From Candidatus Hydrogenedentota bacterium (lineage in GTDB: Bacteria > Hydrogenedentota > Hydrogenedentia > Hydrogenedentales > CAITNO01): a DNA stretch of 56,369 bases. Made by a program: the position numbers and the translations under genes. The notes below the pieces were generated by a model that saw nothing but the letters and a program-made list of their open reading frames with translations, had not been told where the DNA came from and searched no databases. This document shows, one piece after another, positions 1 through 56,369 of the stretch. The number at the start of each line of letters is the position of its first letter. Position 1 is the stretch's first letter. The DNA lies in assembly GCA_029776995.1 (NCBI GenBank), contig JAKOTZ010000103.1, positions 1 to 56,369 of the forward strand, read 5' to 3'.

Positions 1-693
1 ATGTTTTTCTGTTTTCTCCGGCGTGTCTGCCTCGGGGAGCGCGGGGCGGGCGGCAGCGCTGAGGTTTTCCGGAAAAAGAACACCGCCCGACGTGACCGAC
101 TCGAGCACCTGGTCCACGGAAAACTGAAGGGGACGGGTCTGTTCCGGGCGATAGAAACACAGGTAACCGCTGGTAGGGTTCGGCGTGGTGACAACGAACA
201 CTTTATAGTGCGGCACGTCATGCTGAAGTCGGATCGTGCCGGTTACTAGGCCGATGGCGTAGTTTCCCTCATGGGGAAAGGGCACCAGCACGACTGACTG
301 GTATTTGGGCGCGGCATCGTCCGATGGAGATATGATCTGAATCAGCTGCCGTGTCGCGCCGTAGATGCTTTTTATGACCGGAATTTTCCGGAGCAGCCAT
401 TCGAAGACCTCAATCAGGCGCCTGCCTACGGCAACCGTCGCGAGGGATCCCAGCAGAAAAATGCCGCCCAGAAATAGGGACATGGCCAGTATCGGCACCA
501 GCCAGTCCGGTATATTGACCAGGAAACGCCGTAAAAAGGGCGTAAGGTGCGCGGCGGTGATCCGGTAGCAGAACATTACCGCGTACACCGTGATGCCGGC
601 CGGCACCACCACGGCTACCCCGCGGATCAGATAGCGCTGCAGGGTGATCTGAATGTGGTGCCCCATCGATGCAGGTTTGCGGGGAGTCTTCAT
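1..693 (-). CDS. DUF502 family membrane protein, C-terminus cut by window edge
   Basis: The minus-strand frame starts at ATG 693 and stays open to base 1, giving 231 visible residues; the C-terminus lies outside the window. An internal Met (666) is an alternative start. The protein has a hydrophobic segment near residues 20-40 (RGVAVVVPAGITVYAVMFCY) and a second near 62-80. These are followed by a conserved soluble region with 'KIPVIKSIYGATRQL' and 'FPHEGNYAIGLVTG', then 'TTPNPTSGYL'. This is the typical layout of DUF502, a family of two-helix membrane proteins of unknown function found in many bacteria. The visible tail is polar and probably disordered. It begins 25 bases after the aroK-aroC stop on the same strand, so the two are likely cotranscribed. 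Family call is confident; function is unknown. Confidence 0.85.
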   Translation of the reverse strand, partial: MKTPRKPASMGHHIQITLQRYLIRGVAVVVPAGITVYAVMFCYRITAAHLTPFLRRFLVNIPDWLVPILAMSLFLGGIFLLGSLATVAVGRRLIEVFEWLLRKIPVIKSIYGATRQLIQIISPSDDAAPKYQSVVLVPFPHEGNYAIGLVTGTIRLQHDVPHYKVFVVTTPNPTSGYLCFYRPEQTRPLQFSVDQVLESVTSGGVLFPENLSAAARPALPEADTPEKTEKH

Positions 694-718
694 GGCCTGT
701 TAATCCAGTGTTTGGCGG

Positions 719-2350
719 TCAGCATTCCGGATAATGATAATACTTTTCCGCCCATGAGGGGTTCAGCCGCGCCTGGATTTCCAGGGCATCAAGAATCACC
801 AGCGCTGCCATGTGTTCCATGACCGGAATGGCCCGGGGTACGATGCACGGGTCATGGCGCCCCAGCACCTCCACGTCCACGTTGCTTCCGGTAATGTCTA
901 TGGTCTGCTGCTTCCTGGCGATGGAGGCGGTCGGCTTGACCGCTGCCCGCAGGATCACCGGGGCGCCGCTGGAAATGCCGCCCAGTATGCCTCCGTGGTG
1001 ATTGCTCAGGAAAACGCCGTCGCCCATGGGATCATTGGCCTCGCTTCCCCGCAGGCGCGCGATTCCGAAACCGTCCCCGATTTCCACGGCCTTGATCGCC
1101 CCGATTGTCATGATGGCCGACGTCAGCCGGGCGTCCAGTTTCGCGAAGACCGGATCGCCCAGTCCGGGGGGAAGTCCTTCGATTTCCAGCTGGATGACGC
1201 CCCCCACCGAATCCCGATCGCTCCGGGCGGCCAGAATGGCCTGTTCCATCAGCGGCGCAGCGTCAGGGTCGGCACACCGCACCGGGTTCTGTTCGATGTA
1301 ATCCCGCACGAATTTTTGGGCGCGGATGCCCGCTACTTCAAGGGCATGCCCCACAATGGAAATGCCCATTTTCCGCAGGATTTTCATGGCCACCGCGCCG
1401 GCCGCGACCCGGCACGCGGTTTCCCTGCCGGACTGTCGCCCGCCGCCACGGTGGTCCCGGTGGCCGTATTTGGCGTAGAACGTGAAATCCCCGTGGCCGG
1501 GCCGGAACAGGTCCTTCAGGTTGTCGTAATTTTTGGACCGCTGGTCTTCATTGTAGATGACCATGGCGATGGGCGCGCCGGTAGTTTTCCCTTCATATAT
1601 GCCCGAGAGAATACGGACCGTATCGGATTCGCGGCGCTGGGTCACCACTTTGCTCTGTCCCGGCCGCCGCCGGTCCAGTTCCCGCTGGATTTCCTCTTCG
1701 CTGATGGGTATGCCCGGCCGGATGCCGTCGAGCACGGCTCCAATGGCGGTTCCGTGGCTTTCCCCGAAGGTGGTAACCCGGATAATGTCGCCCCAGGTGT
1801 TCGGGGCATATTGCCAGAGGGAAAGCTCTGTCGAGAGCAGTTCCCGAAGCTCTTCCGCCAGCGCCTCGGGATCCCGGTCGCCTGCCTGCAGAACAATATC
1901 CGCGAAGGGGCGGAGCACTTCCCGGCGGTGGTCGCACTGGGCGAAGAACCGCTGTTCGGGATCCGGACCATCGAGCCACGGCGGCAGTCCTCCCCGGCAG
2001 AGCCGTTCCCAGAGTGACGCGTTATCCGCGTCGATCCATACCAGGATGGCATTCCGGCGCAGCAGCGCGCGGGATTCCGGATCCATCATGAGGCCGCCGC
2101 CCGTGATGATCACGGCAAAATCCATTTCTGCGGCCCTGGCCGCGGCTTCTTTCTCCAGGCTTCGGAACCGATTTTCCCCCAATTCACGGAAAATCTCGTG
2201 GCAGGAACGCTCCGCCCCGCCCCGCTCCCGCGCGTCCAGTTCCGAAATCATCTGGTCTGTTTCCACCCAGGGCAGCCCAATGATTTCGGCGAACCGCCGG
2301 CCCACCGTTGATTTGCCGGCCCCTTTTGGGCCCATAAGAACAATCTTCAT
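719..2350 (-). CDS. aroK-aroC: Bifunctional shikimate kinase - chorismate synthase fusion
   Basis: One 543-aa protein joins two steps of the shikimate pathway. Residues 1 to about 180 are shikimate kinase: P-loop GPKGAGKST at 7-15, the shikimate-site Asp in 'ETDQMI', and the GGG motif at 84-86. From about residue 183 a full-length chorismate synthase follows, starting 'NTWGDIIRVTTFGESHG' and including 'RRRPGQSKVVTQRRE' and 'RPGHGDFTFYAKYGHRDHRG', motifs for EPSP and FMN binding. The enzyme would phosphorylate shikimate and later eliminate phosphate from EPSP to make chorismate, so the fused activities flank the AroA step. The aroA gene lies 94 bases upstream on the same strand and aroE is nearby. 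There is no stop or frame break at the junction. A weak AGGGA lies upstream of ATG 2350. Both domains look intact. Confidence 0.95.
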   Translation of the reverse strand: MKIVLMGPKGAGKSTVGRRFAEIIGLPWVETDQMISELDARERGGAERSCHEIFRELGENRFRSLEKEAAARAAEMDFAVIITGGGLMMDPESRALLRRNAILVWIDADNASLWERLCRGGLPPWLDGPDPEQRFFAQCDHRREVLRPFADIVLQAGDRDPEALAEELRELLSTELSLWQYAPNTWGDIIRVTTFGESHGTAIGAVLDGIRPGIPISEEEIQRELDRRRPGQSKVVTQRRESDTVRILSGIYEGKTTGAPIAMVIYNEDQRSKNYDNLKDLFRPGHGDFTFYAKYGHRDHRGGGRQSGRETACRVAAGAVAMKILRKMGISIVGHALEVAGIRAQKFVRDYIEQNPVRCADPDAAPLMEQAILAARSDRDSVGGVIQLEIEGLPPGLGDPVFAKLDARLTSAIMTIGAIKAVEIGDGFGIARLRGSEANDPMGDGVFLSNHHGGILGGISSGAPVILRAAVKPTASIARKQQTIDITGSNVDVEVLGRHDPCIVPRAIPVMEHMAALVILDALEIQARLNPSWAEKYYHYPEC

Positions 2351-2444
2351 AATGCAGCGTCCCTGTTATTCCTGAAGGCTGTTGCTGAGCCGGCCTGCTT
2401 TGATGGCGGGCCGAACAGTGCTGTTGCGGTGCCGGACGGGGGAG

Positions 2445-3725
2445 TCACGGCTCAAGGATCTCCACCTGTCCGCCGGCTGCTGTCAAATGGTCGATAAACT
2501 CCGGATAAGTTACGCTCACCGCCTCCATGCCGTCAATGGTCACGGGTCCTTCAGCGGCGGTGGCCGCGACGGCCAGGGCCATGGCTACCCGATGGTCGCC
2601 ATGGCTGAATACAGTACCTCCCCGCAACGCGGATTCCCGGATGATCAGCCCGTCTTCCCGTTCTGATATGTCCGCGCCGAGACGTGAAAGCTCTTCCCGC
2701 ATTACCTGGATGCGGTCTGTTTCTTTCAGGCGGGCCTGCGCCACGTTGACCAGCCGGGTTTCTCCGGATGCGTGGCAGGCCAGCGCGGCCATCATGGGGA
2801 GCGCGTCCGGGGTGGCGTTCAGGTCAAACTCGTGTCCTTCCAGTCGGACGCCGCCAGTTATGACGGCATCCGATTCTACGGTGATGTCGGCCCCCATGGC
2901 CCGCAGATAATCCACCACCGCCTTGTCTCCCTGGGTGTCGTTCATATTCAGCCCAAGGCACCGCATCCGGTTTCCCGGTAGCGCTCCTGCCGCCAGAAAG
3001 AACGTCGCCGTGGAAAAATCTCCCGGGATGGCCCGGTTCACCGGCTGATACCGCTGTCCTCCCGGAATGCGAAAATGCTCCAGGGCGTCATCATGTTCAA
3101 GCTGGATTCCCTGCCGCCGCAGCCAGTCGAGGGTCATAGCCACGTACGGCTTTTCAAACAGCACCGGAACATGCAGTGTGGTGGGTTGGTCAGCCAGCGG
3201 CGCGTGGATCAGCAGGGAAGACACATACTGGCTGTTTTTGACTTCTATCGTGGTATGCCCGCCGCGCAGGCGCCCCCGGACCGCGAAAGGCGGGGTCCCC
3301 GTGCCCCGGGTGGAGACGACTTCCGCCCCCAGGGCGTTCAGCGCTTCCGCCAGGGGACCGTTCGGCCGGCGGCGGACCTGTTCGTCGCCGGTCAGAACCG
3401 CCATCCCCTGCCGCAGCAGGGAGGCGGTTCCCAGGGCCATGTTCATCGTCGTTCCGGAATTGCCCACGTCGATGCAGTTGTCCGGCACCCGGGGGATGCC
3501 TCCGAACCCGCGGATACGCCAGCAGCTGTCATCGGCGTCGATTTCGGCTCCGAATGCCCGATAGGTTTCCCGCGCGGACAGCGCGTCCAGCGAAACCAGC
3601 GGATGGTGAATTTCACTGTTCCCATCTGCCAGAGACGCAATGGTTACCGCGCGGATCGTGTGGGACTTGGACCCGGGAATCCGGACGGTACCCGATAACC
3701 TGGAGGGATATATTTTGACTTTCAT
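2445..3725 (-). CDS. aroA: 3-phosphoshikimate 1-carboxyvinyltransferase (EPSP synthase)
   Basis: The 426-aa protein transfers the enolpyruvyl group of PEP to shikimate-3-phosphate. Seen motifs include the N-terminal 'LSGTVRIPGSKSHTIRA' (substrate-binding Lys and Ser), 'DVGNSGTTMNMALG' (the NSGT loop), 'LTGDEQVRRRPNGPL' (Arg-rich S3P loop) and the C-terminal 'RLKETDRIQVMREELSRLGA' and 'HGDHRVAMALAVAA'. The frame is open further upstream to 3932, but the extra 69 residues are low-complexity and unlike the family. Met 3725 gives the usual length and the canonical start of the fold, although no strong ribosome site precedes it. The gene lies between the 71-aa unknown and the aroK-aroC fusion, all on the minus strand, in a probable aromatic operon. 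Confidence 0.95.
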   Translation of the reverse strand: MKVKIYPSRLSGTVRIPGSKSHTIRAVTIASLADGNSEIHHPLVSLDALSARETYRAFGAEIDADDSCWRIRGFGGIPRVPDNCIDVGNSGTTMNMALGTASLLRQGMAVLTGDEQVRRRPNGPLAEALNALGAEVVSTRGTGTPPFAVRGRLRGGHTTIEVKNSQYVSSLLIHAPLADQPTTLHVPVLFEKPYVAMTLDWLRRQGIQLEHDDALEHFRIPGGQRYQPVNRAIPGDFSTATFFLAAGALPGNRMRCLGLNMNDTQGDKAVVDYLRAMGADITVESDAVITGGVRLEGHEFDLNATPDALPMMAALACHASGETRLVNVAQARLKETDRIQVMREELSRLGADISEREDGLIIRESALRGGTVFSHGDHRVAMALAVAATAAEGPVTIDGMEAVSVTYPEFIDHLTAAGGQVEILEP

Positions 3726-3813
3726 GCGCTGAAAATCCCGGCCGCGGAAACGGAAGTTTACTAAAAAATGCCCCCTCCTATACATCCCCCTACGAATGGC
3801 AAGCAGCCTTATC

Positions 3814-4029
3814 TTAATCGCTGAACTTGTCGATTTGGGGTTCTTCGTACCAGACGGTGACCACGATGATCGGCTCATTCCCCCGGCCGTCGTGGTGGAT
3901 GTCGTTGCCGAAGGACTGTCCGATATGGACAATTTTCGCCTTCGAGCGCTTCAGCCAGTCATTGATCTGGGTGTCCATTTGGGCCAGCCCGGCAATGCTG
4001 ACTTTTCCGATGAAACTCTGTACCTTCAT
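3814..4029 (-). CDS. Small conserved-looking protein of unknown function (71 aa)
   Basis: ATG 4029 is preceded by AAGGGAG at good spacing, which decides this start over the in-frame ATG at 4065. The 71-aa product (MKVQSFIGKVSIAGL... to ...EEPQIDKFSD) has one short amphipathic helix ('MDTQINDWLKRS') followed by two likely strands ('KIVHIGQSFG' and 'EPIIVVTVWYE'). It has no signal peptide or membrane segment. The pattern loosely resembles tiny alpha/beta proteins such as Cse60, but I cannot assign a family. It sits between aroE and aroA on the same strand and is probably cotranscribed with them. Its coding character is supported by the ribosome site and balanced composition. Function unknown. 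Confidence 0.7.
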   Translation of the reverse strand: MKVQSFIGKVSIAGLAQMDTQINDWLKRSKAKIVHIGQSFGNDIHHDGRGNEPIIVVTVWYEEPQIDKFSD

Positions 4030-4111
4030 CTCGGCTCCCTTTACGGCTGGTTCTACTGCGTCCATAACGATTAACAGATCCTTTTTATTCTTTTATTCCA
4101 AAATATCAGTT

Positions 4112-5017
4112 TTAACACTGATCCTGTTCCAGTTTGTTTTCCAATGCTTCCCGCATGACATCAATCGGGGCAGGAATGCCTGTCCACGTCTCAAACTGCA
4201 GAGCCGCCTGATACAGCAGCATTTCCAGCCCGTGGATGACGGTACATTCCAGTGCCAGAGCGTCCCGGAGCAGGCGGGTCCATTTGGGGCGGTAGACCAT
4301 GTCAAAAACAACCTGTCCCGGCTGCAGCAGGTCCCAGGGGACCACGCTTTCATTTGGGTCGGCGCCGTGCATGCCCACCGGCGTGCCATGGATCAGGATG
4401 TCGTGTTCCGGAACGATCCGGTTCAGGTCATCCGGAAGCATGGCCGCATGTACCGGGATCCGGCATGCTTTTGAAATATCCGCCGCGAGCGCGCAGACTT
4501 TTTCCGCCGTGCGTCCCGCAATGGTCAGGCTGGCCGGAGCGGCCTGGGTGGCCAGCGCGAAGGCGACTGCCCGCACGGCGCCGCCCGCCCCCAGGAACAA
4601 CACTTTTTTGCCGTCCAGCGCTACCTGGTGCGCGGCAAAGGCCCGCAAAACGCCCGCGCCGTCCGTCAGGCTGCCCAGCAGGCGGCTGCCCTGCCGGGTG
4701 ACCGTGTTAACGCACCCCGCCAGGCGGGCCAGCGGGTCCACGTCATCCAGGCAGGACATGACGCCGATTTTATGCGGGATGGTTACACTCAGGCCGACAA
4801 CATTTTCACACGTGCGGATGCCGGAAATGAACGCCGACACGTCTGCCACGTCAAAGGCAACGTAGGCGTAATCAAGACCGCAGGCCGCGAACGCGGCGTT
4901 GTGCATCGGCGGAGAAAGCGAGTGTTTCACGGGGTGTCCGATTACGCCGCACAACTTCGTGCTGCCGGTAATTTCCGTAAGCAGTCTCAATCCGTGAACT
5001 CCCCGTAATGACACCAC
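4112..5017 (-). CDS. aroE: Shikimate dehydrogenase
   Basis: The 301-aa protein catalyses NADPH-dependent reduction of 3-dehydroshikimate to shikimate. N-terminal substrate-binding residues are visible in 'GVIGHPVKHSLSPPMHNAAF' (SxS motif), followed by 'GLSVTIPHKIGVMSCLD' with the catalytic Lys. The nucleotide-binding domain carries 'VLFLGAGGAVRAVAFALA' (GAGGA loop) and 'IAGRTAEK' for the cofactor. A late 'HGTPVGM' and 'VFDMVYRPKWTRLL' complete the family pattern. The frame starts at GTG 5017, nine bases after the HIT gene stop; a few codons further in could also be the start because no strong ribosome site is seen. It belongs to the minus-strand aromatic cluster with aroA and aroK-aroC. Confidence 0.94.
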   Translation of the reverse strand: MVSLRGVHGLRLLTEITGSTKLCGVIGHPVKHSLSPPMHNAAFAACGLDYAYVAFDVADVSAFISGIRTCENVVGLSVTIPHKIGVMSCLDDVDPLARLAGCVNTVTRQGSRLLGSLTDGAGVLRAFAAHQVALDGKKVLFLGAGGAVRAVAFALATQAAPASLTIAGRTAEKVCALAADISKACRIPVHAAMLPDDLNRIVPEHDILIHGTPVGMHGADPNESVVPWDLLQPGQVVFDMVYRPKWTRLLRDALALECTVIHGLEMLLYQAALQFETWTGIPAPIDVMREALENKLEQDQC

Positions 5018-5026
5018 AGTGAAAAA

Positions 5027-5374
5027 TCAGCCCGGCGGCCAGCCCAGCGGCCTGCCGGCCAGGATATGCAGGTGGACATGGGGCACCTCCTGCCCGCCGT
5101 CCCGGCCATAATTGATCACGTACCGGAATCCGTTCATGTCCAGGTTGAATTTCCGCACGATGCGGTTGGCCGCCAGCAGCAGGCCGGAAACCAGCCGCTC
5201 GTTTTCTCCCGCGTCCTCCAGCACGTCCGGTATGGGCTTGATGGGCACAACCAGAATGTGGATCGGCGCGGCCGGATGGATGTCCCGGAACGCGCAGTAT
5301 TCATTGTCCTGGTACACCACATCCGCCTGGATTTCACCGCGGGCAATCTTCGCGAAAATGGTATCTTCCGCCAT
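5027..5374 (-). CDS. HIT family hydrolase (Hint-like)
   Basis: The 115-aa protein is a histidine-triad nucleotide-binding protein. It begins 'MAEDTIFAKIARGEIQADVV', the standard Hint N-terminus, and ends with the catalytic 'HVHLHILAGRPLGWPPG' containing HxHxH. 'RDIHPAAPIHILVVPIKP' and 'VINYGRDGGQEVPHVH' complete the fold. Family members hydrolyse purine nucleoside phosphoramidates and related AMP adducts. ATG 5374 is preceded by GAGGAG at seven bases, so I prefer it over an upstream in-frame ATG. A TATAAT hexamer lies about 20 bases upstream at 5394-5399 on the minus strand and could serve as a -10 box. The gene is followed after nine bases by aroE. Such HIT genes are housekeeping and have no clear link to the shikimate pathway. 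Confidence 0.92.
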   Translation of the reverse strand: MAEDTIFAKIARGEIQADVVYQDNEYCAFRDIHPAAPIHILVVPIKPIPDVLEDAGENERLVSGLLLAANRIVRKFNLDMNGFRYVINYGRDGGQEVPHVHLHILAGRPLGWPPG

Positions 5375-5424
5375 GGCAGCACTCCTCATCCGCATACATT
5401 ATAAACAAACCGCCCCGGAGAGGG

Positions 5425-6465
5425 TTATATTTTTTGGGCGGCTCCGGGCATATGCTGCCGGATCAGGCTTTCCGCGTCTTGAGGATGTTTCAGACACTCC
5501 AGCAGCGCCTGCAGGATGATCGGCGCCACAATGGTGGCGTCCGATTCGATCACAAACATGGGCGTGTCCTCGGTCAGTTTGTCCCAGGTGATTTTTTCGT
5601 TGGGCGTGGCGCCGCTGTAAGAGCCGTAGGAGGTCGTTGAATCGGAAATCTGGCAGAAGTAGCTCCAGGGGCGGACCGGCTGCTGCAGGTCGTATTTAAT
5701 GGACGGCACCACGCAGATGGGGAAATCGCCGGCTATGCCTCCGCCGATCTGGAAAAATCCGATCCCGGGTTCCGCCGACAGTTCCTGGTACACGTCGTAA
5801 AACCACGCCATGTACTCGATGCCGGATTTTACGATATCCGCCCGGCACTCGCCGGTTTTCACGTAGGAGGCGAATATGTTGCCAAACGTGGAGTCCTCAT
5901 GGCCCGGCACGACAATCGGAAGATTGCGTTCCGCCGCCGCCAGCAGCCAGCATTCCTCCCGCGGACCGGTGCACAGGGAAGGATCGATATTCAGGACCAG
6001 TTCATAAAAATACTCGTGCCAGAAACGGCGTTCGCCGCGCTCTCCCGCCCGTTTCCACATGGGAACAATAATGTGTTCCACGGCCCGGAACGCTTCATCC
6101 TCCGGGATCGTGGTGTCGGTGACCCGCCGCAGGCGCTGGTTCAGGATCCGGGTGTCGTCTTCTTTGCGGAAATAGCGGTAATCCGGAAAATCATGGTAAT
6201 GTTCGTGGGCCACCAGCCGGAACAGGGACTCCTCCAGGTTGGCGCCGGTGACGGAAAGGCCGTGGATAAGCCCCGCCCGGATTGCCGGCGCCAGCGAGAT
6301 CCCCAGCCGGGCCGAAGACATGGCTCCCGCTACCGTCCAGAACATTTTCCCCCCTGCGGAGATGTGGTGGTGATAGGCCAGCAGGGCGTCACGCAGGGCG
6401 CGGGCATTGAAGTGGTGATAGTGGGTGAGCACAAACTCCAGAACAGGCGTTGGACTGATAGGCAT
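5425..6465 (-). CDS. Deoxyhypusine synthase-like protein
   Basis: The 346-aa protein belongs to the deoxyhypusine synthase fold. Visible features include 'GLSVTGANLEESLF' (the NAD-site pattern equivalent to TGGGIEED), 'IVVPGHEDSTFGNIFASYV', 'FFQIGGGIAGDFPICV', and 'NEKITWDKL', where the Lys aligns with the catalytic lysine of the eukaryotic enzyme. In eukaryotes the family modifies eIF5A with spermidine. Bacteria lack eIF5A, and bacterial homologues are known or suspected to act on polyamines, for example in homospermidine synthesis, so the exact reaction is open. The fold and catalytic Lys are intact. A Shine-Dalgarno GGAGGA precedes the ATG. It stands at the head of the minus-strand aromatic cluster, with a gap before the divergent radical SAM gene. 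Confidence 0.88.
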   Translation of the reverse strand: MPISPTPVLEFVLTHYHHFNARALRDALLAYHHHISAGGKMFWTVAGAMSSARLGISLAPAIRAGLIHGLSVTGANLEESLFRLVAHEHYHDFPDYRYFRKEDDTRILNQRLRRVTDTTIPEDEAFRAVEHIIVPMWKRAGERGERRFWHEYFYELVLNIDPSLCTGPREECWLLAAAERNLPIVVPGHEDSTFGNIFASYVKTGECRADIVKSGIEYMAWFYDVYQELSAEPGIGFFQIGGGIAGDFPICVVPSIKYDLQQPVRPWSYFCQISDSTTSYGSYSGATPNEKITWDKLTEDTPMFVIESDATIVAPIILQALLECLKHPQDAESLIRQHMPGAAQKI

Positions 6466-6652
6466 GATTCCTCCTTCAAGGTAAACGCAGTGGAAAGCTG
6501 AATGCAGGGCGGATTATATCACGCGCGCCTTTCTGCGCGCGACGGATGGATGCGCGCGGCACGAAGAAAACGGCGCGCTATACCGGCGGATGGTCCCAAA
6601 AACGGATTAAGCCGTTTCCGGTGGTTTAGGATAATATGGTGGAAATCGAAAG
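6466..6652. promoter_or_regulatory. Divergent promoter region between the DHS-like and radical SAM genes
   Basis: This 187-base gap separates divergently transcribed genes. On the minus strand a perfect TATAAT (bases 6513-6518) lies about 48 bases before the DHS-like start. On the plus strand GATAAT at 6630-6635 lies close to the radical SAM start. Two inverted repeats are seen: CGCGCG arms around 6522-6541 and AAACGG/CCGTTT at 6600-6617. No convincing -35 boxes were found, so promoter assignment is tentative. Confidence 0.4.
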
Positions 6653-7807
6653 GTGGAATGGATTGTTTTCCCAGCAGAGCATTATACAACGGCGCAAGGC
6701 AGGCCTTTCGTGAAATCGATCTATCTTTGGATGCGTAATGGCTGGCGGGTAGGTAACGTCATCTGCTCCAGATTTTTGGGCGGGAACCCGCGTTATCTGC
6801 CTGTTCTGCTGCTTTTTCTTACGGATCGTTGCAACCTGCGGTGTGTCATGTGCGGGGTATGCGACCGGGAATCCCAAAGGGCAGTTCCGGAACTGAGCGC
6901 CGCGGAATGGCAGGAAGTCCTGGAAAGCGGCCGCCGCCTGGGAACCATGCTGGTGTCCATCAGCGGCGGGGAACCTACCCTCCGGCGCGACCTGGAAGAA
7001 ATCATTGCCGGGGCCGCGGACCGCGGCATGCGGGTGCACATGTGCACGAACGGCCTGCTGCTGACACCGAAGCGGGTCAGGTCTCTTGCGGACGCCGGCT
7101 TGCGCGCGGTATCCATTTCGCTGGACCATATAGAGCGGGAGGGCCATGAATCGCTTCGGGGCAGGGGCACCTGGGAGCGGACCCTGAAAGGCGTGCGGAT
7201 GCTCCGGGAACACGCTCCGGAAATCCGGGTGAGCATTAATACCCTCATTACGCGGGAGAATTATGAGATACTGCCGGAAATGCTCCCCCTCGCGAGGGAA
7301 CTTGGGGTACACCAGGTTAAATTTATGCCGGTTCACGCCCACATGCTGCACAAAGGGATGCCAGCCGGATCGGAGGAACGGCTGTTTTTCCGGCCTGAAG
7401 ACCTGCCGTCGCTGCGCGCGGCCATGGCGCGGCTTCGGGAAGCCTGCAGGCAAAGCGGCATGCTGACCACCTCGCCGGCGTTCCTCGACAATGTTGCCCG
7501 GGTGTATGAAGGGCCGATTCCCCACCACTGTTTCGCGGGATATGCGGTTGCGGCGGTGACCGCCACCGGAGACGTGTCGGCCTGCCTGGACAAGTCGGCC
7601 GTGTTCAATGTCCGGAACAGGCCGCTGCATGAGATGTGGCGCAGCCGGGAGTTCCATGAGGCCCGGCGCCAGGTGCGCGCCTGCAATACGCCCTGCTGGG
7701 ATACGACCAACGCGGAGCTGAGTCTGAAACTTAATCCGGTTACCGCGGTGGCGGACTGGAAACACCTGATCTGGGCGTTCCGGTTTTACCTTGGGGGATT
7801 GGCGTGA
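6653..7807 (+). CDS. Radical SAM / SPASM domain protein
   Basis: The 384-aa protein has the radical SAM cluster motif CNLRCVMC (CX3CX2C), with SISGGEPTLR as the SAM-binding GGE motif, all within the first 120 residues. A C-terminal SPASM-like region contains 'HHCFAGYAVAAVTATGDV', 'SACLD' and 'RACNTPCWD', whose cysteines could bind an auxiliary iron-sulphur cluster. Such proteins modify peptides, sugars or cell-surface precursors. ATG 6653 follows AAAGGTGG, a good ribosome site; GTG 6710 is an alternative that would shorten the N-terminus. The stop is directly followed by the ATG of a DegT-type aminotransferase, so the two are cotranscribed, which hints at a modified-sugar or polar-lipid pathway. 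The substrate cannot be read from sequence. Confidence 0.9.
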   Translation: MEWIVFPAEHYTTAQGRPFVKSIYLWMRNGWRVGNVICSRFLGGNPRYLPVLLLFLTDRCNLRCVMCGVCDRESQRAVPELSAAEWQEVLESGRRLGTMLVSISGGEPTLRRDLEEIIAGAADRGMRVHMCTNGLLLTPKRVRSLADAGLRAVSISLDHIEREGHESLRGRGTWERTLKGVRMLREHAPEIRVSINTLITRENYEILPEMLPLARELGVHQVKFMPVHAHMLHKGMPAGSEERLFFRPEDLPSLRAAMARLREACRQSGMLTTSPAFLDNVARVYEGPIPHHCFAGYAVAAVTATGDVSACLDKSAVFNVRNRPLHEMWRSREFHEARRQVRACNTPCWDTTNAELSLKLNPVTAVADWKHLIWAFRFYLGGLA

Positions 7808-9016
7808 ATGTGGCTGGTTCCGAGGAGGAGGGTGACACTGACGCGCGCTGACCGGAAGCTGCTGCGGGGACTGCGCCGGCCCGTGGCTCCGGCGGCTTTT
7901 TCCCTGGTGACGGAGTGGGAACGCCGGATCAGCGGTTATACCGGGGTTCCCCACGCGGTTGCGGTCAATTCGGGACGCCAGGGGATGCGTCTTATCCTTG
8001 AATACCTGGGCATCGGCAGGGGAGATGAAGTGGTCATCCCCGCCTATACCCTGGCTTCCCTGGTGCCGCTTATCCGTGAAACCGGCGCGGTTCCGGTGCC
8101 GGCGGACATCGACCCGGATACCCTGAACGTGACGCCGGATCACGTGATGTCGCGGGTAACGCCCCGCACCCGGGCGGTCATGCTGCTGCACGCTTTCGGT
8201 TCTCCCGCGCCGGCAAAGGAGACCGCGGAGAAACTGGCCCCGCGCGGCATCCCCCTGATCGAGGATTGCGCGCATGCTTTTGGCGCGCGGCGGAATGGGC
8301 TGTCCGTGGGAGGTTTTGGGTATGCCAGATTTTTTTCCTTTGAGCCCAATAAGCCGCTCAGCGGCCTGGGCGGAGGTATGGTGGTCAGCCATGATCCCGG
8401 TCTGACCAGCCATATCCGGAACCACATGGAGCGCCTGCCCCTGGATCCCCGCACGGTGTGGCGCAAGGCGGATGCCGTTCGACGCGAACAGTTCCTGGCT
8501 GCCACAGGGCTGGCCTGGCTGCCCCTGATGCTGCTGTCCTGGCCGGCAACAGGCCGGTGGATCCGGAGGATTTACCGGGGAGCTCAGCCCGTACCCTCCT
8601 CTATGGCGCGTTTTCATCCCGTACAGGCCGCTTTGGGGCTTCGCCGCCTGGATGAATTTGAAGCGTCGTTGGAACGCCGGCGCCGCGTCGCGGCCCGGTT
8701 GTCCGCGGCGCTGCCTCGGGGCGTCAGACCGCAGGCGGTGCTTCCGGGCGGCGAGCCGTCCTGGTATTTCTTTGTGGTGCGGCTTCCGCAACCCGCGGAG
8801 CCGGTGCGGCGTCACATGCTCTGGCGGTACGGGATTGACGCCGCGGTGGGTGAGGAAGTGGCGGATGATTGCGCCCGGCTCCTGGGATGGTGGGACTGCC
8901 CCCATACGGCGTCAGCGTATGCCTGTTGTATGGCCCTGCCCCTGTGGGAAGGGATGTCCGACCATGCCGTCGAACGGGTAACCCGGGCGCTGGAGCGGAG
9001 CATGTCGTGCACGTAG
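7808..9016 (+). CDS. DegT/DnrJ/EryC1-type PLP-dependent aminotransferase
   Basis: The 402-aa protein has the aminotransferase fold used mostly on nucleotide sugars. Seen motifs are 'AVNSGRQGMRLILEYLG' near residue 60, 'GDEVVIPAYTLASLV', 'PLIEDCAHAFGA' (the PLP-ring Asp) and 'FSFEPNKPLSGLGGGMV', where the Lys would form the Schiff base. The C-terminal third is more variable. ATG 7808 directly abuts the TGA of the radical SAM gene and the gene overlaps the antiporter start by ten bases, so all three are probably one operon. A role in a surface glycan or aminosugar pathway is an inference from family and context; no glycosyltransferase is adjacent. Confidence 0.92.
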   Translation: MWLVPRRRVTLTRADRKLLRGLRRPVAPAAFSLVTEWERRISGYTGVPHAVAVNSGRQGMRLILEYLGIGRGDEVVIPAYTLASLVPLIRETGAVPVPADIDPDTLNVTPDHVMSRVTPRTRAVMLLHAFGSPAPAKETAEKLAPRGIPLIEDCAHAFGARRNGLSVGGFGYARFFSFEPNKPLSGLGGGMVVSHDPGLTSHIRNHMERLPLDPRTVWRKADAVRREQFLAATGLAWLPLMLLSWPATGRWIRRIYRGAQPVPSSMARFHPVQAALGLRRLDEFEASLERRRRVAARLSAALPRGVRPQAVLPGGEPSWYFFVVRLPQPAEPVRRHMLWRYGIDAAVGEEVADDCARLLGWWDCPHTASAYACCMALPLWEGMSDHAVERVTRALERSMSCT

Positions 9017-11071
9017 AGATCGTTAAAACCCTGGCCATCGTGATGATCACGGCGTCGGTGGTGTCCATCGTGTTTCACCGGATGCGCCTGCCGGTTGTGT
9101 CGGGGTACATTATGGCGGGCATTTTGATTGGGCCGTTCGCGCCATGGTTCCGGATAGTGGGAAGTCCGGAAATGGTGGAGAAGATGGCGGAACTGGGGGT
9201 GGTGTTTCTGCTGTTCAGCCTCGGCCTCGAGTTCAGCCTGCGCAAGCTGGCCGGCGTGGGGCTGGGGGCGGGCATGGCTGCCGTGCTGGAAATGGCGCTG
9301 ATGTTCTGGATCGGAAACCATGTCGGCAGATGGCTGGGCTGGACCGGCATGAACAGCCTCTTCCTGGGCGCCATGCTGACTATATCCTCCAGCGTGGTCA
9401 TTTTCAAGACCCTGGAGCATATGCGCGCATTGCGGAGCGTTTTCGGCGAGTTTATGCTGGGTATTCTCGTGTTTGAGGATATCCTGGGCGTATGCATGCT
9501 GGGGTTGCTCTCCGGTATTGCCATGACCCGGCAGGTGAATTTCGCCGGGGTGTTGCTGTCCCTGGGGAAGGTCAGCGTGTTCATGACCAGCGTGGTGGTG
9601 ATCGGGCTGTTGGTCGTGCCGCCTTTCCTGCGTTACCTCCGGCGCCTTCAAAGCGCGGAGATGCTGCTGATCGGCGTGCTGGGGATATGTTTTTCCGTGT
9701 GCCTCCTGGCGATCGAAACCGGCCTCAGCGTTGCGCTGGGCGCGTTTCTGTCCGGCGCGGTCATCGCGGAAACCGGCGTGCGGCGCGCCGTAATCCGGTT
9801 GATCGAGCCGGTACGGGACCTGTTCAGCGCGGTGTTTTTCGTGACCGTGGGGATGCTGACCGATCCGGCGGCTGTCTTCGAATATGCCGTTCCGATCGCG
9901 GTGATAACCGGCTGCGTTTTGCTTTTTAAAAGTACAGCCTGCGCGCTGGGCGCGCTGCTGGCCGGACACGGCCTGGGCTCCGCCGTGGCAGTTTGGCTTG
10001 GCATGGGGCAGGTCGGGGAATTCTCTTTCATCATTGCTTCGCTGGGGCTGTCGCTGGGGGTTATTGACCCTCGCCTTTTCCCCATAGCCGTAAGCGTTTC
10101 GGTTTTAACGATAACGCTGGCTCCCATGCTGCTCGAACGCCATGAAGCCGTTGCGATGCGGGCAGAAAAATGCGCGCCGGCTCCCATTCTGGCCGCCCTG
10201 ATCGCGTACGGGCAATGGGTGTCTTCGCTGCGGGGCAGTCGGCCGGAGTACGGACCGGTTCGGGTGGTGCTGCGCCGTTCGCTGCTCCAGATCCTTGTAA
10301 ACCTGCTGTTATGCACCGGCTTCTTTCTGGTGGCCATATCGCTGGCGCAGCGGTTTGAACAGAATCTGGAGTGGACCCAGCGTTTGGCGCTCCTTGCCGG
10401 CTATGTGAGCACCATATTCTGGTTTGGCGCTGTAATGGTGTCTCTGCCGTTTCTGGTGGCGATCGTCCGCAAAGCGCAGGCGGTGGCCATGATTCTGGCG
10501 GAAATGGCCACGCCTGCGTCCATTGCCCCCGGCCAGGCGCAATCGTTTCGCAGCATTGTTACCACCATAATCCGCACCACGGCGTTAACCCTGGTGTTCG
10601 CGTGGCTGCTGATGGTAAGCGCCCTGATTCTTCCGCCCTGGCCCATGCTGGCGGTGCTGGCCGCGCTGGCTGCGCTGCTGGCCGTTCTCCTGCGCGCCCC
10701 TGATTCGCATTTACTCGCGCGGCCAGATCATGATCCGCGAGATTTTTGAAAGCCCGCTGGACATGACCGCAACCGGTTCCGCCTTCCAGACGGGCAGCCC
10801 GTCCGGCGAAAAGGAGATGCCGGCTTTACTGGCGCGCGCCACCGTGGACGTGGCGGTGATCAACAGCGACGCTGTGGCCGGAAAATGTATCGCGGACCTG
10901 AATTTGCGGGCCGAAACGGGCGTGACGATCGTGGGCATTGAACGCCCTGACGGTGAAAGCATGATCAATCCCGGTCCGAATACAGTTCTCGCAAAGGGGG
11001 ACCATTTGCTTCTGCTGGGGCTGCCGGACCAGATCCGGCGGGCCCGGGAATTTCTGGCGGCTGTCCAGTAA
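9007..11071 (+). CDS. CPA2-type cation/H+ antiporter with TrkA-C domain, frameshifted
   Basis: GTG 9007, with GGAG six bases upstream, begins a Kef-type antiporter: many membrane helices, 'GYIMAGILIGPFAPWF' near the N-terminus, 'LGVVFLLFSLGLEFSL', 'EDILGVCMLGLL' with the family Asp, and an extra membrane region after about residue 440. This frame ends at 10749 with an unrelated tail. The next frame (ATG 10730) encodes 'MIREIFESP...', ending with a TrkA-C ligand domain ('GVTIVGIERPDGESMINPGP', 'GDHLLLLG') up to 11071. Removing one C from the CCCC run at 10697-10700 joins the two as '...LLRALIRIYSRGQIMIREIF', a natural linker. I therefore read one gene with a single-base insertion, either a sequencing error or a real inactivation. 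Potassium or sodium efflux is likely but unproven. Confidence 0.85.
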
Positions 11072-11095
11072 TGCCACGTTGGGCCGTAAAAAATA

Positions 11096-11127
11096 ACTGT
11101 CCCCGACATTCGGGCGTCGGGGACAGT
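11096..11127. terminator. Bidirectional hairpin terminator
   Basis: Two perfect 12-base arms (ACTGTCCCCGAC at 11096-11107 and GTCGGGGACAGT at 11116-11127) enclose an eight-base loop. The hairpin is followed by TTTT on the plus strand and preceded by an A-rich tract that gives Ts on the minus strand. It lies between the convergent antiporter and MFS genes, fitting a terminator that works in both directions. Confidence 0.85.
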
Positions 11128-11145
11128 TTTGCAATTCAATCGGGA

Positions 11146-12498
11146 TTACTTGGAAACGGCTTTAGGCGACTTGGTCAGCGCGGCAATCACCGCGGCGGCC
11201 GCGCAGGCGGCAGCGGCAATCATGAATGGCGTGAGCCAGGCATTCACGCCGGCTCCGGATACTTTGGCCGCGTCTTTAAAATATCCGGCGATGTAGGGGC
11301 CGGCTATACCGGCGACCCCGTAGGACAGGAACACGTAACCGTAGTTCCGGCCCACGTTGGCGTTGCCGAAAAAGTCTGCCGTCACCGCGGGGAAGAGGGC
11401 GAAGTTTCCGCCGAAATTAAACCCTATGATGCAGGCGGCCAGGGTGAGTCCCAGATTGGAGCGTCCCAGATAAAACAGGGCCGCCATCATGACGGCCTGG
11501 GACGCGCACATCAGTACGATGGACAGTTTCCGGCCGATCCGGTCCGAAATGGCGCCCCACGCGATGCGCCCCAATCCGTTCAGGATCGCGTACATGGCCA
11601 TGGCCGTGCCTGCCGTGGCGGTAGCCGTGGCCGCGTCGGCGGCCGCGCCGCTGGCCTGCAGCGCGTCAATCCCGAACAGCTGGATACAGCCGATCACCAT
11701 CAGCCCCGCCATGGCTGAACCCGCAAAGGTCAGGAAAATCATGTAGAACTGCGGGGTACCCAACATCTGGGATTCGTTGAAATTCACCGCGCCGCTGGCA
11801 ACCGGGGATCCGGCAACAGGCGCTTTCCATCCCGGCGGGGAGTACCCGGAGGGCGGATTGATCATGACCAGGCTGCCCAGCGCCACCAGAACCAGGAAGA
11901 CAATGCCGTACACAATAAAAACACTTTGCACGCCCGGCAACTCGGCGAGTTTGACGGTTTTCAGCAGGCCGTCATAGGAAACCGGCACCAGCCAAAGGAT
12001 GCTTTTGAATCCGCCCGCCAGTTTTACCCAGATCGTGGCTCCGAACCCGAATCCCGCCACGGCGAATCCGGTGATCAGCCCCTTTTTATCGGGAAACCAT
12101 TTGACGCACACCGCAATCGGCACCACGTAAGCCAGACCGATGCCCGCGCCGCCGATCAGGCCGATACACAGCAACTGCGCCGGGAAGGTTTTTCCCAGCA
12201 GTCCGCCCAGAATATATCCCAGGCCCAGGATAATTCCGCCGGTCAGGGCCAGCGCCCTGGGGGTATACTTCGCCGCAAGCCGTCCGCCAACCACGGTCAT
12301 GATGGCGAACACCGCCAGGCCAACCGAAAAAATCCACTGGGTCTGGCTGGCCGTAAAGCCATACCCGCCGTCCGCCACCGGTTTGGCCAAAGCCCCGGTG
12401 AAAGCGCTCCAGGCGTAAATAGCGCCCAGGCACAGCTGAATTAAAATTGCGCCCATTACGATGATCCAGCGGTTCATCCCGCCATTTTCAGCAGACAT
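11146..12498 (-). CDS. MFS transporter, OFA (oxalate/formate antiporter) family
   Basis: The 450-aa protein has about twelve membrane segments. Its start 'WIIVMGAILIQLCLGAIYAW' followed by 'SAFTGALAKP' is diagnostic of the OFA group, which also includes pyruvate and lactate carriers. 'VVPIAVCVKWFPDKKGLITG' is the family pattern between helices 4 and 5, and 'GRIAWGAISDRIGRK' is the signature between helices 8 and 9. The substrate is probably a small organic anion. The acetyl-CoA synthetase gene lies just upstream on the same strand (106-base gap), which suggests import or export of acetate, pyruvate or a similar acid. ATG 12498 is preceded by GGAGG. The specific substrate is an inference from this neighbourhood. 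Confidence 0.9.
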   Translation of the reverse strand: MSAENGGMNRWIIVMGAILIQLCLGAIYAWSAFTGALAKPVADGGYGFTASQTQWIFSVGLAVFAIMTVVGGRLAAKYTPRALALTGGIILGLGYILGGLLGKTFPAQLLCIGLIGGAGIGLAYVVPIAVCVKWFPDKKGLITGFAVAGFGFGATIWVKLAGGFKSILWLVPVSYDGLLKTVKLAELPGVQSVFIVYGIVFLVLVALGSLVMINPPSGYSPPGWKAPVAGSPVASGAVNFNESQMLGTPQFYMIFLTFAGSAMAGLMVIGCIQLFGIDALQASGAAADAATATATAGTAMAMYAILNGLGRIAWGAISDRIGRKLSIVLMCASQAVMMAALFYLGRSNLGLTLAACIIGFNFGGNFALFPAVTADFFGNANVGRNYGYVFLSYGVAGIAGPYIAGYFKDAAKVSGAGVNAWLTPFMIAAAACAAAAVIAALTKSPKAVSK

Positions 12499-12604
12499 GC
12501 GACCTGTCCTCCCTGCGCTTCAGCGCGCTGTTTGTGACACGGGGCGCCAGCCGACCTTCAGCCGGACCTGACGCCCCGGTTTCATTCACTGTCAACTCAT
12601 GCGG

Positions 12605-14606
12605 TTACTTTTTGAGCAGCCGGTTGTGTTCCGCGACCAGCGCATCCACGACGGAAGGATCCGCCAGCGTGGTGGTGTCGCCGATCTGGTCCGGGGCGTC
12701 CTCGGCGATCTTGCGCAGGATGCGGCGCATGATCTTGCCGGAGCGGGTCTTGGGCAGGGCCGGGGCGAACTGGAGCACGTCCGGCGCGGCGATCGGGCCG
12801 ATCTCCTTGCGCACGTGATTGATCAGTTCTTTCCGCAGCTCATCGCTGGGCTCCACGCCTTCCACCAGGGTGACGTACGCGTACAGCGCCTGTCCCTTGA
12901 TGTCATGCGGCATCGGCGCCACCGCGGCTTCCGCCACTTTCGGGTGGCTGACCAGCGCGCTTTCCACTTCGGCGGTGCCGATCCGGTGTCCCGAAACGTT
13001 CACCACGTCATCGATGCGGCCCATCAGCCAGTAATCGCCGTCCTCGTCCTTGCGGCAGCCGTCGCCGGTGAAATACATATTCTTGTACATCGTGAAGTAC
13101 GTGTCGATGAACCGGTCATGGTCTCCCCACGTGGTCCGCATCATGCCCGGCCACGGACGGCGGATGCACAGCTTTCCGCCTTCGTTGGGACCGCATTCCG
13201 TGCCGTCGTCGCGCAGGATAACCGGATCCACGCCAAAGAACGGACGGTTGGCGCTGCCGGGCTTGAGGGTCATCGCGCCGGGCAGCGGCGTGATCAGGAA
13301 TCCGTCTGTTTCCGTCTGCCACCAGGTGTCCACGATCGGGCAGCGGCTCTTGCCGACCACCGTGTAGTACCACATCCAGGCTTCCGGATTGATCGGTTCG
13401 CCTACCGACCCCAGGATCCGCAGCGAGCTGAGGTCGTACTTATTCACCCATTCATCGCCCTTCTGGATCAGCGAACGGATGGCTGTGGGCGCCGTGTAGA
13501 ACTGGTTCACCTTGAACTTTTCGCAGATCTGCCAGAAGCGTCCCGCGTCGGGGTAGGTGGGGACACCCTCAAACATCAGAGAAATGGCGCCGTTGGCCAG
13601 CGGACCGTAAACGATGTAGGAGTGACCGGTTACCCAGCCGATATCCGCCGTGCACCAGTATACGTCGCCGTCCTTGTAGTCGAATACCAGTTTATGGGTA
13701 AGGGAAACGTGCAGCAGATATCCGGCGGTCGTGTGTACCACGCCCTTCGGTTTTCCCGTGGATCCGGAGGTGTACAGAATGAACAGCAGGTCTTCCGCGT
13801 TCATGACTTCCGGCTCACACGTTCCGGACGCTTCCGCCATGAGCTCGTCATACCACAGGTCGCGGCCCGGGGTCATGGGGCACGGCTCGTCATTGCGCTT
13901 GACCACCACTACTTTCTCGATGGACGCGCAGCCGGGCTTGCTCAGCGCTTCATCCGCGATCGCTTTCAGGCCGATGTGTTTGCCGGCCCGCAGGGACACG
14001 TTGCTGGTGATCAGCAGTTTGCAGGTGGCGTCTTCCACGCGGCTGGCAATGGCGTCCGCGCTGAAACCGCCGAACACGATGGAGTGGATGGCGCCGATGC
14101 GGGTGCACGCGAGCATCACGATCGGCAGTTCCAGGATCATGGGCAGGTAGATGCAGATCCGGTCTCCCTTTTTGACCCCCCAGCTTTTTAAGCACGTTGG
14201 CGAACTTGCACACTTCGCGGTGCAGTTCTTTGTAGGTGATCTTTTTAACGTCGTCTTCCGGTTCACCCTGCCAGATCAGGGCCACCTGATTTTCTTTCGG
14301 CGTTCCCAGGTGCCGGTCCAGGCAGTTGACCGACACGTTCAGCTGCCCGTCCTTGAACCAGGTGTGTTCGATGATCCGCCGTTCGGTGTCCCAGGTGTAC
14401 TCCAGCGACTTGGTCGGGAACTTGAACCAGCTCAGGCTTTTTGCCTGTTCCAGCCAGAACCCGTCCGGGTCATCCAGCGACTGCCGCCACAGTTTTTCAT
14501 ACTCCTCCATGGTTTTGATGTACGCCTGGGCGGACAGGGCAGGCGGCGGCGGGAAAGTCCTGCTTTCTGTCATGAACGAACTGATGGCTTTTTTCTCGTC
14601 GCTCAT
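12605..14606 (-). CDS. acs: Acetyl-CoA synthetase, frameshifted near codon 140
   Basis: The enzyme makes acetyl-CoA from acetate, ATP and CoA through acetyl-AMP. The N-terminal part starts at ATG 14606 (AAGGAAG upstream) and reads '[12 protein letters not shown]' to '[12 protein letters not shown]'. The rest is in another frame from about 14176 to the stop at 12605 and starts '[20 protein letters not shown]'. Removing one G from the six-G run (14176-14181 on the plus strand as C) joins them as '...[14 protein letters not shown]...', the normal sequence. The adenylation motif '[20 protein letters not shown]', 'WWQTETDGF' and the C-terminal '[15 protein letters not shown]' with the acetylation-regulated Lys are present. 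The joined length, about 666 residues, fits the family. The break is probably a homopolymer error. The OFA transporter downstream suggests organic-acid use. Confidence 0.93.
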
Positions 14607-14776
14607 AGCTTCTTCCTTTCTGTTGTTTCTCCTGGGGGACGCCCGACCTGGGCGCCCTGCCCGTCCGGGGACCACCCCCGCAATATTGCCGAATCCCGAA
14701 AAACTGGACCAATCAGAACTTCACTCATCCGGCCACAGTTTCATGAGCCCCTAAATTTTAATATAGTTTTTCGCCC

Positions 14777-14820
14777 TTTTTCAAGACCTACCGGTAGATA
14801 AATTGCGTATTCTTGAAAAA
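14777..14820. promoter_or_regulatory. Nested inverted repeats upstream of acs, possible operator
   Basis: Perfect 10-base arms TTTTTCAAGA (14777-14786) and TCTTGAAAAA (14811-14820) enclose a second perfect palindrome, CTACCGGTAG (14788-14797). The structure lies about 170-215 bases upstream of the acs start and 250 bases upstream of the EEP gene. It could be a binding site for a dimeric regulator of either gene. The function is inferred from symmetry and position only. Confidence 0.5.
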
Positions 14821-15017
14821 TGTGAGGGTCAACACCACCAGAGAAGTTCAAGGCAAACGCATATGCCTGCGGATAGAACGATACTTCTACTCATTTCAGG
14901 GCGTTCGGCAATTCCTGCATTATTCATCCGGTTTTTATAGTTTTTTCAAAGGCGGCGGCCTGAAAATAAAATTCGGCCGAAATATGGAATACCCACCCCT
15001 GAAACCGTGTAAAAAAT

Positions 15018-15065
15018 GCAGCGTCCTATAAATGTTGAAAAGCAGCGTCCTATAAATGTTGAAAA
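15018..15065 (+). repeat. Exact tandem duplication of a 24-base unit
   Basis: A 24-base unit containing CCTATAAATGTTGAAAA occurs twice back to back (15018-15041 and 15042-15065) with no mismatch. The second copy ends five bases before the EEP start codon. Each copy holds a TATAAA hexamer, so the duplication doubles a -10-like element in the leader of that gene. Confidence 0.9.
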
Positions 15066-15070
15066 ACTGA

Positions 15071-16012
15071 ATGGTCGCTATGGGTAAAATGCTTAAAATC
15101 TCCGCGCTGATCCTGTGCCTTTTAGCCCTGTTCCCGGTTGTTCTGTTCGCGCTGGCCTATGTGCTGGCGGCCTTGCGGCCTGACAGGATTCCGGAAGGCG
15201 ATCCGGCTGTTTTTGCCGGAGAGGCCCAGGCTGCTTTCGCGCCTTTTGAACTGCGGCTGGCCACCTTTAACGTGCAGTTGACCCGGGTGGTGGGCAGGAA
15301 CCGGGATATCCGCGCCCGGGCTATCGCGGAAACCCTGGCGCAGTTGGATCCGGATGTGGTTGGTTTTCAGGAAGCCTTTGTGGATGCGGATGTGCAGCTG
15401 CTGACCGACCTCCTGACAAAACGCACCCGCCTGGCGTTTCATCAGCGTTTTCCAAGCAGCCATATCGGCAGTGGGCTGCTCATCTCCAGCGCGTTTCCTT
15501 TTCAGAGGGTTGCCTTTGAACCGTATGACGACTATGCGCCGGTCTGGCGTTTCTGGGAAGCGGACGGTATGGCCCGAAAAGGCGTGTCCCTGGCCCGGCT
15601 GAAGACGAGTAACGGGGTGCTGGTCGATATTTTCAATACCCATGCCCAGGCGGCCTATCCCTGGAACCGTTACGATGACATCAGAGAGGGACAGTTACTT
15701 CAGGCACGGAGGTTCACAGAACAGCGCATCCATCCGTCGATTCCGGCTTTTTTTCTGGGCGATATCAACTGCGGCGAGGGATCTCGGCCTTTTGAAGCGC
15801 TGACCGGATCAGGATTTATGGAGCGGGCCATGAACATATCCAGCGGGATCGACCACATTTTCCACGTGCTGCAGCAGGGAGGATCCCGGGTTGAAGTGCT
15901 GTTTACCCAGCCGATCGAGAAAAAATGGGTTGAGAACGGCGTTTCGCTGGAGTTAAGCGACCACCCCGGCTTTTTCTCCATCGTGCGGGTACATCCGCAA
16001 CCGGCATCCTGA
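15071..16012 (+). CDS. Endonuclease/exonuclease/phosphatase-fold protein, sphingomyelinase-like, membrane-anchored or exported
   Basis: The 313-aa protein starts with a hydrophobic helix (residues 8-35, 'LKISALILCLLALFPVVLFA'), a signal anchor or signal peptide. The catalytic set of the EEP superfamily follows: 'ATFNVQL' (Asn), 'VGFQEAF' (metal-binding Glu), 'FNTHAQA' (Asn/His), 'LGDINCG' (Asp and Asn), 'GIDHIFH' and the final 'LSDHPGFFS' (general-base His). The order and spacing resemble neutral sphingomyelinases and related phosphodiesterases more than DNA nucleases, so a phospholipid or phosphodiester substrate outside the cytoplasm is likely. The start is uncertain: ATG 15071, 15080 and 15089 are in frame and no clear ribosome site is seen. 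A tandem repeat lies directly upstream. Confidence 0.85.
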   Translation: MVAMGKMLKISALILCLLALFPVVLFALAYVLAALRPDRIPEGDPAVFAGEAQAAFAPFELRLATFNVQLTRVVGRNRDIRARAIAETLAQLDPDVVGFQEAFVDADVQLLTDLLTKRTRLAFHQRFPSSHIGSGLLISSAFPFQRVAFEPYDDYAPVWRFWEADGMARKGVSLARLKTSNGVLVDIFNTHAQAAYPWNRYDDIREGQLLQARRFTEQRIHPSIPAFFLGDINCGEGSRPFEALTGSGFMERAMNISSGIDHIFHVLQQGGSRVEVLFTQPIEKKWVENGVSLELSDHPGFFSIVRVHPQPAS

Positions 16013-16045
16013 CCGGCGCTGATCCCAGGCATTTTTCGTCCCATA

Positions 16046-16077
16046 GAAAAAGCCGACCCCCATGGTAGGGAGCCGGC
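16046..16077 (-). terminator. Terminator downstream of the flagellar unit
   Basis: On the minus strand GCCGGCTCCC pairs with GGGGGTCGGC (two G-U pairs) around a six-base loop and is followed by TTTTTC. It sits 20 bases after the FlaG-like stop. On the plus strand the stem has A-C mismatches, so the minus strand is its natural orientation. Confidence 0.75.
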
Positions 16078-16096
16078 CAACTTTTTTGCCGCGGCC

Positions 16097-16489
16097 TCAG
16101 CCGCGCTGGTCGAACAGTCGTTGCTGCAGTTCACGGAACCTGAGGGAAAACTGGACCAGCGCTTCCGGCGGATACTGCCGGATAACCTGGCGGTTCTCAT
16201 CCAGGAACTGGATGATCGGCCGGTTCAGGGCCTCCTCGTACCGGATGCGCGCGCTGACCTGCGGGGGCTGCATCGGGCGGCTTTCCTGTTCGGTCTGCGG
16301 CGCCGTCTTTTTCCGGTTTTCCTCCTCCGGTTCCTTCTGCGGCTTGCGAAGGGTTTCAACCTTACGCGCCGTCTCCCGGCCTGCCGGGGCATCCGGGGAC
16401 GGTTCAGGCCGCGGAGCAGGCGCACGCCCCGACGGGACCGCATCCGCCGGTCGCGGCGCGCCCATGCCGGTTATGCGCGAGATATCCAT
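16097..16489 (-). CDS. FlaG-like flagellar protein
   Basis: The 130-aa protein has a long disordered, Pro-, Arg- and Glu-rich N-terminal half followed by a small conserved domain from about residue 80: 'ARIRYEEALNRPIIQFLDENRQVIRQYPPEALVQF' in outline, matching the FlaG pattern in which a strand pair ends in 'VIRQ(I/Y)PPE'. FlaG proteins affect filament length and are commonly encoded beside flagellin. The gene begins 17 bases after the second flagellin stop on the same strand and has a strong GGAGGCGGAG upstream. It is followed by a terminator, so it closes the flagellin operon. The family assignment rests on the short C-terminal motif and context. Confidence 0.7.
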   Translation of the reverse strand: MDISRITGMGAPRPADAVPSGRAPAPRPEPSPDAPAGRETARKVETLRKPQKEPEEENRKKTAPQTEQESRPMQPPQVSARIRYEEALNRPIIQFLDENRQVIRQYPPEALVQFSLRFRELQQRLFDQRG

Positions 16490-16506
16490 GCTCCGCCTCC
16501 TTCAGA

Positions 16507-17322
16507 TCAGCCCAGCAACGAAAGCGCTGTTCTGGGCACCACGTTCGCCTGAGCCAGTATGGATGTGCCCGCGTTGACCAGGATCTGGTTCCGGGTGAAC
16601 CGGATCGTTTCCTGGGCGATGTCCGCGTCCCGGATCGCGCTCTCAGAAGCCGCCGCGTTTTCTTCCTGGATCGCCAGGGTGTTGATGGTGAATTCGAGGC
16701 GATTCTGGTAGGCGCCCAGGGTGGAGCGCAGGTTGTTGACGCTGCGCAGGGCGACGTCAACGGTGCTGATGGCCGATACAGCCAGGGCCATGCTGGATAC
16801 GCTGACGTTGTTCACGCCCAGGTCATTGGTTTTGGCTCCCTGCACGGCCACCGACAGCGTCTGGCTCGTGTAGGCGCCCACCTGCAGTGTGATGGTCTGC
16901 GAGGCGCTCAGCACGGCCACGCCGTTGAAGTCGGTCTGCAGGGCGATCGCGTCGATCTGGCCCAGCAGCTGGCTCACCTCCGTATTCAGCGCCGCGCGGT
17001 TGGCGTCGCTCTGGGTACCGTTGGCGGCCTACACCGCCAGTTCGCGGATGCGCTGCAGGATGTTGGTGGTCTCGCTCAGGCCGCCTTCCGCGGTCTGCAC
17101 CAGGTTGATGCCTTCCTGGGCGTTCCGCTGCGACACCTGCGAGCCCCGCACCTGGGCGCGGAACCCTTCGGCGACGGCCAGTCCCGCCGCGTCATCCCGG
17201 GCCCGGTTGATCCGCAGCCCGCTCGACAGGCGCTCCAGGCTCCGGTTCAGGTCCGCGCTTGAGGTCCGCAGGTTGCGGTTCGAATTCAGCGCGGCAATGT
17301 TGGTGTTGATGCGCAGTCCCAT
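16507..17322 (-). pseudogene. Flagellin, second copy, with a single in-frame amber codon
   Basis: The frame is the same length (816 bases) as the intact flagellin upstream and nearly identical over its 3' two-thirds. It starts [14 protein letters not shown] with a strong AAGGAGGT ribosome site. At 17029-17031 a TAG replaces the CAG (Gln) seen at the same place in the intact copy, splitting the protein into 97 residues and a 173-residue remainder. No other disruption is visible. The remainder still ends with a flagellin C-terminus ('ADIAQETIRFTRNQILVNAG'). This fits a very recent nonsense mutation, an assembly or base-call artefact, or readthrough. The C-to-T change that makes the stop sits beside a second difference from the intact copy (TCC to GCC). 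Confidence 0.85.
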
Positions 17323-17346
17323 GGTCTTACCTCCTTGATTGGTTCT

Positions 17347-17367
17347 GGCCGGGCATCCCTCCCGGCC
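17347..17367 (-). promoter_or_regulatory. Leader hairpin with AGGGATG loop, predicted CsrA site (flagellin copy 2)
   Basis: On the mRNA strand CCGGGAGGGATGCCCGG forms a seven-base-pair stem (GGCCGGG/CCCGGCC) with loop AGGGATG, 25 bases before the ATG. The loop matches the CsrA core ANGGA. The ribosome site downstream (CAAGGAGG) also contains ANGGA. Another AGGGAT lies at 17397-17402. The same arrangement is found at the intact flagellin. Confidence 0.6.
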
Positions 17368-17450
17368 GGTTTTGGGTTACCTCTGCCCGAACGGTTATCC
17401 CTTCCGTCCGGACGTTTTTATGTTCACCTCCTTTCCATATCATGGGTTCA

Positions 17451-17481
17451 CCCCGGACCCGCGGGAACGACGGGTCCGGGG
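17451..17481 (-). other. Strong hairpin between the two flagellin genes
   Basis: Perfect 11-base arms (CCCCGGACCCG at 17451-17461 and CGGGTCCGGGG at 17471-17481) with a nine-base loop lie 31 bases after the first flagellin stop. There is no T-run on either side, so this looks like an mRNA-stabilising or attenuating 3' structure rather than a simple terminator. It would still allow readthrough into the second flagellin. Confidence 0.7.
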
Positions 17482-17511
17482 AATATGGCCACATTCAACT
17501 GACAGATCCGA

Positions 17512-18327
17512 TTACCGGAGCAGCTGTAATGCCGTCTGCGGAAGCACGTTGGCTTGAGCCAGCACGGAAGTGCCCGCGTTGACCAGGATCTGGTTCCGGG
17601 TGAACCGGATCGTCTCCTGGGCGATGTCCGCATCCCGAATCGCGCTCTCAGAGGCCGCCGCGTTTTCTTCCTGGATCGCCAGGGTGTTGATGGTGAATTC
17701 GAGGCGGTTCTGGTAGGCGCCCAGCGTGGCCCGCAGGTTGTTGACGCTGCGCAGGGCGACGTCAACGGTGCTGATGGCCGATACAGCCAGGGCCATGCTG
17801 GATACGCTGACGTTGTTCACGCCCAGGTCATTGGTTTTGGCTCCCTGCACGACCACTGCCAGCGTCTGGCTCGTGTAGGCGCCCACCTGCAGCGTGATGG
17901 TCTGCGAGGCGCTCAGCACGGCCACACCGTTGAAGTCGGTCTGCAGGGCGATCGCGTCGATCTGGCCCAGCAGCTGGCTCACCTCCGTGTTGATCGCCGC
18001 GCGGTTGGCGTCACTCTGGGTGCCGTTGGCGGACTGCACCGCCAGTTCGCGGATGCGCTGCAGGATGTTGGTCGTTTCGGTCAGGCCGCCTTCCGCGGTC
18101 TGCACGATGTTGATCCCGTCCTGCGCGTTCCGCTGCGACACCTGCGTGCCGCGCACCTGGGCACGGAACCCTTCGGCGACGGCCAGTCCCGCCGCGTCAT
18201 CCCGGGCCCGGTTGATCCGCAGCCCGCTCGACAGGCGTTCCAGCGAACGGTTCAGGTCGGCGGTTGACGTCCGCAGGTTGCGGCCCGCGTTCAACGCCGA
18301 GATGTTGGTGTTGATCCTCAGTCCCAT
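17512..18327 (-). CDS. fliC: Flagellin
   Basis: The 271-aa protein is a compact flagellin made almost entirely of the conserved terminal domains. N-terminal '[18 protein letters not shown]' and '[20 protein letters not shown]' form D0/D1, and C-terminal 'NRLEFTINTL' and 'SAIRDADIAQETIRFTRNQI' form the matching helices. The central variable region (residues about 130-190) is short, as in Bacillus Hag. It would be exported by the flagellar type III apparatus and polymerise into the filament. A perfect sigma-28 promoter lies 207 bases upstream and GGAGG precedes the ATG. The long leader carries three GGGA-loop hairpins. It is followed by the second flagellin and a FlaG-like gene. Confidence 0.97.
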   Translation of the reverse strand: MGLRINTNISALNAGRNLRTSTADLNRSLERLSSGLRINRARDDAAGLAVAEGFRAQVRGTQVSQRNAQDGINIVQTAEGGLTETTNILQRIRELAVQSANGTQSDANRAAINTEVSQLLGQIDAIALQTDFNGVAVLSASQTITLQVGAYTSQTLAVVVQGAKTNDLGVNNVSVSSMALAVSAISTVDVALRSVNNLRATLGAYQNRLEFTINTLAIQEENAAASESAIRDADIAQETIRFTRNQILVNAGTSVLAQANVLPQTALQLLR

Positions 18328-18353
18328 AGTTCAGTCCTCCATGAGTGTGTTAC

Positions 18354-18479
18354 GGCGCATCCCTGCGCCAGGCCCAGCACAATCCGGCGGCGCCAGTCCC
18401 GTTGGCGTCCCCGGGTTGGATCCGGCCGGTTCCCGCGGCCGAACCCGCAACCGGCTGCTTGCCGGGGTGTCCCTACCCC
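18354..18479 (-). promoter_or_regulatory. Flagellin leader with three GGGA-loop hairpins, predicted CsrA-binding region
   Basis: On the mRNA strand three five-base-pair hairpins are seen. At 18354-18369 GGCGC/GCGCC has loop AGGGAT, embedded in CAGGGATG, a match to the core of the CsrA consensus. At 18391-18407 CGCCA/TGGCG has loop ACGGGAC. At 18464-18479 GGGGT/ACCCC has loop AGGGAC. The first hairpin is 27 bases before the start codon, and the ribosome site ATGGAGG also contains ANGGA. This resembles the hag leader of Bacillus controlled by CsrA and FliW. Confidence 0.6.
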
Positions 18480-18533
18480 ACAGCCGGGTCGCTTCAACTT
18501 TTCTTTGGGTACCTTCCCGGTCACCCGTCTTAT

Positions 18534-18560
18534 TTATCGGCAGCTTTAGCCAAAACTTTA
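18534..18560 (-). promoter_or_regulatory. Sigma-28 (FliA) promoter
   Basis: On the minus strand TAAAGTTT (18553-18560) is followed after exactly 11 bases by GCCGATAA (18534-18541). Both hexamer-plus elements match the sigma-28 consensus perfectly. It points into the flagellin leader and is expected to drive flagellin, the second flagellin and the FlaG-like gene. Confidence 0.93.
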
Positions 18561-18960
18561 GCGGGATTTTATACTTTTTTTTCCGGGCTTGCGTCTTATG
18601 AAAAAAGTTCAGGATAAAAATAAAAGTTTTAATTTTTGATCATAAAACATTTTATTACAATAATTTAAAATAAATTTTAATCGTCAAAAAAACATAGACC
18701 AGATCCGCGTGCGGTATTTTCGGAATAGAAAATTTTTTAAAAATTTTTCTGTTTCAGATTATTTCGGGCGACAGGAAAACGTTGATGGGTGCATTTTCGG
18801 ACGCGAAATATTTCCGGTTCCGGCATATCACCGCTGAATCGTTTTTACAGATTTAACCGCCTTCTCTGCGTCCGGCAAAGCAACGTATTGACGGGCCGGC
18901 GTTTTTTAAATGGATGTTCAGGTTCCGGAGGAGTTGTCCTGCAGCCCAAAGAAACTGAAC
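18561..18960. other. AT-rich non-coding region
   Basis: About 400 bases between the sigma-28 promoter and the tRNA-Leu promoter contain no convincing gene. Long A and T tracts (for example 18600-18690) and a near-palindromic AT block at 18728-18749 are seen. The tracts could act as an upstream element for the promoters on either side. I see no structured RNA motif. Confidence 0.6.
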
Positions 18961-18964
18961 GGTT

Positions 18965-18993
18965 TTGATCCGCGGGGGTTTTCCGCTTATAAT
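18965..18993 (+). promoter_or_regulatory. Sigma-70-type promoter of tRNA-Leu
   Basis: TTGATC (18965-18970) and TATAAT (18988-18993) are separated by 17 bases and end 14 bases before the tRNA. The -10 box is embedded in TTATAATACGCA, which recurs before the next tRNA. Confidence 0.85.
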
Positions 18994-19007
18994 ACGCACC
19001 CAGACAT

Positions 19008-19094
19008 GCCGGGATGGCGAAATTGGCAGACGCAGCGGACTCAAAATCCGCCGGTGGTGACACCGTGAGGGTTCGACTCCCTCTCCCGGCACCA
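19008..19094 (+). tRNA. tRNA-Leu (anticodon CAA)
   Basis: Acceptor arms GCCGGGA and TCCCGGC pair fully, the anticodon loop CTCAAAA gives CAA for UUG codons, and a long variable arm identifies a class II tRNA. The TPsiC arm contains GGTTCGACTCC. The discriminator A and CCA are encoded in the DNA. Confidence 0.96.
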
Positions 19095-19155
19095 TGAAAA
19101 CCCTTCTGCTGTGGCGGTGAGGTCAGGCGGTTGGCGCGGGGTTGGCGATTTCCGA

Positions 19156-19161
19156 TATAAT
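19156..19161 (+). promoter_or_regulatory. -10 box of the tRNA-Lys(UUU) promoter
   Basis: A perfect TATAAT lies 30 bases before the tRNA, within ATATAATACGCATCC, similar to the tRNA-Leu promoter. A possible -35 (TTGGCG at 19131) is 19 bases upstream and weak. Confidence 0.6.
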
Positions 19162-19191
19162 ACGCATCCGCGTCTCTTGTTCGGATAGTGT

Positions 19192-19267
19192 GGACGGGTA
19201 GCTCAGCAGGTAGAGCATCGGACTTTTAATCCGGTGGCCGCGGGTTCGAGTCCCGCCCCGTTCACCA
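19192..19267 (+). tRNA. tRNA-Lys (anticodon UUU)
   Basis: Acceptor GGACGGG pairs with CCCGTTC (one G-U), the anticodon loop CTTTTAA gives UUU, and the D and T arms are standard (TAGCTCAGCAGGTAGAGC and GGTTCGAGTCC). CCA is encoded. Confidence 0.95.
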
Positions 19268-19289
19268 TTCCGAAGAAGCTGGTAAAAGC

Positions 19290-19598
19290 TCAGCGTCTCA
19301 CGCCAAACAGCCGTAAGAGGGCGGCAATTGCGAGGCGAATCATCCAGAGTACGCTGATCCCAATGGTGAGGAAGCCAAGGGCGATGCCCATCAGGCAACC
19401 GGGGACGCACCCGGCGCATCCGTTGCCGGACCATTGCACCTTCCGTTCCAGCACCACAAAACGGGGCGGTTCGTTTTGCCGGTTTTCTCCTGTCTCAGGT
19501 CCGGCGGGATGCAGGTCAATCCAGGAATCCGGCTTGTTATACAGCCGCCTGGGCGTTTCCACATCCGGGGTATCCGCCGAAGGGTCAACATCAGTCAT
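19290..19598 (-). CDS. Small membrane protein of unknown function (102 aa)
   Basis: The product has an acidic, Pro-rich N-terminal half, a cysteine motif 'GNGCAGCVPGCLMGI' near residues 58-72 and one C-terminal hydrophobic stretch ('LGFLTIGISVLWMIRLAIAALL') that predicts a membrane helix. It ends with basic residues. It starts 20 bases after the stop of the VWA lipoprotein gene on the same strand, so it is probably the distal gene of that unit. No family is recognised. Coding is supported by the coupling and hydrophobic pattern. No strong ribosome site was found. Confidence 0.6.
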   Translation of the reverse strand: MTDVDPSADTPDVETPRRLYNKPDSWIDLHPAGPETGENRQNEPPRFVVLERKVQWSGNGCAGCVPGCLMGIALGFLTIGISVLWMIRLAIAALLRLFGVRR

Positions 19599-19618
19599 GG
19601 ATTATTCCAGTCTGGGGG

Positions 19619-21361
19619 TCATTCCATATCCGGAAAGATTTCATCTTCAGGCGTATCGCTGTCCTCTTCTTCCAGTTCATCGAACCCGATAACGTCCAGG
19701 GACAGTCCGCCGCTGTAGATCGAATTATCCGCGGCAAAGGCTTCGAACAGCGGCGCGTCCTCCGGGAGCGGGCCTGAGAAATCAAAACGGAGCAGCGGCC
19801 CGAAAGCGGCAAAAGGCAGTGATTTCCCGGAATCCGACCGGATGTCGATCCAGTAACCGGCGGTTCCTTCGTCTTCCTGAATATTCAGGCTCCAATCTCC
19901 CGCCAGCCCGTCGTCCGCGGTCTGCACCAGCGACGTCTCAAACGGGAATCGGCTCAGCACGTAAAAACGCATGCGCTGTAGAAACCTCGGAACATATTGA
20001 GCCCGCAGGACCGCAACGGTGCTGACCGGAGACGATGCGTTGGTCAGCTGCAATTTGGCCTCCAGTACATCCCCATCATAACTGCCGACATTGAACTTCT
20101 TTTTAGATTCATAAATGACCCGCCCGTTACCCAGGCGGATCGAAAAAGAAGGAATAAAAGAAGCCTCGTTACGGCGCTGCAGGGTGGCCCACCGGAGAAT
20201 ATACTGTCCGTTCAGGCTGTTGATGATGTCGGCCACCGCGGATGGAATGAGATTGATTTCGGTGGCCTCGAAGTACTCCCCGTCGGTGCGTGACGCCAGG
20301 TCCAGCAGCACGGGCAGGTTGGCCTCTTCGCCGAATCCCACCACAAACAGCCGGATTCCTTTGTCCGAGGCTGCCTGCACGGCTTCATCGAGGTAGTACC
20401 GGCTGGAGGTGTCCACACCGGTGGTAAAAACAATGGCGTAACGGGATTCCTGCAGCGCGGAATTCTTATCGAATTTCTGGGAGGAGAAAACGATGCCGTC
20501 GTAGAGCCTGGATCCTGAGTACCACCCGCCCACAATATCACTCTGGATACCGCGGATGCGTTCACGGATGAAAGCCTGGTCCACGGTGAAATCGGCGACG
20601 TTAGTGGGAGGCTGGTCATCCCGGTGAAATTCCGTGATGCCGATCAGGGTCTCCGGTCCCAGGGCCGGCAGCAGGGTATTAATGATCAGGTCCTCCATCG
20701 CCGGGATCGCCCCGAAAATGTCCTGCATGGGCGCGCTGTAATCCATGATCAGGTCGACTTTCAGCTGGCGGGATTTCGCGCGCCGGATCTGAATGCCCGA
20801 CTCCGGCCGCACGGGCTCATCATCTTCCAGTCCTTCCACTAAGAATAGGGCCGGATCTGCCACGACCGGCCAATTTTTGGCATCCCGCAACCCGAACACG
20901 AAATCAATCAGGTAGGGTTTGGAATAAACAGCGGTTACGTCCGTTGCGTTCAGCGGATCCAGGCGTCCGTCGTAATCCATCAGGACGCGCACATCAACGG
21001 TTTTCGGCTTTACCCCGTTAGACGTAATCTTTATTTTGCCTTTGTGTTCTCCTTTGTCCAGCTGGTACCGGTCGACACGGACGAACACCACCTGTTTGTC
21101 GAAGGGACCTTTCTCAGGATCGTCCGGCGCGGTGCTGGTCAGTTTGGTCCGGCTGAGCAGGATCCAGTCTTCCGTGGGTTCCAGTTCCACCGTCAGGTCG
21201 GCAATATAAGGATTCAGGTTCCAGATATATAGCGGGAAAGCTGTTTCATTCCGGCTGAAATCGATGCTCCAGTTGGACAGGCCGATCGCCTCCTGCCGGA
21301 AATCACAGCCGCTGATCCATATCCCTATCAGGGGAAGCAGTGTGTAAAACCATTTTTTCAT
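19619..21361 (-). CDS. Von Willebrand factor A-type lipoprotein
   Basis: The 580-aa protein begins with a lipoprotein signal peptide and lipobox ('LIGIWISGC'), so it is likely anchored to a membrane by Cys19. Residues to about 130 look like a beta-sandwich ('VRVDRYQLDKGEHKGKI', 'VRVLMDYDG'). From about 200 a VWA-like domain follows: 'LKVDLIMDYSAPM', 'IGITEFHR', 'YAIVFTTGVD' and 'IRLFVVGFGEEANLPVLLDL'. The metal-site motif reads DYSAP rather than DxSxS, so the second Ser is missing and metal-dependent adhesion may be weakened. The C-terminus is acidic. It is followed by a small membrane protein in the same unit. The role is unknown; adhesion or envelope assembly is a guess. Confidence 0.82.
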   Translation of the reverse strand: MKKWFYTLLPLIGIWISGCDFRQEAIGLSNWSIDFSRNETAFPLYIWNLNPYIADLTVELEPTEDWILLSRTKLTSTAPDDPEKGPFDKQVVFVRVDRYQLDKGEHKGKIKITSNGVKPKTVDVRVLMDYDGRLDPLNATDVTAVYSKPYLIDFVFGLRDAKNWPVVADPALFLVEGLEDDEPVRPESGIQIRRAKSRQLKVDLIMDYSAPMQDIFGAIPAMEDLIINTLLPALGPETLIGITEFHRDDQPPTNVADFTVDQAFIRERIRGIQSDIVGGWYSGSRLYDGIVFSSQKFDKNSALQESRYAIVFTTGVDTSSRYYLDEAVQAASDKGIRLFVVGFGEEANLPVLLDLASRTDGEYFEATEINLIPSAVADIINSLNGQYILRWATLQRRNEASFIPSFSIRLGNGRVIYESKKKFNVGSYDGDVLEAKLQLTNASSPVSTVAVLRAQYVPRFLQRMRFYVLSRFPFETSLVQTADDGLAGDWSLNIQEDEGTAGYWIDIRSDSGKSLPFAAFGPLLRFDFSGPLPEDAPLFEAFAADNSIYSGGLSLDVIGFDELEEEDSDTPEDEIFPDME

Positions 21362-21512
21362 AAGGTACCTGACACAGGCGTGTGCTTTTTTCCTGTGGGA
21401 ACAGTGTAACCGTCCACTTCAGCATGTGCCAATTGCCCGACCGGATGCAAACCATCAGACCAGGCATTAAAGCCGGCGGATTCAGCAGGTGCGGGCCGGC
21501 GCTTTCGATGCT

Positions 21513-22103
21513 TCAGAAATACTTCAACAGGAAAAAACTTCCGATGAGCAGCACGACAAAAACAATGGTCAGCAGGTTGAACCACCGATCAATGAAACCG
21601 CGGATAGGTTCGCCGAACAAGCGCAGCAGCAGGCTGACCGCCGTGAAACGGGCGCCCCGACCGACGATTGCGGCAATAACAAACATGGGAAAGTTAATGC
21701 CGCACACCCCCGCGGCAATGGTGAACACTTTAAAGGGGATGGGCGTGAAGGCGGCAATGAAAACCACCCAAAAATTCCAGGCTTCGTATTTGTCGGCCAC
21801 CCGCTGAAAGGCCTCTTCAGTAAAACCGGGCACGTAGGTGAAAAAAAACTGGTCCACCGCGGCCCACAACCCCCATCCGATCAAATATCCCGCGACGCCG
21901 CCCAGCACGGACGCGATGGTGCACATGCCCGAGAAACGCCACCAGCGTTTCGGACTGCCCAGGCACAGGGCGATCAGCAGGACATCCGGGGGAATGGGGA
22001 AGAAACTGGCCTCGGCAAAAGCCAGCACGATCAGCGCCGCGGCGCCATACGGAGTTTCCGCCCAGGAAAGCACCCAGTCATAGAGAGACCGGACCCAGCG
22101 CAT
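21513..22103 (-). CDS. YqaA/DedA-like VTT-domain membrane protein
   Basis: The 196-aa protein has four to five membrane segments and the VTT (SNARE-associated) pattern: 'AEASFFPIPPDVLLIAL' near residues 30-46, then 'GGVAGYLIGWGL' and the later 'AAFTPIPFKVFTIAAGVCG' and 'VGRGARF'. DedA-type proteins help maintain the membrane and move lipid carriers; this shorter YqaA-type branch is less studied. The gene ends 151 bases before the VWA lipoprotein gene begins, and metG ends 76 bases before it on the same strand. The family assignment is confident; the transported lipid, if any, is not. Confidence 0.9.
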   Translation of the reverse strand: MRWVRSLYDWVLSWAETPYGAAALIVLAFAEASFFPIPPDVLLIALCLGSPKRWWRFSGMCTIASVLGGVAGYLIGWGLWAAVDQFFFTYVPGFTEEAFQRVADKYEAWNFWVVFIAAFTPIPFKVFTIAAGVCGINFPMFVIAAIVGRGARFTAVSLLLRLFGEPIRGFIDRWFNLLTIVFVVLLIGSFFLLKYF

Positions 22104-22179
22104 TATTCGGCATTCCTGTTGGACGCCAGTACCCGGACCGCAGACAGGCGCCCATTAAATCTGTCAGCCTGACCGTAAA

Positions 22180-23922
22180 TCATGAAGCCTGGCCCTGCAG
22201 ATGTTGTTCGGCCAGCGCGGCGATCCGTTCCGGATCCAGTTTCGGGAACAGGGCTTTTGGTTCCGCGAAGGGGGTACCCGGTTCTGCGGGTTGGGTAGCG
22301 GATTCCCAGCCGTCCGGTCCGCCATCCGGTCCGCCGGAGGGTGGCTGCATGCCCAGGGTTTCCGCCAGGCGTGCGGACGCGTGCGGCAGGAACGGGGTCA
22401 TGAGTATGCCCAGCGCGCGGACCACCTGGAAACAGACATACAACGTTGTCGCCGTGCGCTGCGGATCCGTTTTTCGGGTGACCCAGGGTTTCATCGCGTC
22501 AAAATAAACATTTCCGCGCCGCCCGAGGTCGATAAACCGCTCAACCGCCAGCCTGAAGCGGAAGGTCTCCAGGGCATCCGCGATATCGCGGGTAAATTCG
22601 CCAATCGCGTCCAGCATGGCCACGTCTTCGGCCTCCAGTTCGGCCGGACGGGGAACCCGCCCCTCAAAATTTTTCCAGGTCATCGTAAGCGAGCGGTGAA
22701 TGAAGTTGCCGACCACGTCGCACAGCTCGCCGTTGTAGCGGTTCATCAGGTCGTCCCAGTCAAAGTCGGAATCTTTGGATTCCGGCGCGATCGCGCACAG
22801 GTAATACCGGATGGCGTCCACGGGCAGATGGTCCAGGGACCAGCGGACCGTGATCATATTCCCTTTCGATTTAGACCCTTTTTCAGACTGGCCGGTCTGG
22901 CGGTTGAAGATGTTGAGGTATTCGTTGCCTACCACCTGGTCAGGCAGGATGAAATCCCGCTGTCCCATGAGCATGGCGGGGAATATGACGGCGTGGAAAG
23001 GCACATTATCCTTGCCGATGAAATGTACAAGCCGGGTGGATGGGTCTTTCCACCAGATTTTCCACGCGTCCGGGTCATTCAGGCGGTCGATGCCCCACTG
23101 CCGAGTATTGGTGACGTACCCGATGGGGGCATCAAACCAGACATAAATCCGTTTTTTGGCCGCATCCGGGTCATCCAGCGGAATGGGAACCCCCCAGTCC
23201 AGGTCGCGGGTGATACAGCGGGGCTTCAGGTCGCCGACCCAGCCGTTCGCGATGCCCCGCACGTTGGCGCGCCATTCCGGATGAGTATCCAGCCAGGCCC
23301 GCAGGCGTTCGGAAAACTTTGGCAGGTCCAGGAACCAGTGTCCGGACGGGCGCAGTTCAGGAGTGGAGCAGTCGCCCGGGACGTTGCTGCGGGGATTGAG
23401 CAGCTCCCGGGCGGTATACTGGGCGCCGCATTTCTCACATTCGTCCCCGTTGGCGTCCGGGTAGCCGCACCGGGGACAGGTGCCCTTCACGTAGCGGTCC
23501 GGCAGAAACCGGTCCAGCTGCGGGGAGTACCACAGTTCCATCTCCTGGCGGATGATGTAGCCGCCCTCATACAGGTTTCTGAAAAAGGACTGGGTGGTAT
23601 CCGTGTGGAGAGGCCAGGAGGTGCGTCCGTACAGGTCATAAGAGATGCCCAGCTCCAGAAAAGCCTGGGCATTCGCGGTGTGGTAACGGTCGATAATTTC
23701 CTGCGGGGTGACGCCCTCTTTGAGGGCCGATAGGGTGATGGCCACTCCGTACTCATCCGATCCGCCGATGTAAAGCACCTTCCTGCCGCGCATCCGAAGG
23801 TAACGCACGTAAATGTCAGCCGGCAGGTAGGCGCCGGCAATGTGCCCAAGATGAATATGCCCGTTCGCGTAGGGTAACGCGCTGGTGACAAGGGTTCGTT
23901 CAAAGGGTGATGTGTCGCCCAT
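22180..23922 (-). CDS. metG: Methionyl-tRNA synthetase
   Basis: The 580-aa enzyme charges tRNA-Met. 'ALPYANGHIHLGHIAGAYLP' holds the HIGH-like motif, 'CPRCGYPDANGDECEKCGA' forms the zinc knuckle, 'GSDEYG' the Met pocket loop, and 'SEKGSKSKGNM' is a KMSKS variant with Gly at the second place. The anticodon-binding helical domain follows ('NRYNGELCDVVGNFIHRSL'). The C-terminal tRNA-binding extension of some MetRS is absent. The frame is open upstream to 24186, but that stretch includes the tRNA-Gly gene, so ATG 23922 with GGAGA seven bases upstream is the start. This is a monocistronic-looking gene beside the tRNA genes. Confidence 0.95.
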   Translation of the reverse strand: MGDTSPFERTLVTSALPYANGHIHLGHIAGAYLPADIYVRYLRMRGRKVLYIGGSDEYGVAITLSALKEGVTPQEIIDRYHTANAQAFLELGISYDLYGRTSWPLHTDTTQSFFRNLYEGGYIIRQEMELWYSPQLDRFLPDRYVKGTCPRCGYPDANGDECEKCGAQYTARELLNPRSNVPGDCSTPELRPSGHWFLDLPKFSERLRAWLDTHPEWRANVRGIANGWVGDLKPRCITRDLDWGVPIPLDDPDAAKKRIYVWFDAPIGYVTNTRQWGIDRLNDPDAWKIWWKDPSTRLVHFIGKDNVPFHAVIFPAMLMGQRDFILPDQVVGNEYLNIFNRQTGQSEKGSKSKGNMITVRWSLDHLPVDAIRYYLCAIAPESKDSDFDWDDLMNRYNGELCDVVGNFIHRSLTMTWKNFEGRVPRPAELEAEDVAMLDAIGEFTRDIADALETFRFRLAVERFIDLGRRGNVYFDAMKPWVTRKTDPQRTATTLYVCFQVVRALGILMTPFLPHASARLAETLGMQPPSGGPDGGPDGWESATQPAEPGTPFAEPKALFPKLDPERIAALAEQHLQGQAS

Positions 23923-24086
23923 GGCCGGTCTCCGGTAAGTTGCCGCGGAAAAACGAGCAGGGTATCGCGCTCGAAATGGCGGCCCGCAGGAACAGGGCAT
24001 ATTGTACAAAACCTGTTTCTTTCGCCGCATCCCGGCGCCGGTGCGGTCAGAGCCGGATGCTGTGAGGGAAAACTTTTCACGGATGC

Positions 24087-24116
24087 TTGACACCGCGGCC
24101 AAGGATTTGCTAACAT
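24087..24116 (+). promoter_or_regulatory. Promoter of tRNA-Gly
   Basis: A perfect TTGACA (24087-24092) is followed after 18 bases by TAACAT (24111-24116), 13 bases before the tRNA-Gly 5' end. It probably drives the tRNA-Gly/tRNA-Lys(CUU) pair and overlaps the 5' flank of metG on the other strand. Confidence 0.75.
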
Positions 24117-24129
24117 AAGAGCACCGCGA

Positions 24130-24204
<75 letters not shown>

Positions 24205-24232
24205 TTTTTATTTTGGCTGGTATCCGGGGCGG

Positions 24233-24308
24233 GGGCCGTTAGCTCAGCCGGTAGAGCAGGTGACTCTTAATCACAAGGTCGCAGGTTCGAATCCTGCACG
24301 GCCCACCA
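24233..24308 (+). tRNA. tRNA-Lys (anticodon CUU)
   Basis: Acceptor GGGCCGT pairs with ACGGCCC, the loop CTCTTAA gives CUU, and D and T arms are standard (TAGCTCAGCCGGTAGAGC and GGTTCGAATCC). CCA is encoded. It lies 28 bases after tRNA-Gly, so the two are probably one transcript. Confidence 0.96.
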
Positions 24309-24451
24309 AACTTTATCTATATAACCTTCCTCCAATTCAACAAACCTGTAGAATGTGCTTTCCTTAAGAACTTTTCTCAAAGCAGCCTTACTGGGTGAGG
24401 TTATGCCGCGGCCGGTAACATTGCCGGCCTGGGTTTGCCAAAGGTTTTGAT

Positions 24452-24480
24452 TTGATCCGCGCCGGCGAATTCAGCATAAT
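24452..24480 (+). promoter_or_regulatory. Promoter of the sugar permease-ribokinase pair
   Basis: TTGATC (24452-24457), a 17-base spacer and CATAAT (24475-24480) form a good sigma-70-type promoter. The -35 box equals that of tRNA-Leu. A GGCCGG/CCGGCC hairpin lies just upstream at about 24411-24430. The leader to ATG 24526 would be about 40 bases and contains GGGAGGAG. Confidence 0.75.
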
Positions 24481-24525
24481 GCCAATTGGGCCTTTGATTT
24501 CAAGTTAAAGCAGGGAGGAGCGAAC

Positions 24526-25542
24526 ATGGTAATTGTTCAATCGTACGCGCTGGCGGTGGTGATGTGCGTGATCACCATGCTGTGCTGGGGGTCGTGGGCG
24601 AATACCCAGAAGCTGGCGTCGCGGGAGTGGAGGTTCCAGCTGTTCTACTGGGATTACGCGCTGGGGGTGCTGCTGCTGACGCTGCTGTTTGCCTTCACGC
24701 TGGGGAGTTTCGGGTCCGCGGGGCGGCCGTTCCTGGCGGATCTCGCGCAGGCGGACCGGTCGAACCTGCTGAGCGCGTTTATCGGCGGCGTTATTTTTAA
24801 CTTTGCCAATATTCTGCTGGTGGTGGCCATCGATATCGCGGGGATGTCCGTGGCGTTTCCGGTGGGCATTGGGCTTGCGCTGGTGCTGGGGGTGATCGAC
24901 AATTTCCGGGAAGATCCGTCGAAGTATCAGGCGGCGGTGCTGTTTCTCGGCGTGGCCTGCGTCGCGGCGGCCATTATTCTGAACGCGCTGGCCTACCGGA
25001 AGGTGTCGACCGACCGGAAGACTTCGACCCTGGGGGTAATCATTTCCATCATCTGCGGCATTTCGATGGGATTTTTCTACGGGCGGGTGGCTTCGGCGAT
25101 GGTTACGGATTTTGCCGTTCCCGAAGCGGGAAAGCTGACGCCCTACACGGCGCTGGTCTGCTTCGCGGCGGGGCTGTTCGCGAGCAATTTCGTGTTGAAC
25201 ACGGTGGCGATGCGCTGGACCGTCAGCGGCGAGAAAGTGGATCCGCTGGACTATTTCCGCAAAGGCAGCCTGCGCCTGCATCTGATCGGCGTACTTGGGG
25301 GAGCGATCTGGGGGGTGGGGATGTCCTTCAGCATCATCGCGGGCGTCGCGGCAGGCTACGCGATTTCGTATGGGCTGGGACAGGGCGCCACGCTGGTAGC
25401 GGCGCTGTGGGGCGTGTTCATCTGGCGGGAGTTTAAAGGGGCGCCGAAAGGCACCGCTCCGCTGCTGGGGTTGATGTTTCTGTTTTACGTGGCGGGCCTG
25501 GCCCTGGTGATTGCCGGGAACCGCGCCATCTATGGCGGCTGA
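24526..25542 (+). CDS. GRP/RhaT-like sugar permease
   Basis: The 338-aa protein has about ten membrane helices. 'MLCWGSWANTQKL' near the start, 'NFANILLVVAIDIAGMSVAFPVGIGLAL' in outline and the C-terminal 'WRE.KGAP' pattern are typical of the glucose/ribose porter group of the drug/metabolite superfamily. GGGAGGAG precedes the ATG. The next gene is a ribokinase starting 16 bases after this stop, so ribose, or a nucleoside-derived pentose, is the likely substrate, moved by proton symport. The specificity is inferred from the neighbour. Codon use is more G-rich than the flanking genes but still ordinary. Confidence 0.88.
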   Translation: MVIVQSYALAVVMCVITMLCWGSWANTQKLASREWRFQLFYWDYALGVLLLTLLFAFTLGSFGSAGRPFLADLAQADRSNLLSAFIGGVIFNFANILLVVAIDIAGMSVAFPVGIGLALVLGVIDNFREDPSKYQAAVLFLGVACVAAAIILNALAYRKVSTDRKTSTLGVIISIICGISMGFFYGRVASAMVTDFAVPEAGKLTPYTALVCFAAGLFASNFVLNTVAMRWTVSGEKVDPLDYFRKGSLRLHLIGVLGGAIWGVGMSFSIIAGVAAGYAISYGLGQGATLVAALWGVFIWREFKGAPKGTAPLLGLMFLFYVAGLALVIAGNRAIYGG

Positions 25543-25558
25543 CGGGGAGGGACCGGTT

Positions 25559-26488
25559 ATGTCAGGCAGGATTGTGGTTGTCGGCAGTTCAAACACGGAC
25601 ATGATCATCCAGTGTGAACGGATACCCCGTCCCGGCGAGACGGTGCTGGGCGGTCGTTTTTCCATGGCAGCCGGGGGCAAGGGCGCCAATCAGGCGGTGG
25701 CGGCGGCGCGCGCCGGAGGACAGGTAACGTTCGTAGCCCGGGTGGGGGACGACCTGTTCGGTGAAAATGCCATTGCCGGGTTCAGGCGGGACGGCATAGA
25801 CGTTACCCACGTGCTGAAAACGCCGGACGCGGCGTCCGGCATCGCGCTGATCATGGTGGACCGGGGGGGCGAGAACAGCATTGCCGTGGCTTCGGGCGCG
25901 AACGGCCTGCTTACTCCGGACGACGTGGAAGCGGCGGAACCGCCCCTGGCCGGCGCGGCCTGCGCGCTGGCCCAGCTGGAGGTGCCCATCGATACCGTTC
26001 AGCGGGCCATGGAACTGGCTTTCCGAAAGGGCGTTCGGACAATTCTGAATCCCGCGCCGGCCCGGGAACTGCCGGACGCGCTGCTGGAGACGGTCGGCAT
26101 CCTGACCCCCAACGAAAGCGAGGCGGAACTGCTGACAGGCCTGCCGGTCCGCGATGAGACGGAAGCGGCGCGCGTGGCCGCGCGGCTGGCGGAACGGGGT
26201 CCCCGGACCATACTGATCACCCTGGGCGCCCGGGGGGTGTATGTCCATGACCCGGAATGGTCGGGGACAGTTCCCGGGTTCCCGGTGGAGGCCGTGGACA
26301 CCACCGCGGCGGGGGACGTGTTCAACGGCGCGCTGGCGGCGGCGCTTTCCGAAGGCAAAAGCCTGCGTGACGCGGTGCGGTTCGGCTGCGCGGCGGCCGC
26401 AATATCGGTTACCCGGCTGGGCGCCCAGCCGTCCGCGCCGACGCGGCCGGAAATAGAGGAATTCCTGGCGGCCCGCGCCGAAAAGTAA
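25559..26488 (+). CDS. rbsK: Ribokinase
   Basis: The 309-aa PfkB-family kinase phosphorylates ribose at O5 with ATP. It has 'VVGSSNTDMIIQCERIPRPG' at the N-terminus, 'AAGGKGANQAVAAARAGG' (the GG switch and sugar site), 'ILTPNESEAELLTG' and the C-terminal 'VDTTAAGDVFNGALAAAL' with the anion hole and catalytic Asp. ATG 25559 has GGGGAGGG upstream; an earlier in-frame ATG at 25511 overlaps the permease and lacks a site. The product feeds ribose-5-phosphate to the pentose phosphate pathway and PRPP synthesis. It forms a two-gene unit with the permease. Confidence 0.94.
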   Translation: MSGRIVVVGSSNTDMIIQCERIPRPGETVLGGRFSMAAGGKGANQAVAAARAGGQVTFVARVGDDLFGENAIAGFRRDGIDVTHVLKTPDAASGIALIMVDRGGENSIAVASGANGLLTPDDVEAAEPPLAGAACALAQLEVPIDTVQRAMELAFRKGVRTILNPAPARELPDALLETVGILTPNESEAELLTGLPVRDETEAARVAARLAERGPRTILITLGARGVYVHDPEWSGTVPGFPVEAVDTTAAGDVFNGALAAALSEGKSLRDAVRFGCAAAAISVTRLGAQPSAPTRPEIEEFLAARAEK

Positions 26489-26513
26489 CCCCCATCTCCT
26501 TCGGGTGATTTTT

Positions 26514-27254
26514 TCAGGGGAAGCGTTGCGTTTTAAGCGCTTTTTTGTCCGCGGGAAGGGGAATAGACGCCACGTGTGATTTTGCCAGTGCCAGGAATTT
26601 TTCACGGGTAAGCTGTGCTGAGATATCCCGGGCGGGCATTTCCGATTTTGCGGATGGTGCGTTGCCGGGTGACGGATTATCCGCCAGAGACGATCGGCAT
26701 GCCACAGGTTGATGGGATTCTGGCACTGGCGAATTCGGACCAGAAAGGGGCGGACGGCCCTGGTCGGTTCCGGAAACATGGGATGTACCGGCATTAGGGC
26801 GGCCAGCCGGCGATGGTTGCGGCTGGTGGGAAGCAGGGGCCGGTGAGGGGCGTTTGACAGACGGACCGGCAGTTTCCTGGGTTGATGCACGGTCAGGGAT
26901 GGCATTCCCGTCCGGCATGGCGCCGGAAGTAATTTCTGCCCTGAGGGATTCCAATTGCGCGATGGCCTCCCGGCGAAGGGAGGAGATCTGCCCCAACAGC
27001 GATGCCGAGGGCATCCCCGCGGGCGTTTCTTCCATCCCGGCAAAGACGCGGGATTCAATGGTCTCCGCCATCAGCAGGAGGGAAACGGCATGGGCCAGAC
27101 GCACCGCGCGGACGGGGTCATTTTCCATCGCGTCCGATCCGCCGCAGGAACGCAGTAAGGTTTGGGCCAGGGTTTTCCAGGCCTGCGCGGTGGTGTCTCC
27201 GCAGGAGGGGACCCGGGCGGCAAGGCATTCAGGCAGTGTGGCGGCAGCGTTCAT
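26514..27254 (-). CDS. Proline-rich protein of unknown function (246 aa)
   Basis: ATG 27254 follows GGAGG at good spacing, which I prefer over in-frame starts up to 27521 that run through low-complexity AT-rich sequence. The first 120 residues are helical ('QAWKTLAQTLLRSC', 'RLAHAVSLLLMAETIESRVF', 'ISSLRREAIAQLESLRAEI') and could form a coiled bundle. Residues about 125-215 are disordered and rich in Pro, Ser and Ala. The C-terminus again becomes helical and basic ('REKFLALAKSH', 'LPADKKALKTQ'). No signal peptide is seen. It is transcribed away from the chemoreceptor gene and may share its regulatory region. I recognise no family; FlgN-like chaperones have a similar helical N-terminus, but this is only a resemblance. 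Confidence 0.65.
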   Translation of the reverse strand: MNAAATLPECLAARVPSCGDTTAQAWKTLAQTLLRSCGGSDAMENDPVRAVRLAHAVSLLLMAETIESRVFAGMEETPAGMPSASLLGQISSLRREAIAQLESLRAEITSGAMPDGNAIPDRASTQETAGPSVKRPSPAPASHQPQPSPAGRPNAGTSHVSGTDQGRPPLSGPNSPVPESHQPVACRSSLADNPSPGNAPSAKSEMPARDISAQLTREKFLALAKSHVASIPLPADKKALKTQRFP

Positions 27255-27623
27255 TACAGGATCCTCCGGAATGTGAGAGTTTTGCCGGAACAGTCCGCCC
27301 GGAACGTCCCGGCACATGAAGCGACGGGAGAGGGGTGTGGCGGATTGTTTTGCCGGTGTTGACGCAAAATGTCCCCCTATATATATAGGCATTTTGTTGC
27401 GTTTTTCAGGGCACGCGGGGGAGGGTATTCTGTTGCGTGGAAGATGTAAAGAGAAGCGTTTTTGGGGGACCTGCAAGACATTTTTCAAAAAATTGAAGTT
27501 GTTTTTATTGTTTTTATACATAAATTTGCTGTTTTTTCATAAAAAAATAAATTTAAGTTGGATTCGGTGTATAATAGTAAAACGTCTGAATCATGTGGTC
27601 TACACGAAGAAAAGGCGACCGCC
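27255..27623. promoter_or_regulatory. Divergent intergenic region with nested palindromes and a TATAAT box
   Basis: The gap between the proline-rich gene and the chemoreceptor is AT-rich after 27470. CAAAATG (27365-27371) and CATTTTG (27390-27396) flank a perfect 14-base palindrome CCTATATATATAGG (27376-27389), a likely regulator site. TATAAT at 27570-27575 is a plausible -10 box for the chemoreceptor; no good -35 is visible. There is no RNA motif. Confidence 0.5.
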
Positions 27624-29468
27624 ATGGAAAAATACGCGCTTCGCACCCGCCTGCTGGTGACCCTGATCGGTTCGGCAGCAGCCGTACTGCTGGTGAATAC
27701 CGTATTGGTATTTGGCATGACCTACCGCTCGGCCCGATCCGACGCGCGCGAGCTGCTTTCGGCTACTGCGGAACAGTACGCCCGAGAAACGGGGAATACC
27801 CTGGGTGAGGCGCTGGCTGTTGCCCGGATCATGGCGCTGGCGGCCCGGGAGACAGCAACGCACCCGGACCAATGCCAGCGGGAACATCTTGATGGCCTGT
27901 ATGTGCGAGTTCTTGAAGAACATCCGCTGTACTTTGGCACCTGGCTGCAGACGCTGCCCGGGCGTTTCGACGGACGAGACGAACAGTACACGGGCAAGTA
28001 TGAGGGCAACGAGGGCGGGGACTACCAGCCCTACGCGCTGCGGAGCAAGGATGGGATCAGCCTGACTTACTCCAATTTCGCCGAGTGTGAGAATGAGGAC
28101 TATTTCACTATTCCCATGCAAACCGGCAAAGAAGCGGTTGTGGAGCCTTATCGGGAACCCGAGGCGGACAATATCCTGATGACCAGCGTGTGCGTTCCGG
28201 CCATGGATGCGGAGGGAAAACCTTTCCTGGTGGCGGGAGTGGACATTGTGCTGGAGTCGCTGAATGAAATGGTTGGCCAGATCAAGCCCCTGGGCACCGG
28301 AGGAGCCATGCTGGTCACGGCAGGGGGCACCATTGTCGGGCATCTCCAGGGGGACCTCGCCGGCAAGACGCTGGAAGAAGCCGGGGTCCCGGCGTCCCTA
28401 TCTCAGGCCTTGAGCGGAGAGGGTGGCGGCATTTTCGACATGTATAACCCCGAATGCGGCGGATGGTGCACGGTTGCGATCTCACCGGTTTTGATGGGCC
28501 GGGCGCCCCAGCAGTGGTATCTGGTAGTTTGGGCGCCAAACCGGGATATTTACCGCCACGCGTATCGGCTCGGTTTGGTGATGGGCGCCCTCGGGCTGCT
28601 GACCCTGCTGATCCTTAGCGCGGTGATTATGGCGACGGTGCGCCGCCAGGCACGTTTCCTGGATGGATTAAGCCGGACCCTGGAGGAGAAATCCGGGGAA
28701 ATCCGGGAGGCGGCGGCGCATTCCGCTGACGCGAGCGGCGATCTGGCGCAGGGGGTTTCCGAAGAAGCCGCGTCTCTGGAGGAGACTTCCGCGGCCCTCC
28801 GTGAAATCGAGGCGATGACCGAAACGAATAACGAGCGGGTTAACGAACTGCGGGACCTTTCCGCTTCATTAAGCACGGCCATGCGCAACGGCAGCGAGGC
28901 GATGACACGGCTTAACGGGCTGATGGAAGATATCCGTAAGTCCGCGGGCGAAACCGCCAGGATTATCCGCGCCATTGATGAGATTGCTTTCCAGACCAAT
29001 CTGCTGGCCCTGAACGCGGCGGTGGAAGCGGCGCGGGCGGGGGAGGCGGGCAAGGGGTTTGCCGTGGTGGCCGAGGAGGTGCGGGCGCTGGCCCAGCGCA
29101 GCGCCGAGGCCGCGCGCAATACCTCGTCGCTGCTGGAGGCGTCACGGCAGGCCGCGGAAGCCGGCGGGGCGGCCGCGGAAGAAACCGGGGCGATCCTGCA
29201 GGACGCGGTGAAAGACGCGGAACGGGTGGCCGTGGTCTCCGCGGAGGTTGCCGAGGCCAGTGAACAGCAGACCAAGGGCATAAGCCAGGTCAGCAGCGCC
29301 ATTTCCCAGCTGGAACAGGTTACGCAGACCAGCGCCGCCACGGCTGAAGAGATCGCGGCGACGGCGGCCAGCTTAAAACAGTGCGCGGCCGAGCTGGACC
29401 AGTGGATGATACGGTTGGACCATTACGTGCGCGGCGCGCGGCATGCGGCGGAGACGGACGTGCCCTGA
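27624..29468 (+). CDS. Methyl-accepting chemotaxis protein with dCache-like sensor
   Basis: The 614-aa receptor starts with a membrane helix (residues 9-32), followed by a periplasmic domain of about 250 residues of dCache type ('[17 protein letters not shown]', '[15 protein letters not shown]', '[16 protein letters not shown]'). A second membrane helix near residue 320 ('[20 protein letters not shown]') is followed by a helix that does not look like a canonical HAMP domain. The cytoplasmic hairpin tip is standard: '[20 protein letters not shown]' with '[20 protein letters not shown]'. ATG 27624 is chosen over an upstream in-frame ATG because the hydrophobic helix follows it and AAGGCG precedes it. 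It probably signals through CheA/CheW encoded elsewhere. The ligand is unknown. Confidence 0.93.
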
Positions 29469-29533
29469 GCCGATTTGTTTCGGGGAAGGGCGGGATATAC
29501 AATGTACCCATGCTAAGGACAGGAGGAACTACG

Positions 29534-30844
29534 ATGCGTAAATTTTGTCTGGGCATAGCGGCGGTTCTGTTCGCGGCGGTCGGCATGGCGGAACTGCAGG
29601 AAGTGCGGGTGGGCGGATCGCTGTCCATCGCGGGTTGGTACTACGATTACGATTCGATCGAGACGGACGCGTATTACGACCAGTGGATCCGCCTGAACGC
29701 GGAAGCGAAATTCTCGGAGAACGTGTCGGCGTTTATCGAATTCGATTCGTATGACGTCTGGGGCGAGGATTTCCGGTCGGATTATCTGCGCGGGCTTGAT
29801 TTGCGGGCGGACAGCTCGGACGACGTGGAGGTCTACCAGGCCTATATCGAGGCGGCTAACCTTTGGAACACGCCACTCCGGCTGCGGGTGGGCCGGCAGG
29901 AGCTGATGTTCGGAAGCGAATGGCTGATCGGGAACAACAGCAACGCATCGACGGTTTTCGGGCTGTCTTTTGACGCGGTCCGGGCGACCTGGGAAGCGGA
30001 TACCTGGAGCATTGACGCGGTGACCGCGAAGCTGGCCGAGCGGTTTGGCCGTTTCGCCCAGGATGACACCGACCTGTATATGATCTACGGGACCTGCCGG
30101 GCGCTGGAAGACCATGAGTTTGACGTGTACTGGATTTACGTGCGGGACGATCTGGGAACTGTCGCGTATCCGGTGGACCTGCATACGATTGGCATTCGCG
30201 CGGCGGGGAGCTTCGGCAACCTGGATTACGAAGCGGAGTTCGCGTGGCAGCTGGGCGAGGTGGATGACGTGCCGTCGGCATGTCCTTTTGGATTTGGCGA
30301 CGCGGACGTGGATTACGATACCCCGGGGCTGACGGCCACGGTGGGTTATACTTTCGAGTGCTGCTGGACGCCACGGCCCTTTGTGGGCTTTACGTGGCTG
30401 AGCGGGGGCGACCCGGACCACAGCGCGTGGTCCAACGACCGGACGCTGCCGTTCAACCGGCTTTTCTCGGATGTGTCCTATTCGGAATTCCTGTATTTCA
30501 CGGAGCTGTCGAATGTGCTGGTGTATTCGGCGGGCCTGGACCTGCAGCCGACCGAATGCCTGGCGCTCAGCCTTGTCGTTTCCAAACTGGAGGTGGATGA
30601 AGCGTATGACAATCCGGCCCTGTTTGGCGGCGGCAAACTGGACGACGACCTGGGCTGGGAAATGGCGGTATCCGCGGAATACCAGTACACGGAAGACCTG
30701 CTGTTCTACGCGACGTACGCGCACCTGTTCGGGGATGACGGCCTGGCGGGGAACTATGTCGTGAGCAGCGGCCTCAGCCCGTGGGACGGCAGCGCGGATG
30801 ACGATTATAACGCGGTGTACGCGGGAATGGAGATATCATTCTGA
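29534..30844 (+). CDS. Outer-membrane beta-barrel protein, alginate-export/porin-like
   Basis: The 436-aa protein has a signal peptide (cleavage after 'AVGMA') and then alternating strands rich in Asp, Tyr and Trp: 'VRVGGSLSIAGWYYDYD', 'RLNAEAKFSENVSAFIEFD', 'LRVGRQELMFGSEWLIG', 'LEVDEAYDNPALFGG', ending 'NAVYAGMEISF' with a terminal Phe, a common outer-membrane signal for barrels. 'RLRVGRQELMFG' is typical of the alginate-export type of specific porins. AGGAGG lies seven bases before the ATG. It begins 66 bases after the chemoreceptor stop. Chemotaxis to a ligand and its uptake could be linked, but this is inference. Several cysteines ('CCWTP') are unusual for porins. Confidence 0.82.
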   Translation: MRKFCLGIAAVLFAAVGMAELQEVRVGGSLSIAGWYYDYDSIETDAYYDQWIRLNAEAKFSENVSAFIEFDSYDVWGEDFRSDYLRGLDLRADSSDDVEVYQAYIEAANLWNTPLRLRVGRQELMFGSEWLIGNNSNASTVFGLSFDAVRATWEADTWSIDAVTAKLAERFGRFAQDDTDLYMIYGTCRALEDHEFDVYWIYVRDDLGTVAYPVDLHTIGIRAAGSFGNLDYEAEFAWQLGEVDDVPSACPFGFGDADVDYDTPGLTATVGYTFECCWTPRPFVGFTWLSGGDPDHSAWSNDRTLPFNRLFSDVSYSEFLYFTELSNVLVYSAGLDLQPTECLALSLVVSKLEVDEAYDNPALFGGGKLDDDLGWEMAVSAEYQYTEDLLFYATYAHLFGDDGLAGNYVVSSGLSPWDGSADDDYNAVYAGMEISF

Positions 30845-30888
30845 GCGGCGTCTCTTCCGCGGATTCGCGCTGACAGGAACAGCAGGGC

Positions 30889-31866
30889 TTACGGACAGCC
30901 GTTTGCGCTTCCGGCATCTGAGGGAGTGGAGGCCGGTCCGCGGCGGTCCATGACCCAGGCGGAGCCTGGGAGCTTCTTAGCGGCTTTTTTCACTTCGGCG
31001 GCGCGGGCGCTAAGTTCTGCGATGTGCGTTGCGCCGCAGATTCCCGTGTCCACCACCGCGATGGAGCATCCCATAACGGGGAAGAACCTGCGGTTTCCCT
31101 GCCGGTCCACCGATTCGATGCCACCGCGGGCGACATCCTCCGGATCGTAAAAATCGGGCACGACCAGGTCGAAATATTCGCAGATTTCGGTGCAGACGCG
31201 GGAGGTCAGCTCAGGCGGCAGCAGCAGGATGAAATCATCGCCGCCGACATGGCCGAGCCACGCGTCGGGATGTCCGGCCCGGCGGACCACATTGGCGAGG
31301 ACCCGGGCGGTCATTCGGAGGACCTCGTCTCCACGGTTGAACCCATATTTGTCGTTATAGGGCTTGAAGTGGTCGAGGTCGACGTAAGCCATGGCGAAGC
31401 GCTGGCCTCCGCGCAGTCGGCGCTCGGCTTCGCGGATGATGGTGAGATTGCCGGGAAGCCCGGTCAGCGGGTTCGCGTTGATATCCCGGGCGGAACGGAT
31501 CACGCACAACCGCAGGCGCGCGGCAACTTCGTCCATGTCGCGGGGCAGCACAAGATAGTCATCGGCGCGCAACTGCTCCCAGTCCACGCGCGGCGGGTCG
31601 CCAGACCGCATAAAAAGGAGCAAGGGCAGATGCCCGTAGGCCGCATCGGATTTAATGCTCTCGATGATGGTCCGCCCGCGGGGATCCTCCGGGTCATACC
31701 AGCAGGCCATGCAGTCAGGCGGATGCTGGGCGATCCACTCGAAAAGGGCGGCGTGATCATCGCCGAATATGACCTCAAACCCGCCGTCGGCCAGTTTTTC
31801 GCGCAAGGAGGCGCTGAATTCTTCAGGGAGATGAAACAGCAGGACCCTTGGACGGCGTTCTGACAT
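30889..31866 (-). CDS. Diguanylate cyclase with pseudo-receiver domain
   Basis: The 325-aa protein has a receiver-like domain (residues 1-130) followed by a GGDEF domain from about 130. The catalytic loop reads 'GHVGGDDFILLL', intact as GGDDF, with 'YVDLDHFKPYNDKYGFNRGD' as the metal and substrate region. No I-site RxxD is evident. The receiver part lacks the phospho-Asp (the position reads Trp/Tyr in 'MACWYDPEDP'), the acidic pair and the Lys, so it is a pseudo-receiver. The gene starts two bases after the HDOD gene stop and probably ends its operon. It likely makes c-di-GMP under control of a protein or small ligand rather than phosphorylation. Confidence 0.85.
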   Translation of the reverse strand: MSERRPRVLLFHLPEEFSASLREKLADGGFEVIFGDDHAALFEWIAQHPPDCMACWYDPEDPRGRTIIESIKSDAAYGHLPLLLFMRSGDPPRVDWEQLRADDYLVLPRDMDEVAARLRLCVIRSARDINANPLTGLPGNLTIIREAERRLRGGQRFAMAYVDLDHFKPYNDKYGFNRGDEVLRMTARVLANVVRRAGHPDAWLGHVGGDDFILLLPPELTSRVCTEICEYFDLVVPDFYDPEDVARGGIESVDRQGNRRFFPVMGCSIAVVDTGICGATHIAELSARAAEVKKAAKKLPGSAWVMDRRGPASTPSDAGSANGCP

Positions 31867-31868
31867 GG

Positions 31869-32753
31869 TTATTTCCTGTTGCCGCCTGCCGTTTCCCCGG
31901 CCAGCACATCGGCGCCTTTTTTAAACTCCATGTCCACCGCCGAAATGGTTTCCGCGATTTGTCGGTCCGAAAACCCCAGGGACTCCATGGCGGCGCCGTC
32001 GACAGGGGGCATTACGGGATCGCCCGGGTCGCCGAGGCCGAGCGCCCTGGCGATGGCGTCCGCCATCTGGATCAGGGCCGCATCGGAAGCGACAGTTTTT
32101 GCGGCGCGGGGAGTATGGTGGAAAACCATAACATCCTCGATGCGCGCAGGCAGATGCCATGCCTGGGAAATCCACGCGCCGGTCAGGGTGTGGTCGGCGC
32201 CAAAGACGTGCCGTTCGGCTTCAGCGATATGGCAGCGTTTTTCGGCGGCAACAGTGAGGGCCAGATTATAGTGGTCGGGAAAGAGATGGGCCAGCACCAC
32301 TTTGCCCAGGTCATGCAACAGGCCGGCGATCATGATTTCTTCGGCGTCTTTTCGTCCCAGCTGCCTGGCCAGCGCCCGCGCGGCCAGGGCTGTGCCCAGG
32401 CTGTGTCCCCACAGTCCCGGGGTCCGGCTGGAAAAGTGGTCAAACACGGCCATGGAGAGCACCAGGCCGCGGACTACGTTGAATCCGAGCAGCACCAGGG
32501 CGTGGGAGACGGAAGAGATTCGTCCGGGGAACCCATAGAGGGGGGAGTTCACCAGCCGCAGGATTTTGGCGCTCATGACCTGATCACGGGAGACGAGCTC
32601 CGCCACGTCCTTTGGGCCGGCATCGGCATTGTCCATCATGGCGACAACCGCCCTGACGATACCGGGCAGGGTGGGCAGGGATGCCAGATCCTGGACCCGC
32701 CGCTTGACGAATTCCATGTTCCGGATCAGTTCAGGGGCGGGCGAATCAGCCAT
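31869..32753 (-). CDS. HDOD domain protein
   Basis: The 294-aa protein is an HDOD signalling module. 'LPTLPGIVRAVVAMMDN', 'DVAELVSRDQVMSAKILRLV' and 'SVSHALVLLGFNVVRGLVLS' are the family patterns. 'IAGLLHDLGKVVLAHLFP' keeps an HD motif, whereas many HDOD proteins have lost it, so phosphohydrolase activity is possible but not proven. HDOD proteins often link c-di-GMP, cyclic nucleotides and two-component signalling. It is flanked by a stand-alone DUF3391-like module upstream and a GGDEF protein downstream, separated by a few bases each, which suggests a small signalling operon. Confidence 0.9.
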   Translation of the reverse strand: MADSPAPELIRNMEFVKRRVQDLASLPTLPGIVRAVVAMMDNADAGPKDVAELVSRDQVMSAKILRLVNSPLYGFPGRISSVSHALVLLGFNVVRGLVLSMAVFDHFSSRTPGLWGHSLGTALAARALARQLGRKDAEEIMIAGLLHDLGKVVLAHLFPDHYNLALTVAAEKRCHIAEAERHVFGADHTLTGAWISQAWHLPARIEDVMVFHHTPRAAKTVASDAALIQMADAIARALGLGDPGDPVMPPVDGAAMESLGFSDRQIAETISAVDMEFKKGADVLAGETAGGNRK

Positions 32754-32758
32754 GCCAG

Positions 32759-33052
32759 TCAGTTCCTCATGCTGTTGAGCACTTCAGTCACCAGGCGCCG
32801 CAACCGGAGCAGAAAAGGGTCCGATATGCCCTCGAACCGGGCGTCCAGTTCCGCGATACGCCGGTCAATTTCAGGATTGTTGTCCAGATCCTGCCGGACG
32901 AAAACGTGAGTTACTCCCGCGTTGCGGAGCCGGGTAATGGCCTGTTCGGTGAGTACGAAGCCCGGCGGGCAGAGCACCGCGCCGGCGGCGTTCCGTACTT
33001 CTTCGGCGATGACTTCGCCGGGTTTCAGGCAGTCAACCGGTTTCTGAGGCAT
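32759..33052 (-). CDS. Stand-alone DUF3391-like module (97 aa)
   Basis: The product starts 'CLKPGEVIAEEVRNAAGAVL' and 'PPGFVLTEQAITRLRNAGVTHVFV', the pattern seen at the N-terminus of HD-GYP and other c-di-GMP proteins (DUF3391-like). Here it stands alone, followed by an acidic helical tail 'PEIDRRIAELDARFEGI'. It overlaps its neighbours tightly: the ATG lies one base after the PHP gene stop, and the HDOD gene starts five bases after its stop. It may bind the HDOD protein in trans and act as a sensor module. The family match is by pattern, so moderate confidence. Confidence 0.65.
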   Translation of the reverse strand: MPQKPVDCLKPGEVIAEEVRNAAGAVLCPPGFVLTEQAITRLRNAGVTHVFVRQDLDNNPEIDRRIAELDARFEGISDPFLLRLRRLVTEVLNSMRN

Positions 33053-33053
33053 G

Positions 33054-34451
33054 TCAGGATGATTTCTCCCGCAGGGTTATCGGATTGGTGTAGACCCAGG
33101 GGGTCCACTCGCCCAGTATATTCAGGTAGGCTTCGACGCGGTATTTTCCCGGTTCGGTGGGCTTCCACTCCATGGAGGCGCCATCCTCTTCGTGGACCAC
33201 TTTCCCGTAACGCAGGACCTTGAACCGGACCACATGGGGCGAGAAAACCTGCAGCGCAGTTTCCCCCGGAATGAAATCGATGGATTCTCCCAAGATTGCT
33301 TTCTGATTTCCGTTTCGGGCGAAGTAGGTGAATCCGGTGCTGTCGGCAATCATGTCGAATCCGACGAAGGCGCGTCCGGCCACAATGGCGGAGAGGATCT
33401 CTTCTTCGGTCAGGTCCTTGGCCAGCACATGGGTGCAGACGAAGCGGGCCATACGCTCATAAGGATCAAGCTGGATGCGAAAGACCTCCTTGCCGGGTTC
33501 TAGGGGGCCGCAGCATAACCGCAGCAGCAGCCTGGTGACGGGATTCAGGGAGTATGTCTTTATGTCTTTTCCTTCGGCATGCCGCAGCAGCAGGGCGCCG
33601 TCCTGGGTGTACACGCCGTAGATGCCGACATTCTGGTGGGAATCATTTCCGCCAAACCCGCCGATATCCCGGTTGATGCTTAACTGGTCCCAGGTGTCCA
33701 GCACTTTGGCGGGGGGATCAAAAACGCTGCGTATGGTCTGGTCAGGGTAAGCCCGCAGGTTGACCAGGATATTCGTGATCAGCCGGAACAGCCGTTTTCC
33801 CCGGAGTTCTTCCATGAAATCCGGATGGATGTTGTAGATTTCCATGGCCTTAATCTGGGGCAGGTCCCACTGGCGGGGTTGCTCGGCGTGGATGATGAAG
33901 ACATACCCGCCGGCTTCTTCCACTTTTTTGGCGAGGGTGGCCGCGTCATCCTTACAGCTCAGGACGGTCCCTTCGGGGAGCCCGACGGGCATAAAGCCTT
34001 CCTGCATTTCAAATCCCTGGATGAACAGCTTACCGTCATGCAGCCCTTTCCACTGCAGGCCGTACAGGTTGTTGTCGCCCTCCTGGCAGTGGTCGCTCAG
34101 GATGATGAAATCGCGCCCCACGTCCTTCATGGTCTGGAGGATGTGTTCGAAGGGTACCTCCGAATCATGAGAAAGGTAGGAATGGCTGTGAATGATGCCG
34201 CGGTACTCGTTGTAACCGGAGGAAACAGCCACCGGCATGCGGTTGGCCCGGATGGTTTCCCACGCGGCCTGCTGGCGGGGAAATACCGAGAAACGGTTGT
34301 ACAGGGCCTGATGGAATACCGCGACAAACAGGATGAACAGGACCGCTGAAATCAGGATAAATATCCTGACGCACCAGCGGAACAGCCGGCGCAGCAGGGA
34401 AGGACGGGGACGGGTTCCGCCCCCCGGGGTAGCACTGGAAGATGGAGTCAT
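33054..34451 (-). CDS. Membrane-anchored PHP-domain protein
   Basis: The 465-aa protein has an N-terminal basic region and one membrane helix (about residues 25-45, 'FILISAVLFILFVAVFHQAL'). The PHP phosphoesterase set follows: 'GIIHSHSYLSHDSEVPFEHI' (His pair), 'FIILSDHCQEGDN', 'VFIIHAEQPRQWDL', 'EIYNI' and 'GGNDSHQNVGIYG'. The catalytic metal ligands look complete. The C-terminal 150 residues form a beta-rich domain ('LQVFSPHVVRFKVLRYGKVV'). ATG 34451 is preceded by AAGGA and lies four bases after the UAP stop, so the genes are coupled. The substrate is unknown; a phosphoester linked to the cell envelope or a nucleotide sugar is plausible from context. Confidence 0.85.
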   Translation of the reverse strand: MTPSSSATPGGGTRPRPSLLRRLFRWCVRIFILISAVLFILFVAVFHQALYNRFSVFPRQQAAWETIRANRMPVAVSSGYNEYRGIIHSHSYLSHDSEVPFEHILQTMKDVGRDFIILSDHCQEGDNNLYGLQWKGLHDGKLFIQGFEMQEGFMPVGLPEGTVLSCKDDAATLAKKVEEAGGYVFIIHAEQPRQWDLPQIKAMEIYNIHPDFMEELRGKRLFRLITNILVNLRAYPDQTIRSVFDPPAKVLDTWDQLSINRDIGGFGGNDSHQNVGIYGVYTQDGALLLRHAEGKDIKTYSLNPVTRLLLRLCCGPLEPGKEVFRIQLDPYERMARFVCTHVLAKDLTEEEILSAIVAGRAFVGFDMIADSTGFTYFARNGNQKAILGESIDFIPGETALQVFSPHVVRFKVLRYGKVVHEEDGASMEWKPTEPGKYRVEAYLNILGEWTPWVYTNPITLREKSS

Positions 34452-34455
34452 TTTT

Positions 34456-35931
34456 TCATTCCTTAATTGCAGGTTCAGCCGCCCCACAGGATGCGGGGCA
34501 TTCCGTGACGACCGTTACCCGGCCGTCTTCATCGATGGCAACGCCTCCACCGACCGGTACCGGCGCGGGGGCCTGTTTAATCAATTCATCTTCGGTAAGC
34601 GCAAAAGCGGGGCTGATCTCGACGGGAACCGCTACGTGGCCATCCGGCGTTTTGGGCAGGGACCAGCCGGCTTTTTCCAGCCAGCCGCCCCAGTAATCCG
34701 ACATGCTCTGCCGGGACGCGGCCACACTGTTTACGCCCTCGGGCTGCTTGGTCGGGGTGTATTCTCCTTCCCGGCGGATTTCCAGGGCCACCGGTGGATG
34801 CGACACGAAACGCAGGGCATCGAATACGAAAGTTTCGAATTTGTACGCGTTCGGCCGGTCGGGTTTCACAAGCGCGCCCGATTCATCCAGGCAGGGGACT
34901 TTTTTGTGGGCGACATGCCACGGGAAATCCTGGTAATGGGCGTTCAGCCGCTCCGCGAAATCGACAGAGATGATGTGGATGGCCGGATTTCCGGCGAAAA
35001 AGCGCAGCGCTCCAGTTTCATCCGTCTCCAGGAGCTGGGGATACAGGTCCAGTTCGCTGTATTCGATCACGCGGTAGTCGCCGTCGCACAGGCAGTGTAC
35101 GCCGACCGCTTCCCTTGGATCGTTTTTACGGTGCACTTTGGAGGACATGTCCGCGTTCCGCAGAATGTGGTGCCCCAGGAATACGGGGTCAGCCACTTTA
35201 ACCGCCCAGTTGTCGACCTGGAAGTAACTGAGCCAGCGCACGCCCCGTTCCCGGGCATGCTGGATGACCCCTTCTTCTTTCATGGCGGGGATACATCCGC
35301 CGTGCCCGTTCGGGTTCATGGCCAGCCGGTCCGGCGCTTCGAGCAGGAACCGTCCCTGTGCGTCCATGCAGGGGACCATGCGCTGTTTGAGGAAGACCAC
35401 CTGCTCGGGCCGCAATCCCAGCCAGTGGTTATCGGCGAAATACGCGCGGGTTGCTGCCTCGTTGGCCTCCGAAACCATGATGTACCAGGGCAGTTCACAG
35501 CCATATCGGCGCTGGAGTCCGCGGATTTTTTCGGCATGGTACTGGAACAGGGTTTTCCCGGTAATGGGCCCGATGGGATAGCACCCTTTAGGTCCGGGAA
35601 ATCCCAGCCGGGTTCCCTGTCCGCCCGCGACCAGAAACAGGCCGACCTCTCCCCTGGAAAGGGCCTCTTCTCCCGCATCCTTCGCGCCCGCATCCACCGG
35701 ATCCGGTGGAATTACCGGAATCGGCCGGATGTCGGAGAAATGTTCCGGATCCGGTGTGTTGAGGATCCAGGTTTCGGCCAGGCGCCGCATCAGCGGGAAA
35801 TCCACCCTGGACAGGTCATCGAGAAACCTGCACCGCTGTTCCTTATCCAGCTGGTCCCAGTATCTGAAAATATGCTGCTGGCCATACGCTTCGGCCAGCT
35901 CGCGCAGCTGCTGTTCAAGATCACTCCACAT
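34456..35931 (-). CDS. UDP-N-acetylglucosamine pyrophosphorylase, eukaryotic-type (UAP) fold
   Basis: The 491-aa enzyme makes UDP-GlcNAc from GlcNAc-1-phosphate and UTP. The nucleotide-binding motif is 'FLVAGGQGTRLGFPGPKG', and 'GNPAIHIISVDFAERL', 'HVAHKKVPCLDE' and 'NAYKFETFVFDAL' match the UAP family rather than bacterial GlmU. 'NPNGHGGCIPAM' is the sugar site. The N-terminal helical cap ('LRELAEAYGQQHIFRYWDQL') is present. The C-terminal region after about 400 is variable. Its ATG overlaps the stop of the zinc-ribbon gene in TGATG. A BadF-type kinase lies two genes upstream of that and would phosphorylate the free amino sugar, so a salvage route to UDP-GlcNAc is suggested. Confidence 0.9.
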   Translation of the reverse strand: MWSDLEQQLRELAEAYGQQHIFRYWDQLDKEQRCRFLDDLSRVDFPLMRRLAETWILNTPDPEHFSDIRPIPVIPPDPVDAGAKDAGEEALSRGEVGLFLVAGGQGTRLGFPGPKGCYPIGPITGKTLFQYHAEKIRGLQRRYGCELPWYIMVSEANEAATRAYFADNHWLGLRPEQVVFLKQRMVPCMDAQGRFLLEAPDRLAMNPNGHGGCIPAMKEEGVIQHARERGVRWLSYFQVDNWAVKVADPVFLGHHILRNADMSSKVHRKNDPREAVGVHCLCDGDYRVIEYSELDLYPQLLETDETGALRFFAGNPAIHIISVDFAERLNAHYQDFPWHVAHKKVPCLDESGALVKPDRPNAYKFETFVFDALRFVSHPPVALEIRREGEYTPTKQPEGVNSVAASRQSMSDYWGGWLEKAGWSLPKTPDGHVAVPVEISPAFALTEDELIKQAPAPVPVGGGVAIDEDGRVTVVTECPASCGAAEPAIKE

Positions 35932-36311
35932 CAGTCCAGCACGCTCCTTGATTTGCCAAAACGGTTCATCTCCTGCCGCTGTTTCAGGTTTGGCAGCAGA
36001 GACGGCTTCGCCCCCTCAATCAGCTCATGTTTGGAACCGCAATGGTCGCACAGTCCGTAATCGAATCCCGGCTGCTCCAGAGGTTCTTCACATCTGGGGC
36101 ACACCGGCATGATCTTATTATACAACGCGGCGGGGTTATCGAAAACCATGCCGCAGCATGGACAGCGCTGCATGATCAGGGCGCGCTTCCATACTTTGGT
36201 AAAGGTACGGGTTTCCCCGCACACGCCGCATGAAGCCGAACGCGGGGGAAGCGGAAAAACATCGGCCGGCCCTTTTTCTCCCCCGCCTCCCCGGCTGCCG
36301 AAGAGAGCCAT
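35931..36311 (-). CDS. Zinc-ribbon protein of unknown function (126 aa)
   Basis: Four CxxC pairs are visible ('CGVC', 'CPCC', 'CPRC', 'CDHC'), predicting two zinc ribbons. The first 25 residues are Gly-rich ('GSRGGGGEKGPAD') and the C-terminus is basic and helical ('LPNLKQRQEMNRFGKSRSVLD'). AAGGAGG precedes ATG 36311. The stop overlaps the next start as TGATG, which suggests translational coupling with the UDP-GlcNAc pyrophosphorylase. It could bind RNA, DNA or protein; no family is recognised. Confidence 0.7.
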   Translation of the reverse strand: MALFGSRGGGGEKGPADVFPLPPRSASCGVCGETRTFTKVWKRALIMQRCPCCGMVFDNPAALYNKIMPVCPRCEEPLEQPGFDYGLCDHCGSKHELIEGAKPSLLPNLKQRQEMNRFGKSRSVLD

Positions 36312-36351
36312 GCGATTATCCTCCTTAAAGAATCAGGGTTCCGCCGGGCAC

Positions 36352-37482
36352 TCAGGCGCCGCCCGGCACATAAACATGCGCGAAAAACAGTTCCTCCAGT
36401 ACGGCGTCGTCCGCGCCGCGCAGCCGCACGCGCAGTTCCACGGTGTGTTTTCCCGGTGAGAGCCCTTTTACAGGGGCAAGAATAAGCTCAATCCCGCCGG
36501 TTTCAGGCTGTTGCAGGGCCGGTTCCACAATGCCGGGCGGATCCGGCACCACCTCGACAGGACTCAGGGGACCGGATTTCGAACGGAACCGCACCTTTGC
36601 CGGCGGCTCGCCCGACCGGATGAAAATCTGCCCCTGGGACACGTCGCCCAGCACTTCGTAGGGCGCCTCGATGACCGCGCTGACGGGAACCATCATGAAC
36701 GGGAAACGGGGGGTATCCACGGAGATGTAAAACGGCTGCTTCAGTTCGCCGGGAGGCGCAGCGGGATCAATGGTTACCCGGATGTCTACTTCCGGGAAAT
36801 CGGGATTGCGCCACTCCGCGGGAGGGACTTCCAGCTGTTCCAGCCGCAGCCAGGATTTTCGCAGGGTGGGATCCACGCCTTCCGCGTTCTTTCCCGGCTG
36901 GGTTGTTGAAATTCCGGTAACATGGGAGACCGGGGGCTGCAACGGCCGGAACCGGACTGTTCTGGACGCGGCGGCACCCTTCGGCACGGCGCCGAAATCC
37001 ACTTCTTCCGGAACCAGCTCGAATTCCGGATCCACGTCGGCCAGAACATGGAGCTCGAAGGCCGGCCTGACCGGATCATTGGTAAAGAGGGTGAGCACTT
37101 TGTGGGAATGAAAACCGTAAACCCGTTTGGGATAGAAAGTAATCTCCAAAGTGTCCGAGCCGCCGGGCGGAATGACGGCGGGATCCGCGCTCATTTTTCC
37201 CTGGGTACAGGCGCAGCTGGTTCGGATGTCCCGGATTTCCAGGGGGGCCTTTCCGGCGTTTCGGACAGTTACCCTGGCGGTGGTCGGCTCCCGGTTTGAA
37301 ACGGTACCCAGATGGACCTGGTCCGCATCGAGCTGGAGCGACGGCGCGGCCGAGGGATCTGCCGGATCGACCGGTTCGGCCAGATCGGATGCGCCGTTAC
37401 CGGAGAAAAAGGCCAGATAGGCCACCAGCGCGGTAATTACAGCTGCGACCAGCACCAATACATGAGCCGCGGAAAGCCGCAT
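36352..37482 (-). CDS. DUF1573 family protein
   Basis: The 376-aa protein starts with a membrane helix (residues 8-28) and then the DUF1573 beta-sandwich with its signature 'IRDIRTSCACTQGKM' (Cys pair), preceded by 'HLGTVSNREPTTARVTVRNAGKAPLEI' in outline. A second sandwich ('VDFGAVPKGAAASRTVRF') and a third C-terminal beta-rich region follow. Such proteins are common in Bacteroidetes and Planctomycetes-like bacteria and are exported; their role is unknown. The start codon lies four bases after the BadF-type kinase stop. The cysteine motif is intact. Confidence 0.88.
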   Translation of the reverse strand: MRLSAAHVLVLVAAVITALVAYLAFFSGNGASDLAEPVDPADPSAAPSLQLDADQVHLGTVSNREPTTARVTVRNAGKAPLEIRDIRTSCACTQGKMSADPAVIPPGGSDTLEITFYPKRVYGFHSHKVLTLFTNDPVRPAFELHVLADVDPEFELVPEEVDFGAVPKGAAASRTVRFRPLQPPVSHVTGISTTQPGKNAEGVDPTLRKSWLRLEQLEVPPAEWRNPDFPEVDIRVTIDPAAPPGELKQPFYISVDTPRFPFMMVPVSAVIEAPYEVLGDVSQGQIFIRSGEPPAKVRFRSKSGPLSPVEVVPDPPGIVEPALQQPETGGIELILAPVKGLSPGKHTVELRVRLRGADDAVLEELFFAHVYVPGGA

Positions 37483-37486
37483 GGTT

Positions 37487-38500
37487 TCAGGTCTCCGGCC
37501 GGAACGAGACGCCGCAGCGGGCTGTCATGGCGTCCAGGCTTTTTTCCAGGGTCGCGTAACGGGCGTCGTCCATGGCGTGATGCAGTTCGAGCCCGAGCAG
37601 GTAACATCCGACGACCGGTTCAAACAGGGCGCGCACGCACCGCGCTTCGGGGCATACGCGGTGAATCCGGGTGCGCATGGTGTCGACCAGGACCGGCGAC
37701 CGCCCTTTGAAGACGCTGCCGGTCATGACGACATCAAAAGTGTCGCGGCACATATCCAGTTTCCGGGCAACGGCGATGACCATTTCCGCGAGGTAACGCC
37801 CGCCCCATTCCAGGATGTCACAGGCCGCGGGATCGCCCTCGTAGGCGGCGTCAAACACCAGTTTGGCCATGGGCTCGAGATCCCGGTGCCAGATCTGGCG
37901 GGTATACATTTTATGGAAGAGTTCGTCCGCGTCCGCGCAGCCGGCGCGCCGGACAAAATGATCGGTGAGGAGCGTGGGACCCACGATGCCGTCCCTGGCG
38001 CGGAAGACCACTTTGAGCCCTTCGGTGCCGATGCTGGATCCGCTGACCATGTCGCCGAAATCCTCGCTGATACCGCCGACCCGGGCTTCCTGTCCCTGTC
38101 GGTTGACGCCGGCACATACGCAGCCGGTACCGCAGGCGATGACGATGCCGAAGGGGTCCCGTGTTCCGCCCCGGAGTCCGCCCATGCTGTCATTTCGAAA
38201 CACCCGGGGGATGCCGCCGAACATAGGCGTGAAAATTTCGCGTTCCAGCATGACGTAATCATCCGGCAGGTCCGCGCCGGCCACGCCCATGCCGATCCCG
38301 CTGAGCTGGTCCAGGGTTATGCCGGCATCCTGCAAGGCCATCTGGACGGCTTTTTCGATTTCCTTGCGGGCGGCCTCCACGCCGAAACCCTCATAGTTTC
38401 CGGTTCCGGCCCGGCCGAATCCCAGGATGTTTCCATGTTCGTCGCCTACCAGGCAGAACGTTTTGGTCCCGCCGGCATCCAGTCCGAGGTAATAAGCCAT
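37487..38500 (-). CDS. BadF/BadG-type ATPase, N-acetylglucosamine kinase-like
   Basis: The 337-aa protein has the ASKHA nucleotide-binding fold. 'YYLGLDAGGTKTFCLVGDE' is the phosphate-1 loop, 'GIGMGVAGADLPDD' and 'FRNDSMGGLRGGT' the catalytic region, 'IVIACGTGCVCAGV' the phosphate-2 loop and 'VVMTGSVFKG' the adenosine loop. The length and motifs fit GlcNAc/glucosamine kinases of the BadF family; the 2-hydroxyglutaryl activators have an Fe-S motif absent here. A good -10 TATAAT lies 45 bases upstream. The UDP-GlcNAc pyrophosphorylase gene downstream supports an amino-sugar role. The exact substrate is inferred. Confidence 0.88.
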   Translation of the reverse strand: MAYYLGLDAGGTKTFCLVGDEHGNILGFGRAGTGNYEGFGVEAARKEIEKAVQMALQDAGITLDQLSGIGMGVAGADLPDDYVMLEREIFTPMFGGIPRVFRNDSMGGLRGGTRDPFGIVIACGTGCVCAGVNRQGQEARVGGISEDFGDMVSGSSIGTEGLKVVFRARDGIVGPTLLTDHFVRRAGCADADELFHKMYTRQIWHRDLEPMAKLVFDAAYEGDPAACDILEWGGRYLAEMVIAVARKLDMCRDTFDVVMTGSVFKGRSPVLVDTMRTRIHRVCPEARCVRALFEPVVGCYLLGLELHHAMDDARYATLEKSLDAMTARCGVSFRPET

Positions 38501-38551
38501 ACTGCTGCTCCTTGTAACCAGGCTGTCGACCCAATGGGAAATCGAGATTCT

Positions 38552-38557
38552 ATTATA
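38552..38557 (-). promoter_or_regulatory. Putative -10 box for the BadF-type kinase operon
   Basis: On the minus strand TATAAT lies about 52 bases before the kinase start. The region 17 bases upstream overlaps the preceding hairpin and has no clear -35. The box falls directly after the cpoB terminator, a natural place for the next promoter. Confidence 0.5.
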
Positions 38558-38563
38558 AACAAA

Positions 38564-38597
38564 TCAGGCGGCGTGTCTCAGGGTACACACCGCCTGA
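38564..38597 (-). terminator. Terminator downstream of cpoB
   Basis: TCAGGCGGTGTGT pairs with ACACGCCGCCTGA over 13 positions (one G-U pair) with an eight-base loop, and TTTGTTTA follows on the minus strand. It lies 26 bases after the cpoB stop. Confidence 0.85.
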
Positions 38598-38622
38598 CGG
38601 TCTTAACTATCAACCGAGATTC

Positions 38623-39540
38623 TCAGCGGGAACCGGTCAGTTTTTTAATGTCGTTTTTAGCCTGTTCGGCCACCGGAGACATGGGGAACTGATCAATGAT
38701 CGCCTGCATGAGCCGGGCCGCTTCCGCAGTCTGCCCGAGTCGGACATGGGCGACAGCCTGATTATACATGGCATAAGGCGTCTTGGTGTTGTTCGGATAT
38801 TTTGACCGCAGGGTCTCGTAGGTCTGGACAGCGTCCGCGTGGCGGTTCAGATCGAGCTGACACTTTCCTTTCCAGAAGTAGGCGTTGGCGGCCTGTTCTC
38901 CGTTGGGGAAGCGGGTCAGGTACTCGTCGAACAATTTCAGCGCGCCTTCCAGATCCCCGGATTCCTGCGCCCGCTGGGCTGTGGCATACAGGGTCCGCTC
39001 GTCCATGGCCGGCTGGGCCGGCGCAGGGGTAGGCTGGACCGGAGCAGCCTGAGCGGCCGGCAGGGGCGATGGAGCGGAATCCACCAGCTCATTGCGGCCC
39101 TGCACGACTGTTCCCGCCGGGGCTGGGGGCGCGGGCGTGGTTACGCCGCCTGGCGTCTCAATCATGGGCTGGCCGACGGAAACGTTCGGCGTGCCGCCGA
39201 CCGCGCCGGGCACGGAGGCTGTGATGCCGAGGTGGCGGTAGACGTCGGCCCGGAACCTTGCGAGGTCTTTGCTCAGGTCATCGAGCCGTTTCTGGTTGTT
39301 TTCGATCAGCAGGCCCAGCTGGCGGGTCTGCTGGTCCATTTCGTCCACCCTGGCATTGAGGGTGGCGGCGGTTTCGTTCAGCTTGGTGATCGATTCACCC
39401 AGGTCTTTATCCAGTTTGACCACACGCTTGTGCATATCGTAAATGGTGGTTTCGAGCTGACTGCCTGTTGTGTTACAGCCTGTCAGCGTTACCGCCACGA
39501 CGCACGCCGCACCAAACAGCCACCATGTCGACCTGCTCAT
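38623..39540 (-). CDS. cpoB: CpoB/YbgF-like cell-division coordinator lipoprotein
   Basis: The 305-aa protein has a signal peptide ending in a lipobox ('AVTLTGC'), so it is lipidated, unlike E. coli CpoB. A long coiled coil follows (residues 30-95, 'MHKRVVKLDKDLGESI', 'IENNQKRLDDLSKDLARFR'), then a Pro/Ala-rich linker, and a C-terminal TPR region with the YbgF pattern: 'LYATAQRAQESGDLEGALKLF', 'FPNGEQAANAYFWKG', 'TPYAMYNQAVAHVRLG' and 'PMSPVAEQAKNDIKKL'. CpoB works with Tol-Pal in outer-membrane constriction and peptidoglycan synthesis. It follows pal after a 77-base gap. TolQRAB are not in the window. Confidence 0.92.
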   Translation of the reverse strand: MSRSTWWLFGAACVVAVTLTGCNTTGSQLETTIYDMHKRVVKLDKDLGESITKLNETAATLNARVDEMDQQTRQLGLLIENNQKRLDDLSKDLARFRADVYRHLGITASVPGAVGGTPNVSVGQPMIETPGGVTTPAPPAPAGTVVQGRNELVDSAPSPLPAAQAAPVQPTPAPAQPAMDERTLYATAQRAQESGDLEGALKLFDEYLTRFPNGEQAANAYFWKGKCQLDLNRHADAVQTYETLRSKYPNNTKTPYAMYNQAVAHVRLGQTAEAARLMQAIIDQFPMSPVAEQAKNDIKKLTGSR

Positions 39541-39617
39541 TCGGTCATCCTTTCACCGTGTCCGTCCCAGCAGGACCGTAATATTCCCATTATAACGGGA
39601 CGCTACCGTTGCCAGTA

Positions 39618-40154
39618 TTATTGAGCAACGGCGCGGTTGAATTCCACGCGGCGGTTCTTCGCCCATGCCGCTTCGTTATGGCCCTCCACCGCGGGGCGTT
39701 CTTTGCCGTAGCTGATGGTAACCAGCCGGTCGCCGGATACGCCCAGCTGGATCAGGTAGTTGCGGACCGCCAGCGCGCGGCGTTCGCCAAGGGCAAGGTT
39801 GTATTCCTGGGTGCCCCGTTCGTCGCAGTGGCCTGCCAGCTGGATCACCACGCCCGGAACCTGCTTAATTTTCTCGGCGTTCTGCCGCAGGGTTTCCATG
39901 GCATCGGGCCGCAGGGCGGAGCTGTCGAAATCGAAATAAACGGTCTGCAGTCCATACTTGCTGCCCGGCTCAAACAGGAGCTTTTCCAGATCCAGATCCG
40001 GCTGACCTTCCCCGGAGGTGGATTCCATGCCGGAGGTGCTGGTGAGGTCCGTATTGAGCGGCGGGCTCTTGCGTTTGCAGCCGGAGGCCATACCGAATAC
40101 CAGTGTCACGGCCAACAGGACGTACATCATTTTTACCGCGTTCTGACGTGTCAT
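39618..40154 (-). CDS. pal: Peptidoglycan-associated lipoprotein Pal
   Basis: The 178-aa protein has a lipoprotein signal peptide ('VFGMASGCKR') and an OmpA-type C-terminal domain. 'QTVYFDFDSSALRPDAM' and 'VIQLAGHCDERGTQEYNLAL' with 'ERRALAVRNYL' are the hallmark Pal motifs that bind meso-diaminopimelate. The linker is Ser/Thr- and Glu-rich. It tethers the outer membrane to the cell wall and works with Tol. Shine-Dalgarno AAAGGAG precedes the ATG. cpoB follows, as in the classical pal-ybgF order. An upstream TTATAAC may be its -10 box. Confidence 0.95.
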   Translation of the reverse strand: MTRQNAVKMMYVLLAVTLVFGMASGCKRKSPPLNTDLTSTSGMESTSGEGQPDLDLEKLLFEPGSKYGLQTVYFDFDSSALRPDAMETLRQNAEKIKQVPGVVIQLAGHCDERGTQEYNLALGERRALAVRNYLIQLGVSGDRLVTISYGKERPAVEGHNEAAWAKNRRVEFNRAVAQ

Positions 40155-40466
40155 TTTGGATCTCCTTTCATATAAGAGGCTTCTTACCCGTTATAACCGG
40201 TTCATGGCGAACAGGAATGACAATTTAGAAAGTTACTATATTTCCCAACCCTGAAAAGTTCCCGGCGGCGTGAAATTTCCGTATGAAAGGGTTGCCGCAA
40301 ATCGCCCGACCAGGAAGACAGCTAAAAAATACCACGTCTCCACGTTCGAAAACAAAAAATTATACCATTATAAAAATAATTATACTACTATAATATTTTA
40401 AATTGTTATAAACCTGTTTAGTCGGTTAAGTTTTTGGGAGAAGCATCCGATAATTCCGGTGGAACC
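40155..40466. other. AT-rich divergent intergenic region
   Basis: This 312-base gap lies between pal (minus) and a plus-strand unknown. It holds GTTATAAC at about 40190 (a possible -10 for pal on the minus strand) and a strongly AT-rich stretch at 40350-40410 with several TATAAT-like hexamers. No gene or RNA motif is seen. Confidence 0.5.
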
Positions 40467-40892
40467 ATGAGGGTTCAGCAGTACAACGCCAGGATGGCAG
40501 CCATGCATGTGAACACGGATGTCAGCATGCGCGTGACGCGGAGTGAATGGCCGCGGCCGCAAGGAGCAAGAGCAGGGATGCATACGACAATGACCGGGCG
40601 CGAAACCGTTTCCGCGAAGGAAACCAGGACGCGGGGGAATGGCGATCCGATTCTGCCCACGGGAAGCCTCTTCGATATGGCCGGCGTGGTGCCGACGCTG
40701 TACCGGGACGTGCTGCTGTCCCGCTGGCAGCATGAAACGGTTCTGCCGGGCGGGGAGCCGCTGAGCGAGCTGGCGCCGCGGCTTCCGCTGGACGCGGTGG
40801 TACAGACCCCTCCCCCTCCAGCGCGGGTTCGGGAAACGGTGAACACGGTCAGCACCCCGATTTTCAGCGCCACTTTCCGCCTGTCCGCCTGA
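40467..40892 (+). CDS. Unknown protein, 141 aa
   Basis: ATG 40467 (GGTGGA nearby) begins a frame whose third codon positions are strongly GC-biased like its neighbours, which supports coding over the opposite frames. The product starts 'MRVQQYNARMAAMHVNTDV', has a central 'SLFDMAGVVPTLYRDVLLSRW' that could form a helix, and ends 'STPIFSATFRLSA'. Middle and C-terminal parts are Pro- and Thr-rich and probably disordered. There is no signal peptide or membrane helix. An in-frame ATG at 40434 is an alternative start. I recognise no family. It sits alone between divergent pal and a convergent pseudopilin gene. Confidence 0.55.
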   Translation: MRVQQYNARMAAMHVNTDVSMRVTRSEWPRPQGARAGMHTTMTGRETVSAKETRTRGNGDPILPTGSLFDMAGVVPTLYRDVLLSRWQHETVLPGGEPLSELAPRLPLDAVVQTPPPPARVRETVNTVSTPIFSATFRLSA

Positions 40893-41012
40893 CGGCGTTT
40901 CCGGGCAGAGCATTTTTTTACCGCCAAAGGATTCTGGGGGGCGTGGAACACCAGGATTCCGGACGGCCGATCTGTTCATTAAACGGGAAATTAAGTGAAT
41001 AAAAAAAAAAGA

Positions 41013-41037
41013 AGCCCCCGGCTGTCTGCCGGGGGCT
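41013..41037 (-). terminator. Terminator downstream of the pseudopilin gene
   Basis: AGCCCCCGGC and GCCGGGGGCT are perfect 10-base arms around TGTCT. On the minus strand a run of ten Ts follows after two bases. It lies 19 bases after the pseudopilin stop. Confidence 0.93.
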
Positions 41038-41055
41038 GAGGCATTTCAGGTCGTA

Positions 41056-42027
41056 TCAGAAGGAACTCATCAGACAGGCCGTCAGCGGGCTGACGGGGAA
41101 TGGGCCGGGATAGCGGATGAATTCCACGTGGCCGTCCATGTAGAGCACGTTGCTGCCGCCGGGCACGTGGTTAAACGCATTTTCATCCGTTGAACTGGCG
41201 CCGATGGTATCGGACATGACCGCCAGGTTACTTTGGGCGATATTGCTGGCGGCGGGGTTGTTGATGTCGGTAATGAGGAAGCGTTCAATTCCTTCCCGCA
41301 GGCGGTAAACGGTAAGGCTTACGCCACTGGGCTTGATGTCTTCATGAACCCGCCCCAGGTTGGCGGGGTTGGTGTCGGTAATAATCTGCTGGATCTCGAG
41401 CAGGGCGCCGTTCATTCCCGCGACCAGGTTTGGATCCAATCCCGGTTTAGAACTGAAATAGTTTACGATTTCCGCGAAGAGGGCGATGGGATCCCCGTAG
41501 GTAGTAAATTTATGCGGGTCATCGGTAATGCCGGGGATGTACAGCGCCCAGCCGATATAGAAGTAGCTGCAGCTCGAGCTGTCGAGCTCGCAGGGGTAGA
41601 AATTCTCTTCGACATCGGCCGGCGGCGGCAGATAGCCTTCGCCATTCCAGATCTGGGGTTTTCCGTTTGCCTCGATATAGGTGTCCCGTACGCCTTTATT
41701 GGCCGGGTCCGACGGACAGAGCGTGGAACCCGGGTCGTTCAGGTATTCCGGATACACGGCAAACGCGTTGATCGCGAAGGATTTGTTGATGGGCGGGGTC
41801 AGGGACGCATTGTAACAGTCGTACAGCTGAATACTGGGAAAAGCGCCTTTGGCTTCGTTGGCGTACATCTTGCAAACCAGTCCCATCTGTTTGAGATTGT
41901 TCTGGCAGGACGAACGGCGGGCCGCTTCCCGGGCGCGCGCCAGCGCCGGCAGCAGAATGGCCGCCAGGATGCCGATGATGGCGATCACCACCAGCAGTTC
42001 AATGAGGGTAAAGCCTTTTTTCCGCAT
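41056..42027 (-). CDS. Type II secretion/DUF1559-like pseudopilin with H-X9-DG motif
   Basis: The 323-aa protein begins '[20 protein letters not shown]', a type IV prepilin signal with Gly-Phe at the cleavage site and Glu5. '[20 protein letters not shown]' follows as the class pattern, and the C-terminus has the H-X9-DG motif ('[20 protein letters not shown]'). Such proteins occur in dozens of copies in Planctomycetes, Lentisphaerae and Hydrogenedentes and probably form pseudopili. ATG 42027 with GGAGGAG is chosen over an upstream ATG because the prepilin signal starts there. It is followed by a strong terminator and has no pilus assembly genes nearby. Confidence 0.93.
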
Positions 42028-42138
42028 GTTTTTCTCCTCCCGTTCGCGGGATTCAGTACGGGAAAACCCCTGCGGTCTTCCACCTAAGACTATTATAACG
42101 CAAACGTAACAGAAAAGCAATGTTTTTTTGTCCAGCGA

Positions 42139-42221
42139 CCAGGGAATGGATTGAAGTAAGGGAGCATCGGAGGGGCGTTTTTTTTGTAACAGACAGGGAT
42201 TTGAGGCCAGGGAATGGATTC
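42139..42221. repeat. 14-base direct repeat in a T-rich gap
   Basis: CCAGGGAATGGATT occurs at 42139-42152 and 42208-42221, each preceded by a T-run and TGT. It lies between the ceramidase stop and the pseudopilin leader. It may be a small duplication; no function is evident. Confidence 0.5.
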
Positions 42222-42229
42222 CCCTCCAG

Positions 42230-43678
42230 TCACGCCTGCTGGGCCAGATCGTTCAGCAGGGTGAGTACCGCCCGGACGACGCGGGGTTCCGTATCCGGTT
42301 CCAGGAAGCTGGAACGGGCCCGCCAGGTTTCATACCCTCCCAGGAGATGCTGTTCGGCGGTGGGCAGGTAGCCGTAATATCCATTGGCCAACCCGACAAC
42401 CACGGTACCGGCAAAGGGGCTCGCGCGTTTGATGGTCAGCCCGATTCTGCAGAAAGCTTCACACGGGATGCCCGCCAGGCAGGCGTCTCCCAGGGCCAGC
42501 GCGCAGAGGGGGAGACGTACCCTGTCCGGATAATCGTTCAGCAGGAAGGTTTCCCGAGCGTAAATTTCCGGAAGGGTTCTAAGCGGCTGGTTCCGCCTGG
42601 ATTCCAGCATTGTTTTTGCCTGGTCTACTTCGTCCCGGGCGGGCTTCCGGACAGCAGCCTCCACTTCCACCATGCCGGACTTCAGGGATAACGGACGATT
42701 GTTCCAGATATCGGAGCCGTACACACGCAGCGCTTCGTCCGCCACTTTCCGAGCAACGAGGTCTATTTTCGCGTAAGGCGGATATTTTTCGGGCTGGGCC
42801 GGCCAGTTAATGTTGTTAATATCGCCGCTGGCGCCATTGGCCAGCATGGCCAGCACGGGGCGTCCGCCGGATTCCCGGGCAAAGGTTTCTTCTACCAGAG
42901 AGGCGAATTTTCCGAAATAATCCGCAGAGATGGCGCCGTCTTCCACGCCGCCGACGTAGTGGAGCGCGTAGGCGGCAAACAGGGCCAGTGGAGAGCCGTC
43001 CGCGCGGCGGAATCCCCATACGCAGAGCTCCGGATCCGTTGGCCCCGCGGGGCAGACCAGCCCTTTGTGTCCCTGCGGCGGATTCATGCGTACCCGGTCA
43101 TCCGCGCGTCCGAATGGGTCCGCCTGAACCAGTTCAGGCACGACAAACCAGCGGCGGTTAAAAACTTCGTCGGGCACCGAGCCTGAACCGAAAGCGAAGG
43201 ATGCCGGTTCCAGGGTTTGTATGGCCTGTTCCACGGCATCAGCGACGCGTTCGGGAAGCTGTTTCACGTAATCCGGATCGGGGTCACTCTGGAAAATCGG
43301 CGTTACCACGGGTCCCGAATGGGTATGGGTAGCCGAAAGGAAGAGGTTTGCGGACGGAATTCCACACCGTCGTTCCACCAGGCCGCGGGCGGCATCCACA
43401 ACCTCCCTGGATACCATGCACAGGTCCAGCGTGACGACCGCGGCCCGGACCCCGGCTGCCTCGAGCGCGATACACCGTGCATAGAGGGGATCATGGACCG
43501 TTCTGGCTTTTCGGTCGTTCATGTGTCCCGCCAGGGAGAGCCCCATGGGCGGGGTAATGTCCCGGCGGCCGATTCCGGCCATGAATCCATCGGCCCGCGC
43601 CGCGCGGGTAAATAGCAGGCTGCCCGCGCCGGCCGTCAACCGGAAAAAATCCCTTCGGCTCAGAGCGTGTTTACCCAT
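42230..43678 (-). CDS. Neutral/alkaline ceramidase-like protein, Tat-exported
   Basis: The 482-aa protein starts with a twin-arginine signal ('[14 protein letters not shown]'). The neutral ceramidase N-terminal domain follows: '[17 protein letters not shown]', '[11 protein letters not shown]', '[15 protein letters not shown]' with the zinc ligands in HTHSGP, and 'YALHYVGG'. '[13 protein letters not shown]' and '[16 protein letters not shown]' are also family patterns. The C-terminal Ig-like domain of classical ceramidases is absent. In Planctomycetes-type bacteria such short homologues are frequent and their substrate is not known to be ceramide. The gene starts 44 bases after the preceding unknown on the same strand. 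Confidence 0.9.
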
Positions 43679-43722
43679 TGCCTATTCCCACATGGCGCGC
43701 ATGATTCCCAGGGGAAGCGGGG

Positions 43723-44445
43723 TCAATTGGGAGAGACCGCCACCACCCCCACGATAAACAGCATTAGGCCGACGATAAGGTCCAGCGTGGCGCCCCAGCC
43801 GGACAGGGGGGAGATCTCGAAAAATGCCCGGATGGCCGCCGCGTGTACGGGCACGGTAAACAGATCGGTCAGGCGCGTTTTCTTTTCGGCGCCCACGGTG
43901 AGCCAGCACTTTCCCGAAGGTCCCGTGGGAAAATAAACAGCGATGTAATAGGTTCCGGAAGCCGGCAGCGTGAAAGACTGGGTTTCAAACTGGTAGCTTC
44001 TGGCGCCGGTATACCCTTCGTAACCGTCTGCCACCGCGAGCCGGGCCGTGTCATAGACCATGGCTCCCCATCCCTCCGGCAGGGCGAACGGGAGTGTTCG
44101 GTCCGGAGCGGGACATTCCGCGCCGGCGATTACCGCAACGGGACGCAGCGAAGCATATTCGGCTTTCGCGGGAATCCCCATACGGAGCTGGATGGCATCG
44201 CCATAGGTGCCGTCAAATCGGATCCACAGCGCCGGTTTCTGGCCGGAAGCCCGGAAGTAAAATGCCGACATGATCTGCGCGCTGTCCAGCTGCAGGGGAT
44301 TCTCCAGGGAAGTGGCGGGACCATCCACATACAGGGTACGGTACTGCCAGGGATTGTGGGCCACCGCGGAGGCCATGCTCAGCGCGCCCAGGGCCAGTAC
44401 AACAGCCCATGCCGTTCCTTTCTGTGTTCGGCGCCGATTGTTCAC
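43723..44445 (-). CDS. Secreted protein of unknown function with C-terminal membrane helix
   Basis: The 240-aa protein has a signal peptide ('WAVVLALGALSMASAVA') and a beta-rich domain of about 170 residues ('QYRTLYVDGPATSLENP', 'ALWIRFDGTYGDAIQLRMG', 'FTLPASGTYYIAVYFPTGP'), resembling pre-peptidase or Ig-like lectin folds. A single C-terminal hydrophobic helix ('LDLIVGLMLFIVGVVAV') probably anchors it. It lies six bases after the TPR/CsgG-like stop and 44 bases before the ceramidase-like start, so all three are likely cotranscribed. No family is recognised. A sugar- or protein-binding role is a guess from the fold. Confidence 0.7.
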   Translation of the reverse strand: MNNRRRTQKGTAWAVVLALGALSMASAVAHNPWQYRTLYVDGPATSLENPLQLDSAQIMSAFYFRASGQKPALWIRFDGTYGDAIQLRMGIPAKAEYASLRPVAVIAGAECPAPDRTLPFALPEGWGAMVYDTARLAVADGYEGYTGARSYQFETQSFTLPASGTYYIAVYFPTGPSGKCWLTVGAEKKTRLTDLFTVPVHAAAIRAFFEISPLSGWGATLDLIVGLMLFIVGVVAVSPN

Positions 44446-44451
44446 CGGAAT

Positions 44452-46386
44452 TTATCCTCCCGCGTTCCCGGCAGCCTGTTCCAGCCTGCCGCGTATTTTC
44501 ATTTCTTTTTTCAGTTCAACGCCTTCCTGGAGGGCGGTTACCGCGCTTACGGAGAAATCCGGTTCCACTTCCTGGACGATCAGGTGGCCCACCGGTTTTG
44601 TCCGGTAAGCGATGGTCCGGCCTCCGACCTCAACGGGCTCGCCTTCCTCCAGTATGGTAAAGGACTGGCCCGCCCTGACGCCATGGCGTCCGCCGAGGTT
44701 GACCACCACATGGTCCTTATCAGTTACATCCGCCAGCAGCCCTTTGAGTTCCCGGCCGGCTATCCATTTTTCGCATACGGCGCGGGCCGCTGTTTCCGCG
44801 GCGGACACGGGATCCGCCTCATTGACCGGAAAAGCCTGCTGGAAAACGATCTCTGTGGTCTCGGTATCAACCAGTTTAATCCTGGCCTGCAGCGCGGCAT
44901 CCAGCCGGGAAAATTCGAGAAAGGCGAGATGGCTGGCGGAAAGGACCGAGCCCAATTTCCGCTGGGTATCGGGAGACGCCAGGTCTGACGCGCCCAGGTT
45001 CAGTTCCTGCAGGAGCTTGTCGAGCATTACCCGTTCCACGACGCGCAGGCCGTTTTGCTGCTGCCAGGCCTGTTCGATGCCGTAGGCAACCAGGGAATCC
45101 GTTCCCGCGCGCTCGAAGAAGACGCCGCCTCCCAGGCCTGGAAGGAGGGCGAAAACCAGCGGCGGGGTGGTCCAGCGGTCTTTAGGTTTTCCGGAGGCTT
45201 CCTCTTCCGTTTTCATTTCCCTGAAGCGCGCGGATAGGGCATCGATCTGCGTGCGGATCTGTTCCTGCCTGGCGGTGTCGTCCCGCCAGCGGAGTTCCTC
45301 GGCGACCCTGGCCATGAGGGCGCTCAGGGCGGGATCTTCCCGGAACGTGACGGCGCTGTCAAGCACTTCTTTTGCCTTTTCAGGGTTGCCCGTCCTGCGG
45401 AGGGTTTCTCCCTGGTTGGCCAGCGCCTCGACGTTGTAGCGGTCCAGTTCCACGGCCGTCCGGTACTGGTCCAGCGCCGCGGATGGATCACCCTGGGTCT
45501 GCAGGAGCCTTCCCTCGAGGTTGATCATGTCGGAGAGTTCCCAGGGTTTAACGCTGTCGGCGCCCGCGGCCCGAGCGGATCGGACCGCGTTCAGCGCGTC
45601 ATCCAGCTTTCCCTGCACGGCCAGGGCCTGGGCCTGTACCGCTTTGGCTCGGGGATTGTCGGGGGCCTCCGCGCTGATCTCAGCCGCTTTTTGGGGATCG
45701 CCGCGTTTCAGGGCGACCTCAGCCAGGCCGGCCGTGTCCTGAATCGCGCCGAATTCTTTTTCCGCCTCGTCGAGTTTGCCCTGGTCCGCCAGGATGCGGG
45801 CGCGGATTCTTCGGGCTTCGGTGTCTTCCGGATTGGTTTTGACGGCCAGTTCCGCCACGCTGAGGGCGTGATCGGTTCCTTTGCGGAAGAGGTCCTCCGC
45901 CAGGGCCTGGATGAGTTTTACGGTGGAAACGCCGCCACCGGCCAGGGCGTCATCGATCAGGGCGGGCCGCGCGGGGCTGATGAGACAGGTTACCGGCAGC
46001 ATACCGAGGTCGCGCGCCCAGGATCCGTCTTTGAGCCGGTTTTCCGGGATGACGTGATAGGTCAGCCCCATTCTGCGGGCGAAATCGCTCAGGGCGGCTT
46101 CATCCTGCGTCAGCCCGACGGCCACCACGGAGATCCGGTCGGATCCATGCTGCTGGTATATTTCCTCAAGGGTCAGCGCCAGATCTTCTCCAACGCCCGG
46201 GGAAAACAGAAGCAGGACGATGGCTTCGGGCCTGGCGGCCAGCAGCTGATCGAGGGATACGGCCTGCCCCGTCAGCGTCTGTCCCTCTACCGGCGGCGCG
46301 GGCATGCCGGGTTTGATTTCCCCTCCCGCCGCCACTGTCAGCAGTAAGCACCCCGCCACGCCCAGCCAGGTACCGTAACGCATCAT
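44452..46386 (-). CDS. Periplasmic protein with cysteine-free redoxin, TPR and CsgG-like domains
   Basis: The 644-aa protein has a signal peptide, then a thioredoxin-like fold ('KPGMPAPPVEGQTLTG', 'VSLDQLLAARPEAIVLLLFS') whose active site reads 'FSPGVGEDL' with no CxxC, so it cannot do redox chemistry. From about residue 180 to 370 it has TPR-like repeats ('NPEDTEARRIRARILADQGK', 'YRTAVELDRYNVEALANQGE'). Then a CsgG/FlgT-like region follows ('LRVVERVMLDKLLQELNLG', 'SVLSASHLAFLEFSRL') and a C-terminal small barrel ('LGGRHGVRAGQSFTILEE'). ATG 46386 is preceded by GGGAG. It heads a unit with the secreted unknown and ceramidase-like genes. It may scaffold an outer-membrane assembly. Confidence 0.8.
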   Translation of the reverse strand: MMRYGTWLGVAGCLLLTVAAGGEIKPGMPAPPVEGQTLTGQAVSLDQLLAARPEAIVLLLFSPGVGEDLALTLEEIYQQHGSDRISVVAVGLTQDEAALSDFARRMGLTYHVIPENRLKDGSWARDLGMLPVTCLISPARPALIDDALAGGGVSTVKLIQALAEDLFRKGTDHALSVAELAVKTNPEDTEARRIRARILADQGKLDEAEKEFGAIQDTAGLAEVALKRGDPQKAAEISAEAPDNPRAKAVQAQALAVQGKLDDALNAVRSARAAGADSVKPWELSDMINLEGRLLQTQGDPSAALDQYRTAVELDRYNVEALANQGETLRRTGNPEKAKEVLDSAVTFREDPALSALMARVAEELRWRDDTARQEQIRTQIDALSARFREMKTEEEASGKPKDRWTTPPLVFALLPGLGGGVFFERAGTDSLVAYGIEQAWQQQNGLRVVERVMLDKLLQELNLGASDLASPDTQRKLGSVLSASHLAFLEFSRLDAALQARIKLVDTETTEIVFQQAFPVNEADPVSAAETAARAVCEKWIAGRELKGLLADVTDKDHVVVNLGGRHGVRAGQSFTILEEGEPVEVGGRTIAYRTKPVGHLIVQEVEPDFSVSAVTALQEGVELKKEMKIRGRLEQAAGNAGG

Positions 46387-46478
46387 GGAATCTCCCGGGT
46401 TAAGGAACATCGCGGATTATCGGATGTTCCACTTTTCATAGATTATACCCCGATTTGAGCCAGGGCGAAGGTGAATGG

Positions 46479-47807
46479 TTATTCCTGAGGGGCGATCAGG
46501 CCAAGATGGCGGCCAAGCCAGTAGGCGAGCAGATAATCGTGGCCGTTGAACTCCAATTGGTAGCCTTCCTCTCCGCGCCAGGGCGAATGGTAGGGATCCT
46601 GCACCCAGGCGGACCAGCATTTTTCCCGCCGGTCGATCGGAATCGGCGCGCCCGGCAGCGGATAGGGACTGATAAATCCCACGTCTTCAAACCCGAATTC
46701 CCGGGCATAGTCCGCCACGGCCTGCGGCGACCACTTGATCCGGAACGGAAACAGGCGCAGGGTCTGTACTGCCCCTTCAATCCCTGATTTATCTCCGAGG
46801 AACGCGGCGGCGGAGAAGGCATAAAGCGGATTCGCTTCGGGCTTAACGCCGGGATACTTTTCATTTCCGTTCCAGAAACGCCTGAAACTGTCCAGGTAGC
46901 GATTCCTGAGTTCAGGGTCCTGTTCAATGGTCAGGAGGGGAAAGTAGGCAAGAAATAAGAGGACATCGTCGCTGTGGTTCACCATGCCCGCGCGGCGGGT
47001 GGGATCCAGCAGTCGCCTGGCCTCGACAGCCAGGCCGGCGTAGCCATCCTCCAGGGCGCAGCGCCGGTACAGGTCCGCCAGATCCTGCCGTCCCGATGTG
47101 CGGGCCGCCACGGCCAGCACCTGGAGGTATAACAGTGCGTTCATTTTTTCGCGGCGGGAAACATATTCCAGGTCATAACGGCCCCACCGGGTATAAGAGC
47201 CGTCAACATCCCTGATGCGGCGGCCGTCCCGCTCGATACGTTCCACCATGGCGGCCGCCACGGCGCCGATGCGATCCCGCTGGGTGCCATCCGCGGCATA
47301 TTCCCAGGCGCAGAAAAAACCGAACATGGCGCCCGCCATCTGATCCGTGCTGACATCTCCCCGCCATCGGTAGCGCCCGTCCGGCGACAGGCGCCAGATG
47401 CCGTCATCTTCCATGGGACGGTCCGCCGGCCAGAAAGCCCGGGCCAACAGTCCGGGTTCGCCGCTTACTTCGCTCAGCCGGATCAGGGCATCCAGGGATT
47501 CCATCGCTTTCTGCCGGTCCGCTTCATCTCCGGTAACCCGGTATTTCATGCTGAGCGCGCCCAGGTACATGCCGGTCATGTAGGCGTTGTCGGGCATGTT
47601 GTAGTCGATGTACGGCTTGTTGGGGCGGGGCGGTTTAAGTTTGCACAGGGCCTGCCCCTCAAGGAGGAACCGGCGTTCCATGTCCGCCTGGAAAACTTTT
47701 GCCTTCAGCGCCAGGCCGGGCAGGCTGTCCGCGTCCGATGAACCCTGAAATCCCACCATCAGGCAAACCAGAAACAAGGCGGTCACGACTGTTACATTAC
47801 GCATCAT
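46479..47807 (-). CDS. Secreted alpha-barrel protein of unknown function
   Basis: The 442-aa protein has a signal peptide ('VVTALFLVCLMVGFQGSSDA') and a helical body with regular alternation ('DNAYMTGMYLGALSMKYRVTG', 'LDALIRLSEVSGEPGLLARA', 'MAGAMFGFFCAWEYA', 'EKMNALLYLQVLAVAARTSG'), which suggests an (alpha/alpha)6 barrel as in six-hairpin glycosidases. 'PNKPYIDYNMPDN' and 'RWRGDVSTDQMAG' contain acidic residues that could be catalytic. GGGAGCG precedes ATG 47807. It lies between the ThuA-like and TPR/CsgG-like genes. A glycan substrate is plausible but no known family is recognised. Confidence 0.72.
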   Translation of the reverse strand: MMRNVTVVTALFLVCLMVGFQGSSDADSLPGLALKAKVFQADMERRFLLEGQALCKLKPPRPNKPYIDYNMPDNAYMTGMYLGALSMKYRVTGDEADRQKAMESLDALIRLSEVSGEPGLLARAFWPADRPMEDDGIWRLSPDGRYRWRGDVSTDQMAGAMFGFFCAWEYAADGTQRDRIGAVAAAMVERIERDGRRIRDVDGSYTRWGRYDLEYVSRREKMNALLYLQVLAVAARTSGRQDLADLYRRCALEDGYAGLAVEARRLLDPTRRAGMVNHSDDVLLFLAYFPLLTIEQDPELRNRYLDSFRRFWNGNEKYPGVKPEANPLYAFSAAAFLGDKSGIEGAVQTLRLFPFRIKWSPQAVADYAREFGFEDVGFISPYPLPGAPIPIDRREKCWSAWVQDPYHSPWRGEEGYQLEFNGHDYLLAYWLGRHLGLIAPQE

Positions 47808-47847
47808 GGGCGCGCTCCCAGTGGCAACGGAACCCACTTAACTGTTA

Positions 47848-48609
47848 TCAGGATTCCAGGGGGGGCCTGTTACCCTGTATATACGGGGCCGGATTTGCGG
47901 GCGGCGCCGCCCACCGGACCGCGTTCAGCAAAACCCGGCGTACGTTTTCGTCATGGTAGATGGGAAAAGTTTCATGGCCGGGGCGGAAGTAAAATACTTT
48001 GCCCCGTTCCCGGCGCCAGCAGCATCCGCTGCGGAAAACTTCCCCTCCGGCGAACCAGCTGATGAATACCAGTTCATCCGGCCGGGGGATGCCAAAAGGC
48101 TCGCCATACATTTCGGTGTGCTCCAGCACGAAATGGTCGGGCAGGCCGGCGGCAATAGGGTGGGCGGGATCTACAACCCAGATCCGTTCCCGTTCACCGT
48201 CCGGTTCGCGTTCGCGCCATTTGAGGAAACAGGCTGTTCCCATGAGTCGCCTGAAGGGTTTCGAGAAATGGGCGGAATGCAGCGCGATGAATCCCATGCC
48301 CTGCAGCACACGATCGCATACCTGGTCAACCACGGCGTCATCCACCCGGTCATGGGCTTTGTGTCCCCACCAGAGCAGGACATCCGTGGCATCCAGGACC
48401 TCGGGCGTCAGGCCGTGGGAAGGCATATCCAGCGTGGCGGCGCGCGCTTCCCCTATGCCGGGCTGCCCTTCCAGCGCCGCCAGGATGGCGCCATGGATTC
48501 CCTCGGGGTAAACCGCGCGTACCCGGGCATTTTCCCGTTCATGGACGCCTTCATTCCAGACGGTGACCCGGATACCGTTGTGCGCGCCGTTGTCCGCAGC
48601 GCCGGTCAT
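47848..48609 (-). CDS. ThuA-like (trehalose utilisation) domain protein
   Basis: The 253-aa protein has the glutamine-amidotransferase-like fold of the ThuA family: '[20 protein letters not shown]', '[19 protein letters not shown]', '[21 protein letters not shown]' and '[19 protein letters not shown]'. In Sinorhizobium ThuA acts in trehalose catabolism; in Planctomycetes-like bacteria homologues often sit with sugar dehydrogenases. ATG 48609 overlaps the stop of the receiver gene (ATGA). An earlier in-frame ATG at 48891 would read through unlike sequence inside the upstream gene, so the coupled start is preferred. The role here is unclear; no sugar genes are adjacent except the alpha-barrel protein. 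Confidence 0.88.
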
Positions 48610-49517
48610 TCTTCCCTGTTTCCTTCCATTCTTGTTCCGCGGCGGTCCAGGAAAACGCCCGGTCCCGCGGCAATGGCCATCCCGCGGATCTGGGCGAGCC
48701 TGGCGAAACATTCCTGGGCGGTCATTCCCTGGCGCGTATTCGCAAACATGAAATACACGACGGTTTCCGGGACGGCCTCTCCGCTTCCTTTTCGGATGTT
48801 CAGCGCTTCGCAGAGTTCGGGGATGTGTTCTGTCCATAACCGGTACGCGGATTTGCCAAAAGACTGGGCATACTCCGGGGGCATGACGCATACGAAATGT
48901 CCGCCGCCCATGTGGGCCGCGGCAAAGCCGTTGGGCACTTTCTTTCCGCAGGCTTCCAGAATCCTCGCGAGGTGCCGCATGGCCTTGTCTCTTCCCGCGT
49001 CGCCGGCCGTTTTTTTAAACTTGACCATGTTCAACAGTTCCGCGCACACGACGGAGAAAGCTTCTTTTTTTACCAGCCTGCGCTGAATAAGATACTTCAT
49101 ATGCCGGTGGTTGAACAGTCCGGTGACGGGATCCGGCTGCGCGACAGGGGGATCGGCATTCAGCAGGTGGTTTACTTTCTGAAGCAGCATGGGCATGTGG
49201 ATCGGCTTGGAAATAAAGTCGTCCGCGCCCTGGGACAGGGCATGACGCACTTCTTCTTCGGCCGACATGGATGAGACCAGCAGCACGGGGGTCTCCCATC
49301 CCCGGTCAAGCGCCCGGATGCGCCGGCACAGCTCAAAACCGCTCACATCCGGCATCATGATCTCGGCAATCACCACGTCGGGCGGATCTTTTTCCAGACG
49401 ACTCAATGCATCCCTGCCGGTGCTTACCCACTCGCATTCGATCCCGCTGTTGTTCAGCAGGGCCTTGACCTGATTGCCGAGGGGTTCGTCCCAATCCACG
49501 TAAATTGCTCTGGCCAC
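48606..49517 (-). CDS. Receiver-GGDEF protein with substituted phospho-site and degenerate GGDEF
   Basis: The 303-aa protein has an N-terminal receiver ('[15 protein letters not shown]') whose phospho-site reads '[17 protein letters not shown]', with Glu in place of the phosphorylated Asp. The conserved Lys is kept in '[14 protein letters not shown]'. A GGDEF-like domain follows ('[20 protein letters not shown]') but its active loop is '[12 protein letters not shown]', so GGDEF has become GGGHF and cyclase activity is unlikely. It may be a constitutively 'on' output adaptor or a c-di-GMP/GTP sensor. The stop overlaps the ThuA-like start. A TTGTGT-17-TATATT promoter candidate lies upstream in the divergent gap. 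Confidence 0.88.
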
Positions 49518-49702
49518 ACCCAGACTCCCGTTTTCCAGTTACGCCAACCCTAAATATACCAGATATTTTCTGTCAACACAACGCCCATTTTCCAGATAAA
49601 AATGGTTTTCGTGAATCTGGCGCTGCGGGTCTGCCCGGCAGCCGTACGGCCCGGTGAAACCATGCGGGTTAGGAGGCAGTCCGTCCAATGGAGGACTTTC
49701 TT
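49518..49702. promoter_or_regulatory. Divergent gap between receiver-GGDEF and membrane protein genes
   Basis: This AT-rich gap has on the minus strand TATATT about 35 bases before the receiver gene, with TTGTGT 17 bases upstream. It also holds TTGACA with a spacing that does not fit. No gene is present. Confidence 0.4.
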
Positions 49703-50365
49703 ATGTATCAGCATGAAGCGCAACTGGCGAATATTGTCACATCATACTGCACCTGCCTGGGAGGCATTCTGCCGCTGCTGTTCTGCGGACTGTACAGGCT
49801 GCAGCCGCGGCGCTGGCTTTTTGCCTACGCGTGCATTCTGATCACGGGGATACCGACGGTGTGGCTGCATTCCGTGGAAGGCAACCGGGTGGCGTCGTTT
49901 GCCGATGTGGGTACCAATATTCTGCTGGCCTGGGCGCTCATTGTGGCCACGTCCGGGGATTTCCTTTCGCGGACCAGCCGCTGGCGTCTGCTCAGCGTGA
50001 TAACGCCGATCGATGTTGCCGGAATCGGCTGGCTGATCTGGGAGATTTTCGCACCGGAAAAGCGCCCATTGATTACCTTCGGGTCGTTCGGACAATTTTT
50101 CGCGGGAGAAGTGTTCCTGATTGCCAATGCCTGGGTGGTGGTGATTCTGTTTCTGGTTGGTCGCCGGCAGATTCCAATGCCGGCCCGGCCCGCGCTGTGG
50201 GTTGTTATCGGGATGTTTTTCTGCGGCATGTGCATGGCGACCGCCGCGAACCACGTGATCACGGTGTATATTTTCCCGTGGCACGCCATGTGGCACATAA
50301 CCGGCATGGCCGGGTTCCTGACGCTCTGGCTGTTCAACCACATCCGCTTCAATGACCCGGCCTGA
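49703..50365 (+). CDS. Polytopic membrane protein of unknown function (220 aa)
   Basis: The protein has about seven hydrophobic helices. Conserved-looking polar positions are 'SYCTCLGGILPLLFCGL' in the first helix, 'TVWLHSVEGNRVASFADVGTN' after the second, 'GQFFAGEVFLIANAW', and 'HAMWHITGMAGFLTLW' near the end, giving an H-x3-H pair. Seven helices with Ser, Asp and such histidines recall the CREST hydrolase superfamily (alkaline ceramidase, PAQR receptors), but the match is loose. ATG 49703 has GGAGG at eight bases; ATG 49688 is an alternative with AGGAGG at eleven. It is flanked by divergent and convergent genes and so stands alone. Confidence 0.7.
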   Translation: MYQHEAQLANIVTSYCTCLGGILPLLFCGLYRLQPRRWLFAYACILITGIPTVWLHSVEGNRVASFADVGTNILLAWALIVATSGDFLSRTSRWRLLSVITPIDVAGIGWLIWEIFAPEKRPLITFGSFGQFFAGEVFLIANAWVVVILFLVGRRQIPMPARPALWVVIGMFFCGMCMATAANHVITVYIFPWHAMWHITGMAGFLTLWLFNHIRFNDPA

Positions 50366-50458
50366 CATCCGTGAGGCAAGGCTATACCGCGCGGGGTTAT
50401 GGGGCAAGATCCACTGAATTACGGTAAATGCCCGCGGGCGCATCATCATCTGAACGTG

Positions 50459-52879
50459 TCAGGGCGCGTCGGGCAATTCGACGGGAATGCCTTTTCGCAG
50501 GACGACCAGCCTTCCGCCATTGGCCAGCACCAGGGTACTGTCCTCAGCGTTGAACTCCTTCGCGGACCACAGCCCGAAAATCCGGTCTCCCAGCATGGCG
50601 TCCACAATCTGCTCGCCGTCGCCCGACCGGAATACGACCTTGAAGCGGGGTGGACGGTTTTCTGAGCGCATGACGCCGCGTAGTTCGGCGGTTACAGGAG
50701 TGTTTTGCGCCGGTGCTGACGGGGCGCCGGTTTCAACGGGGGCCGGCTGGGCATCGGAAGCGGCATTGCCGGGGGAAGGGGGCAAGGCGTCTGCCGGAAC
50801 TGCTCCCTGGGCAGCAGACGGCGCGGCATCAGCCTGTGGATTTGACACCGGGCTTGCGCCGGGGGGCTGGGATGACGCTGCGCCGGCCGGGCTGCCCGTT
50901 ATGCCGGATGAAGGAGTGGATGGCCTGATATCCGGAGGATTCTCCGGCGGACGGACGGGTTTATCTGGGGCAATATTTGTGGCCTGCGCGCGGGCGGACA
51001 TCTCGCCTTTATCCCCCGAAAATGCCAGCACCCCCTCCGCGAGAATTCCGGCGGCCACCAGAAACAGAACCAGGGTCGCGGAAACCACAAACCTGAGCTG
51101 TTGCCTGGGCATGCCCCGCAGCACAATCCAAAACAGGGTTCCGAGCGACAGCCAACTGCACAGGGCAACCAGGGCCGGCACTCCCATTGCATTCTGGTTA
51201 ATCCCCCTCAGGACCACCATGCCCGAGGGGATGCTGGCCAGCGCCCAAAGTCCCAGGATGCCGGCAGCCCGCAGGCGGGAGGTCCGCAACAGCAGCGCGG
51301 GCACCGCAAGGAACCCCACGCCCGCGAAGATGGCGCTGAACACCCAGGATCCCGCCATAAACGCCATGACCAGAAACAAAAAAGCTGTCATCAGGGCAGG
51401 CAGCATTTCGGCGGAAAAACGCTGCCGCCCTTCCGGCTCACCGAGGTTCCTAAAGAGCGTAACCGGCCCGCCGGGCACTTCTTCGGGGAACAGGGCCGCC
51501 AGGGCGTCCCGGGCCCAAATCCGCTGTTTGCGGAGGTCAGCTCCGGCCGCGGCCAACCTTTCCGCGATAGCCCGGGCTTCTTCGGTGTCCGGCCCCCCCG
51601 CCTTTTCCACGACAACCCGGCCGTAATCATTGAGCGCCTCGATGTCCGTGTGGATATCCATCAGGATTTCCCGCAGCCGGAGCCGCAGGAATTCAATCCG
51701 GTCGTTGGCCATCCGGGAAGCCGACCGGAGCTCCCGCAGCGCGGATTCCCGGGTCGCCATATTCGTTTCCCCCAGGGATCCCCGGGCGCGCAGCCATTCG
51801 GCTTCTTCGATTTCCGCTTCGCGTCGGGCCCGTAAGGCTTCCCGGAGGCTTTCCGTAAGCCAGGCCAGCAGGGAAGAGGCATGGGATGGCGGAGCAGGCC
51901 ATACCGGACGGATTGCGTCGAAATCCACGTCTTCCCATTCTTTGTCCACGGGGCCGCCCACGTCTGAGGGGCGTTCCGCCCGCAGCCAGCCGCGCAGGTT
52001 GACCCGTTTCCGCTCCAGCACTTCGCGGCGTTCCCGCAGGGCGGCGATTTTCATGAAATATTCATCCGGCGACAGGCTTCCGGCGCGGAAACGCGCGACC
52101 GTCCGGCTGATCTCCTTCAGCGTGGCCCGCAAAGCGTCCGATGTGTCCACCAGCGCGGAACGGAACTCGCGTTCCAGCTTCCAACGCGCTGCCCGCGCCA
52201 GCCTGAGCAATCCCTCCTGCAATTCCACTTCATCGCGGCCCGCGGATGGATCCTTCCGAAGATGCTCGACTTTTCGCTCGAAATGGGCTATCGCGGACAA
52301 GATGACCTGGAGGGCCGGCTGGGGGTCAATCGGCCGGTCTTCCGGGCCGGTGGCGGGGTGTTCAGGGGATTCGTCTTCCGTTTCGGCGGCAGCATCGGGC
52401 CGACTTTTGTTCAACACGTTTTCCGCGTTGTCACGAGGTGGGCCATCCAGCGGTTCTGTTGTCTCCGGAGCATCCGGCCCTGGAGACGGTCTGTTTTTGG
52501 GGGGTGCCGATGGTCCGGGCGCTTTGCCGGAAATTTCTCCCGCTCCGGCGGGAGAAGCTGTTTCCGCATTGGATACAGCTTTCCCCGCGGGCTCAGCATT
52601 GCTGACTCTTTCCTGCCGGGGCAGAACTGCTTCCGCTTTTTCCCGGGGATCCGCCTGCGCCCGAACCCGCTGCCCCGGTTCCCGCAACAGTTCCCGGTGC
52701 TGCGCCACGTGAACCACTGGACCGAAAGCTTCAACCTCTTCGCGGTAGGGCATCCACAGCTTCTGTCGGCAGGCGGGACACTTTCCGGGCTGCCCATACA
52801 TGGATTCTTCAATGGCCATCCGCTGGCCGCACACGCAAACGAGCCTTGCCGGATTGCCCGATCTGTTATCCGATGCCAT
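50459..52879 (-). CDS. Large zinc-ribbon, coiled-coil and membrane protein (806 aa)
   Basis: The N-terminus has a zinc ribbon ('CVCGQRMAIEESMYGQPGKC' followed by 'PACRQKLWMP') seen in Planctomycetes-like bacteria, then a disordered Pro/Glu-rich part to about 170. A long helical region (about 180-460) contains 'RKDPSAGRDEVELQEGLL' and 'RSLSPDEYF'-like coiled-coil segments. Four to five membrane helices lie at about 475-620. The last part is Pro/Ala-rich and then a small domain with 'RGVMRSENRPPRFKVVFRSG' and 'LVLANGGRLVVLRKGIPVEL', which recalls the C-terminal loops of GspC/PilP-like secretion proteins. The topology suggests an envelope-spanning anchor. A TATAAT lies about 95 bases upstream. 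No family covers the whole protein. Confidence 0.8.
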   Translation of the reverse strand: MASDNRSGNPARLVCVCGQRMAIEESMYGQPGKCPACRQKLWMPYREEVEAFGPVVHVAQHRELLREPGQRVRAQADPREKAEAVLPRQERVSNAEPAGKAVSNAETASPAGAGEISGKAPGPSAPPKNRPSPGPDAPETTEPLDGPPRDNAENVLNKSRPDAAAETEDESPEHPATGPEDRPIDPQPALQVILSAIAHFERKVEHLRKDPSAGRDEVELQEGLLRLARAARWKLEREFRSALVDTSDALRATLKEISRTVARFRAGSLSPDEYFMKIAALRERREVLERKRVNLRGWLRAERPSDVGGPVDKEWEDVDFDAIRPVWPAPPSHASSLLAWLTESLREALRARREAEIEEAEWLRARGSLGETNMATRESALRELRSASRMANDRIEFLRLRLREILMDIHTDIEALNDYGRVVVEKAGGPDTEEARAIAERLAAAGADLRKQRIWARDALAALFPEEVPGGPVTLFRNLGEPEGRQRFSAEMLPALMTAFLFLVMAFMAGSWVFSAIFAGVGFLAVPALLLRTSRLRAAGILGLWALASIPSGMVVLRGINQNAMGVPALVALCSWLSLGTLFWIVLRGMPRQQLRFVVSATLVLFLVAAGILAEGVLAFSGDKGEMSARAQATNIAPDKPVRPPENPPDIRPSTPSSGITGSPAGAASSQPPGASPVSNPQADAAPSAAQGAVPADALPPSPGNAASDAQPAPVETGAPSAPAQNTPVTAELRGVMRSENRPPRFKVVFRSGDGEQIVDAMLGDRIFGLWSAKEFNAEDSTLVLANGGRLVVLRKGIPVELPDAP

Positions 52880-52973
52880 AAAATCCCCCTACTGGTCTAA
52901 TGCTTTGCAGCGAAACCGCTTGCGCCCATAAACATACCGTTTCATACCTCTACAATTTCGCCCTCTCACTTAT

Positions 52974-52979
52974 ATTATA
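52974..52979 (-). promoter_or_regulatory. Putative -10 box of the 806-aa gene
   Basis: On the minus strand GGTTATAATATAAG contains a perfect TATAAT about 95 bases before the start. The upstream 17 bases are AT-rich with no clear -35. The 235-base divergent gap (52880-53114) holds no other feature that I can see. Confidence 0.5.
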
Positions 52980-53114
52980 ACCGGAATTCATAATTTTTTA
53001 ATCAGGCGCTGTGAAAATCTTTATCGTCTGATGGGTAACAGATTTTTATGGAAGATGGGGGCACTGGAAGCCCGGCCTGTTTCCGTAATACCATGAGACG
53101 GCCGGGAATCCGAT

Positions 53115-54122
53115 ATGGAGACAGCAGCCGCCGTGAACAAGGAACCCAAACCCGCGACGCCGGGAGATGGTCCGGATGGATCTGTTCCCGGAACTTGGCG
53201 GCTCGTGTCCGTACTGGCCTACCTGGGACTGGGAATTCTACCGGGACTGAACCGTTTACGCGCATGGCGGCCGCCGGAACTCTGCCACCGGCATATTAAC
53301 CGGGCCAATGTGCTGCTCGGCCTGTTTTTTTTCATGACAGTCGGGTTTCTGTTGGCAGGCATGATCGGCGGCACGGCGGGTTCCGTGCCGAAGGGCGGTT
53401 TTTTTCGCCTGATACCGGATGAGTGGACCCTGCGCGTGTATTTCCGGCGGGTGACGCTGGCCTGGCTGGTGTTCTGGAGCTGGGGCGTCCTCCACGCGGT
53501 TCGGGGCAGGTGGGGAAATATGCTGGGCATTGACAGTCTCGCCCGTCGGGCGGTGGTAGCGGGCATATGCCGCGGGGGACTAAGGATCGGCGCGGGATGC
53601 CTGGCGGTGATGCTGGGCATAGGATTCCATGGCATATGGATGTGCCGCAATGCCGAAGCATCCGCGAAGTGTTACCTGCTGTATGAATCCATGGAAGGCC
53701 GTCTGCCGCGCGTGCTGTTTGGTTTTGGGTTTTACTCGGTTATCAGGGCGGGATCCGCGGTATGGGGACCGGGAAGCGTTGCGCTCCTTCCGCTTACGGT
53801 TTCCAATCTGGCGCAGGCGTTGCAGCGCGGCGAATTCGTTTTTGTAGGCTCGCACGGATCGGAATCGGGGCTGCTGCTGGCAGAAGGAACGCTGAGTCCG
53901 GAGGATGTGGCTGGCATGAGAGGGGAACACGTGCCCCGGGCTGTTTATCTGGCGGGGTGCAACGCCGCGGTTAAGGAATGGGAGCAGGCATTGCATCCGG
54001 CGCGGGTTCTTGCGCGCGACCGCCAGGTTGGCACCGCGGAACATCTCGCGTGGATATGGTGCGAGGGACCGGCGTTTATCCGGGACCTTGCGGAGCCTTC
54101 AGCGGTTTCGGCCGGACCCTGA
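53115..54122 (+). CDS. Membrane protein with C-terminal CHAT/caspase-like His-Cys module
   Basis: The 335-aa protein has four membrane helices at about residues 31-46, 63-83, 112-130 and 152-172. A soluble C-terminal part follows from about 185. 'EFVFVGSHGSESGLLLAEG' (His247) and 'RAVYLAGCNAAVKEWEQAL' (Cys282) form a His...Cys dyad with the spacing and context of CHAT or gingipain-type caspase-fold peptidases: a strand, 'HG', a 'LSxxDV' helix, then a strand and Cys. The segment between is short, so the domain is minimal. It may be a membrane-anchored protease or an inactive sensor. ATG 53115 has only a weak ribosome site. The fold call is by motif and needs a profile search. Confidence 0.65.
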   Translation: METAAAVNKEPKPATPGDGPDGSVPGTWRLVSVLAYLGLGILPGLNRLRAWRPPELCHRHINRANVLLGLFFFMTVGFLLAGMIGGTAGSVPKGGFFRLIPDEWTLRVYFRRVTLAWLVFWSWGVLHAVRGRWGNMLGIDSLARRAVVAGICRGGLRIGAGCLAVMLGIGFHGIWMCRNAEASAKCYLLYESMEGRLPRVLFGFGFYSVIRAGSAVWGPGSVALLPLTVSNLAQALQRGEFVFVGSHGSESGLLLAEGTLSPEDVAGMRGEHVPRAVYLAGCNAAVKEWEQALHPARVLARDRQVGTAEHLAWIWCEGPAFIRDLAEPSAVSAGP

Positions 54123-54163
54123 CCCGGACGGCATGCGTATGTTCTCCAGTGGCTGCGTCGGAT

Positions 54164-56369
54164 TCAGTCTTCAATGAGCATGGGGAAGAAGTTCAATGTT
54201 CCCGCGCCGCCGGTGATGACCGAATAGACGCCGCCATCCTGAACCTGGATGTTAAGTCCGGAGTACAGCAGGACGTCTGTTTCCGCGTCACGATACTGAA
54301 GTTCGTAGTTTCCGGCGGGGAGTTCCGTGTAGGCGGAACTGCCGCGGTAGGCCAGGTCCGCCGCGAACACCGTTTCCTGCAGGGATGCGGTATCCACCGC
54401 GATCACGTCCACAGGCTGGAGCTCCCAGTTGGCATGGATGACCCGGACCCTCCCCTGGCCCGGCGCGGGCAAGGAAAGGTCATCGGGAAACCCCAGCAGG
54501 GATGGCTCCGCGGAGGAAACAAAAGTGATCGGCTCCGTATCCAGGGTTACGGACACGCTGGCGAGCGCGCTGCCAGCGCAATCTTCTGCCACCGGCACCA
54601 GCGACAGCATTACATCGCCCGCGGGCATCGAGATAAAAGGCGTGTAGTCTCCGAGGTCCAGCCCCGCGGCCTGTTTGGCGGAAATCCCGCCGGCGGTGGC
54701 GCATAGGTCCACGAAACCCAGCGTCGGCGCGGCGTGGGCCAGCCGAACCGTGGCCGGCCTGCCCGCGCAGAATCCATCGCCGTCGGGAGAGAAATCGCCG
54801 CAGTAATAGTAGGCGCCGGCATTATAGAACTGAATGACCCGAAGGAGCTCATCCAGCGAGATTTCAAAATTTCCGTCCAAATCAGCGCTGCTGGGGCTGC
54901 AGGATTCCGCGGAATCGTCCTGGCCAGGCTCGAAACCGTCCTCGGTTGATCCCGGATCCGCCGCGCAATGGTAACCGCCGGAATTGTAGAACTGGATTAT
55001 CCGCATCAGTTCCGTAACGTCGATTACGTTATCCCCGTTCTGGTCGGCGGTATAGTCCGGCGGAGGCGTCTGGCACGGGACAGGCGTTACCGTAAACTGG
55101 CAGGTGGCATCCGGCGACGCGGTGCTCATGTCCTTGACCGTGATGGTTACCGTCTGGGGTGCGGTAATTTCGGTGCCGGCGGGCGGGGTCTGCAGAATTG
55201 AAATGGGGCCGTAATCATCCACCGCGGTAATCAGGGTGCGGTAGTCCTCCAGGAACCACCGGCAGTTTTCATCCGGATAGGCGACCGTATCGGGCGCGCA
55301 GGCGATGATGGTCGGCGCGGCCGTATCTTCGACGAATACGGCCGTCAGGGTCTGATCCGTCGCGCCCATGGTGTACATGAATTCCGGCGTTGAGGACACG
55401 AGCGCGGAGGTCTGGTCCCGCCAGCTGTCGAATACCCAGGAGGAATTGACGCGTCCCGCAAAGAGGTTGATCTGGAATCCCTGCGCCAGGGTATACGTGC
55501 CTATGTTGGGCACAATGTAGCCCTGTCCCTGGACGGCCAGGGTAAGCTGCGCGCCCGTCAGGGTATACGCGGCGCCCAGGGTAGTCGGTCCATCGACCCG
55601 GACAGAAACTTCGCGGGGGCTGGTTTCTCCCGCCAGGTCTCCCCGCCAGCCATTGAAGTAGCTGCCGGGGTCCGGGTTGGCGCTGAACCGTATGGTGCTG
55701 CCCGTGATGATGCGGTACACGCCGGTATCCAGGGGGAAAGTGTAGCCGCTACCGGGCCCTTCCGGTGGCAGCACGGTAAGCTGCTGGGACTGGGCGGGGT
55801 CATCCGTGTAGTTGGCAATCATCGTCATATTCTGGGTGATGGGGAAGGTCAGGATGTACTCCCCGGAGACCAGGTTTCCGGTCCAGGCGATAAACGCGGC
55901 GGGGCTGCCGTCGGCGGGCAGCGCGGAAATGGTGACCATGTCTCCGATTCGGTAACCATACTGGCCCGGCGGCGGCGTCACGTTTACGGGATTTGCAGTT
56001 CCGGCCACCTGAATGGTCAGTGTCACGTCGGCCGGCGCGAAGTTGGCCGTGATGGTGCGGTTCCGGTCCATGGTCACGAGTATGCCCGTCTGGCGGGGAT
56101 CAATGCCTTCCGGCACATCACCGGTCCATCCGTCAAAAACCTGTCCCGCGCCGGGAGATGCGGAGATAAACACCACGATTCCCGCCTCGTGGACGTACTG
56201 CGTTCCTGGAGCCGGGGAGGATGGAGGAGATGTGGTCCCCGCGCCGGAGCGGATCAGCGTGAGGGTGTAGGTGGGACGCTCGAAAACGGCACGGATTTCC
56301 CGGTCGGCAGTGAGGGTAAAGCTGTACGGGTTGGCCGTGGCGACGGTATTGTTGGATGCGTCCACCCAG
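54164..56369 (-). CDS. Large secreted protein with beta-repeat, HYR, dockerin-like and DUF4397 domains, N-terminus cut
   Basis: The frame is open to the window end, so the start is missing; about 735 residues are visible. Tandem repeats of the bacterial 'GW..D' type ('FDGWTGDVPEGIDPRQ', 'VTMDRNRTITANFAPADV', 'SYFNGWRGDLAGETSPREV') cover residues 1-340. A HYR-like region ('DDYGPISILQTPPAGTEITA') follows. Bases 54745-55054 encode two dockerin-like EF-hand repeats ('DQNGDNVIDVTELMRIIQFY' and 'DLDGNFEISLDELLRVIQFY') each followed by a Cys/Asp-rich segment. The last 190 residues are a DUF4397 domain ('VRLAHAAPTLGFVDL', 'GRVRVIHANWELQPVDVI'). Such proteins are cell-surface or secreted adhesins. The repeated 'ELxRxIQFYN' unit is typical of Hydrogenedentes-like genomes. 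Confidence 0.85.
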   Translation of the reverse strand, partial: WVDASNNTVATANPYSFTLTADREIRAVFERPTYTLTLIRSGAGTTSPPSSPAPGTQYVHEAGIVVFISASPGAGQVFDGWTGDVPEGIDPRQTGILVTMDRNRTITANFAPADVTLTIQVAGTANPVNVTPPPGQYGYRIGDMVTISALPADGSPAAFIAWTGNLVSGEYILTFPITQNMTMIANYTDDPAQSQQLTVLPPEGPGSGYTFPLDTGVYRIITGSTIRFSANPDPGSYFNGWRGDLAGETSPREVSVRVDGPTTLGAAYTLTGAQLTLAVQGQGYIVPNIGTYTLAQGFQINLFAGRVNSSWVFDSWRDQTSALVSSTPEFMYTMGATDQTLTAVFVEDTAAPTIIACAPDTVAYPDENCRWFLEDYRTLITAVDDYGPISILQTPPAGTEITAPQTVTITVKDMSTASPDATCQFTVTPVPCQTPPPDYTADQNGDNVIDVTELMRIIQFYNSGGYHCAADPGSTEDGFEPGQDDSAESCSPSSADLDGNFEISLDELLRVIQFYNAGAYYYCGDFSPDGDGFCAGRPATVRLAHAAPTLGFVDLCATAGGISAKQAAGLDLGDYTPFISMPAGDVMLSLVPVAEDCAGSALASVSVTLDTEPITFVSSAEPSLLGFPDDLSLPAPGQGRVRVIHANWELQPVDVIAVDTASLQETVFAADLAYRGSSAYTELPAGNYELQYRDAETDVLLYSGLNIQVQDGGVYSVITGGAGTLNFFPMLIED

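Follow-up and report, generated by a model that had tools for sequence, protein, structure and literature searches.

Covarying GGA-loop hairpins in the flagellin leaders of Hydrogenedentota as probable sites of a CsrA-FliW switch

Flagellin genes and their leaders in the window

The window, i.e. the whole stretch of 56,369 nucleotides analysed here, comes from a 3.4-Mb metagenome-assembled genome of a Hydrogenedentota bacterium; by a 98% flagellin match, its nearest named relatives belong to Candidatus Hydrogenedentota. Its minus strand, on which all features described below are located, carries two tandem flagellin genes and FlaG. Flagellin 2 (fla2, 17512..18327) is intact, encodes 271 aa and matches both Flagellin_N and Flagellin_C of Pfam. 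Flagellin 1 (fla1, 16507..17322) has Pfam matches to both halves as well, with one in-frame TAG inside (17031-17029), where flagellin 2 has CAG (Gln); this TAG is either a genuine nonsense mutation or an assembly error. The third flagellin of the genome is found on another contig (G000:C226, leader L036). Its leader is short and of the sigma-28 type, and contains a related hairpin, GGCC-GA-TGC[AAGGAG]GCA-AA-GGCC, with a 2x2 internal loop.

The leader of fla2 extends from the promoter (18560-18534) to the AUG at 18327 and contains five GGA-loop hairpins and the Shine-Dalgarno (SD) site CATGGAGG. The promoter, TAAAGTTT-N11-GCCGATAA (18534..18560), agrees with the sigma-28 consensus at 16/16 positions, and its description as perfect in the first-pass annotation is accurate. 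HP1, GGGTG[accgggaagg]TACCC (18507..18526), is located near the 5' end of the transcript and has a loop of 10 nt rather than a hexaloop. HP2 (18451..18487) consists of an outer 7-bp stem, CCGGCTG/CAGCCGG, and an inner hairpin, GGGGT[agggac]ACCCC (18479-18464); it is also matched by the covariance model described below (E 0.0011). It is followed by HP3, TTCGGCC[gcgggaacc]GGCCGGA (18421..18443), and HP4, CGCCA[acgggac]TGGCG (18391..18407). HP5, GGCGC[AGGGAT]GCGCC (18354..18369), has an ANGGAN hexaloop and represents the -35 hairpin, found about 35 nt before the AUG; it covaries within the family and scores 51.5 bits (E 2e-16) with the covariance model, in whose own training set the sequence sat. 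The SD region CATGGAGG with the AUG (18325..18344) matches the CsrA consensus CANGGANG, which overlaps the SD. The leader has GGA at about -190, -145, -106, -72 and -35, then in the SD, with successive GGA about 45, 39, 34, 37 and 22 nt apart.

The fla1 leader has two GGA-loop hairpins and an SD site. Its -35 hairpin, GGCCGGG[AGGGATG]CCCGGCC (17347..17367), scores 46.3 bits (E 1.4e-14; sequence in the training set), and the second, upstream hairpin, CCGGACGG[aagggataa]CCGTTCGG with the loop AAGGGATAA (17387..17411), is supported by the same-genus comparison. The SD region CAAGGAGG with the AUG (17320..17338) also matches CANGGANG. Further upstream, between the two flagellins, lies a GC-rich inverted repeat, CCCCGGACCCG...CGGGTCCGGGG (17451..17481), without a T-run behind it. 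The hairpins, SD sites and sigma-28 site named in the first-pass annotation are all present on the minus strand where it placed them, and both ribosome sites overlap ANGGA as it proposed. It undercounted the hairpins, since the fla2 leader has five rather than three, and lacked the elements at 18526-18507 and 18443-18421, the outer stem 18487-18451, the fla1 hairpin 17411-17387 and the third flagellin.

Conservation of the GGA loops and covariation of the stems

Both leaders fold better than shuffled sequences (z -2.5 for fla2 and -3.2 for fla1), in line with the folding check suggested in the first-pass annotation. The excess of GGA loops in the single window leader is modest: its three loops were reached by 3/500 shuffles with stems of at least 5 bp and by 35/500 with stems of at least 4 bp. 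The count in the leader of a same-genus genome (G001) was reached by 0/500 shuffles. Since the window leader on its own gives moderate support, the case rests on the comparison between genomes.

In G001, GGGA is kept in all loops. Among the 49 leader pairs compared, 35 are identical, six show double changes, seven show single changes that still pair and one is broken, i.e. 48/49 remain paired. Two of the double changes are located in the outer stem of HP2 and two in the upstream hairpin of fla1, while HP3 and HP4 have one each. HP1 keeps 5/5 pairs, with one G-U replaced by G-C. HP2 has an invariant loop and loses one inner pair, whereas its outer stem carries the two compensatory changes. HP3 additionally has two single consistent changes, and HP4 and the upstream hairpin of fla1 have one each; the loop of this fla1 hairpin retains GGGATAA.

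The same pattern extends to the phylum, for which we used a set of 111 non-redundant Hydrogenedentota flagellin leaders. No trimer is more strongly enriched in the hairpin loops of this set than GGA (122 observed versus 30.5 expected). An ANGGAN hexaloop is present at -44 to -31 in 105/111 leaders, counted without selection on pairing, and the SD region corresponds to CANGGANG in 106/111. The distance from the loop GGA to the SD GGA is 21-25 nt in 88/105 leaders. Stem pair 3 beside the hexaloop is a standard pair (G-C, C-G, U-A or A-U) in 100/105 leaders versus 43.6 after shuffling, and 71 stems of at least 5 bp form in the native leaders, compared to an average of 17, and never more than 27, over 200 trials in which the 3' arms were swapped between leaders. 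The covariation score of 75 hairpins is 0.622, compared to 0.212 after shuffling, and no slid version exceeds 0.195; because the sequences are related, such shuffle counts are not probabilities. The covariation alignment omitted leaders without a simple stem, while the arm-swap, hexaloop and pair-3 counts included them. In about 19 leaders, including that of the third flagellin, the stem is of a variant form interrupted by a 2x2 internal loop (CCGATGC[ANGGAN]GCAAAGG). Thus, in orthologous leaders the stems vary with covariation whereas the GGA loops are retained, bearing out the earlier observation that loops are kept where stems differ.

Rows of hairpins are found beyond this genus: six Hydrogenedentota leaders have four scored hairpins each, with other genera represented by, among others, L030, L032, L069 and L014. 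The enrichment is shared by leaders from other phyla, including Bdellovibrionota, Planctomycetota and Desulfobacterota, with 80 GGA loops versus 17.8 expected and 43/68 stems versus 7.2 after arm swapping, so the core arrangement is general. In Rfam, no cis-regulatory family matched the leaders above threshold; a weak SorX match on the opposite strand was below gathering.

Flagellin specificity of the hairpin-SD element and its co-occurrence with csrA and fliW

A covariance model built from the -35 hairpin and the SD was run on 60 genomes. All matches at E <= 1e-6 (79/79) are located directly upstream of a flagellin gene, and the flagellin-less genomes of the family yielded background matches only, the best at 1.4e-4. 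In the genome studied here, no non-flagellin match of the model that could mark another CsrA target rose above background, and the best one (G000:C223) is without the hairpin. Two genomes of one genus, G054 and G056, stand apart with 28 and 18 matches, far more than the other genomes; the weak ones among them may constitute a repeat family. In one AT-rich genus, stand-alone leader-like elements were observed (L165, G029:C8:69021-69064; L166, G034:C43:19180-19223; L167; L168). These elements comprise a GGA-loop hairpin, or an SD with ATG, are conserved between genomes and are followed only by tiny unconserved ORFs; possibly, they are stand-alone CsrA decoys or gene remnants.

Search for csrA and fliW, a check suggested in the first-pass annotation, found csrA directly after fliW on contig C13 of this genome (82.7 bits for CsrA, 122.3 bits for FliW). 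The CsrA protein is 84 aa long, contains VHRMEVY with the RNA-binding residue R at position 44, and has a C-terminal extension. Its best match among solved structures is 5dmb_D, i.e. CsrA in complex with FliW, to which it aligns through residue 71, the extension being judged by this alignment as a whole rather than by individual FliW contact residues. FliW also matches 5dmb. Among the 60 relatives, csrA and fliW are found in an identical set of 38, and 15/15 flagellin-less genomes of the family are without either gene. The few mismatches concern G001 (94% complete), in which flagellins and kept hairpins are present and csrA and fliW were not found, the less complete G032, G050 and G056, with flagellins and neither gene found, and G059, in which both genes but no flagellin were detected. 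These cases probably reflect incomplete assemblies; since the two genes are adjacent, their absence from G001 may reflect a single missing contig. The occurrence of csrA almost exclusively alongside flagella suggests that flagellin control is the main task of CsrA in this lineage.

A predicted CsrA-FliW-flagellin switch

We consider it very probable that the leaders contain the CsrA sites of a CsrA-FliW-flagellin homeostasis switch. This reading is built on the sequence and structural elements, which covary and are confined to flagellins, and on the co-occurrence with csrA and fliW. One CsrA dimer would span the GGA hexaloop and the SD GGA 21-25 nt downstream, keeping the ribosome off. Free FliW would strip CsrA from the RNA, and cytoplasmic flagellin would bind up FliW, such that translation would halt upon flagellin build-up and restart upon export. 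The FliW-flagellin partner switch as such is established, and one CsrA dimer can bridge sites 10-63 nt apart, with an optimum of about 18 nt (PMC7652899). The loop-SD spacing and every GGA-GGA gap in the fla2 leader fall within this range. In fla2, the first and sigma-28-driven gene, the four further GGA hairpins, 34-45 nt apart, would probably load extra CsrA dimers, resulting either in tighter repression or in an abundant mRNA that acts as a CsrA sponge. The switch proposed in the first-pass annotation is supported by the presence of csrA and fliW and by the kept loops, so that neither of its two refuting conditions applies; CsrA binding, repression and relief by FliW, as well as the role of the extra hairpins, are predictions.

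A CsrA-FliW system acting on a flagellin leader is reportedly known from hag of Bacillus subtilis, in work attributed to Yakhnin in 2007 and Mukherjee in 2011 and 2016. The CsrA sites of hag are BS1 at 51-55 and BS2 at 75-82 (PMC8523840). The leaders described here resemble hag in having two CsrA sites, one upstream and one overlapping the SD, about 25 nt apart, with FliW as the antagonist and a CsrA with a C-terminal extension. Unlike in hag, with two sites in all, the predicted site pair is repeated in Hydrogenedentota before each of several tandem flagellins, and four additional GGA hairpins are present in the first leader of this genus. The flaA leader of Campylobacter jejuni has two GGA hexaloops 21 nt apart (Dugar 2016, PMC4894983); in C. 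jejuni, FliW is the main antagonist and CsrA binds chiefly flagellar mRNAs. The flaA leader is thought to bind one CsrA dimer, whereas the first leader in the window is predicted to bind up to three. In having many GGA sites within one RNA, this leader is comparable to Escherichia coli pgaA, with six CsrA sites (PMC7652899), and to the CsrB/RsmZ RNAs, all of which involve other genes and antagonists, whereas the present row is on a flagellin mRNA of a FliW-type organism. Accordingly, the earlier description of the sites as unusually dense holds for flagellin leaders, given two sites in hag and flaA, and not for CsrA targets in general. No report of this switch in Hydrogenedentota was found in the literature searched. 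The core is a known circuit in a further phylum, an uncultured one, with strong covariation support, and the row of extra sites is a variation on it. The leaders also provide a natural library of about 100 predicted CsrA hairpins.

Alternative explanations differ in how well they fit these data. It is conceivable, although we lean the other way, that the upstream row of fla2 serves chiefly as a CsrA sponge, similar to the flaA leader or CsrB RNA, timing the other flagellins beyond self-repression. The flaA mRNA does titrate CsrA (PMC4894983), and for the window's leader, in which a sigma-28 transcript carries five GGA hairpins and the SD, a sponge role is a candidate; the six leaders with four scored hairpins each point in the same direction. 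However, the row is missing from many first flagellins, 16/32 sigma-28-led leaders having no simple GGA stem within the last 110 nt. Stable hairpins in 5' leaders often influence mRNA stability. Nevertheless, a different purpose of the hairpins (mRNA stability, RNase or ribosome-standby sites, or another RNA-binding protein), with GGA loops being incidental, is improbable, because conservation resides in the loop rather than stem sequence, the loop is the CsrA/RsmE hexaloop with CANGGANG as its partner SD, and csrA tracks flagellin. Chance hairpins in GC-rich leaders, for which only the shuffles of the window leader taken alone would speak, are a practically negligible explanation, already refuted by the arm-swap and covariation controls together with the six double compensatory changes and the single broken pair in the sister species.

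An orphan Shine-Dalgarno element between the flagellins

The spacer between the two flagellins contains an additional element, GGAAAGGAGGTGAAC (17422..17436), which resembles an SD with no start codon or ORF behind it and is kept in the same-genus genome. Such orphan SDs, GAAAGGAGG, recur in the phylum some 110-150 nt upstream of the AUG of flagellins preceded by another flagellin, and in most cases no ORF follows. The inter-flagellin spacers often have the same order of parts, namely, stop codon, GC-rich inverted repeat, GAAAGGAGG, a variable part, the -35 hairpin and the SD. AAGGAGG occurs 22 times in the leaders versus 2.0 expected. Among spacers of at least 150 nt, 34/45 have a match of at least 7 nt to the anti-SD complement versus about 3.6 expected, where the matches assume a standard 16S tail, the 16S gene not being found in this assembly. 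The orphan SDs, mostly at -113 to -149, match over 8.6 nt on average, compared to 6.3 nt for the true SDs, and their matches to AGAAAGGAGGTGATC reach 14 nt.

Short upstream ORFs were rejected as an explanation: in a first scan, a start codon was in range at 5/25 AAGGAGG sites, and the peptides, of 5-29 aa, are mostly unrelated. The element is reminiscent of the STAB-SD of Bacillus thuringiensis cry3A, located near -129 (PMC4113751), which is likewise an SD-like sequence without a translation start. However, no RNase J, the exonuclease stopped by STAB-SD, was detected in either this genome or its relatives: with TIGR00649, none was over the cut-off in the own genome and none was found at E <= 1e-50 in 45 genomes, with 10/14 controls positive. 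This disfavours a STAB-SD of the RNase J type and raises the question of what allows long untranslated spacers to persist in a lineage in which RNase J was not detected. Alternatively, since AAAGGAGG resembles a CsrA site, the orphan SD might itself be one. We tentatively propose a new kind of composite leader, itself rather doubtful, in which the orphan SD would be a 30S parking site guarding the spacer from decay or termination while CsrA shuts the start codon, and the hairpin row would be a CsrA reservoir. In the leaders from other phyla (L082-L132 without L102), AAGGAGG is found at -31 to -34, i.e. at the position of the -35 hairpin, in a dozen cases.

Follow-up and report, generated by a model that had tools for sequence, protein, structure and literature searches.

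HOTT-CHAT of the Hydrogenedentota: a HOTT/DUF4870-Tic20-like membrane domain fused to a CHAT-like domain in a candidate periplasmic peptidase

Introduction

What is known of CHAT peptidases comes chiefly from immunity and from the development of cyanobacteria, and enzymes with the caspase fold also act as transamidases or sortases (GPI transamidase and PorU). HOTT/DUF4870 domains are, as far as we know, widespread and almost entirely uncharacterised, the one demonstrated role that we know of being membrane-protein targeting by the magnetosome MamF-like ones. The Hydrogenedentota are, to our knowledge, a little-known phylum with almost no experimental work. A natural fusion of a HOTT domain with a peptidase would point directly to what such domains act on and would offer a single gene in which to look for HOTT-linked substrates.

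Several described proteins resemble such a fusion in part. The transmembrane anti-sigma factor DdvA (8rot/8rw5) resembles the protein studied here in lying in the membrane and ending in a CHAT-like domain, but it is about 900 residues long, has no HOTT domain that we know of and carries an anti-sigma domain that HOTT-CHAT lacks. HetF of Anabaena is likewise a membrane-located CHAT protein and putative protease (PMC8406250), but its CHAT domain is N-terminal, it has a single transmembrane segment and TPRs, and it is tied to the divisome and to heterocyst development in cyanobacteria. Cyanobacterial orthocaspases also include caspase homologues with transmembrane segments (67 of 473; PMC8283722); these differ in belonging to peptidase C14 and in having one or two such segments, usually C-terminal to the peptidase.

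Here we establish by computation the architecture, fold, dyad equivalence, conservation and vertical inheritance of HOTT-CHAT, a protein encoded on a 56,369-nucleotide stretch of DNA (the window) from a Candidatus Hydrogenedentota bacterium (assembly GCA_029776995.1, contig JAKOTZ010000103.1, positions 1 to 56,369, forward strand). Its HOTT and CHAT parts are each known, while their combination, its size and its probable periplasmic placement are new to us; our literature search found no paper combining DUF4870 with a CHAT domain, nor one combining Hydrogenedentota with caspase. The protein would extend CHAT peptidases to a vertically inherited, probably periplasmic housekeeping role.

Results and discussion

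A single-copy gene with homologues in the phylum

The open reading frame at 53115..54122 (+) encodes 335 amino acids plus a stop and begins with ATG. It was found as the original prediction had described it and is a real gene with homologues in the phylum, which, together with its invariant His and Cys, is more than chance would give; the exact start codon is uncertain since residues 1-25 are poorly conserved. In a search of 60 relatives, the same-genus orthologue shared 53% identity with the window protein over 315 residues and the remaining strong homologues 28-40%. Across 30 distinct homologues, M1, Y36, G38, W117, P198, H247, G248, G252, P262, Y278, L279, C282, W289, P295, A296 and H310 are invariant.

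When 68 Hydrogenedentota genomes were searched with a 25-row profile, HOTT-CHAT was present as a single copy in 36, as it is in the window's own genome, patchily in family f4 and in none of the 25 genomes of family f5. Pfam returned no family for the window protein at E 10 or better. A scan of genome contigs with a single HOTT-CHAT sequence gave 0 matches, and an alignment-based scan of 84,980 species gave 19, with no record named as another phylum; the named records were Candidatus Hydrogenedentota except for one "uncultured bacterium". This larger scan, which rested on a single motif, is no more than suggestive of an absence outside the phylum.

The C-terminal domain has a CHAT-like caspase fold

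Structure prediction of the C-terminal domain, which had been proposed as a check on its caspase-like character, returned a caspase fold for the last 150 residues (AlphaFold model built on 19 sequences, pLDDT 86, pTM 0.80). We place this domain at residues 183-331 (53661..54107, +). In the model, strands run over residues 186-190, 222-226, 241-245 (followed by His247), 276-280 (followed by Cys282) and 297-300, and the other elements are a hairpin at 252-260 and helices at 262-266 and 307-326.

Foldseek placed a SAVED-CHAT structure on top (E 0.039, probability 1.00), and after structural re-alignment by VIA the five best matches were all CHAT proteins, with Z from 10.2 to 7.3 over 126-141 residues: SAVED-CHAT 8tl0 (10.2), DdvA (8.7 for 8rot, and 8.3), Craspase 8d9f (8.2) and Cas7-11/TPR-CHAT (7.3). 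The Foldseek E-values are weak, the one just given being the best, and many Rossmann dehydrogenases lie at Z 6-7, starting at 7.1, as would be expected if the domain were a generic Rossmann-like one with a degenerate or chance resemblance to caspases and no CHAT relative. We regard this reading as hardly credible, since the CHATs rank above the dehydrogenases and since the sequence profile agrees independently: in hhalign, the C-terminal part of the family scored E 2.8e-8 against a profile built from 20 Hydrogenedentota CHAT domains, with His and Cys in correct register, whereas the full family alignment reached 0.2 at best when its columns were shuffled (20 times) and 0.45 when it was reversed.

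The Pfam CHAT profile (PF12770) was matched by 5 of 25 members (best 8.7e-4), the window protein not among them, and no member checked reached its cut-off (best 19.3 bits against 24). With PF12770 below cut-off and the profile-profile comparison positive, we describe the domain, on this sequence evidence, as CHAT-like, that is, as a divergent CHAT. Peptidase C25 (gingipain/PorU) was considered and rejected: PF01364 matched 4 of 25 members below its cut-off (best E 0.012), and CHAT fits better. A sequence search of the PDB with the HOTT-CHAT family profile yielded weak claudin matches only.

With SAVED-CHAT (8tl0) and the TPR-CHAT (Csx29) of Craspase (8d9f), HOTT-CHAT thus shares the caspase fold, a His and then a Cys at strand ends, the hairpin and short helix between them, and an HG and a C[DN]SG-like motif at matching positions. 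It differs in having no TPR, SAVED or Cas partner, in its fused multi-helix membrane domain, in staying below the Pfam cut-off and in its C-terminal end, where the SLWxVxD region of classical CHATs is replaced by a family-specific segment, TxDRLTxxxEHxWWLW, forming a Trp-rich helix with the invariant His310 (codon 54042..54044, +; 30/30). CHAT proteins of the classical type, most of them larger and in open frames of up to about 1700 aa, occur in 21 of the 60 relatives; the window's genome has none.

A His-Cys dyad invariant in the family

The predicted catalytic His247 (codon 53853..53855, +) and the predicted nucleophile Cys282 (codon 53958..53960, +) lie, as originally read from the sequence, in GSHG and LAGCNA (in full VGSHG and YLAGCNA), separated by the LSxxDV motif, here LSPEDV at residues 260-265. 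In the hhalign alignment, GSHG falls over the CHG and AGCNA over the SACNS of CHAT (SACNSG with the following glycine), so that computation establishes the two residues as equivalent to the CHAT dyad; both were invariant in the 30 distinct homologues aligned. Of the 20 other, classical CHAT proteins of the phylum that were aligned, 16 carry both residues at these columns and four lack them. The proposal of a CHAT/caspase-like protein with a His-Cys dyad is borne out by the fold, the profile-profile alignment, the weak Pfam CHAT matches and the invariant His and Cys; catalysis itself we only infer, and the activity is putative.

The window's genus is divergent in the active-site loop. Most members have GCDSG at and after the Cys, in place of which the window protein has GCNAAV and its sister species GCHADV, so that the peptidase activity of the window protein could be altered. 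This loop would also suit a membrane sensor or scaffold with no proteolytic activity, in which the CHAT fold serves for binding, possibly as in DdvA, which is both the second-best fold match and a membrane protein. Such a role seems unlikely to us: His and Cys are kept in 30 of 30 homologues, whose identity to the window protein spans about 26-53%, unlike what a pseudo-enzyme would lead one to expect, and HOTT-CHAT carries no fused signalling domain or sigma factor.

The membrane anchor is a HOTT/DUF4870-Tic20-like domain

The membrane part was foreseen as four N-terminal helices. A membrane part there is, but the model resolves it into three spanning helices and a short re-entrant-like pair. 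Residues 26-145 (53190..53549, +) form a HOTT/DUF4870-Tic20-like domain that starts with this pair (residues 26-36 and 43-51; 53190..53267, +), which matches IMH1-IMH1' of HOTT proteins (PMC11628618), and continues with membrane helices IMH2 (residues 55-89; 53277..53381, +), opened by an HHxxQA motif, and IMH3 (residues 103-130; 53421..53504, +). An additional transmembrane helix (residues 146-176; 53550..53642, +), predicted from the model, hydropathy (mean 1.64 over residues 151-174) and charge bias, joins the HOTT domain to the CHAT domain and would pass through to the periplasmic side.

By hhalign, the N-terminal part of the family matched a HOTT/DUF4870 alignment at E 9.2e-6, none of 20 shuffles doing better than 0.039, and HOTT/DUF4870 could be aligned end to end with residues 26-145 at low stringency. 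In one orthologue (L009), the PF09685 (DUF4870) profile matched over positions 24-102 of 107 (6.8e-4, below cut-off) and, in the same protein, PF12770 over 128-206 of 289 (8.7e-4); for both families, all members checked stay below the gathering score of Pfam. Modelled alone (residues 1-181, pLDDT 85.6), the membrane domain had as its top three matches chains from three TOC-TIC/TIC structures of chloroplasts (Z 9.0, 8.6 and 7.9; 107-111 residues aligned; rmsd 2.8-3.4), values that for helical bundles are not conclusive by themselves below a Z of about 13; we took the Tic20 identity of these chains from PMC11628618 (7xZI) and from chain length. Searching PDB sequences with the HOTT profile gave chance matches only.

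The model fits the published description of HOTT, a re-entrant helix pair, a charged loop and two helices (PMC11628618), plus one more helix, and the protein shares with HOTT/DUF4870 (PF09685), Tic20 and MamF-like proteins the pair, the charged loop, the two membrane helices and a G-x-P end motif. It differs from them in its basic loop before IMH2 and in the helix and peptidase that follow, HOTT proteins of the phylum being mostly short stand-alone frames of about 120-190 aa. The predicted membrane anchoring is thus upheld, but the anchor is a recognisable domain that had been overlooked: judged by sequence profiles and models, the membrane part is a HOTT/DUF4870-Tic20-like domain, akin to the import protein Tic20 of chloroplasts, plus an extra helix and no generic anchor.

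Charge distribution and Tic20 suggest a periplasmic CHAT domain

In Tic20, both termini are stromal, the equivalent of cytoplasmic (PMC3203047). With one extra helix after the HOTT domain, the CHAT domain would be exported. Positive charges point the same way: mean K+R is 4.0 in loop 1 and 3.8 in loop 3 against 3.7 in loop 2 (R111 and K112 included) and 1.7 in the CHAT-proximal segment, and the K+R asymmetry favours a periplasmic CHAT domain in 29 of 30 homologues (net +6.4 vs +1.4). The charge rule loses some force through the near-invariant R111 and K/R112 where IMH3 starts, but 29 of 30 holds even when they are counted. Non-catalytic cysteines number 0.46 per 100 aa in the CHAT domain and 1.8 in the membrane part. 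Sequence and the analogy with Tic20 strongly suggest that the CHAT domain lies on the periplasmic side of the inner membrane. The label of an intramembrane protease does not hold, as the peptidase domain would be soluble and probably periplasmic.

Genomic context and inheritance

In the window, the HOTT-CHAT gene stands alone, divergent from a gene for an 806-aa envelope protein and convergent with one for a secreted protein. A link to the 806-aa gene, the only neighbour that had seemed of interest, is not supported: that gene is present in 58 of 60 relatives, the HOTT-CHAT-less family among them, and we saw the two side by side only in the window's genus. The 806-aa protein (50459-52879, -) is near-universal in the phylum, has no Pfam assignment and consists of an N-terminal CxxC zinc-ribbon-like motif, a coiled region, membrane helices and a conserved C-terminal domain. 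The protein of the convergent gene (54164-56368, -), whose frame runs off the right end of the window, is large and looks secreted; it has InlB B-type repeats, EF-hand/dockerin-like segments and DUF4397. At 48606-49517 (-) the window encodes a fusion of a response regulator receiver with a GGDEF domain; the latter scores only at the Pfam cut-off and is perhaps degenerate.

Elsewhere the neighbours vary by family, with surE upstream and dapB convergent in some genera of f1 and a zinc-ribbon gene divergent to HOTT-CHAT in f3, f8, f9, f10 and f11. The zinc-ribbon gene encodes a membrane protein of about 360 aa (L032 6789-7874, -, and homologues) and belongs to the phylum core (63 of 68 genomes). 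As a specific partner it was rejected, because it is phylum-core and persists without HOTT-CHAT; we read the pairing as synteny instead. We found no conserved partner gene or substrate of HOTT-CHAT. In f5 (L124 and L127), the zinc-ribbon gene sits beside its neighbour from the same block; these two, which flank HOTT-CHAT in f10 and f11, are roughly 0.2 kb apart with no HOTT-CHAT between them, an apparent empty site. The lack of HOTT-CHAT in f5 is apparently a clean absence.

HOTT-CHAT is vertically inherited: its gene tree follows the families, with f1, f3, f7 and f10 monophyletic. A mobile or viral origin was considered and dropped, as the plasmids and viral contigs of the collections searched contained no HOTT-CHAT; PHROGs likewise gave no match. 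These results bear on the possibility that HOTT-CHAT is a membrane-tethered effector of defence or cell death with a cytoplasmic peptidase, comparable to SAVED-CHAT, Craspase and gasdermin-linked proteases. Its nearest solved fold relatives are indeed the defence CHATs SAVED-CHAT and Craspase, but we judge such a function quite improbable given its vertical inheritance as a single copy over the phylum, the missing mobile-element copies, the failure of any PADLOC model to match 25 members (0/25), ordinary neighbours such as surE and dapB, and a topology that favours the periplasm. As a whole, these observations agree better with a dispensable but lineage-core function, passed on vertically, than with defence.

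Proposed function

We propose that HOTT-CHAT may be an inner-membrane protein in which a HOTT/DUF4870-Tic20-like domain and an extra helix carry a C-terminal periplasmic CHAT-type cysteine peptidase. Proteins with glycine-rich membrane helices at the C-terminus depend on MamF-like HOTT proteins for their placement in the magnetosome membrane, and the MamF-like proteins interact with those C-terminal domains (PMC11628618). Combined with a cysteine peptidase in the periplasm, such a role points to a HOTT part that presents a substrate and a CHAT part that cuts it at the membrane surface: by analogy with the MamF-like proteins, the HOTT bundle would hold or recruit membrane-inserted substrates, the His247/Cys282 dyad would cut them just outside the membrane, and cleavage would be a constitutive step of envelope maturation or quality control. 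Substrate presentation and the housekeeping role are what we infer here, and a part for the HOTT domain in protein targeting or import is drawn only by analogy with MamF-like proteins and Tic20. For an inner-membrane-anchored periplasmic caspase-fold peptidase that acts on HOTT-recruited envelope proteins, we see about an even chance. A more specific version sees the two parts as one dedicated bacterial system in which the HOTT bundle takes up the membrane helix of a substrate, to be cut or transferred at the membrane surface by the CHAT domain on the periplasmic side, and would make this a caspase-type sorting or maturation peptidase for membrane proteins not described before; this we offer as a doubtful conjecture.

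In a related reading, HOTT-CHAT would be a C-terminal sorting transpeptidase that works like GPI transamidase or exosortase: its HOTT domain would recognise a C-terminal hydrophobic helix, and its caspase-fold domain would cut the protein and join it again. The binding of C-terminal glycine-rich helices by MamF-like proteins (PMC11628618) is in keeping with such an enzyme, as are the caspase-fold transamidases and sortases found elsewhere (GPI transamidase, PorU), but exosortases, which it might be expected to complement, show no complementarity in the phylum in a comparison confounded by lineage, and we consider it decidedly improbable. By hand count, 13 genomes with strong exosortase matches have HOTT-CHAT and 18 do not, and among genomes without a strong match about 23 have it and 14 do not; complementarity was set aside as not supported on these lineage-confounded counts. 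Exosortase genes abound in f5, where a genome has as many as five matches; in most of f1, f3 and f7 and in part of f4 they are weak or missing.
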